A stretch of 64,000 nt of DNA, taken from NCBI RefSeq assembly GCF_020906515.1, contig NC_085850.1, positions 3,658,001 through 3,722,000 on the forward strand. The letters are read 5' to 3'. Below are positions 1 to 64,000 of the stretch, one piece after another. Made by a program: the position numbers and the translations under genes. Position 1 is the stretch's first letter. Each line of letters starts with the position of its first letter. The notes below the pieces were generated by a model, which did not search any database, was not told where the DNA came from, and saw nothing but the letters and a program-made list of their open reading frames with translations. The stretch is from Vanrija pseudolonga (Eukaryota > Basidiomycota > Tremellomycetes > Trichosporonales > Trichosporonaceae).

Positions 1-3000
1 ACGATGTGGGCAAGGAAATCAAGCGGAGACAATGGGGACTAGACAAGTGCCAAGAGCTGGGATGGAATGCGGAGTTGCAGACCAACGGTAGCAGGATTGA
101 CACCGCTGAGAGTAGGATGGAAGGAGTGATCAAGTGACAGGGGTTCCGGGTAGAAGCAGTCCTGTGTACCAAGAACACAGCGGGCTGCGTTGACCGGGGT
201 CGACGTGTATCCGAGTCAACCGGCGAACCTGAACCCACCTTGGGAGGATATGACGATAGTCGAGCGAGGAGAGTGGCGAGGAGAGTGGCTGTTCTCACTC
301 TGCGAAGGTGACGATAACACGACGACGTCTCTGATTGTTGTCTGTTGGGGACGAGGAGCTGAGAGTGTACTGGGTTTCGGCGTGTACGTACAATGCCGTT
401 GACAGAACCGGCTCTTTAATACAAAGAGTGCCGACCCGGACCGAGAGTACGCAATAGGAATCGAACCGTGTCGTTCTGGGGCCGCGCGCGAGTGATATAC
501 TTGGAAGAGGAGCGGAACCGCGGGGAGAAAGGGGACTAAGCTTCGAACGCGGTGGAATAGATATGAGTCGCGGCAGAGCAGGGGGAGGGACGTTTGAGAA
601 GGTGTGGTGCAATGGGTGTATGACGCTGGGGCGGACCGACAAGTTTGTGCAGACTGGCTCGCTTCGTGCCTCAACTCGTCGACACTGTGACACGAGGGGC
701 CGCCGATTCTATTCCACTAGCTGCCGCGCGATCAACGAACGACGTGTCTGGGGAGGGGAAGAAGGGTGCGCCGAGAGCACTCGTTGAGGACGGCGTCGGC
801 GTGGGGGCGAGGGGGGACGAGACTACCTTTAGAGTTTGTTGCCGCTACCACAGGGGTGGGTGTTGCACTCAGCCTTTTGGGTAGGGGTAGATGTATCAAT
901 TAATGGTCAGTCGATGAACGTATGACACGGATCCGTGCTATGCTTGCTCTTACCTGGCCCGATTGTTGCAGTCTGGCCGAGTCGGCGCGGATCAACGTGG
1001 TGTGGCGCGCGATCAGTGGAAGCAGGGTTGACGGCGACCGTTTGGCTTCAAACTTCAGACTTCGACCGTCACGTCCGGAGGATAGTGGGGAACGGAACTG
1101 GTCGATGGGTACCTGCCTGCACCATGTCAGAACATGACGTCTGCAGCAGCGACTCCTAGGATCATCCGAAGTGATTCCCCCAAAGGAAGATGGGATCAGT
1201 GGCAGTGAGGTAGGGGATGGCGGCGGCGGCGCTAGAGTGCCGAATGCCGCACTCTCTGGACTAGCCAAGGAGTGGCGTTTACCGTCGACAAGGGAAGCAC
1301 ATGTTCGGTTGGAGGGCGCTCCATGTGGAGCAGGAGTGCGAGAGTGCGAGCGTGCGAGAGCGCAGCGCGGGGCGGCGCGAGCTCTGCGACGGACGCCCTT
1401 GGGTCCGGACCGCGCGCGAGCGGGGACCGAGGGGCCGGTGTGCGCCGCATGTGCGTGCCATCGCCAGGATGCGTAGAGCGCCGCACAGCGGCGGGAACAC
1501 GCAGATCGCAGCGCAGCTTTAGGCTCTTGAACTGGGACCGGAGTGTTTGGGGAAGGAGGCTACGCTTAAACTCTCTCTGTGGGCATCTGCAGCGGCCAGG
1601 GCACGTCCGCGGCGCGGCAGCTGGTCGAACCAGTGGCGGTTGGACCTGGGCTGGGAATGTGCCAATGCAACGGCTCCACGGTGGTTCGACAACGTTCCTC
1701 GTACGTGGCACCAGGCAGAAAAGTCACTCACAACACAGTGTAACACGGCCGTACGACACCGAGGAGCTGATGCAGGAGCAATAGCAGTCGGTTCTTTCAA
1801 TGTTTGGAACGCTGGGCTTGCGAATCTGTCGCCTTGATACAGGTCGAATCGGTCGCCAGGTGGAATGGCGTAACGTATCGATACGGCGTCGAAGGCGGGT
1901 GGGGCTTCGGTGTTGATAGCGCCCTCACGGTGAGTGTCGCGGTGTTTGCTTTTGAAGGGGCGCACAGTGCTAACTGCTTGAGGAGATGATAGATGCGCGA
2001 GGAGACCGAAAGGGGCTTGACGACGTCGGCGATCGGGTCGGTAACAGAGTCGTGTATGCTGATTCCCGTCTGATCAAACTGTGACTATCGTGGAGAGGAA
2101 GGTATCGAAGAAGACACGAAAAATCAGAATGCTGGCGAGGCATCAGCACGTCTGCGACCGTTCTGCACGACCCTTTCGGGCGGAAGCGACTCAATCACCG
2201 GCTCGGACAAGCGGCCGGCGACGGAGCGTTGACCCGAGCACCTCCGTGCGCTCGTCTACAAGTGACTCACCGAGGCCGCGCCGAGTCCTCTCGGCAGGGG
2301 TGAGCGGCGTTCACCGTGCGTGCGCTTCGGCGGCGGGCGGGGCGGACGGACGGACGGACGGGGGCGGCTTCGGGGACCGCCTGGATCAGGATAGACGTCG
2401 GGGGTGGTGCAGGGTTTGGAACTGATGACGAGCAACTGATATGACACTAACAAGGATGTCGAGCAGCCAGGTCGAACTCAATGTTGGGCCACCCTCTTCT
2501 TTGTGCTCGCTGCCTCTCCGTCCCCCTCTTTCTTTCTTTCAGACCATGGACATTGGCTCGCAGGGTCTGAGATTGCAGACGTGGTCCGCGTGCCGGCAAG
2601 GCCACCGACATGGGCGGCGCTCGAGCATACGGCTTGCAGTCAAATACGAGGGCACGCACTCGGATCTATAGACGCAGCGCCAACGCGCCGCCAGGCTGCG
2701 CCGCGCGAGCGCCGCCATGGACTACCGGACAAGCCACGGGGCGTACACGGTCCCTCAAGAGTGGCCTGTGGCGCTGCGACCGGGTATTCGTCGGATTTGT
2801 CTGTGGTAGGCCGTTCTGCGGCTTCGGAGCAGAGAGACGGGGTGGGGCGGGCACATGGGTCCCCGGCGATCCGGCCAGCAGATCACGTAGCTAGCAGCGT
2901 CATGCTCGCATCAACACCCATTCGGTGGAGACGCCGCACGGCCGTCGGGAAGTCCGAGGTCAGGCTGATTGGATTAACCATGGTCGCCGGTGCCGCAGCC

Positions 3001-4390
3001 CCGTTGGGTCCGTTTCCTCGGACAGAGCAGACGCCGAAGCGCGCTCGCTGCTCCTATGTCCAGGGCTGGAGACGGCACGGTTTGCCTTGCCGGCTTGGCG
3101 CGCGCCGCGCTCCCTCGCCGCAAACTTGCATTCCTTCCATGCAGGGCCGCGCAGAGCCTGGTGTCGCCGCGGTGGTCCATCGCATGTGCATCCTGTGCAT
3201 CGCGTGCATCGCGCGCATCTGCTGGTCGCTCGCCGGCGCGGCCTAGGAGTCGCGCCACAATGTTCAGTGGCGTGCCAGTTCCTGACGCCTCCGCTGGCTG
3301 GCTGTTTGTAAAGTCGCGAGATCTTTACAGAGCCAGCATGCCTTTGGCCGCCGCCGCCGCCGCTGCTGCTACTGCTGATGCTTTGAGACACCCCGTGCCG
3401 TGGCAACAACTTTGACAGCAAGCTTTGTTTTGTTCTCTACGGCCCGGGCGTTGTGCTTATTGGGGCAGATCCGGATCCCATTGGAGGTGGGTGCGCGCGT
3501 TCCAGCCAGCGCCCTGCGCGTGCACTTTGCACCAGCACCCTCCCCACCCGTGGCTGGCACGCATACGCACTGACCTTCGACGTCGGTGAAGCGTGGCGGC
3601 CCAGTCCCCGCGTCCGCCTCCCCCTTCCCCAGCTCCAACTCCGTCCACCAGCAGCTGAGCAATGGTGGCGCGTGGCGCAGCTCCGCTGCTTCATGACATG
3701 GCGCATTCCACTGTCGCATCTGTCCATATCCCAAGAGAGATGCCGCCGGAATACCGCCCACGCCACGAGCTGGCACTCGTGCCAGCGCGGTGGGATGGGC
3801 CGTCGTCGCGAAGCAGGACGACGCCTCTTGGCGTCCGTCTTCATGCTCGTGCCTGCAGCCTCGCCATGCCAGGTGGATGGGTGTCGAGCTCGACATGTGC
3901 CGTATACCCCCCATACACGCCCACCTGCGGGGGCTTTGTTGACACCGCCGCCGGCGCCGGCGCCGCCACCTGCGAGCGCTGAAACAAGAGGAACGACATG
4001 ACATGCCTGAGAGGAACATGACACGAGAAATATCGAGAGGAACTGACAATACGCGACCACGGCCACCTGTGCCTGGCTGGGTAATTGACACGACACGATT
4101 GCAATTGTTTGGTCATGTGCAGAGGAGCCGAACGCCAGACGCGAGGGACAGGTTCAGTTGCGTTGCTCGCTGCCAGCCAGTAGCAAGGACGGCGCGACCG
4201 GGCCATTGTTTACGACAGACGGGCTGGTGGGCGGGAGCCGCATGCCCGTCGTCGAAACAACAGGGGCTCGAGGACGGCGGCCGCCGCTAGAAGACTCGAC
4301 GACGACTAGCGCAGTGTCGTTCAGCCTAGACCAGCGATTGGGTGACACTGGCCTCGGGATCGACATGCAACACGCCGCTGTCATGTTTGT

Positions 4391-4425
<35 letters not shown>

Positions 4426-6225
4426 CGTCGTCTCGTCTGGTTCGCGGGACCTGAGTCAACCCCGCGCGTTTGAGGCGACGGGTGGGCGGCATGAGGCGGC
4501 CAAACAGCGGACTTTGGCGTCGTTGCTCTGTCGGACCTGGTCCAAAGGCGGCGGGCGACGAATCTGAAACAACGGGCCGACGACGACGACAACGAACGAC
4601 AGGTCACGACGTGTTGGGTTCTCAACGCCGAGCACGCGCAGCCAAAAACAAACAAAACAAACATCTCGGCGGCGGCGGAGAGTAGGACGAGCGCGTCGAT
4701 CCAGCCCCCCCCCCCCCCCCCCCCGCGGCTCCTCCCCCGCGTTCCCGTCGGCGTAACCTCAACCTCTGCCTCACGCTAAGCAGCCCAACCCGACAGACAG
4801 ACAGCCCCGACCGCGTCGCCATGCCGTCAACACTACTTGCCAGGCCGAAATTTCTTTCCCTGGTGACCCCCTCTCGTAACTCTGGCCGGCCGATAGCTTG
4901 CCTGGGCCATCTCGTAATGCCGCCCCCCTTCCGTTGACCCAAGGCAGCGGGTCCGACAGGCACCTGCCAGCGGCCATGCCTCTGCATATCTACAGTAGCA
5001 CCAAGTAGCCACCGACGGCTAGCAAGGGCTGACCACCGCCGGACCTGGGACCTGCACATCCAACCAACGCACCAACGCACACTCAACGTCACTTGGCAGA
5101 TGGACCCCAAAACCAGGCACCCCACTCACTCACCCACTGCTGCAGACCCATCACAGCGCGGCGGTGAGCTGGCACTGCGCTCGAAACGCACGCAGCACGA
5201 CGACTCCAACACGACGTCGCATTCTACATGGCCTTTCTGTAGGGCGACCGTGGCACCGTGCCCCCGCGACCAAGGAGGTGGGCACCACGATCCAAACCAT
5301 AACCATAACGTATTCGGAATGCTCAGCGCAGCAAATCGTCAGTCGTTTATGCACACTAGATGTTCGCTTCGTAGTGTGCGACCCAGTCTCGTTCCTGCTA
5401 CTGCCAAAGTTATGTCACCTTGAGCGCGCCATTCTTTGCAGTAGCAGCACCAGCACCACCACTTGCAGCCAGCCAGTCGGCCGTGCCGTGCGTGCCGTTC
5501 AGTGAGCGCTCTACTCAACGCCGTGCTCGTTGTCTAGTCATTACGACACGCTCTTGTTTCCGTCGTTACGTTACTCAGAGGCCAGGTACAATAGTTTTTC
5601 GAACGTTGCACAAGTACGAAAGCCCGCCGCTGCCCTGGGCTGATCACAGACGACAACCAGAAGGAACGGCGCAACCGAGTGTCTCGTTGCGTTGTTACAT
5701 GTCGACGCCGCGGGCGAACGAGCTAGACAGGCCGCCGCGTCGCGTCAGCTTCTATCGTGTTCGGGGAGACAGACTCCTGGAGTCGAAAAACCCCGTCAAG
5801 TGTCCATCAGCTGTCAACCTTAGTCGCATCCCAGTCGACACCCCCGTTGGCATGCACACGTCACGTAACGCGCCTCCACGCCGTACCTGGTCGCTAGACC
5901 TTGTTGCCAGTTCTGGACGTGGCTTCCTGCTTTCAACTGACGTGTCAACAAGTATGCAAACCTCTTCTCTACAGCCTGGTCCTCAGCTCCATCGGAGATT
6001 TGTGCCACCAATGCACAACCGACAACCCTATGTGGCACAGCCGGGGTAGAGGAAGTGGCCCGGTGAGAACCCTCGCAGCACCCAGCGTGCCGAGCAGTGC
6101 CCCAGCACATGAATGGGGTGCGCTCGGCCCTCGCCGCAGTGGGCCATCCTCCACGCTGTTCGCCACATTCCTACACCTCACCACAAACCCAAAGCTCCCA
6201 ATGCTCCAAGTCTGTCACCCGCTGC
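1..6225. other. Gene-free stretch, 6.2 kb
   Basis: I see no supportable gene here. All open frames are short, overlap on both strands, have arginine/serine/alanine-rich compositions typical of GC-rich noncoding DNA, and match no family I recognise. No chain of exons with conserved domains could be assembled. It holds simple-sequence tracts: GGAC repeats near 2343-2360, a 9-bp GTGCATCGC-like repeat at about 3184-3220, CCG then CTG triplets at 3345-3375, a (GCT)n run of about ten units at 4393-4423 and a C20 homopolymer at 4705-4724. Elsewhere in the window genes are usually separated by less than 1.5 kb, so this length is unusual. It may be the upstream region of a gene left of the window, a noncoding RNA locus or a chromosomal landmark; the sequence does not decide. 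Confidence 0.55.
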
Positions 6226-8094
6226 TTACACCGGGTCAGGACCTTTGCCCGCCCTCGCGCCCTTTGCAGCTGCCACCTTGGCCTCTTTTTTAGCGCGCAG
6301 CTTGTCCCACTGTTGTTTCGGTCAGCTCCGCCGGGGGCACGGTCCCTACCTTTTCCTTGAACTTGTCGAGCTGAGAGCGCTTCACTTGTCAGTGCAAGTC
6401 GCCGCCGACTAGCTCACAAGTTTTTCCTCATTGTCCTTGCTCTGTCTCAGCTCTGCTTCGCTGCGCTTGAGTTCAGCCTCGAGTTCGCCAACACGTCGCT
6501 GCGCAGTAACGAGAGCAGCGGAAGACACCGCCTGCGTGGCCTGCCCTGGCGGCAGCCCACTTGTTGACGCGAGAATCTGACTTCTCATGACTTCCTGATC
6601 ATGTTTGACCTTCTTGGCCTAGTGGTTAGCAAAAAACGTTAACATTGACTTGCTTACCTCCTTGCGAACACCATACACGACAGACCGAACGACCTTGTCT
6701 CGCTCTTCGGCACGCTCGGTGACGGCTTTGTTGGCCAGCTCCAGAGCGTGAGCGTGTTTGGCCAGGGCATCTAATGAAGCCCGCAAGGATTCGTTTTCGA
6801 GCATCAATTCCTCGTTGGTCTTGGCAGACGGTGAGCTGATGGCCGCATCAGCTGCGCTGCCTGACATGCCAAGGGAGATGGGGCAAGTTCGAGCGGAGAA
6901 AGGAGGATCGGAGGTCCCGAGGTGGACCCTCGTGGCGGTGGTGGTGACCTCACGCCTCGCGAGTACATCTGCCACCTCCAAGCTGCACTGCATAGGCTGC
7001 ATTGCAGCAACCACCTATACTCAACTCACCTATTGCGTGGAGGCCTATCTTGGCCCCTCGGGACGACATAAAACGATTCACTAGGCGACGGTGCGCGCTC
7101 TAGCAGCGGTCAGCTATGCGCGGAGCCTATCACCTGCCTTTGCCTTTGCCACTGGCCCGCCTTTCCGTGCGCGTCGTTGCTGCCGGGACAACTGGAGCAG
7201 GGGGTAATGGTCCTCCCAGTTGTGCGGTCGTCAATGCACGCGGGATGCTGATCTCCTCGAGCATGTTCTCCAGCATGCCCCAGAAGCGCGAGAACGGGTC
7301 CGCCGTGTCTGGCACATGGCCGGGGAAGAGGTACGAGTCTTCTGGGGGCTCCGAGCTCGAACTGGACGAGTACAGCGGCGAGCGGGGCGACAGTGTCAGG
7401 CTCCCGTATCCTGTTACGCCGGGCACATGTGGCGCTGGCGGTGAGACCGGTGGCGTGTCGCCCACTGGCCGCAAGCTGAAGGGGGGCACAGACCGTGCGG
7501 CAGTGGCATGAACTGCGCTCGGGCCACCCAGCACGCCTCCCCTTCCAGCAGCAAGCCCGACTCCAGAGCCTGCGCCGCTACCGCTGCTCGACGTCCGCCC
7601 CATGATCTGCGCGCCGACCGCGTTGCCGAGTGACGCGCGGCGCGGGAGCGCCGAGCCCGAGCCGGAGCTACCGGGGGCAGGCGGCGTGCTCCCCCGCCTC
7701 TCGGTGAACTCGGTTCTTGTTGGCGAAGCAACAGGAGACGGTCGTCCTACGTTACTGATCCGTCGCTCGAGATCACGCGCAAGCTTGCGATGCTGTGTCG
7801 TGAGCATGCGGAGTGTCCGGCGAGTCTGACGAGTCAGCATGAGGACGGGGCGCATCCGGCTCAGAGTGCCTCACCGCCTCGTCAGCGCTCGTACCAGCGC
7901 GCTCGAACAGCTCAGCGGCCTCCTTGTACGCCTCGAGCGCCTTGTTGAGCGTTTCGGTTGGGGCATCTGGCGGGCGGACGAGGAAGGATGCCTCGGCGGA
8001 GAGCTGGTGGGCCTGCGTGGGGGTGTCAGCGGAGCTGCGAAGGGTGGCAGTTAGAAGCAGTCACCCTCTGCAGGCAGTTGTGGTCGTCACTCAT
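6226..8094 (-). CDS. MIT-domain and coiled-coil protein, candidate Atg38/NRBF2
   Basis: Eight exons can be joined in frame: 8065-8094, 7875-8012, 7134-7825, 7030-7080, 6658-6982, 6418-6618, 6350-6370 and 6226-6309, giving about 513 residues. Each junction has a GT donor and an AG acceptor, mostly with a CTGAC or CTAAC branch site. Residues 1-80 form an MIT-type three-helix bundle (AHQLSAEASF, LEAYKEAAELFERAG, then LRMLTTQHRKLARDLERRI). A low-complexity Ser/Gly/Pro linker follows, then a short SFYVVP motif. The C-terminal third is a heptad-rich coiled coil (LENESLRASLDALAKHAHAL and beyond) ending in a Lys-rich tail. An N-terminal MIT plus C-terminal coiled coil is the architecture of Atg38/NRBF2, which dimerises and tethers Vps34 complex I in autophagy. 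That assignment is inference; another MIT protein such as a Vps4 or spastin cofactor is possible. The start is the only ATG that gives a 30-nt first exon in frame with the MIT helix. The ESFYVVP exon is the least certain. Confidence 0.62.
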
Positions 8095-8420
8095 GAGTGG
8101 CGAGGCGTGGTATGCTGAAATGTGCGATGGAGAGACACGAATAGCTGACGAGAGTGTGACGGAGTGGGTTCATGAGCTCGGCGTCATCGCGGGGCTCCGA
8201 GGAGCCAAAAGTGGTGTCACGTGGATAACGGGTGGCATTGTTCGTGTCTTTTGGGCGAGCAGTCCCGGGAGTAAATGTATCACTTCCTCTGACCGGCTTC
8301 GTCTGTGGTCGGAAGATCGCTCACTGGCAAAAGTCGGACATTGAAAGTCGAGAGAGGCAGCGAGCAGCTTCGACAAACAACGCCGACGCCGACGACAACA
8401 ACGACAGCGACGCCGACGCC
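8095..8420. promoter_or_regulatory. Divergent intergenic promoter region
   Basis: This 326-bp stretch separates the start codons of the MIT-domain gene (-) and MRPL40 (+). Near MRPL40 it ends in a CGACGCCGACGCC-type repeat typical of a GC-rich 5' UTR. I see no TATA box or defined operator. Confidence 0.4.
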
Positions 8421-9869
8421 ATGTCCGTCACACACGTGGATAAGATCCCCAAGGGTGAGCGAGCTTGTGCCTCAGTGGTCCTCGAGCCCCGCTAACCCCC
8501 GCGCGCAGGACTGCACCACCTCGAGGCGGCCTTCAAGAACAAGTTCGTTGCGAGGTGAGTTTGTCGCTTTTATCGCTGTGACACACCTGACACACGCGCA
8601 GGTACCCCGCGCGCGCACCACACGCCCCCAAGGCGTTCGTTCAGCCCAAGAACCGCATCAAGCGATGGAACATTGTGCCGGGCGACAGCGTGCGCCTGAC
8701 GGTCGGCAAGCCCGAAGAAAAGTACAACGATGTCTCTGTTGGCGTTGCGTCCGGATGGAAGGTGTACAAGGTCGCGAGCGTCGACATGGAGCGTAACCGG
8801 GTGTACCTCGAGGGATTGACTGTGCGTTAAGCAGCGAAATGCTCTCAAGCGCGCCCACTGACACACGACGCAGAACAACAAGTCGAACGCTGTTAGGCAA
8901 CCCCCGCCCAACGTCGAGGAGCTCGACGCCGAGACGCTCAACCAGCTCAAGCAGCAGCAAAACTTTATCAAGACGCGCCGGCCTGTCAACTACTCGAACG
9001 TGCAGCTGTGCGTCGAGGACAATGGCGTCGACTCAGTGTTCGCCACGCGCCTGGGCACGTCCAAGCCCTACTGGAACCGCCAGGCGCGCGTGGCCGTGTG
9101 GCAGCGATACGCTGCGGCGACGTCGGCCCCGACGACCCTGGAGCCGCACCCCAGGCGCAATCAGGTGCGGATTGAGTGGCCCAAGGCGAAGGGGCGCGAG
9201 ACGTTCCCCATCGGCCCGTACGACACGGACGAGAAGGCGCTCGTGACCCCCACCGTCGAGTTTGGCGCGCCGTCCAGCATCCCCGAGACGCTCATCCCGC
9301 GTTCGATGCGCGCCAAGCCGCCAGCCGACCAGGACTACGCCGACGAGTACGTCTTCCGCCCGTCGGCGCGCATGAACCCAGTCATGCAGGCCGCCATGCC
9401 GCTGTACCTCGGCGAGGAGCTCAGCCCGCGCTTCTCGCGCGCCAAGCAGACGGCAGGCTACAATGAGAGGCGGCGCGCCGAGAAGGAGGTCCGCGAGCAG
9501 ATTGCGCGCGACACCGTCGCGCAGTGGGAGGCCGACGGGCGCGACGCCGGCCTCGAGGAGGTGCTCTCCACCGACCTCGTCAACCTCGACGGCCTCACCC
9601 TCCGCCCGCGTACCCGCAAGGAGGTGCGCGAGGCGACCCTCGCCGAGGTCGACGCCGCGGTCGCAAAGCACAAGGCCGACGTCGCGCGCGCACACGCCGC
9701 TGGGATGGTCTCGGACGGCATGGACGGCTGGGTCGACGGTCCAAAGGGCAAGCGCCTCGAGCGCAAGCGCCGCAGGAAGGCCCTCAAGGCTGAGAAGATC
9801 GAGAGGCGCCTCGAGAACCTCACCCTCAAGGACGAGAAGAACCAGTTCGTGCCCTACGAGCTGCGTTAG
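8421..9869 (+). CDS. MRPL40: Mitochondrial large-subunit ribosomal protein uL24m
   Basis: Four exons (8421-8454, 8509-8554, 8602-8821, 8874-9869) give about 430 residues. After a short N-terminus comes a KOW-type uL24 domain: WNIVPGDSVRLTVGKPEEKY, then VYKVASVDMERNRVYLEGL. It continues with the long alpha-helical extension typical of fungal mitochondrial uL24 (Mrpl40 in yeast), including the aromatic segment after NYSNVQLCV and a very basic C-terminus (KGKRLERKRRRKALKAEK). The protein binds 23S-like rRNA near the exit tunnel of the mitoribosome. The ATG at 8421 is the first in frame, and splicing at 8455 and 8555 removes in-frame disruptions. It is divergent from the MIT-domain gene with 326 bp between the start codons, so the two may share a promoter region. 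No cleavable presequence is obvious; import may rely on the basic N-terminus. Confidence 0.9.
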
Positions 9870-10261
9870 TAGTAGGGAGGTGGCGAGACTAGAGCATGCA
9901 TTACATCACTGAGGCGGTGGGGGTGAGCAGATCCGGGTCTGGCCGGCAGGCGAGGAGCGGCCGCAGCGTGAGGACTGTACTGGCCTGTCGTGCACCTTCT
10001 TGCGTCGCGCGTCCGACTGAGGTCAGTGCCGCCTTATCGTGATACTCACCTCCCTATCTGGACTGTTGTCAGTGTTTGCATGGGGTGTCGCGACACTTTG
10101 CGTAGTGGGCTTGGTTGCGTATGTTATTGCTTCCCCATCTCGCTGCACCTGTCTCCCGCCCAAGCAATGATGATGCATTCATGCAAAGATGCAATATGAG
10201 AACTACCCTCCTCCCCGCCATGCAAAACGATCCGTGCCACGGCGTGTATCTTGTAACTGTG
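9870..10261. other. Convergent 3' intergenic region
   Basis: This lies between the stop codons of MRPL40 (+) and PIK1 (-). It should carry the two 3' UTRs and polyadenylation signals. I see no gene or repeat in it. Confidence 0.5.
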
Positions 10262-13200
10262 CTACAAAACGCCCTGGCTGTAGTACTGGAAAGTGTCGTA
10301 CAGTCTTGTATAGTTGCTGCCCGTGCTCGAGACGATCAGGCGGTCGAGGTATGCGTCGACGGCGGCGGTCGTGAGGCCGAGCGCGAACCGGTCGCGGAAG
10401 TGGTTGACCGTGTTTTCGCCAAAGAGCAGGAAGCAGTCGAGCTTCGAGTCTTTCTGCATGAGCTCGACGATGGCTGGGGCGAGTTAGTGGCTATTCTCAA
10501 CCCATTGACAGCCCAAACTCACTGATCAAACTGTCTGAGTGCTTTCTCGCCGCCTCAAACGCCTCCTTGAACAACTTCTTAAAGTATGCGAACCCGGGGC
10601 TGTCGAGTCCGCCCATAATCTCAACATACTCGAGGGGAAGCTTGAACGGCGCAGCTTCGAAACCCATGTTCCCGCCAGGCGAGTTGGAAAGCATAAAGCC
10701 AAAGTCAATGTGGATCAAGCGGCCATCGCGGTCAACAAGGATGTTGCCATTGTGTCGGTCCTTGATCTGGAGAAGGTACGTGATGACCGAGTAACCTGAG
10801 AGGTCAACGGCCGCTCTCCAGCATCAACTCACCAGCCAGCGACTTGATAAAGTTCCTCCTGGCCCGCGCAAAGATGCCACTATCTTGCTTGCCATACGTC
10901 TGCCGTCAGCCATGCACCCGCCTCCACACTTACATTAACGTAGTGGTCCATGAGCGACACGTGCCCAATGGGCACGCCCTCTGCCACCCTGCGCGCATAC
11001 TCGCTCTTCTTGATCGAGTGCACAGACACGGCATCGGTGATTGTCTCGACCAGGCCCGACGTCTCGCCCGTGATAAGGATGCGGAAGAAGCGCGCATACG
11101 CATCACACTTCTCCTCCTTCCAGATACGCACAAAGCGTTCAATGAGCTGCGTAGCGAGCTGCTCTTGCCGCAGGTCGGCGCCAGTCTTGACAATGACCGA
11201 GATGACGTCCCAGTTGGCAAGGTGGCCCCATGGCGAGGACGCACGGATGCGGCTCTTCTTGGCTGTCCACGACTCCTTGAAGATTGCCGCCGAGGGATCA
11301 GCCTTGTTGATCTCTCGGCGCACGATGCCTTCGTCTTCTGCCGTCTTGCCTTCTGTGCTGACACCAGTGTCGATCTGGACGCCCTCGGGCCGGTGAGTCA
11401 TGCGAGACACTCGCTCTTCCTCGAGCGCCATCATCTCTTCCATGATTCTCTCCTTGATGGCAGCTGCCTGTGCCGCGGCCAGTCGCAGCTTGCCACCGCT
11501 GCCACCAGAGCCAGGAGCCGGAGGCTGCCCGTCGACGGCCGCTTCCTTGTCCTTGGACCCAGTGATCCACCCAGTACCAGGGATCCACCGCAATGCGCCG
11601 CCCGTCGACTGAGTGGACGGGGTTTCGGGCACAGCAGGGACAAGGGACGCGTTGAGCTGCGCGAGCATGACGGCGGCAGTGCGCATGCGCTCCGAGTAGT
11701 CCTCGAGAGTGATGTACGTGCTCCGTCTTGGTGGGTTGAGGTCCTGGTCGTCGGGAATGGGGGTCGCAGGGGTGATTGGCCGCAACCCGGGGCTCTCAAC
11801 AGTCAAGCCGCCACCGCCGTTCGGTGTGCCGTTCGCCGACGACGTCCCACCCCCAAGTGATGAACGGCGCGAGTCGGCATCTGCACCGCTGTTCCACACC
11901 TCGAGGTCGAGCTGCTTGTTCTTCGGCGCGCTAGGCAACGGAAGCGCGTCACTCAAGTCTGGAAGGTTGTCGCGAACGGACAGCTTGTTGCCGTACAGCT
12001 GCTCGACAAGGTCCATCTCCTCGACCTCCTCAGGCAGCACATCCTTGCGCGCGTCTGGTGGAATAGGCGTCGATATCCGCTTGGGCTCGTTTGACTCGAC
12101 AGTCTCAGGTTCGTCCGTGACGGGAGCATCCTCGAGGTCGACGAAGCCGCCGATCTGTGGACCAAAAGTGCCGCCGAGCGGGCTCGCAACAGCAATACCC
12201 TCCTCGCGCTTTCGTCGCTTGTTGTCCTCCTGGACGACAATCTTCTTGAGCAGCTCGCGGTTTTCCCGCCGTGTGGGGTCAAAGTCCAGGTCGTCTTCCA
12301 GAATCTCGACGTGAAGGAGGTACGGTGCTCTCTCTGCCGAGTTGAGCACGACCGAGTCGCCGGGCGAGATGCGCACGACGCGCGAGTGGGCCGATGACGA
12401 CCCCTTCGCCTTGCTCCCTCGGCGCTTCGAAGGCGTGCCCGCGCCCTCGCCCTTGTCGTGGTGGTGATCGGCGTTGCACCACAGAGGCATGCAGACTTCG
12501 GCCGGCAGGTTGTGGTTGAGGCTCGTGAGCTCTGCGCGCAATGCCGAGATCCGGGCCGGCTTGGGGATCACCAATAACCGGTTACTAATGTCTTCCAGGA
12601 GTAACAGGAAACGAATTTCGCTTCTGCAGTAGTGGCTGCGAAGTAGCCGGCGCTGCGCCTCGAGCGAGTAGGTTGCGAGGAGCGCTTCGGCGCTTGGTGG
12701 GCGGCCTTGGCCCGACGCTCTTCGCGGCGACCCATTAGACGAGAATTCTGGCACCGAGTGGAACGCCATCTGGACAGGAGCCGTCTTTGACCTGTGGCCC
12801 ATGAGCGGCGGCGTTGACGACCGCTGCCCAAAGGGGTCGACGTCGTTTGACTGGGAGAAAGGATCCCTTCCCCGCTGATCAGCAGCCGCCGACTGGGCGG
12901 CCAAGAACGCCGGCGACGACTCTGCGGGAGTTGCAAGATTGGGTGTCGTCGAGCTGGGATGGGGCACCCGCGGTTTCTGTGACCGCAGCTGATGTGGTGG
13001 GATCATTGAGGCCGGGAGCACGCGCGAGCGGGCAGCTGGCGCCGAGGACGGCCCGTCGTCGTCCGACGTTTCGCTGTAGGACGGCTGGGCCTTGTGACCC
13101 CGCGGCGCGGCACCGTCCCACCTGCGGCCGTTGACTGCGCCGTCCGAGCCGCCCGACTTGTCGACTTCGACACGTGCGCGGGCCTCGCTGGCGTCGTCCA

Positions 13201-14084
13201 TCGGCCGTCTGCCCTGCGCGACTGCCCAGTCGCCGACGAGCTCGGTGAGGCCGGGGAGCGCGGGCCCAGCCATCAACATGCCCATGCCGACGAGGGCTGA
13301 GCCGGCGTGCGGGTTGACGCGGACGGGGGGGACGACTGGATCTGGGGGTCCGTTGAGGAGGGCTGCAGCGGCCGACGAGCTGCCGATGGAATGGGGCGGC
13401 GTGCCGGGCGAGTGAGGGAGGGAGCGGTACGGCGAGCGCGAGGGCTCTGGGGGGTCGCCAAAGAGGATCTCGTGGCACCTGTGCAGGACGCGCTGGCAGA
13501 TGAGGAAGGGGCGGGGGTTGGTGAGGCGGGTGGGGGTGAGGTCTCGGAGTGCGCTCTGCATGAACCAGAATGTCTGGGGTTAGACTGCGCTGGCGACGAG
13601 CCGAAACTCACGAGCATGGCGGCGTGCGGGCTCTCCTCTGCGCGCTGGAGCACAAAGTTTTCAAGCGCGTTGCTCTCCGTCGGCCGGGTAACGAGCAGGT
13701 GGCTGCGGGTGTGTGAGCTTGCTGGCTGGCTAGCTAGCGCCGGCGTCGGGCGTGTCGGCGTGGCCATCGCCGTGGCCGTGGCCGACTTTTCGCCGCCCAC
13801 CTCTGGGCTTTCACTCACCATATCTGGGGCCAGTAAAACTCGACCTCGTCGGCGGGCATCGACTTCATGCGCCAGCAGAGGTAGTGGCTGATGCCGATGC
13901 TCTCGGGGTACGTCTTGAGATAGTGCATTGCGACCGAGATGGAAAAGTAGGGCGAGAGGAAGAGGCGGAGGCTGGGGAGTTGTTAGCTGGGAGCGGAGCT
14001 GGGAGCCGCGCAGCAAGCGGAGAGCAGGGTAGCACCGCTGATGCTCGCTGCAGCTGAAGAGACGTACAGGAGCGCGTGGGACAT
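10262..14084 (-). CDS. PIK1: Phosphatidylinositol 4-kinase Pik1 (PI4K III beta type)
   Basis: The enzyme phosphorylates phosphatidylinositol at the 4 position, chiefly at the Golgi, for secretion and Sec14-linked traffic. The N-terminus is assembled from exons at 14068-14084, 13819-13971 and 13612-13702. It gives the lipid-kinase-unique helix set (LLRLFLSPYFS, HYLCWRMKSMPADEVEFYWP, then LENFVLQRAEESPHAAML). A 2.6-kb exon (10934-13573) carries a long Ser/Pro-rich linker and the start of the kinase domain (NWDVISVIVKTGADLRQEQL). Later exons carry YGKQDSGIFARARRNF, the catalytic loop DRHNGN, the metal-binding motif HIDFGFML, and the C-terminal helix ending in YDTFQYYSQGVL. Estimated length is about 1150 residues, similar to other fungal Pik1. 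The start ATG gives a 17-nt first exon completing the MSHALLLRLF segment. All key catalytic residues that I can place are intact. Confidence 0.93.
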
Positions 14085-14721
14085 GGCGGGCGACAAAGCC
14101 AGCGGCACGCTTGGTCGCCCCGAGGGTGTAGAGGGTGCAGATGGAGGAGGGAGCGACCGTGTATGTCGACGCGGGTCGGCGGCAGCCGCGGAGGCGGTGT
14201 CGATGCAGCAGCTATCTAGCTAGCTACGTGCACAGCTGCCCGGCTTGCTGAGGGGCGCAGCGCGGGCAGGCAGAGCAGCGTCGGTGCGTTCTCGGCGATG
14301 TGCGTCGGCTTGCTTGCTTGCTTGCTGGCTCCAACAATTAGCGATGACGGCTGGCTGGCATCGAGCCGAAAGAAACGTGGGCAGCGGTGTGGGCGAGCGA
14401 CGGGGCGAGCGGGGCGTGCAGCGTGCAGCACCAATGTGCGTGTGCTACTATGCTGTGCGTTGCGTGCGCTGTGGCCGTTGTGGTGTTAGTGGTGGTGTGG
14501 GTGGAACGAGGTGTTTGTGAGATGTGGACCAAGTGGCGTCGTCGCTGCAACGTGGTCGGACAAAGGGAAAGAATGGGATGGACGGATTGACGCGTGGCTG
14601 GCTGGCTGGCTGGCCGTGACCCACTGCACAACCACCACCCGGCCACCGACGACGAGCCGCGCAGCCCCGCCAATACACGTTGTCGACGACAACAAGCAGC
14701 ATGCAATGCCAAGTGCCTCGA

Positions 14722-14752
<31 letters not shown>

Positions 14753-14822
14753 ATATATACAGGGTTACAACAATAGTGCATACAGAGCGGGCTCAGCAGT
14801 GGAGCGCGGCAAGCAGCGGGGC
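14085..14822. other. Intergenic region with simple repeats
   Basis: This 738-bp gap between the PIK1 start and the stop of the next minus-strand gene holds a GCTT tract (about 14308-14328), GGCT repeats near 14595-14613 and a CGA/ACG triplet run at 14723-14751. The triplet run is followed by ATATATAC. It probably contains the PIK1 promoter and the neighbour's 3' UTR. I see no gene. Confidence 0.5.
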
Positions 14823-15904
14823 CTAGTCCTCGTCTTCGTCGTCGGCGAGACTGAACACCGAGTTGGGGTCGCGCTCACGCTCACGTTCACTCCGAGCGCC
14901 CGCGGCGGCGCCAGCACCAACAGCCTTCTTGTTCGCGCTACTGCTACCGCCCACGGCAGCACCCGCCTCACCGACCACAATGTCCCGGTGCGTATCGTAC
15001 GCGGGCGGCTCGTCGGCGGCAGCAGCGGCGGCAACCCCCGCGTCGCCCCCGGCGGCGTCAGAGTACTCTGCCAAGAAGGGGATATCGCGGTCCGCCAGGG
15101 CGGGGAGCGAGTCGGTCGACGCGTTGTGGATGAAGGATTCGGATGTGGGCTGTGTGGCCGAGCGAGGCCGAGCCGAAGGCGAAGGCGAGGGCGAGGCGAG
15201 GCGGGCAGTGCGTGAGACCGGGGTGATATGGACGGAGACGACGGCGGCGGAGACGGCGTGCGTGTGATGGCGGTCGAGCGTCGATGCAGCGACGCGCGAG
15301 TAGATAGCAGACACGCGCGACAGATAGCAACGCGACAGAGGAGGTACACCGAACCAGAGCAAGCGGGCAAGGGCAGCCATGACCGGTCGGTGGAGGTAGT
15401 CCGCGGGCAAGGGAGGCAAAGGTCAGCAACCACACCCACAGCAACACGCAGCAGCACACAACCCACCCCGTCGTCGTCGGTCGAGAGGCGTAGCGGCGCA
15501 GCGAGGGGTTCGAGGCTGTGGGTGTGGATGTTAGTGAGCGCAGCGGAGGGGGGCGGTGGGAAGTCACGGCCCGGCACGACGGACGGACGGACGGGGACGG
15601 GCTCTCGGTCCCCTCGCGGCCGGGGGGGCATCACACCGCGCTGGGCTGGCAACGGCCACTGCGGCGGTGGCGAGACGACGACGGGGCCGAGGCAGGGGGA
15701 GGGATACACGGCAGCGGCAGCGGCCTCGCGCCTCGCGCACTGCGTGCGCTCGCGACCGACTCACGCAAAACTCTCCACCTCGCGCACCCTCCGCCAGGTG
15801 ATATACCCCACGCCTGCTACGACCAGCAATATAAGCAGCACGAGGTACTCTGCCGGCGAGGGCGGGTCGTCGTTTTCTGTTGGGTGGCGCGGGTGGGGGG
15901 GCAT
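14823..15904 (-). CDS. Small single-pass membrane protein with a PPAY motif
   Basis: I do not recognise a named family. Three exons fit in frame: 15765-15904, 15467-15515 and 14823-15149, giving 171 residues. The ATG at 15904 is followed by a short polar, Pro-rich head. One membrane helix lies at about residues 19-37 (YLVLLILLVVAGVGYITW), with RRVRE after it, which predicts a cytosolic C-terminus by the positive-inside rule. The cytosolic tail has an Asp-rich patch, an Ala-rich stretch, PPAY at residues 111-114, an RERERERD-like charged run and a very acidic end (DDEDED). PPxY is the core ligand of WW domains such as those of Rsp5/Nedd4 ubiquitin ligases, so an adaptor role is a reasonable inference. 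The second intron (15150-15466, 317 nt) is long for this genome, and the middle exon is the least certain part. Confidence 0.55.
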
Positions 15905-16139
15905 GGTGCGCGATGTGATGTGGTCTTGACAACAGCGACAGTGACATGACGACAGACGCGCGTCAAGCACCACCCACCACCATGTGCACGCGCACCGCGC
16001 ACTGCCCACCCACCACCATCCCGCGGCGCTGCGCACGGGGGCATTCTGCAACAACCACATCTCCACGGCACACCAAGACACATGCTATGCATTGATGGCG
16101 GACGGGCACGATAACTACGGAACTGCAGCAGCAGCAGCG

Positions 16140-17696
16140 CTATGTGGCGGGGCGGAGCGAGTTGTAGTGCTGCGGGGGTTAGCTGGGTGGCTGGGGGCGT
16201 GGGGTGGCGCGGCGAGGCGCGGCGCGATGCGGCGTCGACCACGCCGTCATGGTCTGGTCGCCGCACAGCGCACCGCCGTCTGGCACCGGCTCGGCTCGGG
16301 CGCTGCGCGCCCTCGCTATTTGCCTACTCACCTCGCCCAAGCCGTACATCCTCCGGTGGTATGAAATCCGCACGACGCGCGCGCCGGCCTTTGCGCTCTC
16401 CTCGGGGCTCGTGGCGCCGCCAAACGCGTCGTTCTCGCCGCCGTGCGACACGACCGTTGGCGGGCCGCGCTGGATGACGTGGATCGGGATGGAGAAGGCG
16501 CGGGAGAGGGCCTGGATCTGGGGGGTGTTAGCGAGCTGCGAGCGGAGCGAGCTGTGAGTGGTCGTGGCTGCCAGTCCCATCAAGCGGCACTGCCACGGCC
16601 CCCACACCCACGCCCGCACCACCGCTGCGCGGCGGTGCGACTCTACCCACCTCGGGCTCACCGCCCCACTCGGCCGTCCCCTCAACACGATGGCAGTACT
16701 CGCCGTACTGCTCGGGCGTCATGAGCCCGTCGTCGGTCGCGCCGGGCATGTCCTCGCCGTCGACCGACGGGAGGAAGGGAAGGAAGTCGTCCTGGTGCTG
16801 GCGGAGGTAGGTGGCTGCGACGCGGCGCGTGTGGTAGGGGTTGTTTGACTGGGCGGCGTGTCAGCGGGATGCGAGCGAGCGAGCGCGCGCGCGGAACGAG
16901 TGCGCGGAGGCGTTGGGCAGGCCAAGGCAGCGAGGCCATTTTGTGCGCCTCGCCAACCCACCCACCCACCCCACCGCGCCGAGCGGCCAACTCACCTGAT
17001 GCGCCGGCAAGATCCCCAGCAGCCCAAGCTGGTCAGCGACCGCAGCATACATGCAGTGCCCGTCGGGCTGGATCTCGAAGATATTCGCGCCGAGCGTGTC
17101 GCACGCCTGCGAGATGACGGCGATTTCCTCCTGGCGCTCCTTTTCCAGCTGCGCGTTCCAGGCTGGGTCGGTGGGCGGGGCCGCGTCGAGGATGGACTGC
17201 TTTTTGCGGGCCTACAAGGAGCAGCGCGTCAGCGCTGCGACGGCGTGGGCTTTGCCTGGCGCGGGCGAGGAAGGCGGGGCGTCGGGGCGATCACTCAACG
17301 CGACCACGAGAGGACGATCACCCAACCCCCCAACCCTCTCCACCTCGCCGCGCCGGCGCCTGACGGCGCCAGCGCACTCACCTGGCGCTCCGCAAATCGC
17401 TGCTTGGAGCTCTTCTTCCCGCCGCGCGGCGCGCCCCCGCCGCCCCAAAGACCATGGTTGAGCACCGGGAGCACCGGGCTCGGCGGCTTGGGGCTGCTGT
17501 GCGCGGACGCGGGCGACGCCGAGCTAGTACTGTGCGTCGAGCGCGCCGAGAGCGCCGAGCGCGCGGAGTCGGCACTCGCGCGCGGCGGGAGGGCCGCGTC
17601 GGATGCGCTTGCCGAGCTTGATGGCTCGGACACGGCCTCCTTGTCCTTGTTGCCGTTGAGCAGCTTCTTGAGGGCTCGTCGCTTTGCGCCGGGCAT
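16140..17696 (-). CDS. OTU-domain deubiquitinase (Otu2/OTUD6 type)
   Basis: This is a cysteine protease that removes ubiquitin from proteins. The N-terminal exon (MPGAKRRALKKLLNGNKDKE, then a Ser/Ala-rich stretch and KKSSKQRFAERQ) is basic, as in the Otu2/OTUD6 group. After an intron a helical segment (WNAQLEKERQEEIAVISQAC) leads into the OTU core. Asp and the catalytic Cys lie in IQPDGHCMYAAVADQLG, followed by NNPYHTRRVAATYLRQHQ and EYCHRVEGTAEWGGEPE. The strand region IQALSRAFSIPIHVIQRG follows, then RVVRISYHRRMYGLGE. The last exon begins with the catalytic His in HYNSLRP, right before the stop. About five introns split it. All catalytic positions are present, so it should be active. In yeast, Otu2 acts on ribosomal protein ubiquitination; the exact target here is unknown. 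Confidence 0.85.
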
Positions 17697-18515
17697 TGTG
17701 TGTGTGGGGTTGGATCGGGTGTTCCGAGGTGTAGGGGTGTTGGGCGAAGAAGAGAAAGAGGTGATGCGGTGCTAGCTGTGCTGGTGCTATGGACAGGCGA
17801 CGGAGACGTTGTTGCTAGTCAAAGTCGCTGGTCGTCGATTGAAACGGCGACGACGGTGACCGCAATCAATCTGTTGGAGCCAGGCCCGCCGGCGGAAATT
17901 GCCTGAAAGGTAGGTAGGTAGGTTGGAACCCTGCCCACCCACCGCGTCGCCGAGGCGCCTCCCAGCCAGGCAACGGGCCACCACACAAATCTAGGCCATC
18001 TCCCGGCCACAGAGGCGACGCGGACACCTCGCTCTCTACCCCACAGCCCACGGCCCAGCTGCTGGCCCCCGCCGGCGGCCTCCACGGCGCGTCGTAGACT
18101 GCAGGGTTCAAAGGCGATCACTCAAGCAAGGCAGCGCAGCGAGCGAGTGAGCGACAGCGCGTCATAGTTTACACTACAACCAGCGGCAACCACTGCAACC
18201 GAACAAGAGCAGTCGTCGCCGCGTCGCCCGTCATGACCCAACAACCACTGACCTCATCGACATTGCCATCATCATCACCAGGTCATCGCTCATCATAGGC
18301 CCAACCCGCCTTTGACCCACTCAACCTTGCCCTCCCGCGTCACGTATATCATAACTCTCCAACTAATGCACACAGTTGTCACAATAACAGTACTACTACG
18401 AGCCAGAGAGAGAGAGAGGGAGAGAGAGGAGGAACAAAACTAGACACCATCCGCCACCATCGCCGTCGCCGCCACCGCCGTCGCCGCCACCGCCGTCGTC
18501 GTCACCCAACCTAGC
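17697..18515. other. Intergenic region with GA and CCG-type repeats
   Basis: This is an 819-bp gap between the OTU gene start and the stop of the VAP gene. It contains GTAG repeats near 17909-17921, a GA-rich tract at 18401-18431, and an imperfect CCGTCGCCGCCAC repeat at about 18454-18500 immediately 3' of VAP. The last two probably lie in the VAP 3' UTR. I see no gene. Confidence 0.5.
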
Positions 18516-20954
18516 TTAGAAGAACAGGTATGTAAGGACAAAGACGGCAAAGATGAGGCCAGCGACAACCTCGACAGGCACGCCAGCAGCGGGAGGCGCA
18601 GCCTGCGTAGCGAGCTTGGTAGACGCAGGCGCGTTGCCGTCGATGGCCACACCGCGTCTGCGGAGGCCAGTGACGGCGGGGCCGTCGGCGCCAGCGCCAG
18701 CACCGCCCGAGGCACGGAGGCGCTCGTTCTCGGCGAGGGCAATCTTGAGCTTTTCAGCGTCCGACGTCGTCGCGTTGAGCGACGCCGTGAGCGCGGCGTT
18801 GGTCGGCGCACCCGCGCGCTGCACGTCATCGGCAGAGAGCGACGGGAGGTTGGCCGGGTTGAAGTTGCCGGTCGCGGGGATCGCAGAGCGGTTGACAGCG
18901 GCGGCGGGCGCGGCGACGGGGGCAGGGGCAGGCGCGGCGGCGTGGCTGCCGTTGGTGTACGTGCCGTTGGCACCGTTGGCGCCGTTGACCGGTGCCCGGT
19001 CGTGGGTCGCAGCGTAGGCGGCGGCACCACCGGCAGCGAAAGCGCCAGCAGCAGCGCCACCGGCACCGGCAGCGAAGCCGGAAGAGTTGCGCGACGAGGG
19101 GAGGGCTCCGTTGGCCGACTTGGACACGGGCGAAGGGGCACCAGTCTCCTGGGCAGCCTGGTAGATGGCCTGTGGAGCTGTCAGCGCACAACGTCCAGAC
19201 AGGTGACAAAAAATGTGGGTTTATGGCATGCACAGTTCCAACCACGGGTTAGAAGAGAGAGAGCGAGGGCAAAGAGGATCAATGGGCACAAACGTGAGGC
19301 GACACCGGGACGGGGACAATAATAACAGGGGGGATCCTGTCCTCCATGGTAACGATAATGCGCTGGGGGAGTTGGACGGCAGGCGAGAGCGCCGGGGCCT
19401 GAGCAGGAAGCTGCGCCGGCTTGGGCTTTGGAGTAGCCTCCTGGGCCAGCTCCCAGACCGTGAACCACGGTTGGGGTACAGAGCTGGGTCAAACTCGCGC
19501 TCATGGACCTCGGCCGCACCCGTCGTCCAGCGCGTGTAGCCGGGACCTTGGGGGCGAGGAGGCTGTTATTCACACAGGTGGTCGTGGTGGTAGTAGTGGT
19601 GGTGGACGGACCGCGACAACAGAGGCCGAGCGACAGATGATAAGCAACACGGTAGCGAGCGGGATAAGAGGCAGACGAGTTGGACGCCTGCCGTTCCCAG
19701 TTGTGCGTGGTTGATGGAGCCGCGCCAGTTGCGACCCCACGTTGCACGCATGCAGAGACCCTTCCTTCCCCTCACGTCTCTCTCCTCAACAAAAATGTCA
19801 ACGTTACTCACCGACTCGTCAAGGCGGCTGTGGTCGAGGGTGTTGTCCTCGTTCTCCTCGGGGATGCCGTTGGGGTGCGAGCCATCCTCGGCGGCGAGGT
19901 AGATGCAGCGGATCTTCTGTTCGCTGATGGCAGCCTTGTTGCCCTTCTCGACAGTCGCCCACTATGCATGTGTCAGCGTGGCGTCGTGGTGGCATGGTGG
20001 CATGTCTGTGTGGCATTGATTCTGCCAGTGGGTGGTGACACATACGAGCTCGGGGAGCGAGTGCATCTCCTCGTCGGGCGAGATAAAGGCCGACTGAACG
20101 AGGAACTTGTCCTTGCACTTTGCGTGGGGGGGAGGGTCGGCCGGCAGGGGCTGGAGGACGACTGGAGTGGTGTGAGCACGAGTGGGCAGTAGATTGGGTT
20201 GGGTGTAGCCGGGGTGGGGGCGGCCAATGCGCTAGGCCGGCTAGCCCGAACAAGGTAGCGAATGTTGATCTGGCGCCTGGCTGGACGCCGAGCACCAGCA
20301 GCCGGTACTACTCACTCTGCACCTCGACATTCTCGCCCGGCTCAACACGGCCCTGGTTGGGCCGGACGCAGTACTGCTTTGGCGCCGTCGTCTTGACCTT
20401 GAACGCGACGGGCGACGAGTGGGGGTTGTGGATGAAGAGCGAGCGCTTCACGACGACCGTGAGCGGGCCTGGGTGGGGGTGGTTAGCGTGCATTGCATGC
20501 GGGGTGCGGGGCATGTGTGTGGGCTGGGTCGGGGAAGAGCGCACCGGGTGCGCGAGGACCAGCGCATCGTGGATGCGCGACGACGAGCAGCGCCGTCAAG
20601 AGTTCTGACAAAGGATGCCGCTTGCCATGGCACCACGGCATCAAGATGCGCGGGGCGCGCAGCGAGAAGATAACACTCTTGCGCGGTGGTTCTCGCGTCG
20701 TCATCGCGAGTGGTGCGAGTGCGCTGGCGCCGCGGGGGCGTGGAGAGCGCAAGCAGCATACCACGCAACAGCGGGGTGTGTGTGTGTGCTTCTCGGATCC
20801 CACGAGGCCGACGACGACGACGTCGCGCCTCTGCGTCGGCGTCGGCGTAGCTGCCCGGCCTCGCCCTCTTTCGTCCTTCAACCCGCCCAATCCCGCCGAC
20901 ACGACACTTACGAGGGAAGCCGAGCTGGCTAGGCGGCGAGAGAATGACAGACAT
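18516..20954 (-). CDS. SCS2: VAP/Scs2-type ER membrane contact-site protein
   Basis: The N-terminal MSP domain binds FFAT-motif proteins at ER contact sites, and a C-terminal helix anchors it in the ER. Exon 1 (MSVILSPPSQLGFPR, start at 20954) is followed by an intron of about 430 nt. The next exon has the VAP signature (RSLFIHNPHSSPVAFKVKTT, then APKQYCVRPNQGRVEPGENV). More MSP strands follow (VILQPLPADPP, CKDKFLVQSAFI, LWATVEKGNKAAISEQKIRC). Then come a Pro/Lys-rich linker, an Ala/Gly-rich region, a short coiled coil (SDAEKLKIALAENERLRASG) and the tail anchor at the extreme C-terminus (VEVVAGLIFAVFVLTYLFF). The order and tail anchor are classic VAP. I could not resolve the linker between about 19330 and 19560: the segment GYTRWTTGAAEV and the downstream WELAQEATPKPKPAQ are in different frames with no convincing intron between them. 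The gene symbol refers to the yeast orthologue. Confidence 0.88.
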
Positions 20955-22093
20955 GGCGGTGGATGGCGGCCAAGTGTGGTTGTGGTTCTAGTTGTTGGTT
21001 ACTGCGGCGGCGGCGATGACGCTGCTGCTGCTATTTGTTGTTGGGGTGGAGTGGTGCAGTGGTGACTGCGTCGGTTAATGTTTTGGCTTGTTGTCTGCGT
21101 GCGTGCGTGCGGTGCAGAGGTTGCTGGGTTGGGTGCTGTGCACAGGAGACGAGAGAAGGATTGTGGATGAGTGTGGGAGGGAAGGAGTAGAGGGAGTGGA
21201 GTGGACAAAGCAAAAGAGTATGTTCACTGGAAGCGAAATGATCGAGAGAGGGGTGGGAGGAGTGGAAGTCGGCGGCGGCGGCGGCACGGCGGTGAGCGGC
21301 GGCGGCAGGCAGAGTGACGACTGGAGAGCGCAATGTGAATCGGGCGGGGGGCAAGCGACACGGCAGACAGGCAGGCAGGGCGGCGGCAGGCGGGCAGTCA
21401 GGCAGGCAGAGAGACACGAAACATGACGTGCATCCACGCTTATGCCGGAAGACACGGAATCAGAAAGGGGCAGCAGCAGCGAGGAGGCAGTGAGGCAGAC
21501 GCAGCAACGTGACCTACGTACACTGACGCGCATGCACCACTGCACCACCCCGGCCACTCGGCCACCACCACGGCCATCACGGCCACCGCAGCCCACTCGG
21601 CCTCATGCAAGACAGCCACGACGCAGCCACACTGCTGCACCACACCCCGTCTGGCTGGGCCTGTCTCGCATCCCACTGAAACCACCTCAACCACGGCCAA
21701 CACGACACGCACGCGCTGTCCGACCCCACACCCGAGTTAGCTGCATACAACTCCGGCGGCCCCGGCCACTGCCCCCGCCTCACCCCGCGCGCGCTAAGGT
21801 AGCCGAAACCAAACCACAACTCACGCATCGCCGAAGAAAGGCCCACCACCTCTCCCACACACACAACTCAGACTGCTCATAAACAGCTAACATACGCCCG
21901 GTAAAAAAAGAAGGCTAGCCTAATCATACAAGAGGTGCCATACCCAGGCCCCGGTGAGGCTCAGGGGAGAGGGGACTGTAGGACGGCCGTAAGCAAGGCC
22001 CTCTCAACAATGGCGAAATCAGAGCCACACCACGGGCATGGGGCCGGTCGGTCGAATAAAACTTGGGGTCGGTCGCGACAATCTAATCGGGTA
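20955..22093. other. Intergenic region, purine/pyrimidine-skewed
   Basis: This 1.1-kb gap upstream of VAP and downstream of the C2H2 factor shows GGC/GCA-rich simple sequence (for example GGCAGGCAGGG around 21365-21415) and CA/CC-rich stretches from 21530 to 21880. I see no gene. It should contain the VAP promoter and the 3' UTR of the transcription factor. Confidence 0.5.
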
Positions 22094-25000
22094 CTAGAAC
22101 ACTGGTGTGTGAGGAACTCCTGTCATGCCATCGCCAGCTCTGGCCTAGCACATAACGTCAGCCCTTGAAACAACCCGGTCCCCAAAAACAAAACACGCTC
22201 AAACAACTTACCAGAGTCCGGGATGCTTCGAGCAAATCATTATACTTCAAGTTGGCAAACGTGTTGTGGCCAGCATCTGTGGCATTGCTCGCGATAAGCA
22301 TGCCCAGAAGTGAGTGAGCAAGGAAGTAGAATGGCATGGCCTCTGTGACGTGTGTCAGCGAGGCAGGGCCAGCATCGGACCCGTTCCACTTACCCTCGCA
22401 GTACACCAGCTTGGTCTTGCCCTGCGAACTAGCATTGCTGGCCGAACCCGGCGAGCTGTCAGACGAAGCACCGCCGAATGGGTTTAGCAAGTTGTTGGTC
22501 ACCACACCAGAGCACTGGGTGTCAAAGTCCCAACCCTCTTTCCATCGCTGCAGTGCCAGCGCAAACCGGTTGCGAAGCGCCTCCTGCGAGAACACGCCGA
22601 TGTCCCGACCGTCGCCAGACAGACACCTGTTACTGGGCTTGAGGTATGATGCCCCGATCCACAGATCAGTCAGGTCGCGCCAGTCGCCGTGGTCGCGCTT
22701 GCCCTCTCCGAGGTCGACAATGCCGCGCACAAGGGTCATGATGATGGCTGTGCGGGCAAACGCGCCGTACTCGTACTCGCTCAACCAGTTGGGGCGCTTC
22801 GTGTCGGCATTCTTGTCAATGGCGTCAAAGGCGCCAGATGTCGGGAGGAAGAAGGTGCGGCGCATAGCTTCGTCAAGGCTGATGGGCTGGTATGTCTGCA
22901 CTGCCTGCAGCCACTCTGCTGCCGTCTCGGCCTTCCAGACGCTGTCCGGAGCGGGCAGTGGCAGCGCAGCGACCTCGGAAGGCGTGAGGATGCAAGGAAT
23001 GCCCGACTCGAGCGCAGACACCATGTCTAGGTGGTAGACGAGGTACGCGGTGCGTCGGCGGCACTCGAGCTGGATCCAGCGCTTCCACGACCGCTCCAGT
23101 TCTGTCGGCGTGTACGGCACGATCGACGGCACCTGGATGGTCAACTCGGCGTGCTCGAGGTCCGACTGGAAGAAGCCGATCTGCCGGGTAATGTTGACAA
23201 TGGTGCCGAGGAACATGTTTGCGTGGCGACGCTCAGAGTCGTTTGGCGAGAGGAAGTAGGGGGCGTGGTAGAGAACGAGAGCTTGGAGAAGCGCGACGTT
23301 GTACTCTGTCATCAAGACGCCCTTGGCAAGCGAGAACGACTTGACGAGCATGTTGGTCTTCTCGTGTCGGACAATCTGGCCGGCATCCCACTCCTCGAGG
23401 CGACGGCGATCTTCGTCTGCTTCTGGATCCACACCAATGTTGAAGTCTGGCACAATGCCCTCCCATGCGCCACCAGCCGAGATGGCCGGAGTGGCGGATC
23501 CTGGTCGGGCAGTCAAGTGGTTTTTGCGCAGACCGGTCCTGATACCACCAGCGGTGCAGATGGCAAACGCCAGGCATGCGGCCGTGTCAATCAGCTGGAA
23601 TGTCGGCGTGTGGACGAATGGGAAGTGATTGAGCACCGAGTAGTAGGTGCGGGCAGCCATGACGGACAGCGTGCGCAGAGGCGGGAGAGCCCAGTGGGGG
23701 ATCTGGTAGCAGCCTGCAAACCTGTCGGCCGGGAGGAAGAAGCGTGAAGCCGTGGGGCACTCTGCTCCGGATCTAAACTGGATCTCCTTGCTTGCGAGAC
23801 GAAGCAGTGGTCGCTCCGGGTTGGGATTCGCCTTGGTCTCTGGGGTCTCATTGGCAGCAAGCTGTTCCAAGATAGCCGAGACGACCTGGTTGGCCTGCTG
23901 AACGGCATCGTTGGCGTTGTTGCCCGACTGGTCATTGTTGGTGGGACCAGTGTGGAAGGCAGCCGACGCAGCTGCGGCGATGGCCAAGGCGGTCGTGTCG
24001 TTTGACAGCAGCGCGCCTGGAGAAGGCAGGCTTGCAACACCAAACGCTGAAGGAGAAAAGAGAGAAGAAATGTTGAAGGGAGACAAGGGACGTGAGGGGT
24101 CTGATAGACCCCACGTATCCGTGTCTTGGTTTCCAGAGACACCATTCGCGAGCCAGTTCATGGTTCCCGCAAAGTTTCCCATCGACTCGGGCAGCACAGC
24201 TCCCGGCGCCGCCGGCCGAGCCGGGTTCTCGACGGCGCCCGAGTTAAAATTCGACCCACTCGCAGAGGCATTGTCATTGTCGTTGGACACTGATGTGGTG
24301 ACGGCAGCAATGGCGTCTGCCGTCGTATTCGTATCCCCGTCCAGCAGCGTACCGATGGTGGCCTGGCCGTTATCCGACGCAGGCACGCCACCAGGATACG
24401 CCATTGACAGCAGGACCGATGCGTCTTCTAAGTGGTCCGAGTCGTGGTGCAAGTTGTGATAGTTGCTGCCCGAGGACGCGTTCTGGAACAACATGTGCCC
24501 CGAGTAGAGGGGGTCGGATGTGACGGGGTTGCCGTTGTGGTAGTTGCTGGTCACACCAAAGACTCCACCGTTACCCATGCCGTTGCGCGAGTACCTCGAC
24601 CCATAGCGGTCCTCGTCCTCGTCGTCTGACGTCGGCGATAAGCGGGGTCTCGAGCTGGGGTGCTCCCCCGACGATCCCTCCGAGTTGCGCGCATGCTTGC
24701 GTCCGCCACGAATAGGGGAAGCCTCACGCTCCGACGTCCGCGATGACGAGATGGGAACCGAGGGGTGTGCGCGCACCGGCGGCAGTGGCGAGTGCGAGTT
24801 GCGGTCCTGTGGCGGCGGGGTCGGGTGGCATCGCCTCCTGTGGCGGAGAAGCACGTCGCTAGAGAGTTGTCAGCATTTGTTGCCAGCACAAGCCTGCCGA
24901 GCGCCGCACTCACCTTCGCGCAAACGCCTTGGAGCAGTCCTTGCACTGGAACGGGCGTTCGTCTTGGTCTGAAGCGAAACGTCAGTCAAGCCAGCCTAGG

Positions 25001-25341
25001 TCAGTGCAGGCGATTACGCCACACGCGCCGCTGCCGCACGACCCACGTTTTCTTTGGTGACGCTTCAAATACTCCATGCGGCTGTAGGTCTGCGCGAGGT
25101 CAGCACGAAGTTTATGGTCTGCGCGGGGTCTGAGGCGGGGACGAGGCGTGGTAGGGACGACGGGCTGGTCGGCCAAGGCCAACAGCGCATCACGCGCCCC
25201 CGCGCGGTGAAAACGACTCGAGTGATCACTCACCTGGCCACAGCCTGGAAACGCGCAGCCAAAGGTTTGCTTTTCCTTTCCACCCTCTGGGGTGATGGGG
25301 GACCCATCCGAGGCGGTTGCAGTAGCCCTGCGAGCTGGCAT
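22094..25341 (-). CDS. C2H2 zinc-finger transcription factor with fungal-specific regulatory domain
   Basis: The start at 25341 begins MPARRATATASDGSP. The first finger is split over exons: FGCAFPGCGQ, then TYSRMEYLKRHQRKH (C-X4-C-X12-H-X3-H). The second is FQCKDCSKAFARR, then DVLLRHRRRCH (C-X2-C-X12-H-X4-H). A basic, Ser/Pro-rich region (GGRKHARNSEGSSG) and long Asn/Ser/Ala-rich stretches follow. From the middle of the 2.7-kb exon onward comes a helical domain of the kind called the fungal-specific transcription factor domain (YYSVLNHFPFVHTPTFQLID, WKRWIQLECRRRTAYLVYHL). The last exon is short: splicing at about 22208 joins SRTL to ARAGDGMTGVPHTPVF with a stop at 22094. Total is about 1000 residues. 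It should be a nuclear DNA-binding regulator of metabolic genes; the target is unknown. Confidence 0.85.
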
Positions 25342-26175
25342 GGTGGGCGGGGTTTGGTGTGTCGGTGCTGGTGGTTGGGTTTGCGCGTGTCTTGGATGGA
25401 CGACGACGGGTGGGTGGAGGTTGGGTGGAGGTGCGGCGGTGGTGGGTGGAGGGGGGTGCTTGGTGCTTGATGTGAAAAGAGGTGACCGGAGTGGATGCGA
25501 TTGCGGCGAGTGGGCGCGTAAGATGGGATGCTCTACGCGCGTCGTCGCGATACTGATGGGGGGAGCTAGCAAAAGACAGTCGCCCCTTGTTGATGTTGTG
25601 TGGTCAATGTCGGTGTCGGTGGTTGGTAGTAGGTGGTTGGGGTGGGGTGGATGGTCGTGGTGGAGGGGGAGAGAGGCGAGGTTGGAGGGGGAGAAGCAAA
25701 GGTGGAGGGCATCGACCCCCCCCCGTCTGTCCGCGCTCCGTCCTTCTCGCCGCCACCCACAAAATAATCCCGGCTAGGGTAAGCCTAGTCGAATTACTTG
25801 TGGGCCAATTCTTTCTAATTTATCCAGGCAAGAACCACGCTTTGTGGCACTTGGCCCTCCACTTTGGGGCCACGCGAGTTTACCCCCGTGCCACCACCAC
25901 CGCTTACCGCGCCTTGCTTGGCGGTTGCCTGTGGAGCCCCCGAGAAGTCATGACGACCACGCCGCCGCCGCCGCTGCTGCCGACGACGATGCGATGAACG
26001 CTGACAACACTGCCTTGCTCAATCATTGTCCCCGCGTCTTTTTTGCGCCTTTGCGTCGCACACGCACTGGCCTCTTGACATTCACGCCCCACGCTCATTT
26101 AAACTCCCCCAACCTTCTCAGCTTCCACCCATTGTGCTACGTAGTCTGATCACTCCCCTTCGGCGCGCCCTCGCC
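25342..26175. promoter_or_regulatory. Divergent promoter region between C2H2 factor and NTA1
   Basis: This 834-bp stretch separates the two start codons. The side next to the C2H2 gene is strongly G/T-rich on the plus strand (GGTGGTTGGG-like repeats, 25360-25690). The NTA1 side is C-rich, as expected of a 5' UTR. A CATTTAAACT element at about 26097 could serve as an AT-rich core promoter. No defined factor site is claimed. Confidence 0.4.
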
Positions 26176-27410
26176 ATGTCCCTCCCTCCAGCAGCGTCGC
26201 CCTCGGGCCTCCCGCCAGCTCCAGCCTACCGCCGCGTGCCCCTGCGCATTGCTTGCGTCCAGTATGATGCCAAGGTGGGTGTCCCGCAGGTGTTGGCTCT
26301 AACCCACCAGCTCGGACAGGTCGACGACAATGCAGCCAAGGTCGAGGCGTTAACCGCGAGGTGAGACGCCTTCCTTCCCTCCAACACCGCATACCCTCTA
26401 ACACACCCACGCCAGCCTCACGCCCGGATCGGTCGACCTCGTTGTCCTCCCCGAAATGGCGCTCAGTGGGTACGTCTTCACGACACCCCAGTCGATTCTG
26501 CCGTACCTCGAGGCGCGCGAGACGGGCCCGACCTCGCGTCTGGCGTGCATCCTCGCCGAGCGCCTCCGGTGCCATGTCATTGCCGGGTACCCCGAAGCGC
26601 TGGAGCCTGCCGAGGGCGAGGAAGCTGGCACCTCGGTGGGCGCCAAGCTCAAGGAAGCAGAAGCGTGGGGCCTGGGCGTGGGCTACAACTCTGCTGTGGT
26701 GGCTGGGCCGTCGGGCGTCATCGGCAACTACCGCAAGACGTTCCGTTTCGAGACAGACAAGAACTGGGCTAGGGAAGGCGACGGGTTCAGATTCTTTGAC
26801 CTGCCTGAGCCATTGGGGCGGGTGGCGGTCGGCATCTGCATGGGTAAGTGCGGCGGGTGGTGAGCAGTTGCTGACATTGTAGACTTGAACCCCCAGGACT
26901 TTCTCGGTGGGTGCTAGAAACACGCTGAGGCAGCAGCACTGACGCCACAGCCCCTTGGAACGCGTTTGAGCTGGCCAACTTTACGCTGGACAATGGTGCC
27001 GACGTCCTCGTCGTCCCGTGGGTTTACCGTTTGGGCCCTGACTAACCCTCAGAATGAACTGGCTCGACCCAGGCGAGCAGGAGAATGATTCCGACAGCGA
27101 CGATGACGAAGATGTGCCCCGGCGCGACCCCGAAGCGCCGTCCGAGTCCAATCTCAACTACTGGGCGGCGCGCTTGACGCCTCTGCACGACCCTGCGCCG
27201 TCGTACTCTGCCCCCGCGCAGGCGCCCGAGGAGCCCAGCCCCCACAAGGAGGTCGTGTTCGTCGCGGCCAACCGCGTGGGCACGGAGGAAGGCACGACGT
27301 TTGTGGGCACGAGTTGCGTCATGACGATCAGCTCGAACCCGAGCCGCATCGAGCTCGTCGAGGTTTGTAATCGGACCGAGGAGCGCGTGCTACTCGCGAC
27401 GGTTGCGTAG
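26176..27410 (+). CDS. NTA1: Protein N-terminal asparagine/glutamine amidase Nta1
   Basis: This nitrilase-superfamily enzyme converts N-terminal Asn or Gln to Asp or Glu, feeding the Arg/N-degron pathway. Five or six short introns interrupt it. The order of motifs fits Nta1. LRIACVQYDAK and LGQVDDNAAKVEALTA form the first strand and helix. The catalytic Glu lies in LVVLPEMALSGYVF. The catalytic Lys lies in GVIGNYRKTFRFETDKNWA. The nucleophile Cys lies in RVAVGICMDLNPQDFL, followed by WNAFELANFTLDNGADVLVV. A later exon has an acidic insert (NDSDSDDDEDVPRRD), then VVFVAANRVGTEEGTTFVG and a closing strand region. All three catalytic residues are present. The ATG at 26176 is in frame with the first strand and preceded by a C-rich leader. 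Confidence 0.88.
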
Positions 27411-27980
27411 GGCATACGGCCATTGCGCCGGAGGTGGACTATAAGCATGTAGCATATTCGTGGCTCGGTGGAACACGAAACGGCCCAGATCTCTACTCAT
27501 CACGTGAACGCGGGGCTCAGATAACTCGACAATAACAACATACCTCGAGCACTTGTCCAGCCGGCTGACGTAGCCTCATGTCTCGGCGAATGCGTGGGGC
27601 GGGGCACGGGGCATGCTGCAGCGGCGCGAAGGTAGCGCAGCGCCAAGGCAGTGGCACCTGACCCGCCTGGGCGTTCACATGCCGTGGCGACGGTGGGAGC
27701 AGCGAGCGGCAGCCGGCGCAGCGAAACACTTGTTGCCCAGGCCAGTAGCTCGGTCGCGCTAGCACGCCTCCCCATCACCTGATGTCATGTAGTCATGTGT
27801 GGCTGGTCACGAGTGGGTGGGTGGGGAGGTGGGCGAGGTCTTGTGCAGCTGCAGTCTTGGTACGGGTCTGGAAGAGGATATAAGCCACAGGCGACCGAGG
27901 TCGTGTCATGTTCGCCACTGGCCTACCTCACGAAAGCTCAAGTACACCCGCGTACCTCGCCAATCAACAGATAACTGACC
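27411..27980. other. Intergenic region
   Basis: This 570-bp region lies between NTA1 and the UBA-like gene, both on the plus strand. AGGATATAAG at about 27875 could be a TATA element about 100 bp upstream of the UBA-like start. I see no gene or repeat. Confidence 0.45.
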
Positions 27981-28442
27981 ATGTCCGCCCCGATCACCGG
28001 TAAGCCAGCCCGCCACTCGTGTCACTCACACGCAGAATCGACTCGTCCGGAAGAGCGCCACGACGCGCCCGTGTCCGCCGCCTCGCCGACAGCCGAGACG
28101 TCGGCCGTCCTCTCGTCCATGCCGGAGACGGAGCACGCCGTCGACGCCGACGCCGAGCCGGCGCCGAGCTCGGCCCGGCGCAGCTCCCAAGACCCAATGT
28201 GGCGCAAGGTGCTCCGCCGGCCGTCGCTCGACCCGGCCAGCGTCGACCACCTAGTCAGCAAGGGCTACGACAAGGGCAACGTCAAGGACGCGCTGCGCAA
28301 GCACGACGGCGACGTGGCTGCGAGCGAGAAGAAGCTCGCGTACCTCAAGCATCTGCGCATGCACTGGACCGGCCACCCCGACGCGGGGTGCGAGCACTGC
28401 GCTAATGATGCGCGTGCGGACAGGAGGCCTAGTATGGGCTAG
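27981..28442 (+). CDS. Small UBA-like protein
   Basis: I do not recognise a named family. The frame from 27981 runs to the stop at 28442. It contains a likely 42-nt intron (GTAAGC donor after ATCACCG, acceptor ACACGCAG) that keeps frame whether spliced or retained. The spliced form begins MSAPITESTRPEERHD and has about 139 residues. The N-terminal half is acidic and Ser/Ala-rich. The C-terminal half contains VDHLVSKGYDKGNVKDALRK then HDGDVAASEKKLAYL, which fits the three-helix ubiquitin-associated fold (hydrophobic, Gly-Tyr turn, AL, repeating helix). A short tail with CEHC follows. Ubiquitin binding is inference only. Confidence 0.6.
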   Translation: MSAPITGKPARHSCHSHAESTRPEERHDAPVSAASPTAETSAVLSSMPETEHAVDADAEPAPSSARRSSQDPMWRKVLRRPSLDPASVDHLVSKGYDKGNVKDALRKHDGDVAASEKKLAYLKHLRMHWTGHPDAGCEHCANDARADRRPSMG

Positions 28443-28871
28443 GCGGCCGTAGGCCCGGCGCGAGGGGGTTGATGTACGGACGACTGGAACGCGACGAACA
28501 GAAGAAGAGGAAAAGAGTAATACTATCGACGAGGATAATACGTAGCAGTGAGATGAAACAATGTCGACGACATGCCACCCACGGGGACGACGACGAGGCG
28601 GCGGGTGTCGTGTCGAACCTCCCCGGCCGATCCCACCTCTTGCGCACGGAATACTAGAGATAAGGCAGCGCCGAAGCACGCTCCGAGGGATATGGTCATG
28701 GCGCGGCCTTGTGCCCAGCGCCGCCGGCGTGCAAGCCACCACGACGCGGCGCCACACTCGAGCCACAGGTCACATTCACGCCAAACACAACAGCATTGTT
28801 CATCTGCACTACCTTCACCCACTTGCCCGAGCCGTAGTACGGCTGTATCTGCCCCCCCCCCCTCCCCCCCG
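28443..28871. other. Convergent 3' intergenic region with a G-rich tract
   Basis: This gap between the UBA-like gene (+) and the SDR gene (-) holds no gene. Just 3' of the SDR stop, the plus strand has a long C tract at 28852-28870 with a single T in it. It would be a G-rich run in the SDR 3' UTR. Confidence 0.45.
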
Positions 28872-30158
28872 CTACACCGCCGTATGGCCGCCGTCGACGA
28901 CCAGGTCCGAGCCCGTCATGAAGCTCGACGCGTCGGAGAGGAGGAAGATGGCGGGGCCTGTGCGAGAGAGCGAGCGTCAGCGAGCGAGCGAGCGCCGTCT
29001 CCTCTCGTCTCCGCGAGACGGCAGGCGGGCGCGTCTCGTGCCAGTGGCGCACAGTCCACGACGACGCCGACGACGACCGCCCGCCTCAGGCTTGCGGCCC
29101 TCGGTCGGCGCAGCAACTCACCCCTAAACTCATCAGCGGTGCTCAGCCGCCCGAGCAAGCTCCCCGCCGTCCACTCCTGCAGCACGCTAGGCCGCTCGAC
29201 AATCAGTGCTTCCGTGAGGGCGGTACGGATCTGCGCGGGAGCGAGGGTCAGCGAACGAGCGAGCGCGAGGACGAGGTGGGGGATTGTTAGCCGCCTTGGT
29301 CATTACTCACGTAGCCTGGCGAGAGGGACTGGGGCGTCAGTCCTTCCGCCCACAACTCACGTCGCACAGCTCGCGCTGCACGCTCGCTCGCTGCAAAAAA
29401 ACTCACGTTAACCCTAATCCCCTTGCCGCCCCACTCCATCCCCAAGTTGCGCGCGAGCTGCGCAACGCCAGCCTTGCTCGCGTTGTACGCCGCGCACTCG
29501 AGCCCGCGATTCGCCACGCGCCCGCTCATGCTGGCCACGAGCGCGATCGCCGCGCCTTGGCCAGGGATGTTCGCCTCGCCGTTCCCCTGCGCGACCCAGC
29601 TGCGCCCGAATGCCGCGGAGACCAGAAACGCGCCGGTGAGGTTCACGTCGATGATCTTGCGCCACTGGTCGGGCCGGATCTCGAGTGCGTCGCGGAGCAG
29701 CTGGATCCCCGCGGCGTGGAACAGCCCGCGGACTGGCGTGCGCGCGGAGCGGAAGGCGTCGGCTACGGCTACTTCGACCGCATCCGCGTCGGTCACGTCG
29801 AGCGGCACATAGGCGAGCGATGTGCCTGCCTTCGCGGCCGCCGCCTGCGCGTTGGCCCAGTCTGGCTCGACGGGCTGGAGCAGGTCGAACGCGACGACGT
29901 CGGCGCCGGCCTCGAGCAGCGCATGGGCTATGGTTAGTCCGAGGCCGCGCGCGCCGCCGGTGACTAGGATTGTGCGGTCGGACAGGGAGAAGAGGGACGG
30001 GGCGGGGTTGGTGCCCAGGACCGAGGTTGGGTCTGGCGCCGTGTCAGTGGTGGGGGGAGGGGGGGGGGGTGGACAGCCTCCACCGGCTTGGCTCGCTGCT
30101 AACTAGCTAGCACCACGCCACGCCGCGCCGCGCCGCACTCACTCGTTCCAGTGGCCAT
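28872..30158 (-). CDS. Short-chain dehydrogenase/reductase (polyol or sorbose reductase-like)
   Basis: This is an NAD(P)-dependent oxidoreductase of the classical SDR family. Exon 1 encodes MATGT. After an intron with a long polypyrimidine tract the protein reads NPTSVLGTNPAPSLFSLSDR, then the cofactor motif TILVTGGARGLGLTIAHALL (TGxxxGxG). Next are a nucleotide-specificity strand ending AFDLLQP, RGLFHAAGIQLL, the Ser of ALVASMSG, and the catalytic YxxxK in AAYNASKAGVAQL. IRVN then splices to SLSPGYV, followed by LIVERPSVLQEWTAGSLLG and PAIFLLSDASSFMTGSDLVV ending in DGGHTAV. Length is about 290-300. The leader FSLSDRTILVTGGARGLG resembles fungal D-arabinitol, mannitol and L-sorbose reductases, so a sugar/polyol substrate is plausible but unproven. 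Confidence 0.85.
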
Positions 30159-31001
30159 CGTAGTGAGATCAAGTATGTCGACGCAGCTGCAGCGGGCCTC
30201 GCGCCGCTCCTGCCCACTATATACCGTCCCGGTTGTCGTGTCTCTCGCAGGACCTCGCCCGCTCGGCTGACGACGACCCGGTGCCATTTCCGGCCCGGAG
30301 ACAAGCCATTCACCCATCGTCAGCTGCCCCACCCGGCCCCACTCGCGAGGTGCGCTGGGCAACTGGGGCGCTGCCGCGCCCGCTGTAGGGCATGCCTGGC
30401 CGGCAGCACCATGCTGGGGGGTTACCTTGGACGTTGGACGGGTGTCACGCGGCCGATGGCCAAAGCTGCCCCGGATGTGCTGCTGATGGGGCCGGCGCTC
30501 AATCACTCCACTGGCGGCGTGCCACTCCGCGTGCGGTCGCCAGCCAGCTGTTCCCTAGCGACGTGACGCGCGACCGGGGCACCGGCAGGCAGCGCCTGTC
30601 ATACAAGTCCGCTATCTTGGCCACCGATATCACTGGGCGCTGTCCTCGTAGTCAAGATGACGCCGCCGCCCACCCACGACGCGAACCCTCCCGCACGGCG
30701 GGTCTGCCCGCCGCTCACTGCCCCACGCCGGGTCGACGCGACCCTCCGAGACCCACCTCCCCACCTCCCGCTGCCTCCTGCCCAACTCGGCGCGCTCTTC
30801 TCCCTGCCATCACGCGGAACCCCCTCCGCTCGCTGCCCCATCGCCGCACCCCCTCCGGCTCGCTTCGCTCGCCGGCGCCGACGCCCCGCCCAGCTCGCTC
30901 CGCTCGCTGGTGCTGGACCTGCCGCTATGCAAATCCCATTCATCCTGGAAATGTTTTCGCTACGAACAGACAGCTCCATAACTGCCCATCGGTGAAATTG
31001 T
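30159..31001. other. Intergenic region
   Basis: This 843-bp region lies between the SDR start and the COX5 stop. The COX5-proximal half is C-rich with CTCGCTCCGCTCGC-type imperfect repeats (30815-30915). Open frames here are compositionally biased and unsupported. No gene is seen. Confidence 0.45.
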
Positions 31002-32309
31002 TTACTTGTCGACCATGACCATACCCTTGCCCTTGTAGCCCTCCGAGCTGATACCGGTCTGGCATCGTCAGCCATGCACAATCGACACACCGGCCGCACT
31101 CACGATAGGGTCCGACTTCTGCTCCTTCATGTACTCGGTCATCTGCTCCTGGTACTCCTTGTTCCATGTGTTGACGGGGGGAGGAGCTGGGGGATGGGGT
31201 CAGCACGGGCGCGCGCGTTTCAGATGCCAGCGCTGCCAGCAATTCCGACTTACCACGCGAGCGGGCAAGGGCGAAGAGGCCGAGGGCGACACCGACGGCG
31301 GCGAGGGTACCGGCGAAGACACGGATGGAGTTTCCGGGGGGGTTGACGGGGGTACGGGGACCGTGGGGGCCGAAAGCAACCCAGTAGGCTGTGGTGGGAT
31401 GAATCGAATTCGGAGGTCACGGAGTAATCGGTTCAGTTCGGGTGTGGGTGGAGGGGTGAGGGTTTTGGCGAGATGAACATGACGTGGGTTGGTGGTTGGG
31501 GGAGGGAGAGCAATGGTCAGCGCTGGTCACAACGACGCCGACACGGAAAGACGCATGGCACGGGGCAGAGGCAGAGAGGTAGAGGTAGAGGCATGCACAG
31601 ACGACTCGGAGCAAGCACACATGGCCAGACGAGATTGTGGCTTGCGAGGCGTTTGGTGCGCGCCGGTTCAGCCCGCCGACACCCGGTGGGTGCGGACTGT
31701 CGCCGGGGCTTGTCGGCGACGGCGCGCATGCATCCGGCGTGAGACTGGGCTGCCGACGCCATGCCCGCGTGCTCTCGCAGTTGATGCACATGCTCGCTGC
31801 CGCCGTCGCCGTCGCAGCCGTAGACGAATACGGTGCTCAGGTCCCGAGAGGACCCGACAGGGACACAAAAGCCTCGTCGCTGGTTGGCGCGCGCGAGTTG
31901 ACATGACAGCTTGGCGATGTGCGTGTGTGTATGTGATGCAAGTGCTGTGTACCATCGCTGCTGTGGTCGTCCTCGCCGTCGTGGTTGCTGCCCATCGCAC
32001 CTCATGCCTCATCTCTCTCTGCCAAGCGCCAATGCCTCAATCGCGCCTCCAAAATGACTCACCAGCCTTCTTCTCGTCGACGGTGAGCTCGTTCCAGTCC
32101 TTCTTCTGGAGCTCCTCGAGCTGCTGGTGGACCTCGTACTGCTCAGCGGCGGGGAGCTTGGCCCACGAGGCCTCAATGTTGGAGAGGAGGGGGGCCGACT
32201 CGTTGGAGCGGCTCGAGACGACGTGGATCGACGAGGTGGATGCGGCGCGGGTCGCGAAGCGGGGGGCGGCCGACGAGGCGCGGAGGGCGGCGGTGCGAAG
32301 GAGGGACAT
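31002..32309 (-). CDS. COX5: Cytochrome c oxidase subunit IV (yeast Cox5), mitochondrial
   Basis: This is a nuclear-encoded subunit of complex IV in the inner mitochondrial membrane. Exon 1 (32063-32309) begins with an arginine- and serine-rich presequence (MSLLRTAALRASSAAPRFAT). The conserved matrix helix follows (WAKLPAAEQYEVHQQLEELQ, then KKDWNELTVDEKKA). Exon 2 starts at 31388 with AYWVAFGPHGPRTPV, the family signature, followed by a single membrane helix (VFAGTLAAVGVALGLFALAR). Two more short exons give the C-terminal region (PPVNTWNKEYQEQMTEYMKE, then GYKGKGMVMVDK). The intron between exons 1 and 2 (31389-32062, 674 nt) is more than ten times the usual length here. The junction completes the codon in KKAAYW, so the splice sites are well supported. 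Confidence 0.92.
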
Positions 32310-33567
32310 GGTGAGGGGGGCCTAGCCTTTTGGGAAGGAGAGGAAGAGGGGGGGGAGGGGGGTGGGTAAGAGGCCGGGGATGAGTGGTGAGTTGGGTCTG
32401 GTGTGAGTGGTTGGATGGGTTGTGGATGGGTGCAGTGCGTGGTGGTGGTGCAGGCAGGGAGGTGCCCAGCCTGCAGCGTACAGTGGTGCATGCAGCTGCC
32501 GGACCGCCTAGGACGCTCGGTGATTCGCAAAAAGCCTCGAGTGGCAGAATGGTTCCGTCGCGACGGGCGGACAAAGTCGCAGTGAGATTTTGGCCAATCA
32601 AAGTGGGGGCAATTTTGGTGTGGTGGGTGGGTGGGACACGGCCGCACCACCACTGTGCAGAGGGGCACTTGCCGACGTCACTGCTACGGTATGCATGCAA
32701 TGACGACGGTATGCAGACTGCTGCTACTACTACAATGCATACGTCGAGGCAACAACGTTGCTCTCGACACTTGATCTTCCATGCAGAGTCAGAGTCTGTC
32801 TGTTGCTGAGCCAAAGGCCATCGGGACACCACGCACTGGGACAAACCTTGGCCGCCCAGCCAGCCAACCGCACCTCTCCCATTGTGCCGCCCAGTGCGGC
32901 GTCGACCCGCGGGGCATAATGGACACTGTCCGACTGGCGGTGGGGTGGGGTGGAGTGGCGTCGAGCCGAGCCATGCGTTCGAGCCACGGCCAGCATGCAG
33001 CTCGCTCAGCACAATAGATGTGGCGCTGGCAGCTATCGCCATGCATCACACCTGGCTGACGAGCTGACAGCCGGCACGGCACATGGACTGACTGCTGATC
33101 TGCACGACGCGGGCATAGCTGAGACAACATCACGTGCGTCGCGTCCGCCTGTTTACTTGTTTACATTCCTTCCTTCCCCACCCGACAACTCGTGTTTCAG
33201 CGCACAACGCGTCGAGTTTGGGGGACGCGGTGGCTGTCGCGGCGCGGCTGACCCGCTGTAATCTTGACGCGATATCGGCGAGGGAAAGAGCGACGAGTCG
33301 AGTGCAAACACCGGTCGCGCTGATCATTGACGCGTCATGGTCGTGGCAATGCCTCATGACGCCCCTTCGTTAGTTGTTATCATGACCATTCCAGCCTGCT
33401 TCCATGCCCACGCCCACGCCCCGCGTCATCATCTAGGCTGCATAGAACGCTACCCAGGGAAACATTATACGCCAACGTAGAATACGAAACCGAAGGCTGC
33501 CACGTCCAAAAAGATGTTGGTTTTCAGACGAGCCAAGTCAAAGGGGGGAGTAACACGTTGGACGCGC
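32310..33567. other. Intergenic region upstream of COX5
   Basis: This 1.26-kb gap holds the COX5 promoter and the 3' side of the PEBP-like gene. On the plus strand next to COX5 it is G-rich (32318-32370), which is a C-rich leader on the coding strand. A GTATGCATGCAATG element with nearby ATGCATAC lies at 32688-32745. CCATTGT and CAATCAAAG elements occur. No gene is supported. Confidence 0.45.
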
Positions 33568-34712
33568 TTAGAAGAGGGCAGCGACACCGGCGCCAAGGAG
33601 GGCGACGAGGCCGAGGGCAGGGACAATCTTGCCGGCCGACGAGGGCTTGGTCGAAGCGGTGGGAGCAGCCGAAGCGCCCGAAGAGTGGGCACCAGTGCCG
33701 GAGGCACCAGCCGAGCCCGCGCCAGAGGCACCAGCACCACCCTCAGTGTGGTTGCCACCGGCGCCGGCACCAGTCTGGTTCTGGCCCTGGCCAGTGCCGG
33801 GGCCGGGGTTGACGGCGGTAGCGGCGGGGTTGGCGCCAGTGTAGCCCGAGATGGTCGACGAGTTGACGGCCTGGGTGGCGGTCAGGGAGAGGGTGGGGTT
33901 GACCTCGCCGTTCTCAACGACAAAGTAGTTGGCAGCAACAACGTCGCCGAGCTTGGCGTTGGTCTGGTACGTAGCCAGGTCGAAGTTGTTCTGGACAGGG
34001 GTGTTGCGGTTGTTGAGGCCCTCGGGGGCGGCAAAGTCGGAGGGCTGGTTGAACAGCAGGAAGACGTAACGGTGGGGTCCGTCGCCCGAGGGGGGAGCGG
34101 GGCCGGCGTACTCGACAATGGTGGTGCCGTTCAGGTAGTTGAGCTTGTAGGGCGACGTCGTGGTGTTGACGTGGAGCGAGTTGATGAGCCAGTGGAGGGT
34201 CTGGGTGGGGCCCGAGAGGTTGGTGTTGACGTTGCCGGCGTCAACGAGGGCGGCGGTGTAGAACTGCGCGGCGAGGTTAGTGGATGTCACGTCAAATCTG
34301 TTGTGCGCTACTCACAGCCGTGGGGTTGAAGGCGGTAGCCTCGCCCGAGGGGGCGACCGAGAGCTCGGGGAAGTTGTTGGCGGCGGCCTGGGGGACGTTG
34401 GTGCCGGGGGTGAGGGTCGTGTTGGGGGGCCACGAGCCGGTGATGATGCCCTGGGGCGAGAACTTGGGGAGGATGGGGTCGAGGAGGGCACCTGGGGGTG
34501 GTGGTCAGTGGATGGCTCGGGGGCTAGGGGGCCAACAACAACGCGTCGGTCGGCGTGACGAGCCCAGCCCACGCGTCGTAAAGTCGCGCACCGGCGCGCT
34601 CTCTCACTACTCACCCTTGAAGTTGGCCTCGAGACCGGCAAGGTCGGCCTGGTTGACCTGGGCGGCGGCGAGGGTCGCAAGGACGGGGAGGGCGATGGCG
34701 ATAGCGAGCATT
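33568..34712 (-). CDS. Secreted PEBP-like protein with a probable GPI anchor
   Basis: The start at 34712 encodes a signal peptide (MLAIAIALPVLATLAAAQ). An exon with LLDPILPKFSPQGIITGSWP, then the PEBP-like core, follows. The core has LHWLINSLHVNTTT, then YAGPAPPSGDGPHRYVFLLF, the GPxPPxGxGxHRYVFLL ligand-site signature of phosphatidylethanolamine-binding proteins. It continues with NNFDLATYQTNAKLGDVVAA and a strand ending FVVENGE. A Gly/Ala/Ser/Thr-rich linker and a hydrophobic tail (AGKIVPALGLVALLGAGVAA, then LF) at the very end look like a GPI-attachment signal. Two introns are visible, one around 34264-34320 and one around 34490-34615. It probably sits at the cell surface. The ligand or function is unknown; some fungal secreted PEBPs are antigens or protease-inhibitor-like. 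Confidence 0.85.
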
Positions 34713-36438
34713 GTATGTGTGGGTACGCGAGGATGGGTGAAAGGAAGAAGCGCGGGTGGGTGTGGTGTGGTTCTTATGTGTCGGGGGGGGGCTAAGCCAG
34801 GGGTGGGGGGGGACAACATCGAGTGAGTGAGTACCTACCTAGCCAGGGGGCGCAGGGGGCACGGGCAGCAAGCAGGCGGCAGGCGGCAGCGGCAAATACA
34901 GCGTGCTGCTGCTGCTGTCACAAGTGACACCTTGTCCCTTCACTCACTCAGCACGCAAGGCGCCTTCCTGCTGCCCCTACCGACGAACGACGCAACCCAC
35001 GCACGTACAGTGCACGTCATTCGCAAAACGACGCGAACCAGGCAGGAGTCTCTCCCGGCGTGTTTCGTCGCTGGCTGGCGCACCGCGGGGCGTAAGCCAA
35101 AGAGAGAGTGACGCCAGGCGCCAGGGGTTGGGGGTGCCGCCGGGCCAAACAATGCCCAGGGCACCTCGAGGATCGGGTCTTGTGCCGCTGCCGCTCTGCG
35201 CGCGGGCGGCTCCCTCCACTTGACTCCAGGGCCTTTCGGCACGGTGCCGCCCTTAAAGTGGGAAGGATGAACCAAACAAGCAAGCGTGCGCAACGACAGG
35301 TCCAGCCGCGGCACCTCGTCCTGCTCACGCTCACGCTGCTGCCGACTTTGATTTGATTCAGAAGGGGCTCGAACCAACCTGCCAGGTCAGGCCGGTTCCT
35401 GCTCCTGCCCACCCCCACTCTGCAGCGCACCCTCACTTGATCGACCCCCCGCTTGCCCTGACAAGAGGTTATACCTTCACTGATGTGCAACTTGTTCCGG
35501 CGTCGTTTGTCGCGATGTTTGTCGCCTGCTTCTATTGTGAGCGCAGCGCCGCGAGGGTGGGTGGGCGCGGTTCGTCGTCGTCTTCTCGCTACTGCTGCTG
35601 CTGCTGCTGCTGCTCTGTGCTCCGCTCTGCCTCTGCTGCTTCTGCCGCCCCTCCGCCCCTCAGCCCAACTCGCCCAAGCACCACCCCAAGGCCCCCCCCC
35701 GGATGTAATTCCTGACGTCACGTTGTCGCCGACCCTCTTGCGCTCGCGCGCGTCACATTCGTCAGATGACGATTACGCACGTCGAGAGAGAGAGAGGGAG
35801 GTGTGTTGCGGCGCCGATGCAGCGGCAGCAGCCATGCTACTGCGCACCAAACCTAGTCCCCTCGTGCAACAGAGCGAGGTTACTGGCGCCGCTGGCTTGG
35901 CCCACTTGGCTCGTTTCCCATGCGGCGGCGGCGACTGCGCAGCACGTTTCGTTGTACGTCTTTCCGCGGGTAGGCATGGCGCCAAGGCTACGCGCCTGTT
36001 ACGCGTGCGTGCGTGCGGCACATTCACATTTGTTTCTGAACGCTGCCTTTCATGCGGCTGCAGCAGCAACACACAATTTGCACTCAAATACATTCGCAGT
36101 ATTCGCCACATGGGCCCGTTTCGACGTGACGCGTATGCCTGTCGATCGAAGCGAGCAACTTATATGAAGTGCCCTGGCTGGTCGCGCCGTCTGTCGCTCG
36201 CCCTCCCTGGGAGTGAGTGACTCGATTAGGCATGCGTGGTGGAGTGAGAACGGAGCCAGCAGCGAAATATCTCGGCTAGTTCCGGCGGACTGCAGCGCTA
36301 CCGTAGCGCTGATTGCGAGACGACGGCGAGTTTGATTATTACACAATGGATGCGTGGTGCAAAGAGGCAGGTGTGCTAGTAGTAGTTGCAGTGGAGCGAA
36401 GCGACCAGGTAGGCCAGGTGCCTAGCTAGCTTGGCTGG
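34713..36438. other. Gene-free region, 1.7 kb
   Basis: No gene is supported. The region holds CTG/GCA triplet runs (about 34905-34918 and 35592-35613), GA repeats near 35782-35800, and CT-rich stretches. Frames up to about 245 codons exist, but they are Arg/Ala/Ser-biased and without recognisable domains. It should include the PEBP gene promoter and the ZNF511-like 3' UTR. Confidence 0.5.
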
Positions 36439-37546
36439 TCACCCCAGGTCGGTGGCGCGCGCGCGGCGCCGGCTCCCAACGGCGCGGGGCACGAACGAGA
36501 GCGAGCTTTCCAGACTGGCCATTTTGGACGCGAGCCCGTCCATGTCGATATCGACGGCGTCGGGCGGCGGGCGCGCCGGCGGGCCAATGTTGGAGTGTGC
36601 GCGTGATCTTGTCGGCGATTTGGGCGGCGCGTCCTCTGGCGGCGGGTCGCGCCGTGGGCGGATCAGGCTTGCCGCCGGGCCGTCGGTGCGTGCAATCTGG
36701 TTCATCTGCGGCAATCATCAGCACAACAGCTCTCACGGACGGCTCGTCGTCCGCCATCCACACTGCCGACAGACAGAACGCCGCGCCGCTGCTCCCACTC
36801 ACACCGTGGTTGACAATGGAGAAAAAGTAGGTCACGGGATAGTCTGCCATGGTCAGCGCACATTCCGTTCCCAACAACCCACAATGCTTCTCGACGAGGT
36901 GCAGCCTGCGCTTCTTGGGCGTGAGGAATGCCTTGCCACACTGCTCCGGCGGGAGGAAGCACTCGAACTGGTGTCGGCGTCAGCCCAGCCCGCAGACACT
37001 GGTCACTCACAATCTTCTCGCCGCGCTCCTGTCTCTGCTTGGCAATGGTATCGTGCGTCTCGGTATAGTGCTGCGGGCGTGAGCACTTCAACCACTGCCC
37101 TGCCCGCCACAACTCACCAGGTCGAGCAGCCGCTCGTCGGGAAACACCTTGCCGCACTCGCGCCACTTGTGCCCCCTGCTCCCGATCGGCGACCGGCCCG
37201 CAAACTGCTCGGGGACGACGAGCACCGCGTCGCCCTCGGGCACGCGGCCAGGCTTCTCACGCACCGGCACGCGGCACACCCAGCGGTGGAAGGCCGCCTG
37301 GTGCGCGTCGAGCTCGGCGGCGCTCGCGAACGCCTGCGCCGTGCCGGGCTGCGAGCACGTCGGGGCCATCGTGCACAGGTAGGGCTTGGCGCCCTCGGGC
37401 AGGCGGTAGAGCTTGGGTGCTGGGACGTCGTGGTGGTCGTGCTGGTCGTTGTCGCTGTGCTCGCCGCCGCCGTCGCCGTCCGACATGCCGCCGTCACTCG
37501 ACGACAGAGACGCGGAGCGTACCCGCTTGCGCGTGCCGGCGTCCAT
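36439..37546 (-). CDS. ZNF511-like C2H2 zinc-finger protein
   Basis: The start at 37546 gives MDAGTRKRVRSASLSSSDGG and an acidic/His-rich stretch (EHSDNDQHDHHDVPAPK). Three finger-like units follow over about five exons. Unit 1 is YLCTMAPTCS, then FASAAELDAHQAAFHRWVC. Unit 2 is CGKVFPDERLLDL, then HYTETHDTIAKQRQERGEKI. Unit 3 is FECFLPPEQCGKAFLTPKKR, then RLHLVEKHCGYPVTYFFSIV. The spacing, the aromatic segment after finger 3 (YPVTYFFSIVNHG) and the ETHDTIAKQRQERGE helix match the ZNF511 family, conserved from fungi to animals. The C-terminal exon is Pro/Arg-rich and divergent. Nuclear localisation is inferred; the molecular role of the family is poorly defined. Confidence 0.8.
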
Positions 37547-38052
37547 TGCGGTGGCGAGTGGCGAGGGTGTTGTTGTCGACGGCGCGGTTCGACAGGTGTG
37601 CAGGAATGTCTGGTGACAATGGACAACCTCCACTTGGAAAGCCACGTGGATTCCGCCACACGGCGCATGCACGCTGAAACCCCGATCTCGCTTGGCTGGC
37701 GCCTGGCTCAAGCTGCACTGTACGAGCCAAGTCAGTGCCCCAATTTGCTCCCGCCTCCCTCCTTGTCCCTGCCAGCAACCAGTGACGCTCACTCGCTCGC
37801 CGTCCGTCCAGTGGCCGTGCTCGCTGCTGCTGCCGCTCCGTCGTCACCACCACCACGACGCACAATCTACCAACTCCTCTCCATCACACCCACTCTTCCG
37901 TGTCCATCCTCAGCCCACAAAGGATCCAGGTGAGTCCCGTGGATGGCAGTGCACCGCAGCTCGCCAAGCGACCCTCTCGTTGGCAAGCTCGCGTGCGCGC
38001 GCGAGCCGCAACTCCCCCCACACGTGCGAGACTCACCCCTTCCCCAGACACA
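37547..38052. promoter_or_regulatory. Divergent promoter and VMA3 5' UTR intron
   Basis: This lies between the starts of the ZNF511-like gene and VMA3. A likely 5' UTR intron runs from 37930 (CAG|GTGAGT) to 38047 (CCTTCCCCAG), ending five bases before the VMA3 ATG. The rest is C-rich with GCTGCTGCTGCC near 37822. No defined factor site is called. Confidence 0.55.
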
Positions 38053-38698
38053 ATGTCCACCTCTGCAGAGCTCTGCCCCATCTACGCGCCCTTCTTCGGA
38101 GCCATGGGCTGCGCGTCGGCCATCATATTCACGTCGATTGGCGCTGCGTGAGTGTCTTGTAGGCGGCGCGGCGGGCCGAGTCGATGCGAGCATCCAACGC
38201 TGACGCCGGCTCCTTATCTCATCTTGCTGCTACATCACACAACAGCTACGGAACCGCCAAGGCTGGCGTCGGAGTCTCGGCCATGGCGGTCCTCCGCCCC
38301 GACCTCATGATCCAGTGTACCGTCCCCGTCATTATGGCCGGTATCATTGCCATTGTAAGTTGTCGCTAGTCGGGCCCTCTGACGCCCAGTACGGCCTCGT
38401 CGTGTCGGTCCTCATCTCGGGCGGCCTCAAGTCGCCCATGCCCCTGTACACTGGTTTCATCCAGTTCGGTGCCGGCCTCTCGGTCGGTCTCGCCGGTCTC
38501 GCGGCCGGCTTCGCCATCGGCATTGTCGGTGACGCCGGTGTGCGTGGAACTGCCCAGCAGCCCCGTCTCTTCGTCGGCATGATCCTCATCCTCATTTTCG
38601 CCGAGGTCCTCGGTCTCTACGGCCTCATTGTCGCCCTGATCCTCAACACCAACGCCGAGACGGCCTACAAGTGTGCCGAGATTGTCGGCCAGCTCTAA
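38053..38698 (+). CDS. VMA3: V-type ATPase proteolipid subunit c
   Basis: This is the proton-carrying ring subunit of the vacuolar ATPase. Exons 38053-38147, 38246-38354 and 38390-38698 give about 165 residues with four membrane helices. Key segments are [60 protein letters not shown], and the last helix with the essential acidic residue in [20 protein letters not shown]. Length and sequence are near-invariant in the family. Both introns show canonical GTGAGT/GTAAGT donors, and splicing joins GCC-TAC in AAYGTAK. Strong, constitutive expression is expected. Confidence 0.97.
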
Positions 38699-39108
38699 GC
38701 TGCTGCTGCCGCTGCTCGATTGGGACGGACACAGCTAGTCAAAACCATCGCACTCACCCTCATGCCCTCCCCCACCCCCACCTCCTCCCCCCACTTCATT
38801 CTTCTAAGCCACGCTGGCGAAAGGACTAGAAACCCGCCGTCGTGCACACCACAAAGTTAGAACCCCGTGATGCACTCGTGAAGTTGCAGAGTGGCGTGGG
38901 CAGAGGCGACTAACCTGTCATGTTCACCTCTGGACACAGTGTCTCACTGACCGGCTATCGGCGGCGCACTGGCTTGAGTGCACGGACGAAAGAGCGAGGT
39001 GCGTCATGGCTACCCACATCCATGGCGGTTGGCTCGACTCGCATCCAGTGCATCGAGGTCCAGCCCAGTGTTCTTACTATAACAAGTGTATGACCCAAAT
39101 AATACAGT
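38699..39108. other. Convergent 3' intergenic region
   Basis: This lies between the stop codons of VMA3 (+) and the RhoGAP gene (-). It is C-rich just after VMA3 (CCTCCCCCACCCCCACC, about 38766-38790). I see no gene. Confidence 0.45.
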
Positions 39109-41448
39109 CTATCCTAACAGTTTCTTGTTGTCTTCGTTTAAGATGTATCCGAGGCCAGCACCCACTCCGGCCTCGTGCTCTGCCTCTGTGGCTGGGGCGA
39201 GAGAGCTCATGACTTGGCTTCCAAGGAGCTCATGGTACAGGCCCGACCTCGCCCCACTCGTCCTCCGTCCCATACCAATTGGCGTTGAGGGGTCGCTCGC
39301 GCTCAGCTGGCCTCCAGCATCCGCCCACGCGCAGTCGCACCAGCCGTTCCTGGACACCGTGAACTCGGCGACCGCGGGCCACTCGGAGATCCACAGCTGC
39401 AGCAGGCCGACAAGAGTCTGCGTTCCGCCGCTCTCGGCCCAGCCAGGGGGCATGAGGGATGGTGGGAGCGACTTGCCGGGCTCCAAGCACAGCGCCGCGT
39501 CCACCCTCGGGTCCTGACCCGAGATGAGGGACGGCGCAAACACAATCGCAAGGTTGGTCGCCCCCATGCGCGTCTGGTCCTCGTGGGCAAGGAGGTGGTG
39601 GCCGATATGGGTGAGATGGGTCAATACCAACAGGCTTGCCGGGGAGAGAGACGGAAGGAGGTTTGTGCGGATTCTGGCTCGTCAGCTCGAGGTTCCCATC
39701 TGCAGCTCACTCGTCCGGGGTATAGGTGCTCCGAATGAGGGGGTACAGGTCCTCTGGAATGAGTGCGCCTGAGAGTCCCTTCAGCAACCTCATGAACAGG
39801 ATGGGAGGAAGATGCGGGTCGTTAATGGCGACTCCGGCCCAATCGATTCTGGGTTGGGTCTTTGGCGGGAGGTCAAGCAGGCCTTGAATCGGAGGAAGAA
39901 GATGTGACTGGTTGTGTGAGCGAGTGCCGCAGCAGACTGAAGGTCGCAGTAAACTCACCGAAGCCGTCTTGCGGAAGATACCCTCGGTATCAGAGCACAT
40001 GCCCAGGATCAAAGCTCTGAGCTCGTGCAGCACGCGCGGCAAGTGGCCCTTGTTATCCGCAAGAATTTTGTCGAGATCACCGCTCCAATACTTTGTTGGC
40101 TCAGTTCTCTCCTGGTCCAGCGACGTCTTCCTCTCCTCAGGAGTAGGTGGCAGCGCTCCAGCAGCAAGCTTGAATGGAAGGTAACTGTTGGCCGTGCCGA
40201 TCGCCGACGAGATGGCGCTCACGCCCCACCCTAGACCGCCGAGCACGCCGCCCTGCTGACCCAAGGTGTTCATGAGCCCGAACGAAGCCATCCCGGAACG
40301 AGGGATCGCTAACTCCGGGTGCTCGCGAAGAACTCGGGCCTCCTCAGCCAGGGTGGACAGGGGCACATCAACGCCGCGTAATGGGATGCCGGCGCGCGCG
40401 AGGGCCAGTAACGATGGAACAATGTGCAGCTTGGGGTACGACTTGGGCGACAGCAGGGGCAAGGTGATAGGGAGCAGGGCTGGGTCGTGTGAGCTGTTGT
40501 CCTGCCCTCCAATCAGCTCGACTCACTCCTTGCCGCCGTTCCAGGATGCACAATGTACTGCGCCGATCAGCACCGCCCGACACACACACCCTTGACAACA
40601 TACCAGCCTCTTGAGGTTCTTGCGGTACCTGTGGCAGTGTCAGACAGATCATCACACACAATCACGCCCGAAGGCGACAACACGCACTTGCGGGGAATTC
40701 GACGCCAGTTCCAAATCCACCACGTCACACCGGGCAGCGCCCTCCGCTTGCCGTTGCCTGAAGCGGTGTCTTCTTCGGCAGCGAGAACAATGAGCGTGTA
40801 CCCCGCTTCTCCTTCGTCACCAACCCATGGCTCCAGCCGCCGCAGCACGGTGGCGAGGAGCACATCGTTGGTCACGGGTGTCGGCACCGCCGCCAGGGCA
40901 GCTAGGTTGAGGACCAACAGGGGCAGGTTGGCAAGTGGTGGAGGGTGGTTTGACATTGTGGCATAGAGGATTGAGCTCGTGTCGAGTGATGTGGACGCAT
41001 TGATGCGCGGTGACAGATGCGGCGGCTGCGGTGACAGGTGCGGTAAGAGGGGCCACGCCGCGGACCTTGAGACCGGCGGCTTCAAGTCGTCTTCCTCTTG
41101 CTCGTCTTGCTCGGTCACGGCTAATGAGTTGTTGGCACTAGAACCGCCGGCCCATGCTCCCAGGCCAGTGCGGCGAAGCACGTCCTTACCACTCTGCGAG
41201 ACTGAACGCATCGCGTTGGCCGCGCGTGAGGTGTAAGAGTCTTCCTGAGGTGGTGGCGAGGGGAGGTTTGGGCGCGACGTCGAGTTTGATAGGCGGTTAA
41301 GGCGCGACATTAGCGCCGAAGGTCGTTCGACACGGAATGAGCCTGGTGACTCTGGGAGGCTTGTCGTTCTTGGGGGCGGTGATTGAGATGCCGTGCTACT
41401 TGCTATGCTGCTACGCCGCTCGTAGCGTGTCGGCAGTGTCTGTGGCAT
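39109..41448 (-). CDS. Sec14-like/RhoGAP domain protein (Ecm25/ARHGAP1 type)
   Basis: This is a GTPase-activating protein for Rho-family GTPases with an N-terminal lipid-binding-like domain. The first ATG in frame is at 41448 (MPQTLPTRYERRSSIASSTA). A Ser/Pro-rich head is followed by the Sec14-like region: GYTLIVLAAEEDT, VTWWIWNWRRIPRK, then spliced YRKNLKRLYIVHPGTAAR, a signature of the p50RhoGAP/Ecm25 group. The RhoGAP domain begins with PLRGVDVPLSTLAEEARV. It has the arginine finger in DTEGIFRKTAS, then LPPILFMRLLKGLSGALIPE, a helix starting VLTHLTHIGHHLL, and the conserved NLAIVFAPSLI. The catalytic Arg and the Asn of NLAIVFAP are present, so GAP activity is expected. About five introns divide it, one of them between YRKNLKRL and YIVHPG. 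The linker between the two domains is Gly/Ser-rich. Confidence 0.85.
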
Positions 41449-42418
41449 TGTTGCCAAAGTGTGCGTTGTGCGTTGCAGTGCCGTGTGGATGTGACGCGTT
41501 GCTGAATGTGGAGGTGAATGTTGATTGTGATTGTGTGGGCAGTGTCAGTGTCGGCAGCGTGGGAACGAAAGGCGAAAGTGTCAAAAGAGACGAGAGCCAA
41601 GCCAAAGGCCAAAGGAAGGGTTTCAAATGTAATGTTGTTCCAAGTGGCGTCGTTTGAATGCGCTCAAAGAGGGAAAGAGAGGTGAAGTGGGTGGCGAACA
41701 AGTGTCAGGGAAGATTGGCGTGGAAACCACGTGGTAACATGAGTGTATGGAATAAAGAGTGCTACTATGAGGGGTGCCTGGGTGCGCGGTGCGTGGTGAG
41801 CGGTGTAACGGTGCGCGGTACGAGCAGTGTATGCGGTGCACGGGCGATCCAGAAAGCACAAGCGGCAGTTGCTCACCCTTTGAACTCAATGTGGACCCGT
41901 ACCACAAAGTGGGACTCGAGGCCGTAGATGAGGGAGGATGGGGGAGGGAGGGAGGAGCAAGCCGTAGACCCCCACCATGGAGCGTGTGAACTTGTGTCTG
42001 ACAATGTTGCACCCGACGGTAGTTTACCAAAAGCCTGGGACGTGCAAGCGACTGGATACAATAGGTCCCAGGCAACGCAGGAGCAACCCAGGAGGGTGGA
42101 TAGAGTGACCCGAGAGGCGCCATGTAGGCCGTGTGTTGTAAAACAGCTCCGAATGACGTGATTGTAAACAGCCCAGCTTTACTTTTCTGGTTTCGGAATT
42201 AGGAATAATAACGCGGCTCGCCATCGCCCAGCGCGCGGATTACTGGGCGCGCGCGCGCGATGCGCAAAAGTCGGGGTCCACCTCCACACGGAGCAAGCAA
42301 GCACGTACATACGCAGCCGCCTGCTTGGGTAACTTCTTAAAGCACACGGCGTCCACTCGCTGACTTTTTCGACTTCATCTCCCTCCCCCCCCTGTGTCAG
42401 CTCCACACTCGTTATACC
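41449..42418. promoter_or_regulatory. Divergent intergenic region between RhoGAP gene and SQR
   Basis: This 970-bp region separates the two start codons. Near SQR it has a CGCCCAG...CTGGGCG inverted repeat (42225-42231 and 42243-42249) abutting a (CG)n tract at 42248-42259. Around 41750-41850 the plus strand has GTGCGCGGTGCG repeats. It is AT-richer than its surroundings at 41640-41760. No gene is seen. Confidence 0.45.
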
Positions 42419-43753
42419 ATGTCCCTCGCCGCACGGGCCTTCCCCATCCTCTCGCGCGCCGCGTCCACCTCGGCCGCCTCGACTGGCAAGCACAAGGTCG
42501 TCGTCGTCGGTGCCGGCACTGGCGGTCTCACTGCCGCCAACCAGATCTACAACACGCTCAAGGCGCAGGGCAAGACGCTCGCCGACGGCGACATTGCCAT
42601 CATTGACGCGGCCAAGACGCACGACTACCAGCCCGGCTTTACGATTGTCGGCGGCGGCCTCGCCGACAAGACCAAGTTCCGCCGCGACCTCGACTCGATC
42701 ATCCCCAAGCAGTTTGAGCACATTCACCAGAACGTCAAGACGTTCGAGCCCGGAACCAACCAGGTCGTGCTCGCCGACGGAACAAAGGTCGGCTACGAGT
42801 ACCTCGTCGTCGCGCCCGGCATCGAGCTCAAGTGGTCCAAGGTCAAGGGCCTGCCCGAGGCCATTGCCAACCCGGCCCAGTCCAAGGTCGGCTCAGTCTA
42901 CTCGTACGACACGGTCGACAAGGCCTGGGACCTCATCCGCGACTTCCAGCCCGGCAACGGCGAGGCCGTCTTCACGCAACCCTTCGGCCCCGTCAAGTGC
43001 GCCGGCGCGCCCCAGAAGGTCGCCTACCTCTCCAACTCGTACTGGAAGAGCCAGGGCCGCAGCGACATCCACTCGACGTTCGTGACCGGCATCGGCGCCA
43101 TGTTCGGTGTCCCCCACTACGCCAAGGCGCTCAACGCGCTCCGCGAGTCCAAGGGCAACATTGACGCCAAGTTCAACTCGAACCTCGTCGAGGTCAAGGA
43201 CAAGGTCGCCGTGTTTGAGAAGGTTGCCGGCGACGATGTTGGCAGCAAGTACGAGGTGCCCTTCGGCCTGCTCCACGTCGTCCCTCCCCAGGGCGCGTAC
43301 GACTTTGTCAAGAACTCGGCCATCGCCGACGCTGCGGGTTTTGTCGAGGTTGACGACTTCACCACCCAGCACAAGAAGTACGAGAACGTCTTCTCGCTCG
43401 GTGACGCGTCGTCGCTCCCCACGTCCAAGACGGCCGCCGCCATCTCGGCCCAGGCCCCCGTGCTTGTTCACAACCTCCTCACGCACCTCGAGACGGGCAA
43501 GATGGGCTCGGCCCGCTACGACGGCTACACGTCGTGCCCCCTGTTCACTGGCGACAACAAGCTCCTCCTCGCCGAGTTCAGGTACGGCGGTGAGCTCCAG
43601 GAGACGTTTGCCCGCTGGGGCCTCAACCAGGCCAACCCCAACGCCTTCACCTACTACCTCACCAAGGACTTCTTCCCCGCGGCTTACTTTGCCAAGTTTG
43701 TCAAGGGCGAGTGGTACGGCCCCCGCACCATCTTCCCTCCTTCCTACCTCTAA
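42419..43753 (+). CDS. Mitochondrial sulfide:quinone oxidoreductase
   Basis: This FAD enzyme oxidises sulfide to protein-bound persulfide and passes the electrons to ubiquinone in the inner mitochondrial membrane (Hmt2 in fission yeast, SQOR in animals). It is intronless, with 444 residues, the normal length. A presequence (MSLAARAFPILSRAASTSAA) is followed by the FAD motif KVVVVGAGTGGLTAANQIY. Next comes YQPGFTIVGGGLADKTKF, then a redox Cys in PVKCAGAPQKVAYLSNSYW. The second FAD segment is YENVFSLGDASSLPTSKTAA. A second conserved Cys lies in GYTSCPLFTGDNKLLLAEF, with a membrane-associating C-terminus (YLTKDFFPAAYFAKFVKGEW). Both Cys used in the persulfide relay are present. Lack of introns stands out in this intron-rich window. 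Electrons go to the pool that Coq4, 2.7 kb away, helps make. Confidence 0.95.
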   Translation: MSLAARAFPILSRAASTSAASTGKHKVVVVGAGTGGLTAANQIYNTLKAQGKTLADGDIAIIDAAKTHDYQPGFTIVGGGLADKTKFRRDLDSIIPKQFEHIHQNVKTFEPGTNQVVLADGTKVGYEYLVVAPGIELKWSKVKGLPEAIANPAQSKVGSVYSYDTVDKAWDLIRDFQPGNGEAVFTQPFGPVKCAGAPQKVAYLSNSYWKSQGRSDIHSTFVTGIGAMFGVPHYAKALNALRESKGNIDAKFNSNLVEVKDKVAVFEKVAGDDVGSKYEVPFGLLHVVPPQGAYDFVKNSAIADAAGFVEVDDFTTQHKKYENVFSLGDASSLPTSKTAAAISAQAPVLVHNLLTHLETGKMGSARYDGYTSCPLFTGDNKLLLAEFRYGGELQETFARWGLNQANPNAFTYYLTKDFFPAAYFAKFVKGEWYGPRTIFPPSYL

Positions 43754-44860
43754 GGGCGGAGCGGAGCAACAAGCACATTCCGCCAAACCAAAACTTAACA
43801 CACACACTAGCCCCCGGACGGGCGTGTACATAGATAATTTGTAGAGATGAAAATTGGGTTATTGACATGTCTCGGAGCTTATCTCGTCTTGGCACCCGCC
43901 GTGTTCCTGGGACCGAGTTGCGGGGAACGCACATGTGACTGAGCCGTCACGCAGGCTGGCGACGGTGCGTGAGCTTCCCACGAGTGAGCGAGTGAGCGAT
44001 GAGTCTGCATCGCTTGGCGACGAGCAGTCCGAGGCGTTCTGAGCGACGGAGACGCACGGCGCAGACTTGGCGTGGTGTAAGTAGCCGACAGGCGCGTGTA
44101 GCGTCTCGCGTCGGCCAGCCAACCGCATGGCGCGTCAGTCTTCCGAATACCTACCTGGCTCGCTGTGTGCTGCCGCCCCGCCCCGCTCCGCCCTCTCGCA
44201 CCACCGAACTCGTGCCAGCGCACCAGTAGGACGCGCAAGACCCCGAAGCAGCCGCTGCTCGGCAATGTCGGCCACGTTCGTTCGGAATGCCGCGCGCGTC
44301 GCGCCGCGTCGTGCGCCTCGTCGTAATACCGCGTCGTGTTCGGAGGGCATTACGATGTGCCTCGGCCGAGGTGTCATGCGCTTGTGGGCAGGGTGCGTTT
44401 CGGCCCGACGGCGGCGCGTGCGGGGCGTGAGAGGTCGAGGGAGGGCGGTGTGCTCCGTGAGCGAGCTGAAGCCGACGTCGAGCCAGCTCGGCGGCGGCAC
44501 GTGGTACGCACCTCGACTTCGCGACTTCCAGCGACAGACACCTTGGGCCTCTCTGCTTGGAGAGGCCCAAGCCTTCCTGAAACCACACCCAAAGGACCAG
44601 CTGGACCAGAGACCAACGGCCCCAGACATGCCACAGGAAACCACGAAACCACCGCCGCCCAACTGACCGCCCAAGTGAAACACGCCGCCACCGGATCCGC
44701 CGCCACCGCCGCTCGACACCGCCTCTCGACTCGACTCGATCAGGCTTCCTTCCGACGAGGTCATGCTCCCGCTCTGCAGCCTGCAGTATGCACCACGCAC
44801 GCGCGAACCAATCAGCACACGAGCGCTGCACCCTCCCCACACCAAAAAGCAAGCAAGAAG
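43754..44860. other. Gene-free region 3' of SQR
   Basis: This is the first part of a 2.7-kb interval without a supportable protein gene. It contains the SQR 3' UTR, a GCCTCGGCCGAGGTG palindrome near 44360 and a strong 12-bp hairpin at 44542-44571. Frames of up to 258 codons here are low-complexity (Gly/Arg/Ser) and mutually overlapping. Confidence 0.5.
44542..44571. repeat. Perfect 12-bp inverted repeat (hairpin)
   Basis: CTTGGGCCTCTC at 44542-44553 is exactly complementary to GAGAGGCCCAAG at 44560-44571, with a 6-nt loop. The stem is GC-rich and symmetric on both strands. It is not next to a gene end, so a terminator role is not evident. Confidence 0.75.
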
Positions 44861-44863
44861 GAA

Positions 44864-45252
44864 GCGACCGCGCGACGGCGAACAGACGTGCTCTACACAC
44901 GTTGCTCGCCGACGGGTAATGTTTCAAAATAACGTTTGATTTGGGTTGTGCTACGCGGCCTTGCGATACTGCGAATATGGGAGCTTATGAGCGCGCCGCA
45001 GTTGGCTCTGGGGCGACTCGAGTCGGCGCAAAAGCAAGGCGCAAAAGCAAGGCCTGGCCGTCCAATGCACGTCGAGGAAGGAGGCGCCCACTGGCAACAA
45101 AAGAGAATGATGTCGTGACGACCGCGCGACGGCGAACAGAACTGCGGTCGCCCACAGCCTGCCTACCGACGATGAAAGTTCCCAATAACTGTATGTTCGA
45201 GTTTGCTACGCGGCCTTGCGAGGGTGCAAGTTGGGCCGGTTATGAGCGAGGT
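44864..45252. repeat. Diverged tandem duplication, period about 255 bp
   Basis: Two blocks recur in the same order and spacing. GACCGCGCGACGGCGAACAG begins at 44866 and 45120 (offset 254). GCTACGCGGCCTTGCGA begins at 44950 and 45205 (offset 255), each preceded by an AATAAC element and followed about 20-30 bp later by TTATGAGCG. Sequence between the blocks is largely diverged, so the duplication is old or only these blocks are under constraint. Confidence 0.7.
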
Positions 45253-45765
45253 CGCTGCCGCGAACGATGGCTGCTGGGGATGCCGGTTGTAGGGCATGGT
45301 CATGGTCGCGCGTGCGTAGACACATGGGCGATCTGTGTGTGTCGATCAGGGTGCCGTGCCGAGTCGAGTTGGGTGGCAAATTGTCCAAGGCGGTGGCACC
45401 CATACGAGGATCAGGATGCGCGCGCAGGGGCGATGCCTCCTCCTAAAGGAGTGTACGCTCTGCCCCCTGTCACTCAGAGTACCGCCGCGACGATCACAAC
45501 CGCCTCCACTACCACCAATCCGCTCTCCGTCGCCATCACCATTGCCACCACGTGCTGCCAGCCACCTAACATCTCTCGCTCACACAGCACACAAGCCGTA
45601 CACATTCAGTACTCGCTGCTACTCGGGACCTGCGCACTGCGCATGCATAGGATATATCTTGGTCTGCATGGTGCAGGTAGCTTGAACCACAGTTTCAGCA
45701 GTACGTGTCATTGACGACTGGGGCCATTATGACATGGACGCTGTCTAATACTAATGCTCGAATAG

Positions 45766-46178
45766 AAAAAAAATGTATTTATGGTTTGTTTTGGTTTTAC
45801 TACCCGCCTTGGAGGCGGGCAGTGGTTTTGGTTTGGTTTTGTATTGGTGGTTTGTTTTGTTTTGGTGTTTGGTTGGTTTGGTATATTTAGGGTCGTACTG
45901 CGACTTGATGGTTTGGGTTTTATATTTTGGTGTTTGGTTGGTTTAGAGTCGGACCGCGACTTGATTTGTTTGGGGTGGTTTCGGTTGGGTTGGTTTTAGT
46001 TTTTTTGTATTGTTTTTGTTTTTGTATTGGGGTTGATTTCGATTAGGTTTGGTCGTGAATGTTTTTGGGGTGGACAAAGTCCGTCGAATGCGGGTCCGAG
46101 TGGGGATCGAACCCATGACCTAGAGATACGCTTGCGACTTAACCTGGGGAATCCACCCGCTAGGCTAGAGGTCTGCTA
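45766..46178 (-). ncRNA. Candidate Pol III transcription unit or tRNA-derived SINE
   Basis: On the minus strand the 5' head carries an exact Pol III A box, TAGCCTAGCGGG (46156-46167), and a B box, GGTTCGATCC (46104-46113), with about 43 nt between them as in tRNA genes. The T-arm (TGGG-TTCGATC-CCCA) would fold, but the acceptor stem does not pair, so it is tRNA-derived and not a working tRNA. The body (about 45775-46080) is almost only A and C on this strand. It contains two 65-bp-period repeats and a hairpin CCCGCC-TCCAA-GGCGGG (45803-45819). The first run of four or more T on this strand after the head is T8 at 45766-45773, a strong Pol III terminator. A TATA-like TATAGC lies just upstream of the head. 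The result would be a roughly 410-nt RNA. A SINE is the main alternative; I see no clear target-site duplication. Confidence 0.55.
45861..45975. repeat. Two-copy repeat within the A/C-rich body
   Basis: TTTGGTGTTTGGTTGGTTT occurs at 45861 and again at 45926 (period 65). Each copy is followed by a segment that on the minus strand contains AAGTCGC and can form a GTCG/CGAC hairpin, with loop CAGTA in one copy and CGGTC in the other. AAGTCGC also occurs in the tRNA-like head. Confidence 0.65.
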
Positions 46179-46204
46179 TACTCTATGGGTGCCAAAAATG
46201 CACC

Positions 46205-46352
46205 TCGGCATGCATATGAACGGTGCATGCATGCAACACCAAGATGTGGCCTCACTCGCCAACCATGCCCATACATGCATGCATGGAGTGCCGCGACGAT
46301 GCTACACCCCTCCGACAATGCATACACTGTACTACATGCATGCATGCTCACT
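46205..46352. repeat. Cluster of ATGCATGC motifs
   Basis: GCATGCAT-type alternating purine-pyrimidine palindromes occur at about 46208, 46222-46234, 46274-46286 and 46336-46350, spaced roughly 50-60 bp apart. The cluster is between the COQ4 stop and the head of the candidate Pol III unit, so it could be 3' UTR of COQ4 or upstream DNA of the RNA unit. Confidence 0.6.
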
Positions 46353-46422
46353 ACTGACCCGCCACAGTGCACCAAGGGCACTCACGAGCACCCGACACCT
46401 TCTTCCTCACCCTTCCCCACCC

Positions 46423-47385
46423 CTACCACTCCTCCGGCTCGTCGACCCACTCGCCGGTACGTCGCAGCGCCCGCTCCATCTCCCGGAGCTCGCGGTATCC
46501 CCTCCAGCGGGCCTCGACGCCGTTCCCATCGTTCCGGCTCACGCCCAGCTCGCGGCGTAGCTCACCAATACCCTGCTCCCAGCGCTTCTCCCAGTACACG
46601 CCGACGAGCGTGCGTCCGCCGGTACCGGTTCGCAGTGCCCAGGGAACCCAGTCGTCGATCCACCGCTGGCGCATCTTGCCGCTGAGCCGCGCCGGCCCGA
46701 ACAGCGACGACAGGGCCGCCGCCGGCAGGCCCATGTTGGCGTACTCTACCACCTTGAGGGAGAGCTCGTGGGCCAGCGTCGGTGGGAGGGAGAAGAGCGT
46801 GTGGTACAGGTCGTGCGTTTGGCGGTAGCGCAGCATGGTGTAGGCGAGGGAGGGCGGGTCGATGTAGCGCACCTGGGCGTGGTGTCAGCTCGTTCGCGTG
46901 TCAGACGTGGAAGCTCTGCCCACCTTTTCTCGTGCGTCCGGCGTAAACCCGTCGCGGTCCAGCCACTCAACATACTCTCTCCCCACAGTGCCGCGGCGCA
47001 GGCCGCGGAGGTAGTCGAGGCTGACAGTCTTGGATGACAGCGTGGGCCTGTCGCGCAGGATCTGGCGGCCCTCGGGGTGCGACGCCATGGCTTCATGCAG
47101 GCGGGGGAGGAAGGTCGACGCCGTTGACTCGGACAGTGTCGCAATGAGGTCTGGGCGGGACGTGTAGTTGAGCACGCCGACGACGCCCGAGCCGACGGCG
47201 AGGAGTGCGTTCTGCGCGCCGTTGAGGGGGACGTGGTCGGGGTAGTTCTTTGGCGGGGTCGGCGGCGTGGCTGGTGCCGACGACGACGCGTGGCGCCGCG
47301 CCGAAGCAGGGAGGGCGACCGCCGCGCGCGAGCTTGACGCCACGGCGCGCGTGCTGTGCAGGAGCGGAGCGAGTGGCCTGGACAT
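46423..47385 (-). CDS. COQ4: Ubiquinone biosynthesis protein Coq4, mitochondrial
   Basis: Coq4 is needed for coenzyme Q synthesis on the matrix face of the inner mitochondrial membrane. Exon 1 (starting at 47385) encodes a presequence ([20 protein letters not shown], then ARRHASSS). The Coq4 core follows: [20 protein letters not shown], then [20 protein letters not shown] and [10 protein letters not shown]. After one intron near 46875-46920 the second exon has [20 protein letters not shown], with the zinc-site motif HDLYH followed eleven residues later by Glu in [17 protein letters not shown]. All three His and the Glu/Asp ligands are present. The C-terminus (WVPWALRTG, then [14 protein letters not shown]) completes the fold. 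Total is about 300 residues, near the family norm. Confidence 0.93.
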
Positions 47386-47886
47386 GTTTGTTGTGGAGGA
47401 GGGAGCAATGTCGCCTCGACTATGACGAGGTTGTCGGAAAGATCAGTAGTAGCCCAGTCTCCCACGGTGGTGTCCAAGCTCCGCCCGCGGTTGTGCGTGG
47501 ATTGCTGGTGGCTGCAGGGAGAATGAGAACGCCGAGAGATGGCCCGAAGGGCCTGAAAGGGTGGGGTGCAAGACTCCGCGAAAGTGGGCCTCTGCACACG
47601 GCGCGGAGGCCGACCGCGGCTCGCACAGAGTGGGGGACGCCCCAGGCACACTTACATCCGAGATAGTAGAGGCAAAGTTCGGTTGCAGCACCAGTGGAGC
47701 CCACGCCGGGCGGGCCATGCCACCACTCGCGTGAATGGAACTGGCCCGCTCGACGACGACAGCGCACGCAACGAGAGCCGTTCTTTTCTTGGCAGCAGCG
47801 ACCTGCGCGGTGGCGTGCAGACTACTTAACGACGCATCTACTCCTTTCCCCGCGGGAAGAAAAAAAAACAATCACCCACCACCGCG
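47386..47886. promoter_or_regulatory. Divergent promoter region COQ4 / MFS transporter
   Basis: This 501-bp gap separates two start codons. The MFS side ends with GAAGAAAAAAAACAATCACC before the ATG, an A-rich leader. No factor site is claimed and no gene is seen. Confidence 0.45.
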
Positions 47887-49688
47887 ATGCCACCACCACC
47901 CAGCGCAGCGCCGACACCAACGAGCCCGATCCAGGCGTTCCACCCGTCCATCGCGGCGCGCCGCGCCTCACGGCCGACCGGCACGCGCCCCGAGCCAGAC
48001 AGCCTGCAGCCGACGCCGAGCCCCTCCCCGCCACCGCAGGCGCCGCCGGCGATCTACCGCCCGCCAAAGGACATTGAGACGCCTGGCCCCAGCATCCCGC
48101 CGAGCAGGGCCGACTCGTTCGTCGACCTCGAGCTGAGCGTGCTCGGCCCCACGCCGGGCGGGAGCACCGACGCGGTCAACACGAGCGCGCTGGCTCTCGA
48201 GCGCGAGGTCGCTGCCCTCCCGCCTGTCGATGGGGGCAAGGACGCGTGGCTTTTCTTGCTCTCCGCCACGCTCGTCGAGACCACCGTCTGGGGCCTGCCG
48301 TACACTGTTGGCGTGCTGCACGCCTTCTGGAGCACGAAAATGTTCCCCCACGACGAGGCGACGCTCACGCTCGCTGCGACGCTGCAGACGGGCCTGATGT
48401 ACATGTCGGCGGCATTCCTCGGCCCGTGAGTTGCCTGCCTGCCTTGTCGTGGCTGATCTCGCGCCACCCCGCTCACGCCCCCAGTCTGTTCACCGCGTTC
48501 CCGCAGTACGAGAAGACGATGCAGGCGGTCGGGCTGGTCGTGGCCGCCATTGCGCTGATCGGGTCGGCGTTCGTCACAAAGGTGCGTTGTTGTGCGCGCT
48601 GCCACCCGCTGACTTGCACCCCCAGGCATGGCACCTCGTCCTCACCTTTGGCGTCCTGTACCCCTTCGCGGGCGCGACGTACCTGCCGTGCGCGACGCTG
48701 ATCTACGAGTGGTTCCAAGCGCGCCGTGGCATGGCGACGGGGATCATGTTCGCCGGCACGGGCGCGGGCGGCACCGTGTTCCCGTTCATCGTGCAGGCGC
48801 TGCTCGGCAGGTTCGGGTACAAGGCGACCATGGTGGCCATCGGGCTCGGCTTCCTGCTCATCAACGCGGCGGCGCTGGCGTTCGTGCGCCGCCGCGTGCC
48901 TGTTGGCCGTGGTGCCGGCTCGGCACGCCGCCACCGCCCCCAGATCGACTGGAGCTTCTTGAAGATGGGCGGCATGTGGGCCGGCACGCTGGTCATCCTG
49001 TTCACCGCCATGGGCAACTTTATCCCCAGCCTCTGGATCCCCACGTTTGCCGACGCGATCGGCGCGACGAGGCCAAACGGTACCGCGCTCGTGGCTATCA
49101 TGAATGGTGAGTGCGGGGCGGGTGGCGTGCCACACACGCACACATAGAACGCAAGAAGCTCACACACGCCCCCCAGCCGCATCCGTCCCAGGAAACACCC
49201 TCACAGGCTACATCTCCGACCGCGTCCCGCCCCGCCTGGCCATCTTCGGCTCGTGTGCGCTCGCAGCGACAGCGACGCTGGTCCTCTGGGGCTTCGGCAC
49301 GACCAACGGCCTGCTCGTCGGCTTCTCCATCGTGTGGGGCTTCACCGCGCTCAGCTTTGTCGGGCAGTGGAGCCGCATGATCACGGTCATTAGCAGTGAG
49401 TAGGGACAAGGGTGAAGGGGTTGGATAGCGCTGACCCACGCCGCAGAGGGCGACCCCACCCTGCCCGGCCTCCTCTTCTCCTTCTTCACCATGCTCAAGG
49501 GCGTCGGGAACCTCACCTCGGGCCCTCTGTCGACCATCCTCCTCAACTCCGGCGAGCACTTCCGCGGCTCGATCGCGAAGGGCGCGGCTGGAGCCTACGG
49601 CAATACCAACTACGGTATCCTCCTCATCTACACCGCTGCTGCCACCTTTGCTGCCGCCATCGCCGGCACCTTCTTCCCCACAAAGTAA
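47887..49688 (+). CDS. MFS transporter, monocarboxylate (MCT) type
   Basis: This is a plasma- or organelle-membrane secondary transporter, probably for monocarboxylates. The cytosolic N-terminus is long (about 110 residues) and Pro/Ser-rich. Twelve helices follow over five exons. The first is WLFLLSATLVETTVWGLPYT, preceding TVGVLHAFW. Next are TLTLAATLQTGLMYMSAAFL, AVGLVVAAIALIGSAF and LVLTFGVLYPFAGATYLPCA. The MFS loop YEWFQARRGMATGIMFAGTG and GGTVFPFIVQALLGRFGYKA come next. The C-terminal half has SFLKMGGMWAGTLVILFTAM, GNTLTGYISDRVPPRLAIFG (the motif-A-like loop), then GLLFSFFTMLKGVGNLTSGP and a final helix. The pattern fits the fungal MCT-like/Mch group. Substrate is not deducible. Introns near 48430, 48583, 49107 and 49396 are short and canonical. 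Confidence 0.85.
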
Positions 49689-49821
49689 CTACTCCGTAGC
49701 TCCGGTAATCTTTTGGGTCGTAGCGAATGCTCTATCTGCATGCTCGCTCTATCGGGCACATCTTGTACAACAGGTCAAGTGGACGAATCACACGTCTCGA
49801 GTCAGGCATAGACCAGGCTGC

Positions 49822-52800
49822 TCACTCCTCTTCCTCTTCCTCACTCTCGACCACCTGCCGCCGTCCTTGCTTGTCAGTATGGTTCCACAACACGCAGGTG
49901 CACTCACCGCCACGTTTTGGCCGTGCCTTGGGCTCGGCAGCCTGTGGCCGCTTAGCAGCACGCCGCTTCGCCGCCTTGGTCTTCTTTGCCACATCAGCCT
50001 CGAGAGCCTGCTCCTCGAGGCCCTTGGCCTGGTGCTCAGAGAGAATGGCCTCGAACTCCTTGAGCTCAGTCTCCGGCTTGCCAGCTCCCTTGTTGGCACG
50101 AGCCTGCGTGGGTTAGACCATCTCCGCGCAGTTAAACCCACCTTGGCGAGAATCTCTGTGAAGCGCCGGAACACAGTCTCCTCGTGCAGCTTGTCCTGGT
50201 AGAATGGCAGTCTGAGGTGTCAGCACAGTTACCCGCGAACATGACGGCTTCCACTTACGCCTCGATGAGCTTCTTCATGGACCGCTCCGACTTGAACGGC
50301 AGAAGCGACAAGCAGAATGCAATGTCACGCCACTGGCGCTCCTCAGTGGCCAGACGGAATCGCTGGCAGAGCTTCTCGACAATAGCCTCGGCCTGCTTCT
50401 CCTTCTCGATAAATTTGAAGATGAAGCGCATCGTCTTCTCAAACGTCTCCTCGTCGACGGCGTGGGCACCGATACTCAGGTGCGAGATGACGTCCTGGAG
50501 GTTGTTGTACAGAGCATTGTCCTTGGTGCTGAGCTCGGAGAAGAAGAGCTTGGCGAGGTCGGCAATTCGCTGGTCGGGGTCCTCGAGGCACTTGGCCATC
50601 TCGCCGAGCTGGCCCTTGACCTTGATCATACCGTTGAGGATAAGATGGGTCAGGACCATGAGCGTGTTCTTCTTGACAATCGGGTCGGGGTCTGTCAAGC
50701 CCTGGTAGAGGCGCTCAGAGTTCTGGAGGGTTAGTGGTGGATCTCAAGCGAGGGGGAGGCCACCACTCACGTCGTCGATCAAGCTGCCCCAGCAGACCGC
50801 AATGTCTCCGAGGGCGATCACAATGTTACTGCGAACAATGGGGTCGCGGCTGGTCTCGAGGATCTTGAAGAGCAGGAGAAGATGGGCCTCGCAGAAGGCA
50901 GAGCTGACGCACATGAACTTGGTGAGGGCAAGGACAGCGGCCTCGCGAAGAGTGGGTGACTGACGGTCAGTATTGTACTTGTGGCAGAAACCTACCCTGT
51001 AGCGCTTGGGACTGGCGCAGATGGCGGCAATCATCGGGCCGTAGAGAGCAAGCAGGCTCTTCTCGCCATACAGAAGCTCCTTCTCACGGATGTTGGCGAT
51101 GAGGTCACCAATGTCGTCCTCAGCATTACCAGCAACCGCCTCGAGGTCGTTGCCTCCGTCCTTCTCCTTGGCCTTCTCGGCTGCCTTCTCTGTGAAAACG
51201 TTAGCTTTGTTGACTAGTGCCATGCAATGTACGCACCCTTCGCCTTCTCATCCTTGCGGCGCTTGAACTCGCGCTCGACAAGCTCGAGGTAGACAATGTG
51301 CTTGAGGGCGACGTGGCCGACGACAAACACCAGCTGGGCCAGCTTGAAGGCACCAATCTCGTCCTTGGAGGGCTCCTTGGGCACGACAGCCTCGCCTTGT
51401 GTGGACGCGGCGTCAGTCACCTCTGTTCCGTCAACAGACGGCGCCGTCTCCGCAGGCGACTCTCCAGCCTCCTGGGTCGCCTCAGGCTCCGGAGCAGCTT
51501 CCACGGCAGCGGTCTTAGCGAAGACCCTCGCAGTCAGATCCTTGATGATCTGACCACAGAGAGCATCGGGCTGCTGGCCAAGCAGGTAGATGGTGTTGAC
51601 CGCCTGCTCAGCCATGCCAAACCACTGAGGCGAACGAGAAGCGTGCTCGATGACGTTCTGGAGCTTGACGAACACCGGGTTGTCCATTGGGAGGCGCATC
51701 GTCTTGTCGGCAAGCGAACCCTTGACCTTCTTGGCACTGCCACCAAGGCGCTGAAGCGCAATGCAAGTGTAGCGAGCGAGAACAAGGTCGTTCTGAACGT
51801 GTCAGCTTGGTCTCTCTTGTGGGCCTCACCATGCCATGAGGGCCGAGTCCAATCTTGAGAAGCGCCTCAACACGATCAGCGACAATCTCCCGCTTGGCAA
51901 CAGCAAGCATGCCAAGGATAATGATAGCACCCTGGCGCTGGGCCTTGGGGATTTCCTGTTCGGTGCTGTACACCTGCCAGAGCTTGTTGATGACATCAGG
52001 GTGGACACCGCCGTCGAGCATCATTGTGCGCATAAGCTCCTCAAGAGACGTGAGCTCGGCGAGTGTGGCACCGTATGTCCGCCTGAGGGTTAGCCACTGC
52101 TGGTACGCCAACTCACTCAATCATGTTCTTGGCGATACGGTTGACCTGCTGCTTGGGCGTGAGGTCGGGCACGACGTCAAAGTACAAGCTGCGGTAGACG
52201 TCGATGAGGTTGCCACGGATGCTGCGAGTCTCTGTACCCTCGTCGGTAGTAGCATTGACGTCCTTGGTCCAAATGAGGTGAAGCATGGTCTTGATACCTT
52301 GCTCAGATGACGCAATGTTGTACTCGTAGGCGGTGCGGAAGAAACGCATCGACTCAAGCACCTCGGTCTTGTTGGTACTGACGAGCAGCTGGCAGAGTGT
52401 CGGGATCGATGACTCGATCTGGTTGATGAATCGCAGGGCGTCCGAGTAGTACTTCTTGGTAAGTCTAAGGCGCATGACGGCTTCGGCGTCAAGCGACGAC
52501 TGCTCGGCCTCGACGGCAGCCATGTCGATCTGAGACTTGCGGGGCTTTCGCTCCTTCTTCTCCTTCTTGACCTTCTTGGGCTTGGGCTTGGGAGTGCCTT
52601 CGGTTTCGTCCGCATCCTCATCACCCTCGTAGTCATCGTCGTCGGCCTCTTCGTCCTCTTCGGCGTCCTCCTCAGCAGTCTCCTCCTCTTCTTCGTCGGA
52701 GTCCTCATCGGAATCCTCGTCGTCCATGCCGGCATCACGGCGAGCCTTCTCCATCTCCTGGGTGTCGACCTTCTCGAGCTCAACGCAGACCTTGTCGTAA

Positions 52801-54266
52801 CGCTCCTGCCACTCTGGGAGGTTGAGTGTACCACCGTGGAGGGCTCCGAAGGGGTGGGTCTCGAGCAGCTTGCAGAGCAGCTGGATGGCGTAACGACGGG
52901 CGGATGAAGTCTTGTCCTCGAGGGTGCGGATGGTAAGCTCGGCAATCTGCGCACGCTGCTTGGGGAACTTGACTGGGAGGCTGGATTTTGTCAGCAGCGG
53001 ACTACCATCGCCAACGCGACTTACTCGCAGAGCTTGATGAGAGTGGTGAGCACCTTGGAGCGCACATAGGAGTTGAGGTCGAGGAAGCGCTCGAGCAGGA
53101 TCTCGAAGAAGCGCTTAATTTGCTTCTTCTTCTGCTCCTCGTCGCCGTCCTCTGCCATGGACAGGTCCTTGATGAGCAGGCCAATGATCTCGACGATAGC
53201 CATACGCATGGGGTGAGCCTGGTGGGTGTTAGCATATTGATACTAAAGACACACTCACATCACTGTCGAGATGCGTGAGCAGTAACGGCATCTGCTTGTG
53301 GACGACGCGGGGGCTCAGCTCGGCAAGGCGCACGAGGAAGCGCGAGAAAGAGCGGGGGCCTTTGGCGTCGGTGTGAGAGAAGGTCTTGCCAGCGACATCA
53401 CGGAGAACCTCCTCAGCGAGCTGAGGGTAGTCGAACTCCTTCTCCAGAATGGCGAGCAGCTCGGCCATGGGCTCGGACAGGTGCTCAAAGTAGGTGAGGT
53501 TCTGGACGATGCTGGTCTGGGCGCCGAAGGCGTGACCATGGAACTTGACAGCCAAGCAGATGACCTTGTAGACACCGAGGCGGATGTCGTTAACCTTGAG
53601 GTAGGCTTCAGCCTCGGCAAGCTGGTACGCAGGCTTGGTGAAGCACGAAACGAAAGCCTCGCGCTCCGACGAGGTACGCCAGATGCGCGACGTCGGCAGG
53701 CGGAGTGCGCGGTGCATAGTGTTGAGCACCAGCGGCAAGTGGTCGACCCAAACAAACGACGTAGGCTGAGCTGCCGCCTTGGTGGTCTTCTTGCCCTTGG
53801 CACCGCCGCGGGCCTTCGTAGCGACCGCCTCCTCACCGGGCTGGCGGCCCGCGCCCTTCTCGGCCGCGGCGACGAACCACTGCATGAGGAAGGCCCAGAG
53901 CTCGAGCTGGGTCTTGTGCTGGAGGGGAGCGTCAAGATCGTCGTTGCCAGGGGCAACGAGGGCCATGACAGCCGTCGCGTGGTGGCTCATGCCCGAGCAG
54001 ATGGCGTCGAGCGTCTTCTGGAGGACGGCGCCGTTGACGGTCGGTGCGTCGGCATGCTTGAGGACCGAGGCGAAGACGTCGATCGTCTGGTCGGGCGAGT
54101 GCAGGATAACGTCGGGGTCGTTCACCACCGCCTCGATGGCCATCGAGAGGTGCTCGTCGATCGTGGACGACGAGAGGTCGGGAATGTCGAGCTCATTGCG
54201 GATGGGGTAGATTGATGGGTCGGAAGAGAGCGACAGGAGCTCCTCCTGGAGGTTGTAGTTGTCCAT
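49822..54266 (-). CDS. YCS4: Condensin complex subunit 1 (Ycs4/Cnd1/NCAPD2)
   Basis: This HEAT-repeat subunit of condensin is required for mitotic chromosome compaction. Roughly ten exons give about 1300 residues. The N-terminal domain starts MDNYNLQEELLSLSSDPSIY and includes HEAT helices such as LPLVLNTMHRALRLPTSRIW and FGAQTSIVQNLTYFEHLSEP. The middle has a strongly acidic segment (DDEDSDEDSDEEEEE, coding near 52640-52730). A basic KPKPKKVKKEKKERKPRKS stretch comes right after it. C-terminal HEAT repeats carry the family signature LTDPDPIVKKNTLMVLTHLI, then LNGMIKVKGQLGEMAKCLED and LFFSELSTKDNALYNNLQDV. The last small exon ends in a Glu-rich tail (ESEEEEEE) with the stop at 49822-49824. The start at 54266 is the first ATG of the N-terminal frame. 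Neighbour PRE4 is divergent. Confidence 0.93.
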
Positions 54267-54702
54267 GGCGGGCGGTGCGCCTTGGATGCGATAGATGCGA
54301 GTCTATCTCAGCGACTGTGTGCTCTGAAAGCGCTGAGAGAGTCGCGAGATGGAGAAGTGTGCGTGTTGACGGGTCAAAACAAAGGCAGCGAGGAGCAAAA
54401 GAAGGCGCGTGTTTACACAAACCGACGCCAGGGACGTGCGGTATCAAATCAACATCCCACGTGGAAAATGTCGTGTCATTTTCAATCCCACTTGCCGCGC
54501 GTCGTTGATGACGGTTCGTCAGTGACGACTGGGTGCACATCACTCACTCACGACAGCGACGAACAACGACGAGCAACCACCTTACACCGTCTCTTTGTGT
54601 TCATCTAGACAATCTCTTGACAAGCAGCGAGTGCAGTCAAGGTATACAGCACAGAGGACCCGTCTACTACATCATCCTCGCAACCGCAACGACCCAGCAA
54701 CC
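54267..54702. promoter_or_regulatory. Divergent promoter region YCS4 / PRE4
   Basis: This 436-bp region separates the two start codons. I looked for the GGTGGCAAA proteasome element known from ascomycete yeasts and do not see it. No gene is present. Confidence 0.45.
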
Positions 54703-55902
54703 ATGAACCACGTAAGTGCCTCACGAGCACCACCTGCTCGATGACCTTCGGTGCCAGCTTGTGAACCTCACGCTGACCGTGTGTGCTCTTCAACCTGTCC
54801 GATCAATGATCCATTGCTATCACACATTATTCCTCGCCAACAGCACCCTGCCGCCTGGGGCCAGCCCCTCACTGCCCACCAGCAGTTCGAGCAGTACTCG
54901 ACCTTCCCTGTCGGCAACTCGCCCCGTTACAACGCGACGACCGACCCCGTCGCCCACACCCAGTGAGTAGTAGATCATCTCCCGCCTTCGGCATTGATCT
55001 AACTCGTACCCAGGCAGCCCCTTGTCACCGGTACCTCGGTTATCGGCCTCAAGTACAAGGACGGCGTCATGCTCGCTGCTGACACCCTCGGTGAGTTAGC
55101 CCCCCCTTCCCCAGGTATGCGATAGCTAACAACGCCAGGTTCTTACGGATCGCTCGCCCGCTTCCGCGACATTGAGCGTCTGCACGCCCTCGGCACCCAC
55201 ACCGTCATTGGTGTCGCCGGCGACATGAGCGACTACCAGTACCTGAAGAAGGAGCTGGACGCTATCCTGTCAGTTGCAGCACCCTAGCTAGCCGAACCCC
55301 AACTGACATCACAGGCGCGAGGAGACCACCCTCAACCTCACGGACGGCCACCCACCACTCTCCCCGTCCAACCTGTACACCTTCCTCGCCAACCTGTTCT
55401 ACGGACGGCGAAGCCAGATCAACCCCCTCTGGAACGCCATCCTCGTTGGCGGCTGGGACTTTGAGAAGAGCGAGCCGTGAGTCCAGCTACGCTATGATTC
55501 GCGCGCTCCAGCTGACTCGTCAGATTCCTCGGCTACGTCGACCTCCTCGGCACCACCTACACTGCCCCTACCCTCGCTACCGGCTTTGGTGCCCACCTTG
55601 CCCAGCCCCTCCTCCGTGAGGCGTTTGAGGCCAAGGCCGGCACCGACGGCAAGGGCCCTCTCCTCGACGACGAGGAGGCCGAGAAGCTGCTCGACGAGTG
55701 CATGAAGGTGCTCTTCTACCGTGACGCCAGGAGTATCAACAAGGTGGGTGTCGCTCCCCAGGCTTCTCACCCATACTGACGTCTTCAGTACCAAATCGCT
55801 CGTGTCACCAAGGAGGGCGTCTCTGTCTCCGACTCGAAGAGCGCTCCCACCGAGTGGGGCTTCGCAGAAAGCCTTCGCGGCTACGGTGCGCAGGTCCAGT
55901 AG
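54703..55902 (+). CDS. PRE4: 20S proteasome subunit beta type 7 (Pre4/PSMB4)
   Basis: This is a non-catalytic beta ring subunit of the 20S proteasome. The first coding exon is only 9 nt (ATGAACCAC at 54703-54711, then GTAAGT), and the second begins at 54844. The propeptide-like N-terminus contains [18 protein letters not shown]. After an intron comes [20 protein letters not shown], then [20 protein letters not shown], the beta7 signature. Next are [20 protein letters not shown] and [20 protein letters not shown], followed by [29 protein letters not shown] comes next, and a last exon begins [11 protein letters not shown]. Six short introns are visible. Length is about 260 residues, as expected. 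It was assigned over other beta subunits because of SYGSLARF and the DLLGTTY strand. Confidence 0.93.
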
Positions 55903-56360
55903 ACGCATTAGTAAGATACAATGAGAGAGATGCAGTTATTGGCATAGTCTGGGGGTGGCACAGTACGGTCTACGAAGGGGCCCACTTTTCAAGCAATGGG
56001 AAGAGTCTGATCAAGGACTGCTTGGCTTCGGTCAAGGAGCCAGGACGTGCCCAACTTGATGCGGGTTGTGGTATCTGATCTTGGCCACCAGAACAAGGTG
56101 ACTTGAGGGCGTTGTCTCGAAACATTAGAGGGTGGCAGTGTGGCATCATCAAACGAACACACCGAAGTAACAACGACCGCAGCAGTGACAACCACAGCAG
56201 AACCTCCAACATTTTATCACTGTAAGATGAGCTCCGGTTCCCTTGCACATGACCATGGAAACACAGCTTGCAACAGGGTACACGCCCACACTAGTATAGC
56301 AGAGGATCGTCACAATGCATCCCAAACGGCACCTTCCTACACCCTATCTATGCGAATTGC
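55903..56360. other. Convergent 3' intergenic region
   Basis: This lies between PRE4 (+) and the uS8 gene (-), covering both 3' UTRs. No gene or repeat is recognised. Confidence 0.45.
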
Positions 56361-57321
56361 TTAGTAGACGTAGGCAAGGATCTTGCCACCGACGTGCTTG
56401 CGACGGGCCTCCTCGTGGTCCATGATACCGGCCGAGGTGGTGAGGATGATCTTGCCGAACGAACGGGCGGGGAGGAGGAGGGCGACCCAGTTCTCGATGG
56501 CGTCAACGGCGATGTTGAAGCGGGGCGAGATAACGCCGGTCTTGTTGAGACGGCCGTTAAGCTGGATGACGACCTTGCCGCCACGGTGGTCGTCGACGAT
56601 CTCGAACTCGCCGATGTAGCCTAGGGGATGTCAGTAAATGTTGGAAAGTGACGAGACAGGCAAATTCTTCAAGCCATCAAGCCGTCGCTATCGCTGTTGC
56701 CGACTCCCCAAAAGCCGTTGTTGCCGAGCGCATGTTCTCTCCCAATCAGCCCCCCCTCCTAAATGCCCCGGCCATGCGGCCTTGAGCGCAAAGGGAGGGA
56801 TTGTTATGAAGAGTGTGACGATTGTCCGATCTCCCGGAAGCTTAAAACCCATCCTCGGTGGACAGGACGGAGACGGGAAGTTATACCTCCGGGGTAGTGA
56901 AGAGGGGGATGGCGGCGGGGAGGCGATGGGGGAACATGCGCATGGCGAACAGGCGGGGTTGGGCAAGGGTCGGTGCCGGACAGCGGTCGGAGGAAGCCAA
57001 GTCGTACCCGCACGCGACCTCTTCGAGGAGCGCGATGCAAATCGTGGTCGATTCAGAAATCCCTCTCCTCTGGCCGTCACACGCGCTCCAATGGCGACGG
57101 CGAGCTCCTCTCCATCTCGTCCTTCATTCCCAGCTTGGCTTGGCTTGATGGCTCTGGTCTTTGCCTGTCGGCAGACGTTTCGACTTACCGTGCTTCTGGA
57201 GGACACCGAGGACCTTCACGACGACCTTGGACGAAGGGCGGATGAGGACCTGGCGCTTTCCACGGCGCTCGGCGTTGACGATGGCGTTGAGGGCATCGTT
57301 GAGGACGGAAACGCGGACCAT
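56361..57321 (-). CDS. RPS22: 40S ribosomal protein uS8 (S22/S15A)
   Basis: Two coding exons (57189-57321 and 56361-56620) give 130 residues, the exact family length. Exon 1 reads [20 protein letters not shown], then [20 protein letters not shown] and LQKH. Exon 2 gives [20 protein letters not shown], then [20 protein letters not shown] and the C-terminal [20 protein letters not shown], ending GGKILAYVY. The protein binds the central domain of 18S rRNA. The internal intron is 568 nt (56621-57188), about ten times the local norm. A second intron sits in the 5' UTR: GTGCGT donor near 57385 and a CAG acceptor directly abutting the ATG. Confidence 0.97.
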
Positions 57322-57830
57322 CTGGGGACTGTTAGAGCCTACAACTTTGATCTCGACAAAAGTCGAACATGCCCTCTAAACGCACCTTGCTAAGTTGGTT
57401 TTGTTGGGTTTTCGGGTAGGGGTGAAAACTAGACGGATTGGGTAAGCCCTTGCACTCGATGCGGGTGTGCTGTTTATCTCACAGCAGCCGTAAAGAGTGG
57501 AATCAAGTAAGCACCTTTTAGTGAAGGATGAGGAGGAGCTTTGTCGCGACGTCGAAGACGACCAAAGTTGCAGCGAGCGAGGCGGAGTGGGTGCGTGCGT
57601 GCAGTGCTGCGAGCAAGCTGGCAGCCAGCCAGCCAGCGCCTGCACCAGGGCTGCTCCCTCACCCAGGAGCCAAAATCGTGACTTTGGACCATCACGTGAC
57701 AATATTTTCGGTTGCTATCACCGTATCCCCGCCCGGACCCTGAGTTGTGGCATCTCGCACTCAGTGATGTCAGTATTTGGTCCACTAACCTGATGGGCAT
57801 GTTGACTTTCGACCATACCACCTTTGCACG
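57322..57830. promoter_or_regulatory. Divergent promoter RPS22 / POP3-like, with RPS22 leader intron
   Basis: The RPS22 5' UTR intron occupies about 57322-57385 (minus strand: AG|GTGCGT ... CTCTAAC ... CCCCAG|ATG). Upstream on the minus strand is an A/C-rich tract (CCCTACCCGAAAACCCAAC, about 57397-57415), like Rap1/Tbf1-type elements found at fungal ribosomal protein promoters, though I cannot assign a factor. The rest of the 509 bp shows GGCTGGCTGGC repeats near 57620-57632. Confidence 0.5.
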
Positions 57831-59457
57831 ATGCCGCCAGCCGCAACGCTGCCAGGCAAGACAATAAGGCAGCAGGCCAAGGCCAAGGGCAGCGGGGCTG
57901 ACCGCGCCGACCTCAAGAAGGACGTGGTCAAGCCGCTGCTCATGAGCCCGCTGACCGTGGGGTGGTACGTCGCGTGGTCTGCTACAGCTCAATCTGAACC
58001 CCCAGGCCCAATATCCCCAACCACCTCCAGGTCGGCGTCATGGCCGCGCTGTCACAGCTTGTGCCGTCCTCGGTCGCCGACTATCACACGGACCGCGCAC
58101 GTTCCTCGCGAGCCGGGAAGCGTGCACGCCGCACCCAAAAGCGCGCAGACGAGGCCGGCGCCGTCGTTGCCGAGGAGGCGAAGAAGGCTACTGGAAGAGG
58201 GGACGTCGCGATGGAGGACGCCGACCTGGCGGAGGCTTTACAGGTCGCGGGTCCTGGGACGGCAACTGCTGAGCCCAGCGTGCCGACTCGCTGCGGACCA
58301 CCTACACCCGACATCCTCACTCATTTCGTTATCGGCTTGAACGAGACCATCAAGGCGCTGGAGCACAGTATTGACGACCTCCGCTTCCGCAGCGCGATTC
58401 TGAGCGACTTACTCGCCCGCAAGCGATCGGCACAGGACGATGACCTTCCTCGCTTCCTCCCTACCGCTCCGACCGACAAGGTAGAGCCGGCGTCGCCCTC
58501 GACTCCCTCCGCTCCACTGTCAATGGTCCTCGTCTTCAACGGCTCCGTGTCGCCCCAGGCACTCATCGACCCCTTGCCAATGTACGCTGCGACCTACAAC
58601 ACTCTCCTGAGGCAGAACGAGAAGCTCGCCAAGTCTGTCCGCTCGCGCATTCCCGAAGGGGAGAAGTACATTGGCGCTGAGGGCCCCGAGATCCGCATCG
58701 TGCCGCTGGGAAGTCGTGAGGCTGAGGGTTCAGCATTGTTTGGCCTGCGTCGGGTTTCTGTATTTGCGATCAAGGTGGGTCAGTAGGCATCGGGCTGCAA
58801 CTAACCCGCCAGTCTTCACACCCCGCCCTCGACGTTCTTGAACGTCTGCTGCCACCGTCTGTGCTCCAGGCACCGCGCCATGCCATCACCCTCCCGTACC
58901 CCACGACGTCGCTCAAGATCTTCGGCGACGAACCCAAGGACGCCGAACCCAAGGACGGCGAGTCGGCTGTGCCCGTGGCGGCCAAGCCCAAGCCCAAGCC
59001 CAAGGTCCAGCCTTCCGAGGTCCCGACCCCCGCGATCTACTACGCGCCAGTCCACCTCAAGGGCGTTCTTACCGAGGCACCTCTGGACGCCAATGCGCGC
59101 AAACAGCGCCGCCTGACCGAGGTGCGCCGCAAGCGTGTGGAGACCAAGGAGAAGCGCCGCGAGGCCGCCGCCAAGCTCGAGCAGAAGCTGCGAGCCGAGT
59201 TTAGGGCCGAGGGACGGACACACCCCAAGATCGGGCGCAAGGAGCGTATCGCGATCAAGGCTGGCGAACGGGCGGCCAAGTTTGCCGCTAAGCAGGAAGC
59301 GAAGGAGAAGAAGGCTGCGGAGGCATCAAACCCCCAGCCGAAGGAGAAGCGTGCCGGCGAGCCCCTCGTCCAGTCCAAGGCGAAGCGCGCCAAGGCCGAG
59401 GCCAAGGCCAAGGCGGTGGACAAGGCGAGGGCCGCCGCGACCACCACCGCCCAGTAG
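57831..59457 (+). CDS. RNase P/MRP protein subunit, Pop3/Rpp38-like
   Basis: Exon 1 (from 57831) encodes MPPAATLPGKTIRQQAKAKG and KKDVVKPLLMSPLTVGW, joined to PNIPNHLQVGVMAALSQLVP in exon 2. The core resembles the L7Ae-like fold of Pop3: ILTHFVIGLNETIKALEHSI, SMVLVFNGSVSPQALIDPLP, then EIRIVPLGSREAEGSALFGL and RRVSVFAIK. After an intron the last helix is HPALDVLERLLPPSVLQAP. It should bind RNase P or MRP RNA for tRNA and rRNA processing. The identification is from the pattern of these motifs and is tentative. The C-terminal 200 residues are a Lys/Arg/Ala-rich helical extension (RREAAAKLEQKLRAEFRAEG) that small ascomycete Pop3 lacks. It is divergent from RPS22, consistent with a ribosome-biogenesis role. 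Confidence 0.62.
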
Positions 59458-59519
59458 AACCCATGTGCATTGATAAACGGCAAGGACAGCATCCCCGTGC
59501 CTGTATGTATTCTACCATC

Positions 59520-60543
59520 CTATATGATATAGTCTGGGCGTGCCCGCTGTGACGGCGGGACCAGCGTCAAGCGCGAGACGTCCGGCCAACCCGCCGTCAT
59601 ATCTGGCATCTCTTGTGGCCCAGCAAGGATGTAGTCGAGGTCTGACGAGTCGGGCCCCTGCGCGACGAGCCAGCGGCCGCGGTCGGCCTCTTCGCTCTCG
59701 GTGCCGGGATAGCTCGCAAGGGGGAGGATGAGGCGGAAGCTGGCGTCAGTGCAGCCACTGAGTAGTCCACTCACGCGTCCTTGCCGTTCGAGTAGAACCG
59801 GTGCAGGCGTTTCTCGCGCACAAAGCCGAGCTTCTCATACAGCGTGAGGGACGGGTTGTTGTCAAACTCTGTTTCGAGCACGATCTGGGGTGGTGCGTGA
59901 GCACGAGCCTCGAGTCAAGCAGCTCACCTCTTGCGCTCCGCGCGCCTCCATCTCGTCAATGGCCAGCTCGACGAGCCGCCTTGCGATCCCCCGCCGTCTC
60001 CACGCGCGCTGCACGCTCAGCATGCCGATGTAGCCCCTGTTCGTGCGCTCGCGGTGCGTGTCCTGCTTGCAGATGATGGTGGCGATGGGTGTGGGGTCCG
60101 ACGCGGAGGGGTAGACCTAGCGAGGGTGTCAGCGGGAAGTGTCCTGCCACTGTCGCGCCGGACGCACAAAGAACGTGAGGTGTGGCCTGGGTCCGTCAGC
60201 GCTGTCTGTCCACGACGCCACGCCACGACGACGCACCACTCGGAGAGAAAGTACCGGAAGGTGTACACTGCCGTCAGCTATGCTCCAGCGCCGCGCCCGC
60301 ACCATTATATCTGCGCTCGTCAGTGTTGTGTCTCCGCCGACTCGGGCTCGCGACTCACGGCTCGCTCAGCTCCTCCTCGCACAGCCGCGTGATGTGCCCG
60401 AGGTCGGTGTCCTCGTCCCGGAAGGTGCGCACGGCGAGGGTATCCCCGCGTCTGTCGATGAACGGGGATGTGGGCGCTGGCGCTGGCGATGGCACTGCTG
60501 GCGTCGAGGGGCCCGCGACGGCGCCTGGTATGCTCTCTGCCAT
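59520..60543 (-). CDS. NAA30: N-alpha-acetyltransferase NatC catalytic subunit (Naa30/Mak3)
   Basis: This GNAT enzyme acetylates the N-terminal Met of proteins starting Met-Leu, Met-Ile, Met-Phe or Met-Trp, with Mak10 and Mak31. Exon 1 (from 60543) encodes a Pro/Ala-rich head, [20 protein letters not shown] and ELSEP. An 8-nt microexon (60303-60310) completes PYNV before [10 protein letters not shown]. Later exons give [40 protein letters not shown], and the acetyl-CoA loop [20 protein letters not shown] (RxxGxA). The last exon reads [20 protein letters not shown] and [15 protein letters not shown], the Mak3 signature. A C-terminal extension of about 65 residues follows, ending RPDYII. It overlaps no neighbour but its stop lies 62 bp from that of the POP3-like gene. 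Confidence 0.9.
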
Positions 60544-60703
60544 GCTGTTGTGTTTATTGTCGAAATGTCGAGTGCCGCGTCAGCGATATGATGAAGTGAG
60601 TAGCCGGGCCAAAGTTGAATTATTCCTTGGCCAGGTCGGTGGACCAACCTCCACTGCAAGTGTTTCACCGGCACAACCGACATCCAAAACGGCGGCGGGC
60701 ACA

Positions 60704-62950
60704 ATGGCGACCATCTCAAGTCACAACATCCCCCATCATCCCACCGCCATGGAGCCCAACGGCGACACAGCTGGCGCAGCATCGCCGTTCGCAGACGTCC
60801 GCCTCGCGGTCGACGCATACACGCTCGACTCGGCCGCCGGCAAGCGGCGGTTGAGGCAGATCGAGCACGACGGGACGTTGACATATGACGAAGTGTGAGT
60901 GGGGCAGCGGTGAGCTGCCAACTGACTGACGACAATAGCAAACCGCCCCGCACCAAGCGCACCGAGCACCTCGAGCGGATATGGAACGAGTACCCCTCTG
61001 GCCTGCTGGACCTGACTGTCGATGGGCTGCGCGCGGCCGACCCGAGCACGACGTACGGCGAGGAGGAGGCCGAGAAGGAGGACGGGGCCGAGGTGGTCGC
61101 GCGCGAGGGCGGCAAGCTCATGAGCGTCGAGGACATGGAGGCGCTGCGTACGGAAGTGTTCTCGAACCTCAAGTGGGTAATAGGGTCTTGATGATCACTT
61201 ACCCGCTCAGTGACGCCCGCAACGAGCTCTGGTTCATCCTCGAGCTGGCCAAGACGCTCGCCGCGTCGGCCGACATCCCGTCCAACCCTCCGCCCGAGCC
61301 GATCCCCGCTGCCCCAACACCAAAGAAGGCAAAGGGCAAGGGCCTGTCGCTCGTGCCGTCCGTCGCGTCGAGCGTGCCCCCGCCCGCGACGAGCGCGGAG
61401 GGCGAGCCGCCCGTCCTCCCAGCAGGCACGTACACTGCCACGCCGAGCGCTGCGCCGGTGCGCTCGGCCGCGGCGCGCGCGCACGCGCTCGAACTCGCGC
61501 TGGCCGCGAAACAGCGTGCGCTGGACGACTGCGGCGCGCTGATCGACGCCGCGGTCGACGAGCTGCGCGTCATGGCCGACGCGAGCGCGCGGTTCACTTC
61601 CGACGTGGTGCGCCTCAAGTCTGGCGCCGACGGCGGGCAGTGGGCCGTCGTCCCGCGGCCCAACTTTGGCGGCCGGGCCACCGCCGACGAGATGGCAAAG
61701 GACGTCGTCGTGCCGTACGCGCTCGACGAGGCGCAGCCCGCGCTGCGCGCGCGCTCGCTCGCAGCGTTCGACCTCGACCCCCGCAAGGTCGACTCGCTGA
61801 GCTTCGGCGCCAGGTCGTACCTCCGCCTCCGGGTGCTCGTGCGCTCGCCCGCCAACGGCCCGCAGACGACGTCGCGGCCCTACGCGGCCACGGCGGAGGA
61901 CACGACCGACGTGTGTGCTGCTATCCAGGCGGCGCAGACTGAGACGGTGGATGAGGACCTGTTCAACGAGATCCGCAACGAGGTGTCCCGCCTCGACGGG
62001 GCGACGATCGAGCCGCAGAATATCTCGCTTCGGGTCGGCAAGGAGGAGCTCACGTTCCAGCTGTACGACACGCGCGAGACGCCCGCCCCGCTGCCCGAGT
62101 CACCCATGTGCGACATTCTGCTCGGCGCAGCGCGCATGGGGCTCATGCACACGTACCGCCGGCGCAAGCAGCGCCTGATTGACCCGCTGCCCGTCGCGCC
62201 GCCGTCGTCGTCGTCGGCGTCGACGTCGGGCTCGTCGAGCAACTCGCCGCCGAGCAGCATTCTCCTCCCGATCGTCCACGTGCTGCAGTACAACGCGGTG
62301 TGCCGTGCGGTGCGGCCCGCACTCGACGCGTTCCACAACACGCTGTCGGCCGCCGGGCTGACAAGCACCCTCGTGGAGCGGAGCAGCTCGACCGACAGCG
62401 CGGACGGCGTGTTAGGCCTGCTGAGCGCCAAGGCCAAGGTCGACGTGCTCGGCACAGTGTTCACGCTCGAGGTGGTCGGATGGTACGTTTAGCGCGCAAA
62501 ACACAGCTCACACCCCCAGCCAGGGCGTTACAGTCAACATTACTGCCCCGGCGCAGATCCACCTCGCGACCCCGCGCGCGACCTTTGCCCTCCGCGACGT
62601 CGAGCACCTGGGCCGCATCGTCTCGGACACGATGGTCGCGCAGCTGCAGGAGTTTGCGTTCGCGAGCATGCGGGACACGGCGACAGCGGCGACGGGCGAC
62701 GAGGACAGCAGGGTGTGGTATGACGAGCTGGACGGGTCGGTCGTCGCCGGCGCGTTGGGGCCGTTGAGGTGAGCTTGCCCGCCTGGCTTCAAGCTAACCC
62801 CGCAGCATTTCATTCTCGAGCGCCGCCCTCCGCGCGTGGGTCGACGCCGAGGACGCGCCCGCGCCATACGACTCTGCCGAGGCCGCTCAGCCGTTCACCG
62901 AGTGGCTGGCCGACCTGGCCCGCGCGATCCCTCATGAGGCGGCGGAGTAG
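60704..62950 (+). CDS. Mediator complex subunit 17-like protein (Srb4)
   Basis: Med17 is an essential head-module subunit of Mediator that links regulators to RNA polymerase II. Two in-frame ATGs exist, at 60704 and 60749; the second (MEPNGDTAGAASPFADVRLA) is nearer the conserved part. Exons then give PPRTKRTEHLERIWNEYPSG, MSVEDMEALRTEVFSNLK and DARNELWFILELAKTLAAS. The long third exon has a helical pair (LALAAKQRALDDCGALIDAA), WAVVPRPNFGGRATADEMAK, and FGARSYLRLRVLVRSP. The C-terminal half follows (VSRLDGATIEPQNISLRVGK, then MCDILLGAARMGLMHTYRRR). Two short exons (GVTVNITAPAQIHLATPRAT and WVDAEDAPAPYD) end at 62950. The layout and the WFILELAKTL and RRR segments suggest Med17, but the match is by memory and weak in places. 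No alternative family fits better. Confidence 0.6.
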
Positions 62951-63422
62951 TAGCGGTGCGCTGTGGCGTTCGCTGATCACCGACCAACCGCTCCGCACGG
63001 CCGGCCGGCCGGCGCTTACTGCGACGTGACTCGTGCTCCATCTTTTCCGTATGGCATACCCATGCATACATGTCATTGTCGACGCCAGCGGGCTCGTGCT
63101 TACAGAGCCTGTACTTGCTGTGCTTGCTGTGCTTGCTTACAAGTCAAGAGTCACCGAGGCCTCCTCGGTCGACGTCGACATGAGCTAGTGACTGACTTGC
63201 CCGTTGCCACCGACCGGGCAACGCTTCTGCGATCATCCGCATCCGAAAGACAATAACAATTCCTCGGCCAACTGCCCACGACCTGCCCACTCAATGCCTC
63301 GGCCTGATATGATATCATCCATGAACTACAATCTACACTGGAAGCTACTCGTCTCTTTTCGCTCTGGACGACGCATGCTCGCTCGCTCTGACAACACTGC
63401 ACCACGACGACTGCGCGCTCGC
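62951..63422. other. Convergent 3' intergenic region
   Basis: This lies between the Med17-like stop (+) and the thiolase stop (-). GGCCGGCCGGCCGGC at about 62999-63014 is a short palindromic repeat, and TGTGCTTGCTGTGCTTGC near 63117-63135 is a small direct repeat. No gene is supported. Confidence 0.45.
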
Positions 63423-64000
63423 TTATTCGGCGACGAAGACACCGGCAGCACCCATGCCGGTACCGATGCACATGGAGGTGACGAAGACCTTGGCCTTGGA
63501 GCGCTTGGCCTCGGCGAAGGCAGTGGCGAGCTGGCGGGCACCGGTGGCACCGAGGGGGTGGCCGAGAGCAATGGCACCACCGTTGGGGTTGACCTTCTCG
63601 TAGGGGATGCCGACAGTGTCAATCGACATGATGGCCTGCGAGGCAAAGGCCTCGTTGATCTCGTAGAAGTCGACGTCGTCCTTGGTGATGCCGGCGTTCT
63701 TGAGGGCAGCGGGGATGGCAAAGGCGGGGCCGACACCCATGATGTTGGGGGGAACACCAACAACGGCCGAGGTGACGTACTTGCCGAGGATGGGGAGGCC
63801 GAGCTTCTGGGCGACCGAGCGGCGGGCGAGGAGAACGGCGGCGGCACCGTCCGAGACCTGCGAGGCGTTACCGGCGTGGGTGACACCGTCCTTCTTGAAG
63901 GCGGGCTTGATCTTGGAGAGCGACTCGGCAGTGACACCGCCACGGATTCCATCGTCGGCGTCGACAATGACCTCCTTCTCCTCCTCGGTCTTGGGGTCGG
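63423..64000 (-). CDS. 3-ketoacyl-CoA thiolase, C-terminal part (runs off the window)
   Basis: This enzyme cleaves 3-ketoacyl-CoA in beta-oxidation. Only the last 190 or so residues are present, and the frame runs past 64000. Visible segments include GIRGGVTAESLSKIKPAFKK, then DGVTHAGNASQVSDGAAAVL, ALKNAGITKDDVDFYEINEA, the active-site His in NPNGGAIALGHPLGATGARQ, and the second catalytic Cys in VTSMCIGTGMGAAGVFVAE at the C-terminus. GGVTAESLSKIKPAF and GNASQVSDGAAAVLL favour the Pot1/ACAA1 (peroxisomal) type over acetoacetyl-CoA thiolase. The N-terminal targeting signal and the first catalytic Cys lie outside the window, so the compartment cannot be read here. Confidence 0.93.
   Translation of the reverse strand, partial: DPKTEEEKEVIVDADDGIRGGVTAESLSKIKPAFKKDGVTHAGNASQVSDGAAAVLLARRSVAQKLGLPILGKYVTSAVVGVPPNIMGVGPAFAIPAALKNAGITKDDVDFYEINEAFASQAIMSIDTVGIPYEKVNPNGGAIALGHPLGATGARQLATAFAEAKRSKAKVFVTSMCIGTGMGAAGVFVAE

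What the first reader, a model, noticed from the sequence alone, without database searches (positions are those of the whole stretch)
45766..46178. Possible Pol III RNA gene: tRNA-like head, A/C-rich body, hairpin, T8 terminator
Exact A and B box consensus, tRNA-like spacing, a body on the same strand almost free of G and T, a GC hairpin and then T8 as the first run of four or more T all point to one 410-nt transcription unit. The plan (tRNA-derived head plus A-rich then C-rich single-stranded region) recalls primate/rodent BC200/BC1-type RNAs and tRNA-derived SINEs. Nothing of the sort is standard in basidiomycete annotation. Both readings (new ncRNA gene or SINE family) would be new to me.
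Basis: partly seen in the sequence, partly recalled or inferred. Interest (0 to 1): 0.8.

Follow-up and report, generated by a model that had tools for sequence, protein, structure and literature searches.

The report
Single-copy candidate Pol III RNA gene
In the genome of a Vanrija-like basidiomycete yeast there is one copy of what looks like a small gene read by RNA polymerase III, with a tRNA-like start, a long A/C-rich unfolded body and a strong stop signal; it could be a new non-coding RNA, but nothing here shows that it is transcribed or conserved.

Summary
On the minus strand lie an exact A box (46167-46157), an exact B box (46113-46103), a 299-nt body that is 84% A+C, an 11-bp hairpin (45823-45799) and T8 (45773-45766), the first run of four or more T. 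The combination of boxes and long T run did not occur in 25 Mb of simulated sequence. The body has the strongest A/C skew of the window and of 84 kb of other nuclear sequence. It is evenly A/C, not 'A-rich then C-rich', and hairpins this long are common here.

The head is not a tRNA; only its T-arm end resembles one. Six genome searches found one copy each, and there is no target-site duplication, so a SINE family is not supported. The unit is not telomerase, RNase P, MRP or U6 RNA. Most likely it is a single Pol III type-2 transcription unit (0.55), with a tRNA relic like yeast ZOD1 as main rival (0.27). Expression and conservation could not be tested: no RNA data and no DNA of a related genome were available.

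The parts
45766..46178 (-). proposed Pol III transcription unit (about 410 nt); the 5' end is inferred, about 11 nt upstream of the A box
   Evidence: anatomy; one place in the genome
46157..46167 (-). A box TAGCCTAGCGG
46103..46113 (-). B box GGTTCGATCCC
46090..46115 (-). stretch like the T arm and 3' acceptor strand of tRNA-Gln(CTG): 21 of 23 within the tRNA, 23 of 26 with the flank of one gene copy
   Evidence: tRNA-Lys(CTT) is nearly as close, 20 of 27 against 21 of 27 for Gln, ungapped
45774..46072 (-). A/C-rich, largely unstructured body
45932..45965 (-). first copy of a 34-nt repeat holding a 5-bp hairpin
45876..45909 (-). second copy of the repeat (82% identical) holding a 4-bp hairpin
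45799..45823 (-). 11-bp hairpin near the 3' end
45766..45773 (-). T8, proposed Pol III terminator
46423..47385 (-). COQ4 gene (upstream neighbour, same strand; two ORF pieces, taken as exons), ending 245 nt before the proposed start; not part of the unit
   Evidence: ORFs; Pfam Coq4, E 9.8e-42 and 1.3e-33, covering profile 108-219 and 1-107 of 221

Best explanation
It is a single-copy RNA polymerase III transcription unit with a type-2 (A box + B box) internal promoter. TFIIIC would bind the A and B boxes of the tRNA-like head, TFIIIB would be placed just upstream of about 46178, and Pol III would read about 410 nt to the T8 tract. The product would be a 5' tRNA-like part, about 300 nt of A/C-rich, mostly single-stranded RNA with two small hairpins, a 3' hairpin and a U tail. 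The function I think most likely, if it has one, is that the unstructured body is a platform for RNA-binding proteins. Shown: the motifs, their order, their rarity, the single copy. Inferred: transcription, ends, and any function.
For: Exact boxes; a 54-nt spacing inside the 43-74 nt seen in this genome's tRNA genes where both boxes were matched by loose patterns; T8 as first T4+. The combination came up 0 times in 25 Mb of null. T8 is longer than the first T run downstream of any tRNA gene examined: of 57, 33 have T4, 9 T5, 1 T6, 1 T7, and 13 have no T4+ within 60 nt. The T-arm end scores 40 against the genome's tRNAs; 300 shuffles of the head reached at most 32. The whole RNA folds better than shuffles, z -4.06, 0 of 100. 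In print, A/B boxes in a 5' leader drive the yeast RNAs RPR1 and SNR52, and no read-through of an 8T terminator was seen in a wild-type strain in S. pombe work (PMC5356446, passages).
Against: No transcript data. No relative's DNA, so no test of conservation. The head fails the tRNA tests, folds no better than shuffles (z -0.61, 42 of 200 as good), and with the B box masked its match to tRNAs (28) is inside the null, so only the B-box end is tRNA-like. Looser A/B pairs alone are expected 26 times per genome size by chance. The hairpins of the two repeats show no compensatory change. The body is partly degenerate simple sequence. T8 is followed by CT, which weakens 5T terminators in S. cerevisiae (PMC5356446). 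I tested no upstream element. A random 800-kb background was asked for and not granted, so the skew is ranked against about 148 kb only.
Confidence: 0.55

Rival explanations
1. A decayed tRNA gene (or a TFIIIC-only site) that still carries promoter boxes, like yeast ZOD1 or the ETC loci, beside a low-complexity A/C tract. It may be weakly transcribed but the RNA does nothing; bound TFIIIC may affect COQ4 or chromatin.
For: The T-arm end resembles tRNA-Gln while the rest of the head does not align beyond the null. PMC5356446 (passages): ZOD1 is an ancient tRNA-Ile gene weakly transcribed by Pol III; ETC sites are occupied by TFIIIC only. The body has a 5-nt periodicity.
Against: A decayed gene need not keep exact A and B boxes and a T8 stop about 400 nt away with no T4 between.
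Confidence: 0.27
2. A lone or very old SINE, or another small Pol III-promoted mobile element such as a solo LTR with a small RNA gene.
For: A tRNA-like head with an unrelated body is the plan of SINE2/tRNA elements (PMC8143547, passages). [quoted passage not shown] LTR elements with small RNA genes are the subject of PMC10886601 (listing only).
Against: One place in 24.9 Mb in three DNA searches and three 3-mismatch patterns; no target-site duplication.
Confidence: 0.08
3. Chance: the boxes and T8 are coincidental in the 3' UTR or spacer downstream of COQ4, and the A/C tract is a Pol II 3'-UTR feature or simple sequence.
For: COQ4 ends 245 nt upstream on the same strand. Another T8-or-longer run on this strand lies near 47860. 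Looser A/B pairs occur 26 times per 25 Mb of null.
Against: 0 in 25 Mb of null for the strict pair and for the pair with a long first T run.
Confidence: 0.1

Closest known systems
ZOD1 / RNA170 of Saccharomyces cerevisiae (orphan Pol III units; ZOD1 is a tRNA relic, PMC5356446 passages)
   Same: promoter boxes outside a working tRNA gene; here also one copy
   Different: here the unit would be about 410 nt with an A/C-rich body and T8; transcription is not shown
RPR1 and SNR52 of yeast (A/B boxes in 5' leaders, PMC5356446 passages)
   Same: promoter head in front of an unrelated RNA body
   Different: no RNase P match and no C or D box; RNase P RNA lies elsewhere
BC1 / BC200 RNA of mammals
   Same: Pol III boxes at the 5' end, then an unstructured body
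tRNA-derived SINEs (SINE2)
   Same: tRNA-like head, unrelated body
   Different: one copy, no target-site duplication

Membership tests
Pol III type-2 gene | A box and B box at tRNA-like spacing | tested here: met
Pol III type-2 gene | oligo(T) terminator as first T4+ run | tested here: met
Pol III type-2 gene | Pol III/TFIIIC occupancy and transcript | not testable with these tools
   no expression or ChIP data
tRNA gene | cloverleaf, with or without intron | tested here: not met
   0 genes by ARAGORN at standard thresholds (bacterial setting, introns allowed); no RF00005 match at E 10. Two relaxed runs gave 5 and 2 overlapping calls on the 801-nt stretch, one of each over the head, which I take as noise
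SINE | many dispersed copies | tested here: not met
   1 place each (the tool scores best candidates only, so older copies could be missed)
SINE | target-site duplication | tested here: not met
   best flank match is 7-nt CATTTTT
BC1/BC200-like RNA | A-rich then C-rich single-stranded regions (recalled) | tested here: not met
BC1/BC200-like RNA | translation control through bound proteins | not testable with these tools
telomerase RNA | template for the telomere repeat (TTAGGGGG here) | tested here: not met
   repeat arrays at 10 of 11 contig ends fetched; CCCTAA but no CCCCTAA in the unit
RNase P / MRP / U6 / SRP RNA | match to the family covariance model | tested here: not met
   no match at E 10 in this stretch; P, MRP and U6 over cut-off elsewhere; SRP RNA found nowhere over cut-off (one 13-bit match)
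box C/D snoRNA | C and D boxes | tested here: not met
   no RTGATGA, no CTGA in the unit

The most novel reading that the evidence does not exclude
A lineage-specific, functional, single-copy Pol III non-coding RNA of Vanrija or the Trichosporonales: a tRNA-like promoter head drives an unstructured A/C-rich RNA with duplicated hairpins that gathers RNA-binding proteins, a fungal parallel to BC1/BC200 in design, not by descent.
Probability: 0.2. Interest if true: 0.7.

Novelty: new member of a known kind. Interest (0 to 1): 0.4.

Why it matters
If transcribed and conserved, it would add an orphan Pol III gene to a fungal group for which my searches of an open-licence library found no paper on such genes (0 papers; 1 paper, on another yeast), and a BC1-like design arising outside animals. 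It would also give a natural unit for studying Pol III promoter and terminator use in basidiomycete yeasts. If it is only a relic, it is ordinary.

Tried and rejected
SINE family: rejected by copy number and no target-site duplication. tRNA gene with intron: rejected. Telomerase RNA, suggested by a CCCTAA in the body: the telomere repeat is TTAGGGGG and no CCCCTAA is in the unit. RNase P, MRP, U6: elsewhere. SRP RNA: not found over cut-off with either model (26 of 159 and 26 of 825 candidates scored); this stretch matches neither. Box C/D snoRNA: no boxes. Overlapping + strand ORF 46027-46560: residues 1-70 searched, no candidate. One exact 28-base head piece in GTDB genomes and one exact 18-base piece in IMG/VR: 0 and 0 matches, as expected for a fungal sequence. 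Weak Rfam hits (P9, mir-297) are far below their cut-offs.

Full report
Source. The window is C2:3658001-3722000 of a 24.87-Mb genome in 9 contigs. Its sulfide:quinone oxidoreductase protein (42419-43750) is 95% identical to one from Vanrija albida and at most 66% to the other 119 hits listed, so it is a Vanrija species or close kin (Trichosporonales, Basidiomycota). C9 (25 kb) holds 13 of the 69 tRNA matches and is taken as mitochondrial by inference.

Observation. All named parts are there. The A/C skew is the strongest of the window and of 83,829 bases of other nuclear loci, mostly tRNA neighbourhoods. A simulated null of 25 Mb (first-order Markov, fitted to the window) gave 0 strict A+B pairs and 0 looser pairs with a long first T run, while looser A+B pairs alone came up 26 times. 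So the evidence rests on the exact boxes and the combination. The hairpin adds little (28 distinct stems of at least 11 bp in the window), and the body is not ordered A-rich then C-rich.

The head. It is not a tRNA. Its 3' part matches tRNA-Gln(CTG) at 21 of 23 positions, or 23 of 26 with the flank of one gene copy; score 40 against a maximum of 32 in 300 shuffles. With the B box masked the best score is 28, inside the null. tRNA-Lys(CTT) is nearly as close over the same stretch (20 against 21 of 27). A tRNA origin of the B-box end is likely, of the rest unproven. The head alone folds no better than shuffles (z -0.61).

The body. Positions 46072-45831, without the 3' hairpin, are predicted single-stranded apart from two small hairpins (z -2.42, 4 of 200 shuffles as good). 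These lie in a 34-nt repeat, 82% identical, 56 nt apart. The stems GTCG/CGAC are identical in both copies, so the repeat gives no compensatory evidence. A 5-nt periodicity (0 of 1000 shuffles) shows that part of the body is degenerate simple sequence. The whole unit has z -4.06 (0 of 100 shuffles), to which the 3' hairpin probably contributes most (inference).

Copy number. Whole, head and body each match one place. Three pieces of 26-29 nt with up to 3 mismatches each match one place, and their reversed controls none. The tool warns that it scores best candidates only and skips simple repeats, so old copies could escape. There is no target-site duplication.

Context. COQ4 ends 245 nt upstream on the same strand. 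Two ORFs tested downstream (44138-44845 minus, 44941-45711 plus) have no Pfam match. A long COQ4 3' UTR reaching into the unit is not excluded.

Other Pol III genes here. RNase P, MRP and U6 RNAs are found elsewhere. SRP RNA was found over cut-off by neither model, in searches that scored 26 candidates each. Of 57 tRNA genes, 44 have a T4+ run within 60 nt downstream: 33 T4, 9 T5, 1 T6, 1 T7. T8 is longer than all of these, though it is followed by CT, reported to weaken 5T terminators in S. cerevisiae.

Literature. Papers were seen only as search listings and passages. PMC5356446 (passages): ZOD1, ETC sites, RPR1 and SNR52 leaders, termination. PMC8143547 (passages): BC200, BC1 and SINE layout. 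[quoted passage not shown] Searches for basidiomycete SINE with Pol III, Cryptococcus Pol III B box terminator, and Trichosporon Pol III noncoding RNA gave 0, 0 and 1 papers; a search on SINEs in fungal genomes listed 10 of 38 papers, no title naming such a gene; a search on Pol III non-coding RNA, B box and fungi listed 3, none on such a fungal gene by title. The library holds open-licence papers only, so this does not show that nothing is in print. The A-rich/C-rich layout of BC1/BC200 is recalled.

Verdict. A real and unusual feature, best read as a single-copy Pol III type-2 unit; whether it is an active RNA gene or a relic is open. No RNA and no relative's DNA could be examined. Corrections made on rechecking changed counts and wording, not odds.

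Noticed in passing
L047, L049, L051 (C6:513694-514082, C6:1459391-1459781, C1:542439-542834): Three clusters of three tRNA genes (a first tRNA called Ser, Asn or Thr by ARAGORN, then tRNA-Glu and tRNA-Lys) lie 4-10 nt apart, with no T4 run from the first A box to the end of the third gene; the first T4 is 265, 269 and 274 nt on. They look like tricistronic Pol III transcripts. The pairs in L052 and L054 (18 and 12 nt apart) look alike.
   Followed up: partly
whole genome G000: No SRP RNA was found over cut-off with the fungal or metazoan Rfam model, though RNase P, MRP and U6 were; probably a limit of the search, which scored 26 candidates each.
   Followed up: partly
46183-46350: Upstream of the unit lie repeated GCATGCATG tracts, and a GGTGC-ATTTTTG-GCACC hairpin just before the proposed start.
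   Followed up: no
L061-L071, contig ends: The telomere repeat is TTAGGGGG, at 10 of 11 ends fetched; the high-coordinate end of C2 lacks it.
   Followed up: no
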